Part shown: positions 1 through 34,728 of the stretch, in pieces
How positions within the stretch are numbered: position 1 is the first letter of the stretch
How the letters are laid out: each line of letters opens with the position of its first letter
Assembly: GCA_001769035.1 (NCBI GenBank)
Contig: MENF01000141.1
Span: 1 to 34,728, forward strand
Direction: 5' to 3'
DNA length: 34,728 nt
Origin: Bacteroidetes bacterium GWA2_32_17
Lineage (GTDB): Bacteria; Bacteroidota; Bacteroidia; Bacteroidales; GWA2-32-17
The notes under the pieces: model-generated
Seen by the model: only the letters and a program-made list of their open reading frames with translations
Told to the model about the DNA's origin: nothing
Databases searched by the model: none
Program-made: the position numbers and the translations under genes

Positions 1-28
1 GGGCTAATAATTCTATTCAATTATAATC

Positions 29-119
29 AATAACCCCGACATTTATGTCGGGGGTTTGAATGCCACATTTGATGCGGGCTTTAGCCCATAAATTCAATTC
101 TTAACTTGACGCCAAAGCG
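29..119. repeat. Dispersed repeat block, copy 1
   Basis: This block is repeated almost exactly at 13740-13830, with about three mismatches over the first 75 bases and more divergence at the far end. It holds two hairpins. The first has a 9-bp stem CCCCGACAT/ATGTCGGGG at 34-53 with a TT loop. The second is GGGCT-TT-AGCCC at 76-87. A conserved tail, TTAACTTGACGC, follows and also occurs near 10400. The function is unknown. The hairpins could end transcription of the minus-strand gene at 238-1659, but no clear T-tract is visible. Confidence 0.85.
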
Positions 120-237
120 CTCAGGCGGGATGAAGTTTTTAAATATCAGGACCGCCTAAGCGGAATGACAGATCTGATATCTATCGGATTTAAAAACGAG
201 AATAACGAAAAAATCGGACATTATGGACAGACACTAT

Positions 238-1659
238 TTACTCTTTTATAAATTTACCCGCGTCTAAAATGTAACCATTTTTATTTAAAATCTGATAAAA
301 AAACATCCCTGCCGACAAATCAGAAACAGTAACTGTTGTTATGTCCATGTTTATTTGAGTTTCCAAAATTAAATCACCGACTGTATTGTAAATATTTATA
401 AAAGTTTCTTCATTGCTGTATGTAAATATATTCAGATTATCTTTAACAGGATTTGGATAAATTTTGAATGTTGTTTTTTCAGAAATGTCATTAATGCTTA
501 AAGGATTATAAATAAATGACAAGTCATCAACATAAAACACATTCCCGGGAATTGGGTCGCCAGGATTGCCTGCAAAAATGATAAACTGCATAGAGTCGGG
601 AATTAAACCCGAAGTGTAAGAAAAATTAGTAGCAAACCGGCTATAAGTATTTGAAGAATTTTGAGTAAAATAAAATGCTTGTCCAATTGTTGTACCGTTA
701 TTTGAAAGCTGAACCATAATAAAATTAAAATTATTGGTATCCGGAGCAACTGTTCCTTTAGTATATCCAACTAACGAATCGGGCTTGTATGCAAAAGGAT
801 ATTTTGTTGACGAAAATCCATTTATTAAATTTAATTGAAGAGTACCTAAAAGTGTATCGCCTGGCACTCCTGTACCAAAAGGTGGCGGAACTGTACCTGT
901 GTCGCTTATCAATTTAACTGCAAAATTTCCCGAATTTGCGTCAACTGTTTTTGTAACCAAAACTGGCAAGTTATAATATGGAAATTGATTTGCATAAGTT
1001 CCCCAATTACTTGGGTCTTCGCCTGTACTAATTGTAGTCCAGTTTTCAAAATCGCCGTTGGGGAATGGCTCTGAAGTATTGGTTAAACTAATACTGTCAA
1101 TTGTTAGTGTACTTCCGGCAAATTGTGGCGGATCCATACTTGAGCAAGTAATTATTGCTACCATTGAATCAGGTGGGTTTGACGAGAGAAGACCTGTTGG
1201 AATAACAAATCGTACGTAAGATAATTGTGTGCCGATAAAAGTAGTTACTACTGGTTGTCCAATAAAAGTTCCGTTCTTTTTAAATGCTACTATAAAAAAC
1301 GCTGTATCATTTGGTTGAATGTCATATTTAACATAACCCGAAATAGAATCGGGTGTTCCTGTATATGGTAAACCGCCATTAATAGTTTGATTACCGGGAG
1401 TTCCAATAAGGAGCATTCCCGGAATAGTGTCATTGTTAGAAAGAACAGTTTCTAATTTTGCAGCAAAGGAAGCGTGATACGAATCAGTCACTTTTGTAAT
1501 ATTATTAACACCCCACATAATATTTGACGAAAGAAAAGTATCTGGCTCATTAAATGTTTGTTGCGACCAGTTCTCAAAATTACCATTTGGTAATTGTTGT
1601 GCATTTAAATTAAAATTAATTAATACACTTAATCCGATTACAAAAATTAAAATTTTCAT
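238..1659 (-). CDS. Secreted protein with T9SS type A C-terminal sorting domain
   Basis: This is a 473-aa predicted cargo of the type IX secretion system encoded later in the window. Residues 1-20 form a signal peptide ending in LNAQ. Two tandem modules follow, each opening with an NG[ND]FENW motif (about residues 26 and 201). They look like beta-sandwich (jelly-roll) ligand-binding modules, but I cannot name the ligand. The last 75 residues form a typical type A sorting domain: a KIYPNPVKDNL start, alternating beta strands, an LSAGMFFYQI strand and a short lysine-rich end. In this family the domain is recognised at the outer membrane and usually removed when the protein is released or attached to the surface. 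The ATG at 1659 is followed directly by a good signal peptide. Sorting is a confident call; binding activity is inference. Confidence 0.85.
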   Translation of the reverse strand: MKILIFVIGLSVLINFNLNAQQLPNGNFENWSQQTFNEPDTFLSSNIMWGVNNITKVTDSYHASFAAKLETVLSNNDTIPGMLLIGTPGNQTINGGLPYTGTPDSISGYVKYDIQPNDTAFFIVAFKKNGTFIGQPVVTTFIGTQLSYVRFVIPTGLLSSNPPDSMVAIITCSSMDPPQFAGSTLTIDSISLTNTSEPFPNGDFENWTTISTGEDPSNWGTYANQFPYYNLPVLVTKTVDANSGNFAVKLISDTGTVPPPFGTGVPGDTLLGTLQLNLINGFSSTKYPFAYKPDSLVGYTKGTVAPDTNNFNFIMVQLSNNGTTIGQAFYFTQNSSNTYSRFATNFSYTSGLIPDSMQFIIFAGNPGDPIPGNVFYVDDLSFIYNPLSINDISEKTTFKIYPNPVKDNLNIFTYSNEETFINIYNTVGDLILETQINMDITTVTVSDLSAGMFFYQILNKNGYILDAGKFIKE

Positions 1660-1705
1660 TTTGTTAAGTATTTAAAGATTTATAAAATAATATTAATTGT
1701 TTCTG

Positions 1706-1713
1706 CAAAGATA
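1706..1713 (-). promoter_or_regulatory. Putative Bacteroidota -7 box for the T9SS cargo gene
   Basis: Read on the minus strand this is TATCTTTG, a full match to the Bacteroidota -7 consensus TAnnTTTG. It lies about 47 bp upstream of the ATG at 1659, implying a leader of about 40 nt. No good -33 TTTG is visible at the usual spacing, so the call rests on one box. Confidence 0.4.
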
Positions 1714-1956
1714 ATAATTATTGTAGTAGCCTCGTCAGTTTTTAGTATAATTTATAACGTTGATTTGTTAAAAAATCTTTTTTATTAAAAAATTATGATC
1801 AAATGTAAAACGATTAAATGAGAGTATAAAATTATTTTCAGAGAATTTAAGCTTTAAAATTGATTATATTATATAATTTGTTAAATGTGTCATTTAGTAA
1901 TGTTCTGCTTGTTGTTTTCGTAGATTGTGTTATGCGTTCGTTTTTTTCTCGGTTTA

Positions 1957-2880
1957 TTATAATTTATTTTCTTTAATCCTTCGTCTAATTTCCATATCCA
2001 AACTCACAGGTTCATAATCAAATAATTTTCTCAATAATTTATGGTCTTCCGGCACATTCTCTGCCATATCTGAAGGAAAGTTATTCAGCAATTTCAGACT
2101 TTTATATAAAAATCTTACAAATGGATTAAAAGGTAAAATGATTAACGATACCATGTTAAAAACAAAAAGCGGTATTTTAATATGTTTTACTTTTTTACCA
2201 GTCAATTCTGAAAATAATTTCGCTACTTGAGGAAATGTAAAAGCATTCGGTCCGGTTAATTTTATTCTCTTTCCATTTAAGTCATCTCGTAATACTGTTT
2301 GTGCAGTTATTTCTCCTACGTCTTCTGGTGAAATGCTTGGAATTGCTTTTAGTCCACCACCTGGTACAACCATCTTCCCGTTTCTAACAAATGTAAAGAA
2401 AATTTCAGATGATGGTGCATTCCCCAATATTGTCCAATTAAAATCTGATTGAAATATTTTTGATTCTATTTCTAATTTTATTTCACCAAATTCAAGTACA
2501 TTTAAGTCAAGTAAAAGTTGTTTTTTAATTTCGTACCCCGACATGTAAACTAATCTTTTAATTCCTGCCTTTTTAGCTTCTTCAAAAATTGTAAGAACTG
2601 CGTCTTGTTCAATTTGTTTCATTTGTCTTATCTGCTTGCGATTACCAGCCGACAAACAAATAACAATTGCTTTTACATCTTTGAGTGATTCTACAATAAA
2701 ATCCCTGTTTAAGACATCTCCTTCAATTATCTCTATATTATCGCCAAATTTTCTTCTGGCTTTTTCATAGTTTCTGCTCACAACTTTTACTAATGAACCT
2801 TTGTCAACTAATTTTTTAACCACTTTGTTTCCATAGTGACCTGTCCCACCATAAATAATTATTTTATTATTGTCAATCAT
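1957..2880 (-). CDS. NAD(P)-binding atypical SDR (NmrA-like) protein
   Basis: This 307-aa protein opens with a Rossmann beta strand and the glycine motif GGTGHYG (residues 11-17). A basic VVSRNYEKARR region at the end of the second strand suggests NADP(H) preference. The segment GDVLNRD and the later VYMSGYE fit the extended or atypical SDR family, including NmrA-like and NDUFA9-like proteins that bind a nucleotide and often lack the catalytic Tyr-x-x-x-Lys. I do not see that catalytic pair clearly. A hydrophobic stretch near residues 240-260 could touch the membrane. The substrate is unknown. It stands alone, with 297 bp to the previous gene's start and repeat-filled DNA on its other side. 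Confidence 0.75.
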   Translation of the reverse strand: MIDNNKIIIYGGTGHYGNKVVKKLVDKGSLVKVVSRNYEKARRKFGDNIEIIEGDVLNRDFIVESLKDVKAIVICLSAGNRKQIRQMKQIEQDAVLTIFEEAKKAGIKRLVYMSGYEIKKQLLLDLNVLEFGEIKLEIESKIFQSDFNWTILGNAPSSEIFFTFVRNGKMVVPGGGLKAIPSISPEDVGEITAQTVLRDDLNGKRIKLTGPNAFTFPQVAKLFSELTGKKVKHIKIPLFVFNMVSLIILPFNPFVRFLYKSLKLLNNFPSDMAENVPEDHKLLRKLFDYEPVSLDMEIRRRIKENKL

Positions 2881-3198
2881 TGTCTGTTTATATTTTTAAG
2901 CATGATGCATAACTCCTTTATATGTGTGACTTATTCATACATTATATTCAAATTTTATATTCATGATTTTTTGTTATATATTTTTATGTAAAAATAATAT
3001 TTTGCATATCATTTGCTCGAAAATAGATCCGATATCAGATGCAAATCGTTCCGAAACATCGGAACGAAGGCAGTGAGATTTTCAAAAATCGCAAGCCTTG
3101 AACTCGAACATAACTCACATTTATATTGTTTTTTAAGGTGTTCTCCGTAAAAGCGGAGCAAGCTGTGAGATCGCTTCGCTAAGTTCTGAATCAAGCAA

Positions 3199-3240
3199 GA
3201 TATTACAGACAGACACTAATTAGTGCTTGTCTATAATATC
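3199..3240. repeat. 42-bp near-perfect palindrome
   Basis: The two 21-base arms pair at 18 positions plus one G-T pair, with no spacer; the centre reads CACTAATTAGTG. A half-site variant, TTATGGACAGACACTA, occurs identically at 221-236 and 3353-3368 and in altered form at 32564-32585. It resembles the end-joined terminal repeats of a small mobile element, or a protein-binding site. The function is unknown. Confidence 0.8.
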
Positions 3241-3254
3241 GTAATAATAGTATA

Positions 3255-3350
3255 AAGCTCCAAATTCCAAATCCCAAATTCCAAGTTTGGGGCTTGGGAT
3301 TTGAGACTTGGGTCTTGAGGTTTTGGGCTTTCATTTTTGAAAATCTTTGA
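3255..3350. repeat. Hairpin repeat of CCAAATTCCAAG words (copy 1)
   Basis: The left arm is built from variants of CCAAATTCC/CAAATCCC, and the right arm from their complements (GGGATTTG, CTTGGG, TTTTGGGCTTT). The whole folds into one long imperfect hairpin starting at AAAGCTCC and closing at GGGCTTT. Related word arrays lie at 12690-12727 (left arm only) and 23787-23955. Confidence 0.75.
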
Positions 3351-3377
3351 CTTTATGGACAGACACTAAATAGTCTA

Positions 3378-4652
3378 TTAATTCCTAACACATCGCACAG
3401 AAAAACCAGTCGGTTTACCGTTATTGTTCCTGCCTGCATGGCTGTTATAGTAATGCACGAGCCGGTACCATGCATCGCCTGTACCTTCCTCTGTAGAACT
3501 CCACCAATAAGCATCATAACCTTTATCATAGAACGAGCCGTTGATGCTACGATGACCACCGGGAAGGGCTGTAAAACCACTTTCGTTGGTTCCAATAATA
3601 TTCCAATCAGTTGATAGTTTGCCACCAGCGACATTTTCGCCACCCAAATAGGTTGTTAGAGTTGTCCATTCGGCATCGGTAGGTATATGCCAGCCAGTAG
3701 GGCAAATATTATGTGCATCGGTAGCAGCATACCAATTATAAAGCCTTCCGTATGTAACAGAATTAGAAGGAGTATTGTTGTAATCGCAATATGCTCCTGT
3801 TGTAAGGATATTCCATACCGTGTCAACGGTTACATTTGGAATGTCTGTGCCATCGCGATATTTTGTGGTTTTTAAATTTTCAACCATCCATACTTGGGTG
3901 CCTATGGTTATAGTATTATAAACATTACTGTCAATATCAGTTACAGTTCCTGTGTATGTTTTAAAAATAAATTCATTACCATAACTTATTCCTGCAGAAT
4001 TTGCAGCATAAGCTCTTACATAATAAATTGTATTTACCGATAATCCAGTTATATTGCTTGGAAAACTACCTATTCCTGAACTGTCTGTAGTTTTATTGTC
4101 AGATATAGTAGGTAATGTATTTGTATTCCAACAAACTCCTCTAGATATTACAGTGTTTCCTCCGTCACTTGAAATATTACCTCCACAGGTTGCTGAGTTT
4201 GTTGTAATATCACTAATCTTATTTGTTGTTAGAACAGGTACAGGACCTGATGCAGTTATAAATGAAATAACACTTCCATATCCTGTTCCTATACTGTTGG
4301 TTGCATAAGCTCGCACATAATATGTAGTGCTTGCTGATAAGCCAGAAATAGTTATTGAAAAAATCCCGGTACCGGTTCCATCATCAATAAAATTATCTGA
4401 TAAAGTTGGGGTTTGATTTGTACTCCAGCATAATCCTCTTACCGTTACTGTTGAGCCACCGTCAGAAGTAATATTACTTCTGCAATAAGCAGTAGCTTGT
4501 GTAATATTAATTATTGCTATAGATGATAGTACTGGAACATCTCCGGTAGGAGTTGGACTGTCGTCATCCTTCTTCTTGCAACTGTTTGTAAGCATTAATA
4601 ACACTCCCATTACAACTAATGAGTAAATCAAAATTCTGTTTTTCTTTTTCAT
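3378..4652 (-). CDS. FISUMP-domain lipoprotein with two fibronectin-like repeats
   Basis: This is a 424-aa predicted lipoprotein. A basic N-terminus and hydrophobic core lead to the lipobox LTNSC with Cys25, followed by a KKKDDDS linker. Two related modules of about 95 residues follow (about 40-132 and 138-232). Each carries an RG[LV]CW motif, then a G[LI]S...Y[YF]VRAYA[TA]NS strand and a short G-Y-G segment; this is the Fn3-like repeat common in Bacteroidota surface proteins. From residue 238 to the end is a FISUMP (Fibrobacter succinogenes major paralogous) domain, seen from TIGTQVWMVENL, LYNWYAA, ICPTGWHIPTD, WWSSTE and the terminal GFSVRCVRN. It is likely anchored at the cell surface with an unknown ligand. 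It lies 19 bp after the small lipoprotein gene upstream, so co-transcription is likely. Confidence 0.85.
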   Translation of the reverse strand: MKKKNRILIYSLVVMGVLLMLTNSCKKKDDDSPTPTGDVPVLSSIAIINITQATAYCRSNITSDGGSTVTVRGLCWSTNQTPTLSDNFIDDGTGTGIFSITISGLSASTTYYVRAYATNSIGTGYGSVISFITASGPVPVLTTNKISDITTNSATCGGNISSDGGNTVISRGVCWNTNTLPTISDNKTTDSSGIGSFPSNITGLSVNTIYYVRAYAANSAGISYGNEFIFKTYTGTVTDIDSNVYNTITIGTQVWMVENLKTTKYRDGTDIPNVTVDTVWNILTTGAYCDYNNTPSNSVTYGRLYNWYAATDAHNICPTGWHIPTDAEWTTLTTYLGGENVAGGKLSTDWNIIGTNESGFTALPGGHRSINGSFYDKGYDAYWWSSTEEGTGDAWYRLVHYYNSHAGRNNNGKPTGFSVRCVRN

Positions 4653-4671
4653 TATTTTCGATTTTTAAAGT

Positions 4672-5148
4672 TTAATAATCTGCTGAATTCAAGTTATAAA
4701 AACTATATGAAATTTTTTCACTTGCAAATTTAGCAAATATAATTATATTTGACTTAAAATTAATATTTTTTTTATAATTAGAAAGTAAATTTATTTTTTC
4801 TTTTTTCGGTACAATAATTTGCTCATTATCTGCTGATGCAGAAAGGTTTTCGACAATCGGTTCATTGTTTTCAATTGTGTTTGATTCAAAGTTAGTTTTT
4901 TCAGTTATCACTTTTTCACTTTGTTCAATCTTACTTTCATTTTTTGTTAATTCTTGCTTTTCTCGGTTTTGTTTCGAACTTTTCATCGAAATATGATAAC
5001 CGGGCATGTAAATCCGTTTTTCCATAGTGCATGAACTAAAGACAATTGTTATTGAAAAAATAACAATCACTTCAATCATTATTACATCAAACCCTTTACG
5101 GCTTTTGAGCTTAAAATTTAAATACTTTTTTTTATACATTTTACACAT
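4672..5148 (-). CDS. Small predicted lipoprotein with a MEKRxYxxGYHI motif
   Basis: This is a 158-aa protein of unknown function. I chose the ATG at 5148, preceded by an A-rich AAAACA; the longer frame begins with TTG and lacks support. ATG at 5139 is also possible. A basic stretch leads to a hydrophobic core and the lipobox VFSSC. The next residues, TMEKRIYMPGYHISMK, match a short motif I recall right after the lipidated Cys of many Bacteroidota proteins of unknown role. The middle is charged and Glu/Lys-rich, likely disordered or coiled. The start lies about 80 bp after the beta-barrel gene, and the FISUMP lipoprotein gene follows after 19 bp, so the three may form an operon. Confidence 0.6.
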   Translation of the reverse strand: MCKMYKKKYLNFKLKSRKGFDVIMIEVIVIFSITIVFSSCTMEKRIYMPGYHISMKSSKQNREKQELTKNESKIEQSEKVITEKTNFESNTIENNEPIVENLSASADNEQIIVPKKEKINLLSNYKKNINFKSNIIIFAKFASEKISYSFYNLNSADY

Positions 5149-5226
5149 TGTTTTAATAAATAAAACTGTTTTCAAACAATAATTGTTTAAATCACAAACA
5201 AATAAAAAGCTGTTTACTGTTTCTAC

Positions 5227-5874
5227 TTATAAAAATATTGTAAAACCTAATTTTACTTCAAATGTTTCTATAACGACTCTTTCGTTGTTGGGGTTGTTTT
5301 CTTTATCTTTTACAGTTATAGAATTATAACCAAACAGTGTATCAAATGTAGCTTTTTCGCCAAGTGAAATTGCCATTCCCAGTTCACCTCCAATTTTAAA
5401 AATCCCGTTCTTGTATTCGGGTGTACTTGTTGATTTTTCCTTAAATAAACCATAAGAACCGCCTGCCTCAAGATAAGGAAACACTTTATTTGAATCAAAA
5501 TAAAATTTTGCAAATGGTCCCGCATTAATTAACGAACTTTTATAATTATATTTCTGACCTAAATAACTTCTTTTATAACTATATGTTGCAATATTTGCAT
5601 TAATTCCCAATGCTATGTTTTTTGTTAACATATAACCAACTTTAGGTAATAAATTAAAGCTGTATGATGTTTCGGGGTCAGGTTCAGTGTACCCACTCGC
5701 GTTACTTTTATAATTTGTAGAAGACAATCCTAACGACATAATGTTCGAACCTGTATTTACTACATTAAGTGATGATGAAACTCCAAGAATAAGTTTTTCA
5801 CCACTAATTTGAGCTTGTAACATTGTGTGGTTAAAAAAACAAATTACACTAATTAAAAGCAAATTCTTTTTCAT
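5227..5874 (-). CDS. Outer-membrane beta-barrel protein
   Basis: This 215-aa protein has a signal peptide (about residues 1-22, ending LQAQ). The rest consists of alternating amphipathic strands with aromatic and glycine-rich turns, for example SFNLLPKVGYML, IALGINANIATYSY, AGPFAKFYF and YLEAGGSYGLF, ending in EVKLGFTIFL. A terminal strand ending in hydrophobic residues is typical of 8-stranded outer-membrane barrels of the OmpX/PorT-like type. No enzymatic motif is visible. It heads a probable three-gene cluster with two lipoprotein genes downstream. It could be an adhesion or structural porin-like protein; the sequence does not decide. Confidence 0.75.
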   Translation of the reverse strand: MKKNLLLISVICFFNHTMLQAQISGEKLILGVSSSLNVVNTGSNIMSLGLSSTNYKSNASGYTEPDPETSYSFNLLPKVGYMLTKNIALGINANIATYSYKRSYLGQKYNYKSSLINAGPFAKFYFDSNKVFPYLEAGGSYGLFKEKSTSTPEYKNGIFKIGGELGMAISLGEKATFDTLFGYNSITVKDKENNPNNERVVIETFEVKLGFTIFL

Positions 5875-5920
5875 CTGTTTATATTTTTTAATTTATTGAT
5901 ACTCAATTTATTATATTTTC

Positions 5921-6060
5921 AGATTGATGTAGATTGAAGAAGATTGATAGGATTGATGAAGACGTTCTTCAATCTTGTCTTCTCAATCTATTCAATCTTG
6001 TTTTTTCAATCCTTTCAATCTTTCTTCTCAATATTGTTTTCTCAATCTTTTTTCAATCTC
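5921..6060. repeat. AGATTGA-word hairpin repeat (copy 1)
   Basis: The left half is made of AGATTGA words and the right half of TCAATCT words, meeting at the apex GAAGACGTTCTTC, so the RNA or single strand can fold. The first 56 bases (5921-5976) are identical, in reverse complement, to 28918-28973. Related words form the tandem array at 14332-14446. It fills most of the gap upstream of the beta-barrel gene. Confidence 0.9.
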
Positions 6061-6138
6061 ATCACTTAAACTTAACCGCTAATATAATCATTCCCTTGGG
6101 TGTCTTTTTTAGTCGGGAATGTTTCATGGTTTAAAAAA

Positions 6139-6510
6139 TTAATTTATTATTACAATTACTGGTTGATTTTTCTCATCAAAAAAAACTGCTTGTTTTGTTC
6201 CGTCACCAATTTCTATTCTTTTTATTTTTTCAATTAACTGGTCGTGCAAACTTCCATCTTTTTCATAAACGAGCCAGTACTCATGTATCTCTTTCACTTT
6301 GCAGTTCTTTTTTATGCTTCCATCAGTTAGAATTATTCGAGTATTTACAAGTCTTGACAGAAGTATTGAATCTTTTTGTTCAACATTATTGAGTGCAATT
6401 TGTTTTTTTATGCTGCCAGACCTGACGCTTCCGTCAGGCTCTGTAGTTTGTACGAACATTGGCACCCAAAGTAACATGTACAAACTGAACAGCATTGCTA
6501 TAGTAGCCAT
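6139..6510 (-). CDS. Small membrane-anchored or exported protein of unknown function
   Basis: This 123-aa protein is not recognised. An N-terminal hydrophobic stretch (about residues 3-20, IAMLFSLYMLLWVPMFV) is a signal peptide or single membrane anchor. The remainder contains three DGS turns (DGSVRSGSIKK, DGSIKKNCKV, DGSLHDQL) and a C-terminal beta-rich part. Its ATG overlaps the stop codon of the CsgG-like gene upstream in the arrangement TAATG, so the two are almost certainly translationally coupled. That pairing suggests a shared envelope role, possibly as partner of the barrel protein. Nothing in the sequence fixes a reaction. Confidence 0.7.
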   Translation of the reverse strand: MATIAMLFSLYMLLWVPMFVQTTEPDGSVRSGSIKKQIALNNVEQKDSILLSRLVNTRIILTDGSIKKNCKVKEIHEYWLVYEKDGSLHDQLIEKIKRIEIGDGTKQAVFFDEKNQPVIVIIN

Positions 6511-7676
6511 TATTCAATATGTTTTTTCTTCTGAATATTAAAGCCGAAAGAAAAACCAAAAGTTGTTCCTTCTTTACGCGGAGACACAAAAAAGTTTACC
6601 GGAATATTAAGGTAACCCGACTTAAAAGTTCTTCCAATTGCAAATATTAAACTGGTAGATAAATATGCTGTACCACGACTATCTATTCGTTTTGTAATAG
6701 GGTAAGGATTTGTTAAAGCATGTAAATAACCTCCGGTTGTATCAGTAACATTCCACTCATTTGTTATGTACCATTCATTTTCTCCATTTCCCATTAAATT
6801 ATATGTATCATAGAAACCATCAATTTTTTTAACTATTCTAAAAGAAGGTCCAAAAGCAAATTCCCATCCACCTTTTCCCATTCTGAATCCATTCAAAAAA
6901 GTAACTGAAGGAATAAATTTTCCTGACTCCATTCCGCTAATCATCGGAATAAGTTCTACTAATGCCTGAAAATTACCGGCACTTAAATATTGCCATTCTT
7001 GTTGCCAACCGAAATCAAACATTACTGGAAACATATTATAGCCACCTTTACTTTCTTGCCCGGTTAAAATTTTTGCTGCATCACCAAACATCATTGAGCC
7101 ACCCATCCTTGGTCCATTCAAATTTAGTTGAGTTTTAGGACTGGCAACAGGCATCTCGTAATTAATAAGAAGGTTTACTAAATTCTGGTCTGTTGTTAAT
7201 CCTAACATTTTTTGTACAGAAATCATAATCATTTTTTGTAACTCAGGTTGAAGATTCAAATATTCTGTTGCATCCTGTTTTTCTACTGCTTCGGTTTTAA
7301 CATCAATTACTTTTAAAGAGATTATAATTTTTTCTCCAAAACGTTCAACACTTCCAGTAATAACTTTATCAACTCCCAATAATTTTCCTGAAGCAACAAC
7401 ACATGATTTTCCAAAACAGGTTGTTAAATCAATGTTATTTTTCTTTACTCCTTCGGCAACATCATATTTATCCATAACATTATAAACATTTGCTTTTTCC
7501 ATTTCGAGCCGAACCATATAACTTATTGATTCTCCATCTTGAATTACGCCTTTGCTGTCAATACCTAGTACTGCTGCAACAGGTTTTGTTTGGTTTTGTG
7601 CATTAACGCACACTGATGCTCCAAGAATTGCAATTAAAAGCATCATTGTTCTGATTTTTTGATTTGTTGTTCTCAT
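6510..7676 (-). CDS. CsgG/TolB-N-like domain fused to a C-terminal beta-barrel-like region
   Basis: A 388-aa protein counted from the ATG at 7676; a longer frame begins with TTG at 7769 and adds a segment without a signal, so I reject it. The signal peptide ends in CVNAQ. Residues about 30-135 resemble the alpha/beta domain of CsgG and TolB-N-like proteins: PVAAVLGIDSKG, then EMEKANVYNVMDKYDV, ASGKLLGVDKVITGSVERFG and ISLKVIDVKT. In such proteins this unit computes or binds at the periplasmic face. The remainder is rich in aromatic amphipathic strands (FGWQQEWQYL, GWEFAFGPSF, TTFGFSFGFNIQ) and looks like an outer-membrane barrel. The downstream small gene overlaps its stop. A divergent BetR-type regulator starts 240 bp away and may control it. 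The fold is an inference from pattern; the role is unknown. Confidence 0.65.
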   Translation of the reverse strand: MRTTNQKIRTMMLLIAILGASVCVNAQNQTKPVAAVLGIDSKGVIQDGESISYMVRLEMEKANVYNVMDKYDVAEGVKKNNIDLTTCFGKSCVVASGKLLGVDKVITGSVERFGEKIIISLKVIDVKTEAVEKQDATEYLNLQPELQKMIMISVQKMLGLTTDQNLVNLLINYEMPVASPKTQLNLNGPRMGGSMMFGDAAKILTGQESKGGYNMFPVMFDFGWQQEWQYLSAGNFQALVELIPMISGMESGKFIPSVTFLNGFRMGKGGWEFAFGPSFRIVKKIDGFYDTYNLMGNGENEWYITNEWNVTDTTGGYLHALTNPYPITKRIDSRGTAYLSTSLIFAIGRTFKSGYLNIPVNFFVSPRKEGTTFGFSFGFNIQKKKHIE

Positions 7677-7915
7677 TTTAATTGATTTTTTAGTTAATAA
7701 TTTTTTCTGTTTGACAAAGCAAAGTTGAGCAAGAATAGCTGGCAATAAAAACGGATTTATGATAAGCAATCACTTTATTTTCTTGAATTTCGATAAACCA
7801 GAAGCGATTATTATATTTGCAACAACAATTTTTGCAATATTTGCAAATCATATTATTAAATTATTATATCTTGCAAAAGAATTTGTCTGAAATAATGATA
7901 TTCAAATAAAATAAA

Positions 7916-8932
7916 ATGGAAGATTTCTCATTAAAAAATCCTATTCAGGTAAAATTTTTCGAAAATTTAAAACTTTCTGTTCCAAAAAATATTTCGATTT
8001 CAAATGATATTGCAGAAGTTCTTGAAATAAGTCAGGATGGGGCTTACCGTAGAATGAGAGGGGAATCGGTTTTAAGTATGGACGAAATGGTAAAATTATG
8101 CAGACATTACAGAATATCATCCGATTTCCATGCTTTAGCCGACGACTCAACTGCAACTTTTCGTTTTCAAAAAATGTTTAGTGATGAAAATGGGATTGAT
8201 AATTATATTAAAAATATTTTAGCCGATCTTCTGAAAATTAAAGATTCCCATCCAAAGCATATTGTGTATGTAGCTGCAGATATGCCCTTGTTCATTCAGT
8301 TTCTGTCGCCTGAATTTTCTGCATTTAAAATGTTTTTTTGGCAAAGAGCTGTATTAAATCTTCCTTCTATGGAAGGGAAAAAATTCTCTGTATCCGAAAT
8401 AAAACATGATATAGTTGAAATGTGCAAAAAAATTTCAGAAACATATACACAGATACCATCAACAGAAATATGGCATCAGGATATAATAGCAAGTAATCTA
8501 AATCTTATTGAATTTGCATGGGATTCGGGTATGTTTGCTTCAAAGGAAGATGCGATAATCATTTGCAAAAAACTTTCCGAAATGCTCGCTATTGTTGAAA
8601 AACAAGCGGAAAAAAGCTCAAAATTCCGTGAAGAAGCAAAATGGGCCGAAAACGAAGGCAACTTCACTATGTATCAAAGCGAGTTTGTTTTAATGAATAA
8701 CCACATTTTTGTTACAGCCGGTAATACAAATATAATATACCTCACTCATAACACATTTAATTCAATTTCAACTACTAATTCTGTATTTTGTTGCGAAACA
8801 GAAAAGTGGCTTAAAAACCTAATTCGTAAATCAACATTGATAAGTGGTGTAGGAGAAAAACAAAGGCATACATTTTTTAAAAAAGCTCAGGAAAAAGTTT
8901 CTGCACTTGTTATAAAAATTTCAGCATCGTAA
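7916..8932 (+). CDS. BetR/HTH-type transcriptional regulator
   Basis: This 338-aa protein has an N-terminal helix-turn-helix typical of Bacteroidota BetR-like regulators: DIAEVLEISQDGAYRRMRG, with the recognition helix around AYRRMRGE (residues 42-50), then a LSMDEMVKLCRHY helix. The rest is a long all-helical region without a recognisable enzymatic or ligand domain, probably sensing or dimerisation. The gene is divergent from the CsgG-like gene, whose start is 240 bp away, so it may regulate that gene and itself. TATATTTG at 7812-7819 matches a -7 box on this strand, but the only TTG upstream is about 26 bp away, wider than usual. The effector is unknown. Confidence 0.7.
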   Translation: MEDFSLKNPIQVKFFENLKLSVPKNISISNDIAEVLEISQDGAYRRMRGESVLSMDEMVKLCRHYRISSDFHALADDSTATFRFQKMFSDENGIDNYIKNILADLLKIKDSHPKHIVYVAADMPLFIQFLSPEFSAFKMFFWQRAVLNLPSMEGKKFSVSEIKHDIVEMCKKISETYTQIPSTEIWHQDIIASNLNLIEFAWDSGMFASKEDAIIICKKLSEMLAIVEKQAEKSSKFREEAKWAENEGNFTMYQSEFVLMNNHIFVTAGNTNIIYLTHNTFNSISTTNSVFCCETEKWLKNLIRKSTLISGVGEKQRHTFFKKAQEKVSALVIKISAS

Positions 8933-9035
8933 CGAAATATTTTGTTCATGTATCAATAAATATAAAGTTTAAATAAGTTATCAGCTATTATACAAACGTT
9001 GTTTGAGTTTGCAAAATATTTAAGAAGAACCGGAG

Positions 9036-9053
9036 ATCCGATAGCTATCGGAT
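9036..9053. repeat. 18-bp perfect palindrome
   Basis: ATCCGATAGCTATCGGAT is its own reverse complement. Half copies occur at about 173-190 (TCTGATATCTATCGGAT), 3027-3040 and 34648-34658. It lies between the regulator gene and lgt, about 100 bp past the regulator's stop. It could be an operator or a dispersed-repeat fragment. Confidence 0.8.
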
Positions 9054-9178
9054 GGGCGAAAGGGTGAATCTGTCTCTGTTTCCCCGATTCTCCATTTCTA
9101 TTTTTTGCATTTTTTTTGTAATCTTAGGTTCGATGAGTATAAGTCTAACATTGTGTCTGTATAATTATAAAAATCAAT

Positions 9179-9186
9179 TATCTTTG
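9179..9186 (+). promoter_or_regulatory. Putative -7 box for lgt
   Basis: TATCTTTG matches TAnnTTTG exactly and ends 18 bp before the lgt ATG, which would give a very short leader. No convincing -33 TTTG lies 19-21 bp upstream (a TTG is at 25 bp). Confidence 0.35.
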
Positions 9187-9204
9187 ATTTTTAAATTATA
9201 AAAA

Positions 9205-10056
9205 ATGCTCCAATTATATATAACATGGGATCCAAATCCCGAAATGCTTAATATTGCAGGGTTTGCAGTTCGCTGGTATGGTTTGTTATTTGCAAGTGCC
9301 TTCTTTTTTGGTTATTTAATTTTTCAGAAAATATTCAAATTAGAAAATATTCCTGCAAAAGTTCTTGACCATTTAACAATTTACATGTTAATTGGTGTTG
9401 TTGTTGGTGCACGCTTGGGACATTGTTTTTTTTACGAACCCGAATATTATTTTGCTCACCCGTTTCAAATATTAAATTTACGACAAGGCGGATTAGCAAG
9501 CCATGGGGCAGCTATTGGCATATTGTTATCGCTTTGGTTTTTTGCCCGAAAAGAAAAATTAGCATACTCGTGGATTGTTGACAGAATTGTAATTGTAGTT
9601 GCACTTTCGGGTTTATTTATTCGTACGGGAAACTTAATGAATTCCGAAATTATTGGTTCGCCAACAACCGTATCATGGGCATTCATATTTAAACAAGTTC
9701 CTGTAAATCAGGAAATATATGCAAATCTTTCAGAAAATTTACAACAATATTATAATCTTCATGGTAATATTCCCCGACATCCCGCACAGGTATATGAAGC
9801 ACTTGCTTACCTTTCTGTTTGCGTATTGTTAATTTGGCTTTATTTTAAGAAATCGGCAGGAAGTAAACCATTTTTTATGACAGGGTTATTTATGGTTTTG
9901 GTTTTCGGTTTCCGTTTGATTATTGAATTTTATAAAGATGTACAGGTTGATTTCGAAAAAACTTTACCATTAAATATGGGGCAATGGTTAAGTATTCCAA
10001 TTATTTTATTGGGTATAGTGTTGATATTTTCATCGTTAAAAAAAACTCAAAAGTAG
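9205..10056 (+). CDS. lgt: Prolipoprotein diacylglyceryl transferase
   Basis: Lgt is an inner-membrane enzyme that moves a diacylglyceryl group from phosphatidylglycerol to the lipobox cysteine of prelipoproteins, the first step of lipoprotein maturation. The 283 residues match the usual length and show about seven membrane helices. Family residues are visible: GLASHGAAIG with His100 (His103 in E. coli), RTGNLMNSEIIG with Arg140 and Asn143 (Arg143 and Asn146), HPAQVYEAL, and GFRLIIEF with Arg237 and Glu241 (Arg239 and Glu243). Clients in this window would include GldK, the FISUMP lipoprotein and the PhnD-like protein. It is transcribed alone, with a 1-kb gene-free stretch downstream. Confidence 0.96.
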   Translation: MLQLYITWDPNPEMLNIAGFAVRWYGLLFASAFFFGYLIFQKIFKLENIPAKVLDHLTIYMLIGVVVGARLGHCFFYEPEYYFAHPFQILNLRQGGLASHGAAIGILLSLWFFARKEKLAYSWIVDRIVIVVALSGLFIRTGNLMNSEIIGSPTTVSWAFIFKQVPVNQEIYANLSENLQQYYNLHGNIPRHPAQVYEALAYLSVCVLLIWLYFKKSAGSKPFFMTGLFMVLVFGFRLIIEFYKDVQVDFEKTLPLNMGQWLSIPIILLGIVLIFSSLKKTQK

Positions 10057-10346
10057 GAGAGGGGGAGTTTAAATTAAAGTTACAATATTAACCGTTTTGA
10101 GTTTAGTAGCATGAGTAATATCTTAATATGTACAAGTAAACAGGTGGTATTTTTCATTCTACATTTTGCGGTTGAAAATTCTATATTCTACATTTTAAAA
10201 GCAAAAGACAAATAATTCACACCGTTAGATAGTTTAATTTTAGTAGTTGTTCCTGTTTTATTAATCTTATCAAACGGAATAAATGTAAAATATTGAATAT
10301 CCAATGTAGAATTTTAAATGTAACTATTGAGAAAAACTAACAAGGT

Positions 10347-10399
10347 AAAAAAAACTGGGGGAACTTTTTTTTCAAATATAGTGAATTATTAATAGCTTA
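10347..10399. repeat. Solo copy of the GGGGGAACTTTTTT inverted repeat
   Basis: It contains CTGGGGGAACTTTTTTTTC, then AGTGAATTATTAATAGCTTA. This closely matches the reverse complement of 31619-31669 and shares the GGGGGAAC core with 32445-32494. No coiled-coil gene is attached here, so it looks like an isolated end of the element. Confidence 0.8.
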
Positions 10400-10597
10400 G
10401 CTTGACGCTAATGCGCACCTGCGGGATTAAAACCACCAAAGGTTGTTTTCTTTGTGAATTTAGCACATTCGCAAAGCTCAGTGTAAACTCCGCGATTTCA
10501 CGAACACCTTGAATATAATATCAATTTTTGTAACTAATCAGAGTCAAAGTTAATTTGATTTTTTATTTAACATACAAGTTCTTCTCTCAAATATTAT

Positions 10598-10912
10598 GTC
10601 ACGCAAAGCTCGCAATGCCCGCAAAGTTTTAAGCCCGCAAAGTTAAAAAAAATCATTAATGATTTTTTTCATTGCGTGCTTACAGCGTGTTTACTATTCA
10701 AACCATAAAATCTCATAGTCATTTTTTCTTTTTACTTATTATAATTTTCTATATTAACCCCGTTGGATACCAATTTTTATTTTCATACCACATTTCTATA
10801 GGAATTATATAACGGGGTTCACCCCGTGAGATAGTTAAATAAAAGAGTGAACTATATTAAAGAGCAATTATCTAACGGGGTTAATTGCGAGCTTTGCGAC
10901 TTTGCGTGACAA
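10598..10912. repeat. Nested inverted repeats around TAACCCCGTTGGATA
   Basis: The outer arms are GTCACGCAAAG at the left and CTTTGCGTGAC at the right, each with neighbouring GCAAAG/CTCGCAA words. The inner arms are TAACCCCGTTGGATA at 10755-10769 and TATCTAACGGGGTTA at 10869-10883. Between them is a small hairpin, CGGGGT-TC-ACCCCG, at 10813-10826. A related pair, TACCCCGTTGAATA and TATTCTACGGGGTGA, occurs at about 13554-13618. Confidence 0.75.
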
Positions 10913-11079
10913 TTTTTACGCATAAGAATAGTTACCAATTTTTTTAAAAAACAAACATAAGAGTAGTTACGAAAAATTATTTAATTTTTGGAGTTAAAAT
11001 AAAGGTACGATAAAGACATACACGGAAGAAACAGATGTTATTGGAATTTTATACCTGGTAACAAATCAATACACAAACA

Positions 11080-11838
11080 CTAATTAATTTTCGATTTAAT
11101 AATTTTTGTTAACTCCGATGCAAAAACAAAATCGTTAAGCTCTTTGTTATCAGTATTTAAAATTTGTGTTTTATTACCTTCCCACCATTTTTGACCTTTA
11201 TATATATATATAACTTTATCGCCAATTTCCATTACCGAGTTCATATCGTGAGTGTTAACTATTGTTGTAATTTTATATTCTTCGGTAATTTCTTTAATAA
11301 GATTGTCAATTAATATTGAGGTTACAGGGTCTAAACCTGAATTTGGTTCATCGCAAAATAAATATTTTGGATTTAATGCAATTGCACGGGCTATTGCGAC
11401 TCTTTTTTTCATACCTCCACTTATTTCAGAGGGGTATAAATGATTTTTATTTATTAAATCAACTCGTTTTAAACAAAAATTTGCTCGTTCAAGTTTTTCG
11501 GAAAGCGAAAGTTTAGAAAATAAATTTAAGGGAAACATAACATTCTCAATTACAGATAACGAATCAAATAATGCACCTCCCTGAAATAACATTCCAAATT
11601 CCTGTCGAACTAATTTTCGCTCTTTAAAATTCATTACCGAGAAATTGCGTCCATCAAAATTTATACTTCCTTCGTCAACTTCATGCAATCCAACTATCAA
11701 TTTAAGTAAAACAGTTTTTCCAGAACCGCTTTGACCAATAACAAGATTTGTTTTTCCAGTTTCGAAAACAATATTTATATTGTTTAAAACTTTATATCCA
11801 TCTTCAAATTGCTTGCTGATATTTTTTACTTCAATCAT
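11080..11838 (-). CDS. mlaF: MlaF-like ABC transporter ATP-binding protein
   Basis: A 252-aa ABC ATPase that would power lipid movement between the membranes together with the adjacent MlaE-like permease. All family motifs are intact: Walker A GQSGSGKT (35-42), Q-loop Gln86 in LFQGGALFDSL, signature SGGM (140-143) in the SEISGGMKKRVAIARA form typical of the MlaF/Ttg2A group, Walker B ending CDEP with Asp163-Glu164, and H-loop His197 in NTHDM. Its ATG overlaps the last 8 bp of the permease gene, so the two are translationally coupled. No MlaD (MCE) or MlaC gene is adjacent; the MCE partner must lie elsewhere. The E. coli Mla role is maintenance of outer-membrane asymmetry; direction and substrate here are inferred. 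Confidence 0.92.
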   Translation of the reverse strand: MIEVKNISKQFEDGYKVLNNINIVFETGKTNLVIGQSGSGKTVLLKLIVGLHEVDEGSINFDGRNFSVMNFKERKLVRQEFGMLFQGGALFDSLSVIENVMFPLNLFSKLSLSEKLERANFCLKRVDLINKNHLYPSEISGGMKKRVAIARAIALNPKYLFCDEPNSGLDPVTSILIDNLIKEITEEYKITTIVNTHDMNSVMEIGDKVIYIYKGQKWWEGNKTQILNTDNKELNDFVFASELTKIIKSKIN

Positions 11839-12577
11839 GAGTTAGTAATAGTTGAGTTAATATAACATTAAACAATAATATAAGTAAACTACTGTAAACA
11901 ACTGCCTTAGTGCTCGATTTTCCAACTTCCAAAGCACCACCTGAACAATAAAAACCCTGATATGACGAAACGGAAGTGATAATAAAAGCAAAGAATAATG
12001 TTTTTATTAATGTGTATGTAATATAATATGGTTCAAATGCATACTGAATACCATAAATATAATTTTGACTTGTAACAGCTCCAGATAATACCCCCGAAAT
12101 ATATCCACCCGAAACTCCTACAAAAATACTTATCAATGTTAAAAACGGATTTATAAAAATAGCAGCAATAATTTTAGGTGATATTAAATAGTTTGCCGAA
12201 TTTATACCCATAACTTCCAAAGCATCAATTTGTTCGGTAACACGCATAGTTCCAATTTCAGAAGCAATATTTGAACCAACTTTACCTGCTAAAATTAAAC
12301 CTGCAATTGTTGAGGAAAACTCAAGTATCATTGAATCTCTTGTACCTAAACCTACTAGATATAATGGGATAAAAGGATTTGTAATATTATATGCAGTTTG
12401 TAATGTTATTACTGCTCCCATAAAAAACGAAACAATAATTATTATTCCTAATGAATTTATTCCCAAAGAATCTATTTCATGGAATATCTGTTTGAAAAAA
12501 ATGCGAGCTTTTTCGGGACGTGAGAAAACCTTTCTCATTAATTTAGCGTATCTTCCGATATGAAAAAACACTTTCAT
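11831..12577 (-). CDS. mlaE: MlaE-like lipid ABC transporter permease
   Basis: This 248-aa integral membrane protein belongs to the MlaE (formerly DUF140) permease family. It shows an N-terminal amphipathic region, about five hydrophobic segments and the conserved core GLILAGKVGSNIASEIGTM followed by RVTEQIDALEVMG. That EQIDALEVMG segment is the family's best marker and lies in the cytoplasmic coupling region facing the ATPase. A second marker, SYQGFYCSGGALEVG, lies near the C-terminus. It is first in a two-gene operon with the ATPase, overlapping by 8 bp. The ATG at 12577 fits the family N-terminus. No periplasmic binding partner is encoded nearby. Confidence 0.93.
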   Translation of the reverse strand: MKVFFHIGRYAKLMRKVFSRPEKARIFFKQIFHEIDSLGINSLGIIIIVSFFMGAVITLQTAYNITNPFIPLYLVGLGTRDSMILEFSSTIAGLILAGKVGSNIASEIGTMRVTEQIDALEVMGINSANYLISPKIIAAIFINPFLTLISIFVGVSGGYISGVLSGAVTSQNYIYGIQYAFEPYYITYTLIKTLFFAFIITSVSSYQGFYCSGGALEVGKSSTKAVVYSSLLILLFNVILTQLLLTHD

Positions 12578-12689
12578 TTTTTTTGTATATTTGTTCGCTA
12601 AATTACAAAAATTAATTATAGGACTTTCGCAAAAAAATAATTTTAACCACAGAGATAGAAAAATTTAGGATTAATGAATTACAATTAAG

Positions 12690-12727
12690 GATTTAAAAAT
12701 CCCAAATCCCAAATCCCAAATCCTTAA
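12690..12727. repeat. CAAATCCC word array (copy 2, single arm)
   Basis: AAATCCC is repeated about four times in a row, ending 12 bp before the ATG of the SprT-like gene. Words are shared with the hairpins at 3255-3350 and 23787-23955, but no complementary arm is seen here. Confidence 0.7.
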
Positions 12728-12739
12728 TAGAATTAATAT

Positions 12740-13369
12740 ATGTGCAGTAAAGAGAGTATTTCTTTTATTAAAAATTTAACTACATATATCGGTGAAGATG
12801 CTGCAGTTTATATCGAAAAATTTACAAGAGGATTAACTTTAAAAATAATAGTTACAAAAGAAAGAGAGTCGAAATTTGGCGATTATTTGCAATCTGTTAA
12901 TGGAAAACCACAAAGAATAACTGTAAACGGAAATCTTGATAAGTTCTCTTTTTTAATTACTTTTTTACACGAACTTGCTCACTTAAAAGCTTTCGAAATA
13001 TATGGGAAAAAAATTAAAGCTCATGGCAACGAATGGAAATCGGAGTTTATTAAAATTATAATTGATTCATTAAACAACGAGCTTTTTCCTGCTGAAATCG
13101 CCTATATTATAAAAGAACAATATGTAAATAAAAAAAAAATATCCTACTCCTCAAGAATTAAAATTTCAGACTCAATTAATAAATATTTAAATATAAAAAT
13201 ACCAAAAAGATTAGAAGACTTTCCAATAAATGCATCAGTTGAATTAATAAACGGTATGAAAGTTAAAATAATAGAGCAAAAACGTACAAGGTTTTTGTGC
13301 AGATGTTTAAATGATAATAAAATGTACTTTGTTCAAAAGAAAATTGAAGTAGTGAAGCAGCACAGTTAA
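12740..13369 (+). CDS. SprT-like zinc metalloprotein
   Basis: A 209-aa protein with the SprT-like domain: HELAH at residues 77-81 (two zinc-binding histidines and catalytic Glu78) and a third histidine, His95, in KIKAHGNEW, 14 residues further on. This HExxH...H arrangement defines the SprT/Spartan metalloprotease fold; eukaryotic relatives cleave DNA-protein crosslinks, while bacterial roles are poorly known. The usual zinc ribbon with four cysteines is not evident; only a Cys-x-Cys pair remains in RFLCRCLNDNK. The gene is monocistronic, divergent from mlaE (162 bp apart), with a repeat array just before the ATG. Protease activity is inferred from the family. Confidence 0.85.
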   Translation: MCSKESISFIKNLTTYIGEDAAVYIEKFTRGLTLKIIVTKERESKFGDYLQSVNGKPQRITVNGNLDKFSFLITFLHELAHLKAFEIYGKKIKAHGNEWKSEFIKIIIDSLNNELFPAEIAYIIKEQYVNKKKISYSSRIKISDSINKYLNIKIPKRLEDFPINASVELINGMKVKIIEQKRTRFLCRCLNDNKMYFVQKKIEVVKQHS

Positions 13370-13650
13370 ACTGATTTTATTCCACACTCGCTCGCTCTCG
13401 AAGCATATCGCAAACGCATAAAGCTAAATAATATTTTTTAGCTAAAAAACCTTATTACACAAGAAATTAACACCTTCCGGGATTTAAAAAATTAAAAATC
13501 GTTAATCATTATTCGCTCTTCATTATTGATTATAAAAAAACACCGAATAATTTACCCCGTTGAATAGTATATCCTAAATTGGCAATATTGCCCAAAACGA
13601 TTATTCTACGGGGTGAATATTGAAGAGCGAATGATGAAGTCAGGGAAATA

Positions 13651-13685
13651 TACCCGTCAGACCGCTTGGAGCGGTCAGACGGGTA
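13651..13685. repeat. 35-nt hairpin TACCCGTC...GACGGGTA
   Basis: Stems are TACCCGTC/GACGGGTA (8 bp) and GACCGCT/AGCGGTC (7 bp), separated by one A-A mismatch, with loop TGG. The first 22 bases of its reverse complement recur at 23883-23904, where the second arm is missing. Confidence 0.85.
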
Positions 13686-13739
13686 CGTGGTATATTCGGG
13701 GCCTTTGTAATCTGCGATTTTAATATCGTGCTTCAAATG

Positions 13740-13830
13740 AATAACCCCGACATTTATGTCGGGGGTTTGAATACCCCATCTGATGCGGGCTTTAGCCCAT
13801 AAATTCAATTCTTAACTTGACGCTAATGCG
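13740..13830. repeat. Dispersed repeat block, copy 2
   Basis: Same orientation and nearly the same sequence as 29-119, including both hairpins (CCCCGACAT/ATGTCGGGG at 13745-13764, then GGGCTTTAGCCC) and the TTAACTTGACGC tail. A diverged, reverse-oriented pair of hairpins lies at 22487-22527. Confidence 0.85.
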
Positions 13831-14331
13831 AAGCATATCGGGACTGCGAGTGAGTATTTTATTTACCTCTGGTATTTTTATTTTTGTTTATAATTTACAA
13901 TAAATGTATTTTGTTATAATGGGGCAAGATGCCAAATTAACAATCACTTGCAAGATGCGAGCGATTGCGGGGGACAAACTGCGAGTGAGTGTGAGTATTT
14001 TATAATGCTCTGGCATTTTTTGTTTCTAATAAAATTTCTTTTGATTTCCTTATATTTTTTTACTTTTGCTGAAATAAAAAATATAACTATTTATAACCAT
14101 AAAAATTATCTAGCAAAGCAATCAACACTATATATGCAACCAGAAATTAAAAATAGATTACTCGCTTTGCTCGTGAGATCGCTTCGCTAAGTTCTTCGCT
14201 AATCACTCAGAATGACAAAAAGAAAACAAAAATCAGAAACCAAAAACCAGAAACTAAAAACACAGAAAGATATAGAATTAGATAGAAATACATTGAAATA
14301 AGTAGAAATAAGTAATAGATTGAGAGGACAA

Positions 14332-14446
14332 GATTGGGAAGACAAGATTGAATAGATTGGGAAGACAAGATTGAATAGATTGGGAAGACAAGATTGAATA
14401 GATTGGGAAGACAAGATTGAATAGATTGGGAAGACAAGATTGATAG
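14332..14446. repeat. Five tandem copies of a 23-bp unit
   Basis: The unit GATTGGGAAGACAAGATTGAATA (described from its start; core GGGAAGACAAGATTG) is repeated five times. The first four copies are identical and the fifth differs at its end. The word AAGATTGA links it to the dispersed elements at 5921-6060 and 28881-28973. There are no unique spacers, so it is not CRISPR. Confidence 0.95.
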
Positions 14447-14460
14447 GATTGATTATATTT

Positions 14461-14508
14461 GAGGTTGAGGTTAAGGTTAAGGTTGAGGTTAAGGTTGAGG
14501 TTGAGGTA
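14461..14508. repeat. Eight tandem hexamers RAGGTT
   Basis: Exactly 48 bp of [A/G]AGGTT, with the last unit ending in A. It follows the 23-bp array by 14 bp and lies 180 bp upstream of the GDP-mannose pyrophosphorylase gene. Such an array can change length by slippage. Confidence 0.95.
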
Positions 14509-14688
14509 GCAAGATTGAGTAAGATTGATAAAACAAGATTTAAAAGATTGTTAAATTGCTAAATTGTTCTATTGTTGCTATTGCATAACAATGAAACAAT
14601 GAAGCAATGAAACAATGAACATAGAACAATGAACATTTTTGAACTTTTTTAAACATTAAAAGATAAATATTAATGTAAATAAAAATAT

Positions 14689-15774
14689 ATGAATAAAGAT
14701 AATTATTGCATAATAATGGCTGGTGGCATAGGAAGCAGATTTTGGCCATTAAGCCGAACTTCTCGTCCCAAACAGTTTCTTGATATTTTAAATACCGGAA
14801 AAACATTTTTGCAGGATACATTTGAAAGATTCAGAGAAATTTGCCCTGTCGAAAATATTTATATTGTTACAAATAAAGATTATAAGCAACTTGTAGCCGA
14901 ACAACTCTCCGAATTAAAACCTGAACAGATTTTACTTGAGCCACAGCGTAAAAACACAGCTCCCTGTATTGCTTATGCAAATTATACTATTTTAAACCGT
15001 AATCCAAATGCGAATATTGTTGTTGCTCCATCCGACCATTTAATTTTAAATTCTGCCGAATTTAAATCAACAATATTAAAAGGACTCGAGTTTGTAAAAA
15101 ATAATGACGCCTTGTTAACTATTGGTATTAAACCTCAACGTCCCGAAACAGGTTATGGTTATATTCAGGTAAATAAAGACGGAAAAATTAATGGTAAATT
15201 ATTTAAAGTTAAAACATTTACCGAAAAGCCGGATATTAATCTCGCTCAGATTTTTTTCGAAAGTGGTGAATTTTATTGGAATAGCGGTATTTTTATCTGG
15301 AATATTAAAACAATTAATAAAGCTTTTGAAACTCATTTACAGGAAGTTGATGTGTTATTTAAAGAAGCTTTTCAATTCTTTTCTACTTATAAAGAAGATT
15401 ATGCTATTTCAACAGTTTATGCCGAATGTAAAAATATTTCGATTGATTACGGTATAATGGAGAAAGCTAATAATGTTTTTGTGATTTGTGCTGATTTTGG
15501 CTGGTCAGATATTGGAACATGGGGTTCACTTTTTGAAAATTTACCCAAAAACAAAAATAATAATGTTATAAAAGGAGAAAATGTGGTTACATATAATACC
15601 GAAAACTCTATTGTTAATGTTCCCGATAATAAACTTGTTGTAATTAATGGATTATCAGATTTTATTATAGTTGATACTGCCGATTCATTATTGATTTGTA
15701 AAAAATCGGATGAACAGCAAATAAGACAAATTGTAAATGATATAAAAATTAAAAAAGGTGATAATTATATCTGA
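14689..15774 (+). CDS. manC: Mannose-1-phosphate guanylyltransferase (GDP-mannose pyrophosphorylase)
   Basis: This cytoplasmic enzyme joins GTP and mannose-1-phosphate to make GDP-mannose, the donor for mannose- and fucose-containing surface glycans. The 361-aa protein is the single-domain nucleotidyltransferase form; the phosphomannose isomerase (cupin) domain of bifunctional versions is absent. The signature MAGGIGSRFWPLSR (10-23) is followed by RPKQFLDI with the nucleotide-binding lysine Lys28. APSDHLI carries the metal-binding Asp, GYGYIQ and FTEKPD bind the sugar, and FYWNSGIF and the GWSDIGTWGSL segment complete the fold. The gene stands alone between the tandem-repeat region and the convergent T9SS operon. 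T9SS cargo in Porphyromonas is attached to A-LPS, so a link to surface glycans is plausible but not shown here. Confidence 0.95.
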   Translation: MNKDNYCIIMAGGIGSRFWPLSRTSRPKQFLDILNTGKTFLQDTFERFREICPVENIYIVTNKDYKQLVAEQLSELKPEQILLEPQRKNTAPCIAYANYTILNRNPNANIVVAPSDHLILNSAEFKSTILKGLEFVKNNDALLTIGIKPQRPETGYGYIQVNKDGKINGKLFKVKTFTEKPDINLAQIFFESGEFYWNSGIFIWNIKTINKAFETHLQEVDVLFKEAFQFFSTYKEDYAISTVYAECKNISIDYGIMEKANNVFVICADFGWSDIGTWGSLFENLPKNKNNNVIKGENVVTYNTENSIVNVPDNKLVVINGLSDFIIVDTADSLLICKKSDEQQIRQIVNDIKIKKGDNYI

Positions 15775-15937
15775 TGGTACTTAAAGTGGACGGTTGCAGG
15801 TTATATGTTCATTGTGCAAAAAAGTTTTTAGTTTAGAGTTTTTAGTTTATGGTTTTGAAAACCTGAAACTTCAAACCTGAAACTCGAAACTATAAACTCG
15901 AAACTTTAAATTTACGTTTTTAAAAAGAGGCGTTTTT
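15775..15937. repeat. Convergent gap with a GTTTATAGTTTCGAG-word hairpin
   Basis: Left-arm words GTTTTTAGTTTAGAG lead to an apex GGTTTT-G-AAAACC, and right-arm words GAAACTCGAAACTATAAACTC follow, giving a long imperfect hairpin at about 15827-15907 between the manC and gldN stop codons. The same words occur as one arm at 28797-28854. It may act as a two-way terminator; the T-rich run at 15931-15937 fits only weakly. Confidence 0.7.
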
Positions 15938-16819
15938 TTAATATTCCCATAAGTCGTGTTCAAACTTAAACACAAAATCTTTTATTTTATCCGATTCAAT
16001 CAAAGCATCTAAGCCTTTGGTAAATTGACCAATGTAACGGTTATCGTAAACATTTGTTTCCTGAAATATATAACTACTAAAACGACGTTTAAAGAAAACA
16101 TCATCGAAAGTACGACGTTCAGCGTCATTATTTGGGTTAAACACTTCGTGATTTGCTAAAAGTGGTCGGACAGCAGGAAAGTAAACCCAGCAAACTTTTT
16201 TCATCGAAAATTCTTTCTCATCTGTAGTATCTTCTGAGACTTGTATTTCTTGATTTAATGCTGCTGTTTTTTCATACATCCTGATAGGGCATAAACCAAC
16301 AATTCTAACTTCAAGCATTGCACGCTGTTTATCGAAATACCAAACTTCTTTTAATAATAATCGTTGCACTTCAGAAGTAGTTCTTTCACGTTGAACAATT
16401 ACTGGCTTTGTTTCGCCGGTTTCAGGGTCATCTACATAAGTAGTATCAGTTCTTACATCAAATTTTACATCAATTTGGGTTGCTGTCATTGGTGTTGTAA
16501 ATTCATCATCGCTATCATCGTAAACTACTAAACCTTCCTGAGCAACACCATACAATATTAAATCAATTAAACTATATCTGTCATCCATTTTTGTGGTAGG
16601 GAAATACAATGGATGATTTATTTTTTCACGCAAATCAAGCATTCTCCACATTTTTTTCGACCACATCATATCTGCTTCGCGAAGATGATGATAAGGAATT
16701 GGTTTACGTGCCGGAACATGTTCTTTTACGTAAATTCCATCTAATACATCGCTAACCTGAGCTTTTGCAAAAGGAGCGAAAAAGATGGAAACTGTTAAAA
16801 TTATTATTATTTTTTTCAT
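15938..16819 (-). CDS. gldN: T9SS protein GldN/PorN
   Basis: GldN is a periplasmic component that forms the outer-membrane-associated ring with lipoprotein GldK and contacts the GldLM motor. From the ATG at 16819 the protein has 293 residues; a TTG two codons upstream is less likely. The signal peptide ends FAKAQ (about 1-21). The family core is clear: HLREADMMWSKKMWRMLDLREKINHPLYFP (two halves seen in order), then RYSLIDLILYG and the C-terminal part VCWVYFPAVRPLL, FDDVFFKRRFSSYIFQ and RYI. Acidic inserts such as DDSDDEF and the threonine-rich TTYVDDPETGE loop lie between. It is last in the porP-gldKLMN operon, 17 bp after gldM. Confidence 0.95.
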   Translation of the reverse strand: MKKIIIILTVSIFFAPFAKAQVSDVLDGIYVKEHVPARKPIPYHHLREADMMWSKKMWRMLDLREKINHPLYFPTTKMDDRYSLIDLILYGVAQEGLVVYDDSDDEFTTPMTATQIDVKFDVRTDTTYVDDPETGETKPVIVQRERTTSEVQRLLLKEVWYFDKQRAMLEVRIVGLCPIRMYEKTAALNQEIQVSEDTTDEKEFSMKKVCWVYFPAVRPLLANHEVFNPNNDAERRTFDDVFFKRRFSSYIFQETNVYDNRYIGQFTKGLDALIESDKIKDFVFKFEHDLWEY

Positions 16820-16836
16820 AACCAAAAATTTAAATA

Positions 16837-18501
16837 TTATTGGAGTTTAAATGAAATTGTTCCTATATCAGTAACAGTACCATCGGGACCTTTTGCTCTA
16901 ACATTTTCAATACGAACTTTTTTGCCTTTTGGTACCTTATTTATTAAAGCAATTTGTTCAGGAGTAAATCTTCCGCTTTTTGATGCTGGGTCTTGGTCAA
17001 AACCACCAATTGTTGCCGATACAACAAAACTTACTACCGAAAATTTTAATTCAAAATCAAAGTTTTCGAGAGTTGCAGCAGGACCAACTTGAGCTGTTAA
17101 CAAACCTTTAGAAATATTTCCACCCTTTTGTCCGGCACAAGTTGGAACAGGGTTAGGAACTCTTTTTATTCTGAATTCTTTTGAGCCCATACTTCTCGAA
17201 GTACCTTTATCATCTTTAGCGTTTACGCTAATATTACATTTTCCAACCTTTGATACACGGGCAACCCAACCTTTTCCTGATTTTGAAAGTGAACCACCTG
17301 AACATGAAGCTGAAATTTGGTCGTCGCGGAAGCCAGGAACAGAAATTTCCATAGGATTATCAACACCAATATATAATACATTCATTTTTGTAGGAGAAAC
17401 TACCGCCATAGGAGGAGCAACAGTATATTCGATATTGTATTTTCCACCTGATTTTACAGGATAATCGGTAAACAGTCCGGTTGAAGAATTAAATACCTTT
17501 ATTATAGAAGCATAAGAATGATTGCCTTGTCCTGCACCTTCAACAATATACTTTCCCATACCACGCTGAATATTCAGAGTTTTTACATTTCCTAAAAGTT
17601 TACCATTTATTGAATCGTAACTATCACCAACTAAAACTTTTGAAGCAGTATCGGTAGAACTGAATGCTGCAATAAATAAATCTGCTTCATACTTATCACC
17701 GGAAATCAAAAAACTACTTTTAGGAATTACACGTGGAGCAACAGTATCAAATTTAAAATCAGTTGCACCAATTCCACCGAGTAATGTTTGAATTATAGTA
17801 GCTTCAGCATTTTTAACTTGATTTTGAATTTGTGACAGCAATGTAATTGTTGCAGCAGCAGGAATTTCAGCAAACAAGGATGTTTCCCAATATTTTTCGG
17901 CAGGTTCATCGGCGCTTGCTTTAGGGTTGTTTTCTGTGTTAATTCCCAAATCGCCCAACCCTCTAATAGAAAGCTCTTTATTTGGTAAAGAAATGTCAGA
18001 TTTTTTTAACTCTGCAAATAAATTTTTCTTAAACTCTGATAGTTTCTCTTTCAACTTTCGGGCATTACCTTGTGAACCATCTTCACTATCTCCTAACATA
18101 TAATTATGAGGTACATCGCGATTATCTTTTCCTTCAAAATGTCTCATATCTTTTATGGCAGCAGGTGCGTTCTCAGTTCCTTCAATATTCGTTATTAAGT
18201 CAGCCTTTAATTTTTTTATGTATGTATCCAAATCTTTTGAATATTTTTTTATATTCATTGCCGCCCGATAATATGGAGCTACTTTAATCGGGTCGTTTTG
18301 ATTTGCAACAACAAAAGCGTCATAAGTAAAACTATTTTTTAATGAGAAGTTAGTATTTGTTTTCTCCATCCCTTCGTTAACAATAACGAAAGCATCAAGA
18401 ATATCTTTTGAAACATTTAAGGCAAGCATAGCCGTCAAAAAAAGATACATCATACCTATCATTTTCTGCCTCGGAGTTTCCTTACAATTTATTGCACCCA
18501 T
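16837..18501 (-). CDS. gldM: T9SS motor and periplasmic shaft protein GldM/PorM
   Basis: GldM crosses the inner membrane once and extends through the periplasm to the GldKN ring, passing energy from the GldL proton channel. The 554 residues fit the family. The N-terminus reads ETPRQKMIGMMYLFLTAMLA, with the conserved Arg11 just before the single membrane helix (about 15-33), followed by NVSKDILDAF. A long helical region (about 40-230) corresponds to periplasmic domain D1. Three beta-rich domains (D2-D4) follow, ending in a KGPDGTVTDIGTISFKLQ strand. The last domain contacts GldK/GldN in known homologues. It lies 44 bp after gldL and 17 bp before gldN. Nothing looks damaged. Confidence 0.95.
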   Translation of the reverse strand: MGAINCKETPRQKMIGMMYLFLTAMLALNVSKDILDAFVIVNEGMEKTNTNFSLKNSFTYDAFVVANQNDPIKVAPYYRAAMNIKKYSKDLDTYIKKLKADLITNIEGTENAPAAIKDMRHFEGKDNRDVPHNYMLGDSEDGSQGNARKLKEKLSEFKKNLFAELKKSDISLPNKELSIRGLGDLGINTENNPKASADEPAEKYWETSLFAEIPAAATITLLSQIQNQVKNAEATIIQTLLGGIGATDFKFDTVAPRVIPKSSFLISGDKYEADLFIAAFSSTDTASKVLVGDSYDSINGKLLGNVKTLNIQRGMGKYIVEGAGQGNHSYASIIKVFNSSTGLFTDYPVKSGGKYNIEYTVAPPMAVVSPTKMNVLYIGVDNPMEISVPGFRDDQISASCSGGSLSKSGKGWVARVSKVGKCNISVNAKDDKGTSRSMGSKEFRIKRVPNPVPTCAGQKGGNISKGLLTAQVGPAATLENFDFELKFSVVSFVVSATIGGFDQDPASKSGRFTPEQIALINKVPKGKKVRIENVRAKGPDGTVTDIGTISFKLQ

Positions 18502-18545
18502 ATTCTAATATACTTTATAATAATATAAACAAATCATTTTTTAGA

Positions 18546-19841
18546 TTATTTTGAAAAATTCATAGCCGAAAGCATATTGCCATAAATTGTATTCATTGCA
18601 CTTAAGTTTTGACTTAATTTAGAAATTTCTTCACGATATTTCTTGACATCGTTGGCAGAACTTTTCATGTTATCAATAATATCTTCCATTCCGGTATATA
18701 ATTTTTTTGTTGATTCAAGATGCTCATTAGAATCTTGTAATTGCAACTCAAAAATGGAATTTAATGCTATAAGATTCTTAGACATCATTTGTAATTGTTC
18801 GCCATAACTCCTTGAGCCGGATTTTGTGTTTTCTAATTCTGAACTCATTATTTCAGCTAACTGACTGTACGATTCAGAAAGTTTTGTACCTGAATCAGTT
18901 ACCATCTTAGCTATTTCACTTCCGCTATTTGTCATAGTATCTGCAAAAGATATTGCACTGCTATTAATCACTTCAGAAAGCTTTGTACCTGAGTTAGTTA
19001 TCGTTTTAGCAATTTCGCTACCGCTGTTTGTCATTGTGTTTGAAAATGAATTAACACTACTGTCTATTACTTCAGAAAGTTTTTTGCCTGAGTTAGTAAT
19101 ATTATTTGCAATTTCGTTTCCGCTGCTGTTCATATTATTTGCAAAAGATGTAGCACTGCTATTAATAACTTCAGAAAGTTGCTTACCTGAGTTAGTAATC
19201 ATACTTGAAACTTTATTTCCGCTTTGTGAAATAGTTTCGGTAAAACTTGTGATACTTCCAGAAACAAGTTCGGCAGATTTTTCGTAAGATTTTGAAAGGC
19301 TGTTTGCTGAATTATTTAATGATTGAGCAGATTGTCCATATAAATCGGCAAATTCACTAACTTTTGATGATGCTTTATCGAAACTAGTAATATACTTATT
19401 TGTTGCCACACTTGCATCAGAAACATCCGAAAGTTTTTCAGTAGTTTTGTTCAAAGAACGTAAACCAAGACCTAATTTTTCGAAAAGTTCCGGAGTAATG
19501 TCTGCGCTATTAATAAGTTCATCAAACCTTTCGGAAGCACTTTTTTTAGAAATCTTATCTTTTTCCTTTAAATCTTCATCTATAATTTCATCATCCATAC
19601 CTGCTAATATGGGGTATGCCAAACTCCAATCCCACTCAACATGAAGTGGCTCAAAAGCAGAAGTAAAAAAGATAAACGCCTCGGTACTAAGACCTATTAC
19701 AATCATTATACCTGCACCAGGCCAGTGCATAATTTTAAACATAGCTCCAACTAATACTACGGATGCTCCCCATCCATAAACTTTTGCCATGAACTTTTTC
19801 CAACCTCTGGTTTCAACAAGTTCGCCGATACTAAATCCCAT
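18546..19841 (-). CDS. gldL: T9SS proton-channel protein GldL/PorL with an expanded repeat tail
   Basis: GldL forms the inner-membrane channel of the T9SS motor with GldM. Two membrane helices are visible: WGASVVLVGAMFKIMHWPGA (24-43) and a second one holding STEAFIFF with Glu54, which I take as the membrane glutamate essential in homologues (Glu49 in Flavobacterium); SAFEP follows. The cytoplasmic tail is unusually long: 431 aa against about 215 in Flavobacterium and about 310 in Porphyromonas, from memory. Residues 209-307 are three consecutive 33-residue repeats ending NSG, with a fourth partial copy to about 327. Each repeat divides into three 11-residue units, a pattern typical of hendecad coiled coils. 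A coiled coil with YGEQL and YGNML segments closes the protein. It is co-transcribed with gldK (38 bp) and gldM (44 bp). Confidence 0.94.
   Translation of the reverse strand: MGFSIGELVETRGWKKFMAKVYGWGASVVLVGAMFKIMHWPGAGIMIVIGLSTEAFIFFTSAFEPLHVEWDWSLAYPILAGMDDEIIDEDLKEKDKISKKSASERFDELINSADITPELFEKLGLGLRSLNKTTEKLSDVSDASVATNKYITSFDKASSKVSEFADLYGQSAQSLNNSANSLSKSYEKSAELVSGSITSFTETISQSGNKVSSMITNSGKQLSEVINSSATSFANNMNSSGNEIANNITNSGKKLSEVIDSSVNSFSNTMTNSGSEIAKTITNSGTKLSEVINSSAISFADTMTNSGSEIAKMVTDSGTKLSESYSQLAEIMSSELENTKSGSRSYGEQLQMMSKNLIALNSIFELQLQDSNEHLESTKKLYTGMEDIIDNMKSSANDVKKYREEISKLSQNLSAMNTIYGNMLSAMNFSK
18921..19217 (-). repeat. Three in-frame 99-bp tandem repeats inside gldL
   Basis: Each 99-bp unit encodes 33 residues of the pattern [NS]EIA..ITNSG.KLSEVI[ND]SS...F...M.NSG. 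The DNA is similar between units but not identical, so the expansion is not very recent. A fourth, partial unit follows toward 18861. Confidence 0.9.
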
Positions 19842-19879
19842 TTTTTTAAATTTTTAAATGTTAATATTAAAGACAATAA

Positions 19880-21289
19880 TTAATAAATTTGTGAACCGGA
19901 ACCACCATCGCTTACGTCGCGTCCTAAATATGACCTTACGCAACGGAAACCTATGTATGATTTTGCAGTATCCTGATACTCATAAGAACGAGTACCGCAC
20001 TGCATATAATATGAAATATCTTTCCATGAACCACCACGAATAATTTTTCGTTTACGAACAGGTGGGTCATCGGGTAGAGCTTCGTATTGATAATCCGGAC
20101 TTAAATCATCTGTCCAGCTATAAGCTGCTTCGTCAAAAGCGTTATTTGTCCATTCCGAAACATTTCCGCCCATATCATATAATCCCCATTCGTTAGGGTC
20201 GTTACTTGCAACAATTAATGTGTAAACGCCACCATCGGCAGAATAATTACCACGCATTGGTTTAAAGTTTGCAATATAGCATCCTCTATAATTTTGAGTA
20301 TAGTAACCTCCCCAGGGATACATGGCACCTTTTAAGCCGCCACGAGCTGCATATTCCCATTCCGATTCGCTTGGTAATCTATAATCCTGAACAAATGTTT
20401 CGCCCATAGATGCTAAAAAGGAGCTATTCAATAATTGAGTTCTCCAAACACAAAATGCGCGGGCTTGTCTCCAGGTAATTCCAACAACAGGGTAGTAGTC
20501 GAATGCAGGGTGCCAAAAGTAATTTGCATAAGGTTCATTAAATGAATAGGTAAAGTCGCTAACCCAACAAAGTGTATCGGGATATACATTTACAACATCT
20601 CGAACTATATAAGAAGAGCGGTCTTTAACTTGGATTCTTTGTCCTTTTGTAGCACTTTTATAATTATAGTCGGTAACTTCACCATCATATTTATTTTCAT
20701 CAGCATTCCATGCACGGCGTGATTCATTATTAAAGTCGTATTTTTTTGCTGCCTGACGCAAGTCAATCCAAAAATATTCAAAATTTAATTTTCTGGTATC
20801 CAACTCTTTACGACGATAGAATCGTTCTTGTTCGGGGAGGAATAGTTCATTAAGTATTTCACGTTGTTCTGGGTCTTCCCATTTTATTTTTTCTTCCCAA
20901 TTAATAAAAGGTGGGTTTAATTCTTCGCCATATTCATTTTCGGTAATTAAAAACTGCTCTAACTGTGCACCTAAAAGTTTAGCTGCAATAGAATCGCGAA
21001 CCCACTCTACAAATTGGCGATATTCGTTATTTGTAATTTCTGTTTCATCCATCCAAAATGGAGGAATTGTTACTGTTTTTGTTTCTGCTGTCATAGCCCA
21101 AGGAACATCCTGGTCATCAGGACCCATGTTATAGCTACCACTTTGTATGAACAACATACCATAAGGTGGAGCTTCAAACCATGATTCTCTATTGGGAACT
21201 CCAACTAGTTCGCCATTACCGGAATTAGAACAACTGTTTAATCCAGTTAAAGCAATGAATAAAATTAAAACTGCTACTAAAGTTTTCAT
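19880..21289 (-). CDS. gldK: T9SS outer-membrane lipoprotein GldK/PorK
   Basis: GldK is an outer-membrane lipoprotein that forms the periplasmic ring with GldN. The 469-aa protein has a lipoprotein signal with lipobox TGLNSC and Cys20. The body is a formylglycine-generating-enzyme-like (FGE/sulfatase-modifying) fold without enzyme function in this family: FIQSGSYNMG, WMDETEITNNEYRQF, ITWRQARAFCVW, RLPSESEWEYAARGG, YDMGGNVSEWTNNAF, IIRGGSWKD and IGFRCVRSYLG are all present in order. A GldK-specific insert of about 140 residues (about 110-250, including EDPEQREILNELFLPEQE) interrupts the fold. It sits 42 bp after porP and 38 bp before gldL. A confident call, supported by the complete neighbour set. 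Confidence 0.95.
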   Translation of the reverse strand: MKTLVAVLILFIALTGLNSCSNSGNGELVGVPNRESWFEAPPYGMLFIQSGSYNMGPDDQDVPWAMTAETKTVTIPPFWMDETEITNNEYRQFVEWVRDSIAAKLLGAQLEQFLITENEYGEELNPPFINWEEKIKWEDPEQREILNELFLPEQERFYRRKELDTRKLNFEYFWIDLRQAAKKYDFNNESRRAWNADENKYDGEVTDYNYKSATKGQRIQVKDRSSYIVRDVVNVYPDTLCWVSDFTYSFNEPYANYFWHPAFDYYPVVGITWRQARAFCVWRTQLLNSSFLASMGETFVQDYRLPSESEWEYAARGGLKGAMYPWGGYYTQNYRGCYIANFKPMRGNYSADGGVYTLIVASNDPNEWGLYDMGGNVSEWTNNAFDEAAYSWTDDLSPDYQYEALPDDPPVRKRKIIRGGSWKDISYYMQCGTRSYEYQDTAKSYIGFRCVRSYLGRDVSDGGSGSQIY

Positions 21290-21331
21290 ACGGCATTTAT
21301 TTATTATGAGAACTTGTTATTTCCATTTTTA

Positions 21332-22285
21332 TTATAAAAATCTAACACTTCCATATTTTCCTCTTGGTCCTGCTTTAGTTATATTAAAGCAGTATTTAGC
21401 CATAAATTCAAAAGAACCTTTTTCATAAGCCCTTAATTTAGACGTCGTTAAATCATAAGCTAATGCAAAAGTAATATTTGATTGAGTAGTAAAACCAACC
21501 ATTACAACTATTGCATCGCCAAAACGATATGATAATCCTCCACGAAACTGACGACGAAATTCGAGCAACAGGTTAAGGTCATACTGGTTTGTTCTGCCGT
21601 CCGATTTAATAAAAGCTGAAGGGTTTAGTCCCCAGTTTTTATCTGGTAAATTAATATAAGAACCTGCTACTATATAATAATGCCTTGCTATAAAAGGCAT
21701 TTTACCAGATTCATATTTTAAATCGGGTTGGGTAAGGTGAGTTGATGATATTCCACCATATATTTTATCGTCTTTTGCACGATAAAATAAACCAAAGTTT
21801 GCATCGAATACATATTTATTTTCGGAATGTGGAATTGCAGGGTCTGTATAGGGATTTGAAGCTCCGGGAACATTATTTAATTTGTCGGGTGTTACCCATT
21901 CTCCATTTAATGATTTATTTACAAACCCAAGGCCTAATCCTAAACCTAATGAGCCGGTACCTATTTGTAATCTATAAGCATAAGCTAAATTCAAGTACAT
22001 ATTTTTTTCGAAACCAACATTATCGCTTAAAATATTTATACCTATACCACTACTAATGCTGGATATTGCCATATCTCCGCTAAATATCATAGTTTTTGGA
22101 GCTCCTTCAAAACCCATCCATTGTGAACGATAAAGTACTGATGTACAAATCGCTTCGTTGCTTCCAGCAAATCCCGGGTTTACTGGCAAAATGTTATATT
22201 TATTTAAACTTAATTGTGGGTCTTGCTGTGCAAGAAGATTAATTCCCAACATTATTATAGCTAAAAGAGAAATTATTTTCCTCAT
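21332..22285 (-). CDS. porP: PorP/SprF family T9SS outer-membrane protein
   Basis: This 317-aa outer-membrane beta-barrel belongs to the PorP/SprF family, members of which support secretion or anchoring of T9SS substrates. The signal peptide ends LLAQ and is followed by the family opening QDPQLSLNKYNILPVNPGFAGS. Later markers are VLYRSQWMGFEGAPKT, a GIGINILSDNVGF strand, YAYRLQIG, the YDLNLLLEFRRQF...GGLSYRFGDAI region and NITFALAYDLTTSKL. The terminal PRGKYGSVRFL is typical. It is the first gene of the porP-gldKLMN cluster, the order described for Porphyromonas gingivalis. A plausible promoter lies in the 364-bp gap upstream. Confidence 0.94.
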   Translation of the reverse strand: MRKIISLLAIIMLGINLLAQQDPQLSLNKYNILPVNPGFAGSNEAICTSVLYRSQWMGFEGAPKTMIFSGDMAISSISSGIGINILSDNVGFEKNMYLNLAYAYRLQIGTGSLGLGLGLGFVNKSLNGEWVTPDKLNNVPGASNPYTDPAIPHSENKYVFDANFGLFYRAKDDKIYGGISSTHLTQPDLKYESGKMPFIARHYYIVAGSYINLPDKNWGLNPSAFIKSDGRTNQYDLNLLLEFRRQFRGGLSYRFGDAIVVMVGFTTQSNITFALAYDLTTSKLRAYEKGSFEFMAKYCFNITKAGPRGKYGSVRFL

Positions 22286-22337
22286 ATTCAGATGTTTACT
22301 TCTCTAGGTTTATGTTTAAATTCCACTTTATCACAGC

Positions 22338-22370
22338 GTAAAGTAAATAAAAATATTAATTAAAAACAAA
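22338..22370 (-). promoter_or_regulatory. Putative promoter of the porP-gldKLMN operon
   Basis: Read on the minus strand: a TTTG (22370-22367) as -33 element, 21 bp of spacer, then TACTTTAC (22345-22338), which matches TAnnTTTG except in the last two bases. Transcription would start near 22331, giving a leader of about 45 nt before the porP ATG at 22285. Confidence 0.35.
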
Positions 22371-22486
22371 TTTTATTTTTTTTTTCAATAATTTTTTAAT
22401 ATTACGACTTTGTACGAACAAAAATTAATAAAGTTATATTTTGTTTTAAAATTTATTTTTGTTTAAAATCAATTCAGGGCTAAAGC

Positions 22487-22527
22487 CCAATCTCTATTTT
22501 TATTTTCCCCCGACCTAAAGGTCAGGG
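22487..22527. repeat. Paired hairpins, diverged reverse copy of the 29-119 block
   Basis: GGGCTAAAGCCC is followed by CCCCGACCTAAAGGTCAGGG. The order of the two hairpins is the reverse of that at 34-87, as expected for an inverted copy. Loops and stems have diverged. A terminator role for the upstream minus-strand gene is possible. Confidence 0.55.
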
Positions 22528-22649
22528 TTAAACTGTAAATATCTAAAAGAAATATCAAAAATTCACTTTTTATAAATGCAAAATTGTTAATTCTCAAATC
22601 TTAATTATTGTTAACGCAAAATTAAGAAAAATATTATATTTAATGTATA

Positions 22650-23786
22650 TTAACATATTTTTTGAAAAAATTTCCACCATCTATCTGGTACATTACCAGA
22701 GCAAGCCTTCTTATAATCTGAATATGAGCAAGATACTGTTAAATGTTTTTCAAACTTTGATTTTGGATATGGAATGTCCATCCACCATCTTTCGCTAATT
22801 TTACTTTTATAGAATGTTATTGATGAATCTTTCCCAACTTCGACATAAAACTTAACAATATAATTAGATTTTTTTTGAGGGTTCTCAATTTTACGTTGCG
22901 AAAATCCTTCTAAAAAATACCATATTGCCTGTGCTGTAATCATTGCTTCTGTATTGCTAAAACTATTACCATATATACAAACATCAGATAATCTGCTGCT
23001 AATTCCTGCATATTTTGCAAGTTGACAGAATTCTCTTGTTTCTAAACCATTTGGTGAAATAACATTTTCATCTAAAACAGTTCCTTTTATTGAATTAATA
23101 TTTAAACACGTTAAATCGGAATCCCGAAAAAATGGTTCTGTTTCAGTAATATCTGATTGCACTATTCCTAAACGAATTGTGTCAAAATATAAGCGTGAAA
23201 GAACATTTAATTCTTCATGAGAAACAAAATATGACTGAAACCCTAACAATGAGAAATTGAAAATGCAATTATTTTTTCGCAATATTATTTTAGGTAAGAA
23301 ATGAATATTTTGTTGAACAATATTTTTGTGTTTCAAATTAATATTGCTCTCAACCGAAACTATATTTATTGATTTATTAATTTCTTCGTAAGCGAGATAT
23401 GAACCAAAGGGAATATTGTTATTGTCTCCAATTATGATTGTTGTTATTTTTTTTTGATGTAGAATGTTTAATACTTCGCGAATGCCATAAATTATATCAT
23501 TGGGATTATTTCCTTTTTTTAAATTTCCTAAGTCAACAACATCATTAATAAAAGGTGTAAATAATGAGTAAAGACATTCTCTTATTTTATCGCTAAGATG
23601 AGTTTTATTATCTTCTGTTTCGCTAAATACCCCAAAAATTGCAATTTTCGCTTTACTAATTTCAATTAATTTGTTATTTGTTGTATATGAACTAATTTTA
23701 TTAGCAAAACGTGTTTTTTCGTCATAGTTTTTTTTAACTATGTTTTTTAAATTAATTGGATTAAAAAAATCAAACAGTTGCTCCAT
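22650..23786 (-). CDS. Arginase/formimidoylglutamase-fold protein lacking metal ligands
   Basis: A 378-aa member of the Bacteroidota family usually annotated formimidoylglutamase (ureohydrolase fold). The fold is traceable: IAIFGVFSE, a DLGNL segment, TTIIIGDNNNIPFGSYLAY, INIVSVESNINL, FSLLGFQSYF, LTCLNINSIKGTV and a C-terminal RWWMDIPYP...VPDRWWKFFQK part. The manganese ligands of real ureohydrolases are missing: the GGxHD motif reads GDNNN (120-124), DAHxD reads VESNIN (145-150) and SxDxD reads LNIN (228-231). It should therefore not hydrolyse a guanidino or formimino substrate by the known mechanism. From memory, relatives with similar losses lie beside T9SS or topA genes in other Bacteroidota. 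Here it lies between topA and porP on the same strand. It could be a binding or scaffold protein. Confidence 0.8.
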   Translation of the reverse strand: MEQLFDFFNPINLKNIVKKNYDEKTRFANKISSYTTNNKLIEISKAKIAIFGVFSETEDNKTHLSDKIRECLYSLFTPFINDVVDLGNLKKGNNPNDIIYGIREVLNILHQKKITTIIIGDNNNIPFGSYLAYEEINKSINIVSVESNINLKHKNIVQQNIHFLPKIILRKNNCIFNFSLLGFQSYFVSHEELNVLSRLYFDTIRLGIVQSDITETEPFFRDSDLTCLNINSIKGTVLDENVISPNGLETREFCQLAKYAGISSRLSDVCIYGNSFSNTEAMITAQAIWYFLEGFSQRKIENPQKKSNYIVKFYVEVGKDSSITFYKSKISERWWMDIPYPKSKFEKHLTVSCSYSDYKKACSGNVPDRWWKFFQKIC

Positions 23787-23980
23787 ATTTCAAGTATCAA
23801 ATTTCAAATTCCAAGTTTCAAATTCCAAGCCAACTCCAAGCGTTATGACTGGTACGTAGTACTATTGTGTGTCTATTTCCTATACCCGTCTGACCGCTCC
23901 AAGCCAAGTTCCAAGTTTGAGATTTGGTTCTTGGTTCTTGAAACTTGGGGCTTTATCTTTATGTATGAACTCTATTTATT
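23787..23980. repeat. CCAAGTTTCAAATT-word hairpin (copy 3) enclosing a broken TACCCGTC hairpin
   Basis: Left-arm words (CAAATTCCAAG, TTTCAAATTCC) at 23787-23842 pair with right-arm words (CCAAGTTTGAG, TTGGTTCTTGAAACTTGG) at 23905-23950. Between them, 23883-23904 is the first half of the reverse complement of the hairpin at 13651-13685. One repeat type appears to have inserted in, or joined with, another. It lies between the topA stop and the arginase-like gene start. Confidence 0.75.
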
Positions 23981-26344
23981 CTACTTTGCTTTTTTTGCTG
24001 TTTTAGCTTTTTTGGGGGCAGGTTTTGTTTTTATAACTTTTGGTTTTTTCTCTGGGCTTTGTTTTATTATTTCATCAACATCTTTATACGTTAATGTATT
24101 CCAATCTGTATTAGGTGGAATGCGATAATTTAAATCATTAAATTTAATATATGCACCGTATCTGCCTTTTACTATTTTTAAATTAACATCTTCTTTAAAT
24201 GCTTTTAAACAACTATTTGCAACCTGATTTTGTTTCTCAATAATTAACTCAATTGCTCTGTCTAACACAATTGTATATGGGTCATCTATGCCTTTTTTTA
24301 ATGAATAAAATTTACCATCGTGCATAGTATAAGGTCCAAAGCGACCAATATTTGCAACAATTTCCTTATCTTTATATAATCCAAGTTTTCGTGGCAAAAT
24401 AAACAGTTCTAATGCTTCTTCGAGTTTAATAGTTTCGAGATACTGGCTTTTTTTGAGACTTGCGTATTTTGGTTTTTCGTTTTCGGTTTTTTCGCCCATT
24501 TGCACAAATGGTCCAAATTTACCGAACTTTACATAAACAGGTTTGCCTGTTTTTGGGTCTTTTCCTAATAATCTTTCGCTTTTCTTTTTTTCTATTTTCT
24601 TTGAACTTTCATCAATTTTAGAATGAAATTTTTCATAGAATTTTTTTAACATTCTTACCCATTCTGTTTTTCCTTCAGCAATTTCATCAAATTCCAATTC
24701 AACAGATGCGGTAAAATTAAAATCAATAATATTAGAAAAATTTTCAACTAAATAGTCATTAACAACCATGCCTATTTCAGTTGGAAAAAGTTTCGATTTT
24801 TCGTATCCGTAATTTTCAGATTTTGAAGATTCTTTAATTGTATTATTTGTTAAGGTAATAGAAATAACCTGCCGTTCTTTTCCTGCTCTGTCTTCTTTTA
24901 CAACATATTCGCGTTTAATTATTGTATATATTGTTGGTGCATAAGTAGATGGGCGTCCAATTCCTAACTCTTCCATTTTTCTAACAAGACTTGCTTCGGA
25001 GTATCGTGCAGGATGATGACTGAATTTTTCGTCGGCACTAATATTTTTCATTTCCATTTTTTGATTTTTCTGCATAGGTGGAAGTAGCGAAACACCTTGT
25101 TCTTCGGCATCGTCGTCGGTTGATTCCATATATACTTTTAAAAATCCATCAAACTTTATAACTTCACCTGTAATATTAAATTGTTCTCGTGCATTTGAAA
25201 TGCTTATTGTTACTATAGTTTTTTCGATTGCGGCATCGCTCATTTGCGAAGCAATAACTCTTTTCCAGATTAATTCGTAAAGTCTTTTTTCATTAGCCGA
25301 AGCCGAAACGGTGTTGTTCGAAAAATATGTAGGACGAATTGCTTCGTGTGCTTCCTGTGCTCCTTTTGATTTTGTTTGAAATTGGCGTGTTTTACTATAT
25401 TGTTTGCCATATTTTTCGTCAATTTCTTTTTTTGAAGTTGCTATTGCCAAATCGGAAAGATGAACCGAATCAGTACGCATATATGTAATGTGTCCAGCTT
25501 CGTATAATTTTTGTGCTAATGTCATTGTTTGCAATACCGAGAAACCAAGTTTGCGACTTGCTTCCTGTTGCAATGTAGATGTTGTAAATGGTGGTGCGGG
25601 AGATTTTGTTGAGGGTTTTATTGAAATATCTAAAATTGTAAAAGTTGATTTTTTACATTTTTCGAGAAAATCAATTGCTTCTTTTTTTGTTGTGAACCCT
25701 TTTTGAATATCGGCTTTTACTTCATATTTTTTTCCGTTTTTGTCAGTAATAATAAATATTCCGGAAATTTTATATTGCGAAACAGGTTTAAAGGTAAAAA
25801 TTTCACGTTCTCTTTCAACAATTAATCTAACAGCAACCGACTGAACTCTACCTGCCGATAAACTTGGTCTGATTTTTTTCCATAATAATGGTGAAAGTTC
25901 AAAGCCAACTAATCGGTCGAGAATTCTACGTGCTTGCTGAGCATTAACTAAATTATAATCAATTCCTCTGGGATTTTTAATAGCATTTTGAATTGCTTCT
26001 TTTGTAATTTCGTGAAATACAATTCTTTTTGTAGAGGTTTTTTTTAACTCGAGAGTCTCGAATAAATGCCATGCTATTGCCTCTCCTTCGCGGTCTTCAT
26101 CAGATGCTAACCAAACTGTTTTAACTTTTTTAGAAAACTTTTTTAATTCGGCTACCGTTTTGAGTTTATCTTCCGGAATTTCGTAGTTAGGTTTGAAATT
26201 ATCTTCAATTTCGACACCAAGTTTCTTTTTTGAGAGGTCGCGTATATGCCCAAAACTTGACTTTACAATGTACCCTTCACCAAGGAATTTCTCAATGGTT
26301 TTGGCTTTTGCAGGAGATTCTACTATTACTAAATTTTCTTCCAT
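23981..26344 (-). CDS. topA: DNA topoisomerase I
   Basis: A type IA topoisomerase that relaxes negative supercoils through a covalent 5'-phosphotyrosine. The 787-aa protein starts with the Toprim motif LVIVESPAKAKTIEKFLG (Glu9) and has the acidic triad in SDEDREGEAIAWH (Asp82, Asp84, Glu86). The active tyrosine is Tyr288 in GHITYMRTDSVHL. ELGIGRPSTYA and the RREYV-like IIKREYV segment are typical. The C-terminus has no four-cysteine zinc ribbons. It carries three zinc-less repeats (KFGKFGPFVQMG, NIGRFGPYTMHDGKFYSL, VKGRYGAYIKF) and a Lys/Ala/Pro-rich tail, as expected for Bacteroidota enzymes. It precedes the arginase-like and T9SS genes on the same strand and is divergent from the PBP gene. 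Confidence 0.97.
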   Translation of the reverse strand: MEENLVIVESPAKAKTIEKFLGEGYIVKSSFGHIRDLSKKKLGVEIEDNFKPNYEIPEDKLKTVAELKKFSKKVKTVWLASDEDREGEAIAWHLFETLELKKTSTKRIVFHEITKEAIQNAIKNPRGIDYNLVNAQQARRILDRLVGFELSPLLWKKIRPSLSAGRVQSVAVRLIVEREREIFTFKPVSQYKISGIFIITDKNGKKYEVKADIQKGFTTKKEAIDFLEKCKKSTFTILDISIKPSTKSPAPPFTTSTLQQEASRKLGFSVLQTMTLAQKLYEAGHITYMRTDSVHLSDLAIATSKKEIDEKYGKQYSKTRQFQTKSKGAQEAHEAIRPTYFSNNTVSASANEKRLYELIWKRVIASQMSDAAIEKTIVTISISNAREQFNITGEVIKFDGFLKVYMESTDDDAEEQGVSLLPPMQKNQKMEMKNISADEKFSHHPARYSEASLVRKMEELGIGRPSTYAPTIYTIIKREYVVKEDRAGKERQVISITLTNNTIKESSKSENYGYEKSKLFPTEIGMVVNDYLVENFSNIIDFNFTASVELEFDEIAEGKTEWVRMLKKFYEKFHSKIDESSKKIEKKKSERLLGKDPKTGKPVYVKFGKFGPFVQMGEKTENEKPKYASLKKSQYLETIKLEEALELFILPRKLGLYKDKEIVANIGRFGPYTMHDGKFYSLKKGIDDPYTIVLDRAIELIIEKQNQVANSCLKAFKEDVNLKIVKGRYGAYIKFNDLNYRIPPNTDWNTLTYKDVDEIIKQSPEKKPKVIKTKPAPKKAKTAKKAK

Positions 26345-26443
26345 CTTTTTTATATAATTTTGGCGTGCAATTTATATATTTTATTTTTAAGATTAATTTT
26401 ATGCACTTTTTTTGTTGTTAAAAACATAATTATTAAATTTGTT

Positions 26444-28783
26444 ATGAAAGAAAAAACGCCAGAAGGCACTGATAATAAGAACAATAAATTTTTTATAAAA
26501 ATTTTATGGTTTCTTTTTATTTTCCCAATTATTTCGCTCTTTATCTTGTTTTTTTGTATTTCGCAAGGTTATTTAGGTTATATGCCAAGTTTTAGCGAGA
26601 TGGAAAACCCAAAAAACAATCAAGCTTCAGAAGTTATATCAAGCGATGGTGTTGTATTGGGTACTTTTTTTAAAGAAAACCGTTCAAATATAAAATTCGA
26701 AAATTTATCGCCAGAGCTTATAAAAGCATTAGTTGCTACCGAAGATATTCGGTTTTATTCTCATTCGGGTGTTGATGCCAGAGCTATTGGTCGTGCTTTG
26801 TTTGGCACAGGGCGAAAAGGAGGTGGAAGTACAATTTCGCAGCAATTAGCCAAAATGCTTTTTCCACGCGAAGATTTTTCTAACTTTTTTTCAAAAATTT
26901 TAAGAAAACTTCGTGAGTGGGTAATGGCAATTAAACTCGAAAAGCGTTATACTAAAGAAGAAATTATAACTATGTATTTTAATAAGTTCGATTTTTTAAA
27001 TTTAGCGGTAGGAATTAAATCGGCTGCCAAAGTTTATTTTAATACCGAACCCGATTCTTTAAAAATTGAGCAAGCAGCGATGTTAGTGGGTATGGCAAAA
27101 AATCCATCACTTTACAATCCATTACGAAGGGAAGAATTAACAATGCAAAGAAGAAATGTGGTTTTAAATCAGATGAAAAAATACGATTATATTACAAGCG
27201 AACAATACGATTCGTTAAAAAAAATGTCTTTAGGAGTTAAATTTCAAAAAGTTGACCATAAAGAAGGAATAGCCACATATTTCAGAGAATACTTACGTAT
27301 TATTATGGGAGCCAACAAACCTGAATCTGATGAATATATTGATAAACAAAAATATTACGAAGATTCACTTGACTGGGAAACAAACCCGCTTTATGGGTGG
27401 AGTAATAAAAATATGAAACCCGACGGAAAACCTTATGATATATATAAAGATGGATTAAAAATATATTGCACAATAAATTCGAGGATGCAAAAATATGCCG
27501 AATATGCTGTTGCAAGACATTTGAAAGATGAAATACAGGTTAAGTTTTTTAAAGAACAGAAAGGAAGGGAAAAAGCTCCCTTTGCATGGAATGTTAATGC
27601 TCAACAAATTGATGAGATAATGGAGCAATCAATGAGACGAAGCGAAAGATATAGAGTTTTAAAATCGAAAGGGTTATCTGCTTTGCAAATTAAAAAAAAA
27701 TTTTATGAACCTACTCAAATGTCTGTATTTTCATGGAAAGGAGATATTGATACTGTTCTTACACCTTGGGATTCAATTCGATATTATAAATTTTATTTAC
27801 GTGCAGGTTTAATGTCAATGGAACCACAAACAGGATTTGTGAGAGCTTATGTAGGAGGAATTAATTTTAAGCATTTCCAGTATGATATGGTTAAAGGAGG
27901 TAAAAGACAAGTTGGGTCAACATTTAAACCTTTTTTATATACTTTGGCTATGCAAGAGGGTTATTCGCCATGTTATGAAGTACCTGATATTCCAGTAACT
28001 TTTGAAATGCCAGATGGTACCCCATGGACACCAAAAAACAGTGGTAAAACAAAAAAGGATGGGCAAATGGTTACTTTAAAGTGGGCATTAGCAAATTCTA
28101 TAAATTATATATCAGCATGGTTAATGAAACGATATAATCCTTATGCTGTTATAAATATTGTCAGAAAAATGGGTATTATAAGTAAAATTGATGCTGTTCC
28201 TGCAATTTGCTTAGGAACTCCCGAATTATCAGTTGCTGAAATGACTGCGGCATTCAGCACTTTTAGTAATCACGGAATTTATACCCAACCAATATTTGTA
28301 ACAAAGATTACTGATAAAAACGGAAATGTTCTTGCTAATTTTAAACCTACCCGAACAGAAGCTATTAGCGAGGAAACTGCTTATTTAATGCTAGAGTTAT
28401 TGCGTGGAGTTGTGGCTTTTGGAACAAGCTGGAGGGTTAAAGGCGTTTATAAAGTTGAAGGTGATATTGCTGCAAAAACAGGTACAACTCAAAATCAATC
28501 TGATGGATGGTATATGGGTTTAACCCCTCATTTAATGACTGGCGTATGGGTAGGCGGCGAAGACAGAGCAATACATTTTAGCACTCTTGAATATGGACAA
28601 GGTGCAAGCTTAGCTCTTCCAATTTGGGCTTATTATATGAATAAAGTTCATGAAGACAAAACGTTAAATTATCTGATAAAAGATGTTTTTGAGAAACCAA
28701 AAAATATTAAAGTAAATTTAGATTGTAGTAAAGACGATGAAAAGAATGTAAATCCAGATATAATTGAGGGGGTTGATTTATAA
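26444..28783 (+). CDS. Class A penicillin-binding protein (PBP1A-like)
   Basis: This bifunctional inner-membrane enzyme polymerises glycan strands (GT51 domain) and crosslinks peptides (transpeptidase domain). I start at ATG 26444 (779 aa); the longer frame opens with TTG and adds a second hydrophobic stretch. After one membrane anchor (about 16-38) comes the GT51 domain: catalytic Glu100 in ATEDIRFYSHSGVD, then RKGGGSTISQQLAKML and the second set of GT motifs to about residue 250. The transpeptidase domain has Ser492-x-x-Lys in GSTFKPF, Ser552-Ile-Asn554 and Lys678-Thr-Gly in AAKTGTTQNQSDGWYMG. All catalytic residues are present. TAATTTTG at 26355-26362 fits a -7 box but lacks a -33 partner. 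Confidence 0.95.
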   Translation: MKEKTPEGTDNKNNKFFIKILWFLFIFPIISLFILFFCISQGYLGYMPSFSEMENPKNNQASEVISSDGVVLGTFFKENRSNIKFENLSPELIKALVATEDIRFYSHSGVDARAIGRALFGTGRKGGGSTISQQLAKMLFPREDFSNFFSKILRKLREWVMAIKLEKRYTKEEIITMYFNKFDFLNLAVGIKSAAKVYFNTEPDSLKIEQAAMLVGMAKNPSLYNPLRREELTMQRRNVVLNQMKKYDYITSEQYDSLKKMSLGVKFQKVDHKEGIATYFREYLRIIMGANKPESDEYIDKQKYYEDSLDWETNPLYGWSNKNMKPDGKPYDIYKDGLKIYCTINSRMQKYAEYAVARHLKDEIQVKFFKEQKGREKAPFAWNVNAQQIDEIMEQSMRRSERYRVLKSKGLSALQIKKKFYEPTQMSVFSWKGDIDTVLTPWDSIRYYKFYLRAGLMSMEPQTGFVRAYVGGINFKHFQYDMVKGGKRQVGSTFKPFLYTLAMQEGYSPCYEVPDIPVTFEMPDGTPWTPKNSGKTKKDGQMVTLKWALANSINYISAWLMKRYNPYAVINIVRKMGIISKIDAVPAICLGTPELSVAEMTAAFSTFSNHGIYTQPIFVTKITDKNGNVLANFKPTRTEAISEETAYLMLELLRGVVAFGTSWRVKGVYKVEGDIAAKTGTTQNQSDGWYMGLTPHLMTGVWVGGEDRAIHFSTLEYGQGASLALPIWAYYMNKVHEDKTLNYLIKDVFEKPKNIKVNLDCSKDDEKNVNPDIIEGVDL

Positions 28784-28796
28784 CTCAGAAAAGTTT

Positions 28797-28854
28797 ATAG
28801 TTTAAAAAAGTTTATAGTTTATAGTTTCGAGTTTATAGTTTCGAGTTTCGGGTT
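28797..28854. repeat. GTTTATAGTTTCGAG word array (single arm)
   Basis: Words GTTTATAGTTT and TTTCGAGTTT are repeated directly after the PBP stop codon. The complementary words make the right arm of the hairpin at about 15827-15907. An ACTCTAAACTA remnant follows at 28862. Adjacent to it is copy 2 of the AGATTGA element. Confidence 0.75.
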
Positions 28855-28880
28855 TTTTAACAACTCTAAACTAATGAAAA

Positions 28881-28973
28881 AAAGATTGAAAAGATTGAGA
28901 AAACAAGATTGAGAAGAAAGATTGAAGAACGTCTTCATCAATCCTATCAATCTTCTTCAATCTACATCAATCT
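28881..28973. repeat. AGATTGA-word hairpin repeat (copy 2, inverted)
   Basis: The last 56 bases (28918-28973) are the exact reverse complement of 5921-5976. The rest keeps the word pattern but has changed. The apex is GAAGAACGTCTTC. It lies in the 238-bp gap between the PBP gene and the PhnD-like gene. Confidence 0.92.
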
Positions 28974-29021
28974 TAAAAATATAAGTAATTAATAATGAGA
29001 CAATAACTAAAATATAAACAA

Positions 29022-29945
29022 ATGAAAGAAATTACAAATTGTATATTGTTAATGATTTTTTTATTAGCAGTATTTTCATGTAATAACAGTGAATACGAAA
29101 TTAAAACAGTTGATTTTGCCAATACTATCAATCAAACTATTCAAGAAAATGATACTAACCAAGATATTGAAGTTGTAATTGGAGCAATGATTTCTCCTAA
29201 AGAAACTTTCTCGAATTATAAAGAATTATTTGAATATATTACGAGTAAACTTGATAAAAAACTTACAATTGTTCAGCGAAAAAGTTATTCCGAATCAAAT
29301 GAGTTATTAACAACAAATCAGGTTAAGGTTGGCTTTATTTGTTCGGGAGCTTATTTAAAAATAAGAGATAAGTGTGATTTGTTAGTAGTTCCTGTTTTTA
29401 ATAAACTTCCTTATTATCAGGCATATATTATTGTAAATAAATCTTCTTCAATTAAAAATATTTACGATTTAAAAGGGAAATCTTTTGCATTTACCGACCC
29501 TTTGTCAAATACCGGGAAATTTTATCCCGAAAAAAGAATAAATGAACTTTTTAATACAGATTCACATAATTTCTTCTCAAAAACAACATATTCAAACTCT
29601 CACGATGCCTCAATACAACTTGTTGAGAAAGGTCTTGTTGACGGTGCATCTATTGACGGTTTAATTTACGAATATATGTTAAAAAAAACACCTGAAAAAG
29701 TGCAGAATATTTAAATTATTGAAAAATCGGAATGTTTTGGAAGCCCTCCCGTTGTTGTATCTAAAAATATTAGTAAATCGTTAAAGTTTAATTTAAAAAA
29801 CACATTTCTTTATATGCAGAATGATTCTATAGGCAAAAAAATATTACAAAAACTAATGATAGATAAATTTATTATACCAAATGATTCTATTTATAACTCA
29901 CTATTCCAGTATAATAAAAATCTAAATAACGAAACAATAAATTAA
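29022..29945 (+). pseudogene. PhnD-like phosphonate/phosphate binding lipoprotein with an in-frame stop
   Basis: This would be a 307-residue periplasmic binding lipoprotein. The signal ends in lipobox LAVFSC (Cys20). PhnD-family segments are clear: VIGAMISPKETFSNYKELF near the N-terminus, LKGKSFAFTDPLSNTGKFYP in the middle and HDASIQLVEKGLVDGASID further on. TAA at 29712-29714 stops the frame after 230 residues. The same frame continues without interruption to 29945 and encodes the missing C-terminal lobe (IIEKSECFGSPPVVV..., ILQKLMIDKFIIPNDS), so a single-base change, for example AAA to TAA, is the simplest cause. No transporter permease or ATPase is nearby; the histidine kinase starts 19 bp later, so the protein probably served as its sensing partner. 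It could also be read through, or the stop could be a sequence error. Confidence 0.85.
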
Positions 29946-29964
29946 TATTTTTAAGTTATTAAAA

Positions 29965-31464
29965 ATGTATAAACGATATATTCCATTATTTTGGAAATTT
30001 ACAATAGGTATTACACTTGCAGTTTTAATGTTTACCATAATAACAATTCCAATAGTTTGGAACTCTTTATCAAATTCGTTAGAGCGTGAATTAAAAAACA
30101 GAATAATATTTATTGCAAATAGTATTGCACAAAAATCATCTTCAAACATTCTTTATAATCAAATATCGGAATTAAATAATCTTGTAGAGGAATCGCAAAA
30201 AATGGACGACGAGATTGCATATATTTTTATTCTCGATTCTAAAAATAATGTTATTGCACATTCTTTTGATAACGGGTTTCCCATAGAATTATTAAAAGTA
30301 AATTCGTTAAATAATGATTCGCTTAATGTTGTTAAAATAAAGTCAAAAGATAAAAATGAATATATTTTAGATATAGCAACTCCAGTAATTGAAAAAAACA
30401 TTGGAATAATAAGGGTTGGGTTATACGAAAAACAAATTCAAACTGATGTCAATAAAATTTATATAACGCTTGTTATAATAATAGTCTTATTTCTTATTAT
30501 TAGTATATTCATAGCATTTTTATATTCATATTTAATAACTGTTCCAATAAAATTTATTAGCGAAATATCACAAAATATTAATTTCGATAATATTCAGAGT
30601 TGCTTCGAAAACAAGAAAAAACTCGAAAAAAGCAGAGCGTACAAGCTTCGACGCTTATTTTTTGCAAGCGATGAAATAGATATTCTTTACAATAAGTTTA
30701 TAAACATGATTGAACGTATTGCAAAAACTCACGAAGAATTACAAGCTACCCATCGCAATATGTTAAATGCCGAAAAATTATCATCTATCGGAGTAATATC
30801 ATCAGGAATTGCACACGAAATAAATAATCCAATAATCGGTTTGCAAAATTGCATTAAAAGAATATCGCACAACCCTAATGATATAAAACAAAACTTAAAA
30901 TATTTCGATTTAATGAATGAATCAATTGATAACATTTCAAAAGTTGCAACTAGTTTGTTAAATTTTAGCCGAAAGCAAGAGTTTAAACTATTAAGAATGA
31001 ATATTAAAATTGCACTCGAAAATTCGCTTCAATTAGCTGCATATCATTTAGAACGAAATTTTATATCCATAAAAAATAATATTCCTAACGAGATACCCTT
31101 AATATATGGCAGCCGAAATCATATCGAGCAGGTTTTATTAAATTTAATAATAAATAGTGTTGACGCTATTGTTGAGAAAAAGAAAGATAATTCTAAATAT
31201 TATGGTGAAATTATTTTTAATTGCAAATCTGATAATAATTATATGTATCTATCTATTGATGATAATGGAATAGGTATTAAACAGGAAAATTTAGACAATA
31301 TTTTTGAACCGTTTTTTACAACAAAAGAAATAGGGCATGGAACTGGTTTAGGGTTGTCAATTTCGCAAAATATTATAAATGAACATAACGGAAAAATTAA
31401 AATTGAAAGTATATATTTACAAGGTACAACAATTACATTAATTTTGCCAATAGAAAATATATAA
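29965..31464 (+). CDS. Membrane sensor histidine kinase
   Basis: A 499-aa kinase. Helix TM1 (about 11-33) and TM2 (about 165-190) enclose a periplasmic sensing region of about 130 residues that looks Cache-like (AYIFILDSKNNVIAHS, then DIATPVI and IIRVGLYE). A cytoplasmic linker and coiled coil lead to the dimerisation helix with His284 in SSGIAHEINNPI. The ATPase domain has the N box LLNLIINSVDA (Asn393, Asn397), G1 DDNGIGI (432-438), F box FEPFFTTK and G2 GTGLGLSIS (459-467). All catalytic elements are intact. No response regulator gene is adjacent. The preceding PhnD-like binding lipoprotein gene, 19 bp upstream, suggests it senses through that protein, in which case its input may be lost with the stop codon there. 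Confidence 0.93.
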   Translation: MYKRYIPLFWKFTIGITLAVLMFTIITIPIVWNSLSNSLERELKNRIIFIANSIAQKSSSNILYNQISELNNLVEESQKMDDEIAYIFILDSKNNVIAHSFDNGFPIELLKVNSLNNDSLNVVKIKSKDKNEYILDIATPVIEKNIGIIRVGLYEKQIQTDVNKIYITLVIIIVLFLIISIFIAFLYSYLITVPIKFISEISQNINFDNIQSCFENKKKLEKSRAYKLRRLFFASDEIDILYNKFINMIERIAKTHEELQATHRNMLNAEKLSSIGVISSGIAHEINNPIIGLQNCIKRISHNPNDIKQNLKYFDLMNESIDNISKVATSLLNFSRKQEFKLLRMNIKIALENSLQLAAYHLERNFISIKNNIPNEIPLIYGSRNHIEQVLLNLIINSVDAIVEKKKDNSKYYGEIIFNCKSDNNYMYLSIDDNGIGIKQENLDNIFEPFFTTKEIGHGTGLGLSISQNIINEHNGKIKIESIYLQGTTITLILPIENI

Positions 31465-31525
31465 TAACTCACTCCCTTGCCCTCTTTTTGAATATCAGAG
31501 AGAGGGCATTAAAGGATGTGAGTTA
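31465..31525 (+). terminator. Long stem-loop just after the histidine kinase
   Basis: Arms TAACTCAC...CC and GG..GTGAGTTA, plus an inner stem GCCCTCT/AGAGGGC, form a 61-nt imperfect hairpin that begins at the base after the kinase stop codon. It is followed by AAAAAA rather than a T-run on this strand, so its terminator role is uncertain. A second hairpin, CTCTCTA-TTTG-TAGAGAG, follows at 31591-31608. Confidence 0.5.
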
Positions 31526-31618
31526 AAAAAATGCTTAATTAAAAATGAAACGAACAAAAGTGTACGAACTAAAATTTTTCAAACGCTCCACTCTCTATTT
31601 GTAGAGAGGGGTTGGGGG

Positions 31619-31669
31619 TAAGCCGTTAAAAATTCACTAATTTTGATAAAAAAGTTCCCCCAACTTTTT
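31619..31669. repeat. Left inverted repeat of the coiled-coil gene cassette
   Basis: Starts TAAGCCGTTAAAAATT and ends AAAGTTCCCCCAACTTTTT. It is matched in reverse complement by 32445-32494, and its full length is matched by the solo copy at 10347-10399. It ends 3 bp before the stop codon of the coiled-coil gene. Confidence 0.85.
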
Positions 31670-31672
31670 GTA

Positions 31673-32335
31673 TCATGCTGCTAATAAGACTTTTCTCTTT
31701 GTAAATAGACTCATACCTATATTTTCTTTTGACCACTTTTTTATGTCTGCTATTTTTACAGTCTCCATTATATGCTTTACACTTTTTTCATCTAAATTAC
31801 TGTTAAAAGCTGCAATTGCTAAAATTAATGGTGTTAACGATGCCATTGGATTTTCACTTACTCTATTTTTATATTTTTCAAAAATTGATTCTAAAATATC
31901 TGATGAAAATAGAATAGTATTTGTATCGGGTAATAATTGAATTTGTTGGTTAATTTTTAAAATTAATTGTTCTTTCAATTTTCTACCATTTTTGCTTTCT
32001 AATTTCTCTAATATTTTTTCACATTTTTTAAAACTTAATTTTGATAACCCATTATGTTTTAGCTCTTTCTCTACTTCTTTTATGGATTGATTTATTTCAG
32101 ATAATTCTTTTATTAATTCCGAATAATTTTTAACCCATGATAATTTTGTTTTAATTCTTTCAAGTGTTTTTGTTTCAAAATATTCTTGTAAGTATTTTAT
32201 TTGTTCTGGGTCGTTTAATTTGTCTCGACTTATTACAAGTTCTTTGATTCGCTTTTTTAATGAATTTAGCTCTTTTGCTCGTTGAATAGCTTTTAATTTC
32301 CATATACAGTTTGAAAAAAAATTTATCAATTTCAT
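31673..32335 (-). CDS. Coiled-coil protein of unknown function inside an inverted-repeat cassette
   Basis: A 220-aa protein counted from the ATG at 32335; the longer frame begins with GTG two codons upstream. I do not recognise the family. About residues 15-130 are Lys/Glu/Leu-rich helices with coiled-coil spacing (KELNSLKKRIKELVISRDKL, EINQSIKEVEKELK). A more hydrophobic helical part follows (MASLTPLILAIAAFNS), then a Lys-rich end, WSKENIGMSLFTKRKVLLAA. There is no signal peptide; the first 15 residues are only mildly hydrophobic. It is transcribed opposite to both neighbours and bounded on each side by the inverted repeats at 31619-31669 and 32445-32494. No transposase motif (DDE, HUH, Tyr or Ser recombinase) is visible, so it would be a passenger rather than the mover. 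Confidence 0.65.
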   Translation of the reverse strand: MKLINFFSNCIWKLKAIQRAKELNSLKKRIKELVISRDKLNDPEQIKYLQEYFETKTLERIKTKLSWVKNYSELIKELSEINQSIKEVEKELKHNGLSKLSFKKCEKILEKLESKNGRKLKEQLILKINQQIQLLPDTNTILFSSDILESIFEKYKNRVSENPMASLTPLILAIAAFNSNLDEKSVKHIMETVKIADIKKWSKENIGMSLFTKRKVLLAA

Positions 32336-32444
32336 AATCACAAATTTTAATTTGGCAAAACTTGTAATTATTTCAATACGTTTTAATGTCTTTTATTTAT
32401 TTCATTAACAATCTGATATTTATATCTATATTATTTCCTTTTTT

Positions 32445-32494
32445 AAAAATTGGGGGAACTTTTTTTTTGAAAAACTTAAATTTTTAACGGCTTA
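32445..32494. repeat. Right inverted repeat of the coiled-coil gene cassette
   Basis: Starts AAAAATTGGGGGAACTTTT and ends AAATTTTTAACGGCTTA, the reverse complement of the left repeat with a diverged middle. It lies 110 bp upstream of the coiled-coil gene's ATG. A 10-bp palindrome GGGCATGCCC follows directly at 32495. Confidence 0.85.
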
Positions 32495-32589
32495 GGGCAT
32501 GCCCCATTGTTAAATGTTTCACTCTTTCGCACAATCTTACCCTTCAGTTCGCAACGACAACAATATGGACAGATGCTAATTAAATGTTA

Positions 32590-32606
32590 TGCCAAATTAA
32601 TTGGCA
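32590..32606. promoter_or_regulatory. TGCCAA-ATTAA-TTGGCA inverted repeat upstream of the TA remnant
   Basis: A 6-bp stem palindrome with a 5-bp centre, about 45 bp before the first open antitoxin codon. Toxin-antitoxin modules often regulate themselves through such operators, so an operator is plausible; nothing more supports it. Confidence 0.3.
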
Positions 32607-32653
32607 GCATTCTACCAATTTCGAGTACATAAATATTTTTATTATTTTTGTAA

Positions 32654-32884
32654 AAAATAAAAGATAAGGAAAAAGAACAATTTGAAAAACTTCGTAAATT
32701 GACCAGACAAGAAAAATTTGAAATTGTATATTTTCTTTGGGACAATATTGCTAAAGAGCAAGCTGACATGTCTATTCCTGCTGATCATCAACGAATAATA
32801 AATGAAAGGATTGAGAGAATCAGATCAGGAAACGCTAAATTTAAGACATGGGATGAAATTAAAATAAAATATAAGTTTACCTAA
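32654..32884 (+). pseudogene. Addiction-module antitoxin (TIGR02574/Unstab_antitox-like), probably without a start codon
   Basis: The open frame from 32654 encodes about 76 residues, the usual length for this short antitoxin family. It includes KLRKLTRQEKFEIVYFLWDN (family pattern KLSxxEKxxIVxxLWDSI), then IPADHQRIINERIERI and a C-terminal TWDEIKIKYK (family pattern SWEEVKxKL). No ATG lies at the expected place; the first usable start is TTG at 32699, which would cut 15 N-terminal residues. Its stop overlaps the toxin's ATG as TAATG, the usual coupled arrangement. Antitoxins of this family pair with RelE/ParE-type toxins, as here. It may still be made from the TTG. Confidence 0.6.
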
Positions 32885-33170
32885 TGGAATATACCATTTT
32901 AGTAATAGAAGAAGCTGAAAACGAGTTAGACGAATCTTTTATTTGGTATGAGACACAAAAAATTGGGCTTGGAGATGAATTTATTCAATATATCCAAATA
33001 TCTTTTGATTTTATAAAAAATCATCCTGAAGCTTCTGAAAAAAAGAAAAAAATATTTATAGACATTTAATGAACAAATTTCCATTTGGAATATACTACAC
33101 AATTGAAAAGAAAGTAAATCAAATTCAAATAATTGCCATATTGCATTTCAAAAGGAATCCCAAAATTTAG
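32884..33170 (+). pseudogene. RelE/ParE-superfamily toxin broken by a frameshift
   Basis: The first part, from ATG 32884, reads EYTILVIEEAENELDESFIW followed by YETQKIGLGDEFI and FIKNHPEA, a classic ParE-like start. The frame ends at TAA 33067. The rest of the family pattern continues in another frame: NIYRHLMNKFPFGIYYTIEK, then VNQIQIIAILHFKRNPK, ending at TAG 33168-33170. The switch falls in the A-rich run at about 33036-33052, a typical slippage or sequencing-error site. A complete toxin would have about 95 residues. ParE/RelE toxins act on gyrase or on ribosome-bound mRNA; the subfamily cannot be fixed here. With the antitoxin start also lost, the pair looks inactive unless the run is misread. 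Confidence 0.85.
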
Positions 33171-33305
33171 CGAAAGAGGTTAAAAAAATAAACAACATTG
33201 TATAATACAGTATGACTTTATATAGTGCGAAGCACCCAGCATGAATTTCATATTTAATAATGTTATCTTATTTCGTTATAGATTGAAGCCATTTTTATTT
33301 TTATT

Positions 33306-34469
33306 ATGAACATTGTTAGAACCTTTAAGCAAAAAATAAAATTCGACCGAAATGAATTTTCCGGTGCCTTTGGCGATATAGGTACCGATTTGCCATTAGT
33401 TATTGGAATGATACTCGCATCTGGACTTGATAGTGCCAGCGTGCTAATTGTTTTTGGTTCAATGCAATTGCTTACTGCATTAATTTATGGAATTCCTATG
33501 CCTGTTCAGCCACTTAAAGCTGTTGCCATGATTGTTATTACTCAAAAAATAGCTCCCGGAGTAATTTATGGCGGTGGATTAGCCATTGGTATTTTAATGC
33601 TTATCTTAACTTTAACTGGCTTAATTGATTTATTAGCTAAATATATTCCTAAAGTAGTTGTTAGAGGAATACAATTTGGATTAGGTATTCAACTTTCATT
33701 AGTCGCTTTAAAACAGTATGTTGTATCAGATTCAATTTCTGGTTATTGGCTTGCAGGTGTTGCTTTTATTATTACAATTATACTACTTGGAAATAGAAAA
33801 TATCCTCCTGCAATTTTTATTATTTTAATTGGCATAGTGTATGCTTTATTTGTCCACTTTAATAGTTTTGATATTGTTAAATCAGTTTCAGTATCATTGC
33901 CAAAATTTTATATTCCTAACTGGACTGATATATTAACAGGATTCTTAATATTAGCAATACCTCAAATTCCATTATCAATTGGAAATTCTATTATTGCTAC
34001 TAAACAAATTGCAAATGATTATTTTCCTGAAAAAAAAATTACAGCCCGAAAAATTAGTTTTACATATTCAATAATAAATATTATAAATTCTTTTTTTGGA
34101 GGTATCCCAACTTGTCATGGCTCGGGTGGAATGGCTGGTCATTATACTTTTGGAGCAAGAACTGGCGGTTCGGTATTTATTTATGGACTTTTGTTTTTAA
34201 CTTTAGGAGTGTTTTTTAGTGGTAGTTTTGAGCAAGTTGTTAAAATTTTTCCTTTGCCAATTTTAGGTGTAATTCTTTTGTTTGAGGGAATTACCCTGAT
34301 GATTTTTATTAAAGACATTATTGATTCAAAGAAAAATTTCTTTATTGCAATTTTGGTTGGGCTTATTGCTGCAGGTTTACCTTATGGGTATTTAATTGGA
34401 ATTATTGTAGGAACAATAATGTATTATATTTCTGATAAAAAAATTAAAAGCTATTTTAAAATTAAATAA
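33306..34469 (+). CDS. MOT1/SulP-type molybdate or sulfate transporter
   Basis: A 387-aa inner-membrane protein with about 10-11 hydrophobic segments. Family markers are clear: EFSGAFGDIGTDLPLVIGM (17-35), then YGIPMPVQPLKAVAM (61-75), and in the second half IPTCHGSGGMAGHYTFGART with Pro268 and His271, matching the duplicated PxxPVQPxK and PxCHGxGG motifs of the MOT1 group. Plant and algal MOT1 proteins carry molybdate; relatives are annotated as sulfate transporters, so the substrate is not settled. No STAS domain is present, as in MOT1 and unlike most SulP carriers. It stands alone, 135 bp after the broken toxin gene. The ATG at 33306 gives the family's usual N-terminus. Confidence 0.88.
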   Translation: MNIVRTFKQKIKFDRNEFSGAFGDIGTDLPLVIGMILASGLDSASVLIVFGSMQLLTALIYGIPMPVQPLKAVAMIVITQKIAPGVIYGGGLAIGILMLILTLTGLIDLLAKYIPKVVVRGIQFGLGIQLSLVALKQYVVSDSISGYWLAGVAFIITIILLGNRKYPPAIFIILIGIVYALFVHFNSFDIVKSVSVSLPKFYIPNWTDILTGFLILAIPQIPLSIGNSIIATKQIANDYFPEKKITARKISFTYSIINIINSFFGGIPTCHGSGGMAGHYTFGARTGGSVFIYGLLFLTLGVFFSGSFEQVVKIFPLPILGVILLFEGITLMIFIKDIIDSKKNFFIAILVGLIAAGLPYGYLIGIIVGTIMYYISDKKIKSYFKIK

Positions 34470-34728
34470 TAGTTATTGGTTAATAACCTAGTAACTTAAT
34501 AACTTAATTACTTAATAACGTGTAATTTGTGATATTGTATAACTTATAAAATTATTTAAGATGAAACAACCATGATTAATTTTTAAACACACAAGGGAAT
34601 GATTATTTTTGAAGAAAATACGCCACAGATTTCACAAATTGACACAGATCCGATAGCTCATATCTTTGCAAAATTAATATTTTTAAATAATTATATCTTT
34701 ACAGAAATAACAATTTTTATGAGCTTAA
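34470..34728. other. Intergenic end of window; possible gene start at the edge
   Basis: Simple repeats (TAACTTAATAACTTAAT) and a CACAGATTTCACAAATTGACACAGAT segment occupy this stretch, with a GATCCGATAGCT half copy of the 9036-9053 palindrome. An ATG at 34719, preceded by AACAATTTTT and by TATATCTTTAC resembling a -7 box, might begin a gene that leaves the window. Only three codons are visible. Confidence 0.35.

Follow-up and report, generated by a model that had tools for sequence, protein, structure and literature searches.

Among described insertion sequences (ISs) with DDE transposases, the p-MULT group brings together IS256, ISH6, ISLre2 and ISAzba1/ISMich2/ISKra4 (PMC3942029). In the account given there, these transposases combine the DDE triad with a C/D(2)H motif 11–19 amino acids past the second aspartate (D2) and a long stretch between D2 and the glutamate with a reported helical insert of 99–138 amino acids; target duplications are 8–9 bp long, the ends carry a conserved terminal cytosine, and the ISMich2 group has two open reading frames (ORFs) with a −1 frameshift. 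The IS1202 family, formerly in the unclassified ISNCY group and recently raised, is described with transposases of 394–507 amino acids, an additional binding block close to each terminus, outer ends of the form TGT...ACA and target duplications that are 5 bp, unusually long or absent; it has Q seven residues after the catalytic E (E+7), where K or R is the rule for DDE transposases (PMC10132070). Derived elements are also known. KP, which represses, is a non-autonomous internal deletion that encodes a short in-frame protein of 207 amino acids (PMC7776569), and the BrickBuilt MITEs of Porphyromonas gingivalis are non-coding elements of Bacteroidota whose ends look like the termini of ISPg1, ISPg9 and ISPg4 (IS5-like) (PMC4596501).

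Here we analyse an 876-bp unit in a window of 34,728 nucleotides that makes up contig MENF01000141.1 of Bacteroidetes bacterium GWA2_32_17 (assembly GCA_001769035.1). Like KP, the unit appears to be an internally deleted element with a short in-frame protein, of 220 amino acids, but it derives from another transposase family and another domain of life. Its host genome also carries non-coding elements with IS-like ends, as in BrickBuilt, except that the ends here belong to an unmodelled family. That parent family looks undescribed.

The 876-bp unit

A preliminary description had reported inverted ends around an unrecognised, reverse-oriented coiled-coil gene and a solo copy of the end 21 kb away; the arms and the ORF stand, the "solo" end and the "unrecognised" gene do not. 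The arms at 31619–31668 and 32445–32494 are identical at 41 of 50 positions in a direct 50-mer comparison independent of the profile R1, and the next-best 50-mer within the window reaches 30/50. R1, a 54-position sequence profile built from 16 ends, matches both arms and the end at 10347–10399 with E≤4.8e-14 in the host genome, scores that follow by construction because all three are among those 16 sequences. The ORF between the arms reads for 222 amino acids from a GTG at 32341 or for 220 from an ATG at 32335, and the best E values of the 220-aa protein against Pfam and NCBIfam are 0.03 and 0.18, all under the cut-offs. There is no target duplication around the unit: its flanks, GGTTGGGGG and GGGCATGCC, agree at 3/9, and exact end repeats do not exceed 3. 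The features are collected in Table 1.

The ORF at 32663–32884, directly right of the unit, encodes a putative antitoxin of an addiction module (PF09720, E 9.3e-14). The short ORF that follows it, which we take to be RelE-like from its appearance, has no Pfam match.

Table 1. Features of the 876-bp unit and of the related element in the window
Feature	Position	Strand	Evidence
Whole 876-bp unit, very probably an internally deleted IS derivative	31619..32494	− (transposase orientation)	Collinearity with the L081 element
Terminal inverted repeat, OrfB-3′ side; outer TAAGC... and inner AAAAAGTTCCCCC blocks	31619..31671	+	R1 match, arm comparison
Terminal inverted repeat, OrfA-5′ side	32444..32494	−	R1 match, arm comparison
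Fused ORF, 220 aa from ATG; stop codon 31673–31675	31673..32335	−	ORF listing and alignment
5′ part: end, leader, OrfA start	32235..32494	−	L081 element 1–262, 70.8% identity
Deletion junction	32222..32234	no strand	L081 element 263–1096 absent
3′ part: OrfB C-terminus with catalytic Glu, and right end	31619..32221	−	L081 element 1097–1698, 75.7% identity
Catalytic Glu, E149 of the fused protein	codon 31889..31891	−	Comparison with full transposases
Glu codon (E153) replacing Gly of full transposases; FGxYK to FEKYK	31877..31879	−	Alignment of 16 transposases
Truncated MITE with the same ends; complete end 10347–10399, far end missing	10103..10399	−	Match to the MITE on host contig C121

Collinearity with a complete insertion sequence

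Reversed, the unit is collinear with a 1698-bp IS of another genome of the same order (locus L081), interrupted by a single gap of about 834 bp. From this alignment, the 220-aa protein is therefore the start of OrfA, about its first 33 codons, joined in frame to the end of OrfB, about its last 180; the OrfB part is 64% identical to residues 236–423 of the L081 protein. Missing from the window copy are the rest of OrfA, the frameshift run and the start of OrfB with D1, D2 and DxxH, and by inference an HTH-like segment as well. With both catalytic aspartates gone the fused protein should not catalyse, although E149 is kept, with K156 at E+7; a glycine conserved in all full transposases is a glutamate here. 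The exact position of the deletion is approximate, because the nearest autonomous relative is only about 71–76% identical.

On this alignment we hold it to be very probable that the unit is a non-autonomous IS copy that arose by an in-frame internal deletion. The preliminary interpretation had been right in seeing a derivative of a mobile element, non-autonomous and bounded by inverted ends. The protein belongs to no library family but is recognisable, through its full-length relatives, as an OrfA start and an OrfB C-terminus. Beyond the window, this protein C-terminus recurs on a Bacteroidales contig of a second genome (L047), where an end of the same kind comes after it, and a Draconibacterium contig (L046) holds a fragment.

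The parent family and its transposase

At E≤0.001, R1 found ends in 21 of 393 genomes of the order, a count based on the best ≤14 candidates scored per genome, in which weaker matches may be due to chance; the best E was below 1e-6 in 10 genomes, the host included. At two loci, L081 and L082, ends lie 1.7–1.8 kb apart and enclose a short coiled-coil-like OrfA and an OrfB of about 430 codons, whose overlap lies at nine consecutive A. Autonomous, transposase-bearing copies of the kind envisaged in the preliminary description are thus present, in other genomes. OrfB has relatives at E≤0.001 in 15/393 genomes of the order, in 3/395 genomes of the phylum including the host (a coarse first look), and in plasmid records (15 and 16) from the cyanobacteria Nostoc, Calothrix, Gloeothece and Chondrocystis, from Persicobacter (Bacteroidota) and from Candidatus Thiodictyon (Gammaproteobacteria). 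Bacteroidota, Cyanobacteriota and Gammaproteobacteria all have members of the family. Among the plasmid records listed, OrfB is annotated as "hypothetical protein" or carries no annotation. Searches of viral contigs with the profiles A2 and A6 and with the OrfB of locus L150 each returned one pair of phage contigs, which carry a single insertion of the family and show no difference across the stretch compared; the window protein and the L081 OrfB found no relative among viral contigs, nor did the Nostoc OrfB match any phage record.

In an alignment of 16 transposases (A5), D, D, DxxH, E, a K at E+7 and the glycine mentioned above are kept in all 16, and the K agrees with the K/R rule. DxxH follows D2 at a spacing of 19 residues in nine members and of 24 in seven, compared with the 11–19 of p-MULT, and the whole distance from D2 to E, as distinct from the length of an insert, is 185–261 residues. 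The ISs measure about 1.5–2.0 kb, with a second end block some 36–42 bp inward from the outer repeat.

The triad, a DxxH after D2, the order of these motifs, a long stretch between D2 and E and the length of the target duplications recall p-MULT, and the two ORFs recall the ISMich2 group; the D2–E distance, however, exceeds what the p-MULT description suggests and fits it poorly, and the ends begin with TA rather than with the terminal cytosine. A transposase of comparable size and a second end block are shared with IS1202, from which the family differs in its TA...TA ends, 9-bp duplications and the K at E+7. Searches of Pfam-A and NCBIfam 20.0 with the 16 A5 members (matches at E≤0.01) gave none seen above a curated cut-off, scores having been compared directly with the cut-offs for 13 of the 16. 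Pfam yielded a single weak match, taken as spurious. The weak NCBIfam matches were to IS5 (IS5_2, NF033579) in 4/16, to IS6 (NF033587) in 4/16 and to ISH6 in 1/16 (E 9.1e-5; score 21.4 bits, cut-off 240). For IS5 and IS6 they are N-terminal and best in Persicobacter (E 6.1e-8 and 6.5e-6), yet their highest scores of 32.5 and 26 bits stay below the cut-offs, which are 140 and 125; within the Persicobacter sequence they span 73 and 91 residues (50–122 and 62–152), before or around the first catalytic Asp. An OrfB profile was compared with a single IS256 sequence and with two ISKra4-like ones, the latter below the cut-off of that model; neither comparison gave a reliable match, although the IS256 alignment pairs the two Asp. 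No PDB sequence matched, and two structure predictions, which bear on a putative RNase H fold, were of low confidence (mean pLDDT 35 and 42).

In the openly accessible literature searched, which included PMC8147514, PMC10132070, PMC7776569 and PMC4596501, no description of the family was recognised. The preliminary suggestion of an undescribed element therefore holds at the level of the parent family, which appears undescribed and reaches no curated Pfam or NCBIfam cut-off. Judged against these two libraries, we file it as a putative IS family of its own that would work like other DDE ISs.

Expression and mobility

Sixteen copies were examined for their coding arrangement: 11 have two ORFs, four a single ORF, and one is partial. 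In all 11 two-ORF copies the OrfA/OrfB overlap contains six or more consecutive A, with OrfB in frame −1 in nine and +1 in two, from which we infer that OrfAB is made by ribosomal frameshifting at this run; the signal is weak evidence, because AT-rich DNA often contains such runs and several hosts are AT-rich. In the mechanism that we propose, the parent IS would encode a short, coiled-coil-like OrfA and an OrfB with an HTH-like segment followed by D, D, DxxH and E; frameshifting at the A run in their overlap would yield the OrfAB transposase, which other copies would encode in one ORF. The transposase would cut both ends and insert the element by 9-bp staggered strand transfer. An in-frame internal deletion in such an IS would have produced the window copy, which, since it keeps both ends, may once have been movable in trans.

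Exact 9-bp target duplications flank 13 of 20 two-ended autonomous copies, and for ten copies 9 is the sole exact duplication length between 3 and 12. The seven without are four Persicobacter copies (one at 6/9), both G221 copies and that of G059. Left out of this count were L081, whose right end coincides with a contig end, the partial G349 copy (L131), Gloeothece L127 and G176 L129, where no terminal repeat was found, and G019 L133, where no such end was recognised. Of the six non-autonomous copies four agree at 8/9, G269 at 4/9 and the window unit at 3/9; for MITEs, 8/9 was found in 4/5 cases. Both ends begin with TA in 25 of 26 elements, and with TA and AA in one.

One empty site was found for the family. 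On a phage contig (L150, 2549–4302) a copy splits an amidase gene with TCACTATGT on either side, and on contig L154 the uninterrupted gene (Amidase_2, PF01510) contains a single TCACTATGT. Taken in 100-bp steps, the identity between the two contigs is 78–96% across 400 bp of left flank, falling to 25–31% beyond that, and 82–97% across 600 bp of right flank. The 9-bp duplications and this empty site indicate that the parent family has moved. The preliminary description had pointed to empty sites and target duplications as tests of mobility, and both are seen for the family but not for the window unit: in four other genomes of the same genus no syntenic empty site was recognised, the matches there being short.

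Two autonomous copies have unusual surroundings. The G059 copy (L130) lies between two near-identical inverted repeats of 131 bp (1–131 and 1759–1889), perhaps as part of a composite element or because it inserted into a hairpin repeat, and the 12-bp flanks of L136 on the Persicobacter plasmid pPP1, GGGCTGTTGCAC and GTGCAACAGCCC, are perfect inverted complements, perhaps reflecting insertion between the ends of another IS.

Ends and MITEs in the host genome

The host assembly (G000) consists of 234 contigs, several of which terminate at these repeats, and a DNA search of it gave 23 matches, many at contig ends. R1 recovered 19 ends, six of them in three pairs, six no more than 90 bp from a contig end and seven unpaired inside contigs. 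The complete pairs are the window unit and two elements of 476 bp (C121) and 473 bp (C226), which are 91.6% identical throughout, resemble the window unit solely in their terminal stretches of about 50 bp, and contain no ATG ORF longer than 35 amino acids. These two elements are MITEs, and their 9-bp flanks each agree at 8/9. To the question whether pairs always flank the same protein family the host genome gives a negative answer, as among its three complete pairs this protein lies in the window pair alone.

The end at 10347–10399 does match the left arm, at 42/50 for the copy ending at 10399 on the minus strand, but it is not solo: positions 10103–10399 are 91.7% identical to the C121 MITE over 301 aligned bases, the full element being about 475 bp. 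Similarly, six of the seven unpaired internal ends run on into 79–301 bp of MITE interior and so belong to truncated elements; the one on C229 matches at the end only. Contig C19 holds about 100–110 bp of the window-unit type at its end, including a few bases of the left flank.

Several further repeats were seen. At the contig ends of C68, C149, C44 and C63 (L012, L015, L016 and L014), four ends of the element, three left and one right, all adjoin the 9-mer GGTATAGGG, which belongs to TATAGGG-rich repeats and suggests repeated insertion of MITEs into another repeat. The inverted repeats CCCCGTTAGATA...TATCTAACGGGG at 10755–10885 are also present inside the MITE and perhaps represent a further repeat family. 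An IS630-type DDE_3 transposase is encoded at L019 2961–3368 (G000:C111:29460–29867), near a truncated MITE and close to a contig end; it was rejected as the mobilising enzyme, as it lies about 250 bp past the MITE and matching ends were not seen on inspection. A Tn3-like reading of GGGG...TAAG ends was dropped because the common interior lies on the GGGG side.

Origin and present state of the window copy

Three other accounts of how the unit came about have to be weighed. The preliminary description took the gene for a passenger, and an intact ORF outside all library families, between inverted ends, is indeed what a true gene cassette with an unrelated gene between transposon ends would offer; yet both parts of the ORF match OrfA and OrfB of one IS in the same order and frame, as does the non-coding leader. 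This collinearity contradicts the cassette, to which we assign next to no probability, and identifies the gene as a transposase remnant. The preliminary description had also named mostly single ends as a sign of mere intergenic repeats, a pattern seen here only in part; such ends would be palindromic repeats of the REP/BIME type flanking the gene by chance. The seven unpaired ends out of 19 would fit, but the MITE interior adjoins six of them, and the same ends occur at both termini of the full IS copy L082, with a 9-bp duplication; given such autonomous copies the idea was discarded as scarcely conceivable. More weight is due to recombination between two element copies, which would have created or altered the unit by joining the ends of different insertions, in place of a simple deletion within one. 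The disagreement of the 9-bp flanks, the 19 ends across the host genome, and C19 with its shared stretch of about 110 bp and few left-flank bases would all suit it, although a duplication is also lost through decay or deletion of the flanks and the interior is collinear with one IS across a single gap; we regard recombination as possible but rather doubtful, and simple internal deletion remains the reading that we prefer.

Protein searches of the host assembly, each scoring the best four candidates, found no transposase that is intact; they returned the window remnant and, in some of them, one decayed fragment on C44 with three stops. Given four scored candidates per search and 234 contigs, several ending at repeats, an autonomous copy may have been collapsed in the assembly or be absent from it. 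Because no host transposase and no target duplication were found, the window copy is most likely a relic, immobile now. Its own transposition as a unit likewise lacks the support of a duplication, as do 7/20 autonomous copies. Against a mere relic one might set the idea that the fused protein, with the OrfA coil and the C-terminal region of OrfB, was kept as a repressor which, like KP, forms mixed multimers with the full transposase and blocks it; as the deletion removes the need for frameshifting, the short protein could even be more abundant than OrfAB. The precedent of an internally deleted P element (PMC7776569) and an ORF open and in frame across the junction speak for it, and relaxation is not visible in the part shared with L081 (dN/dS about 0.16, dN 0.19, dS 1.20; 15 private amino-acid changes in the window copy, 18 in L081), a test of low power since the sequences may have acquired most of this divergence before the deletion took place. 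KP, however, is reported to interact with P-element DNA (titles cited in PMC7776569), and the HTH-like segment has been lost here; the glycine beside the catalytic Glu, kept in 16/16 full transposases, is changed; no transposase to repress was found in the host; and there is only one complete copy, besides the stretch of about 100 bp of this type with which contig C19 ends. We therefore think a repressor unlikely, and the more comprehensive picture of an undescribed DDE IS family of at least three phyla, with its own MITEs and a frameshift-free 220-aa product as a transposition repressor, would be quite improbable as a whole.

Significance

Taken as an internal deletion derivative, the window unit is of an ordinary kind, and the parent family matters more. 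Since no curated model was seen to capture OrfB, surveys of ISs based on Pfam or NCBIfam may miss copies of the family, its MITEs and the genes that it has broken. The conserved residues, the ends and the 9-bp duplications suffice for building a model and for annotation. The unit itself may provide a bacterial case in which a deletion turns a frameshifted transposase into a short, frameshift-free protein.
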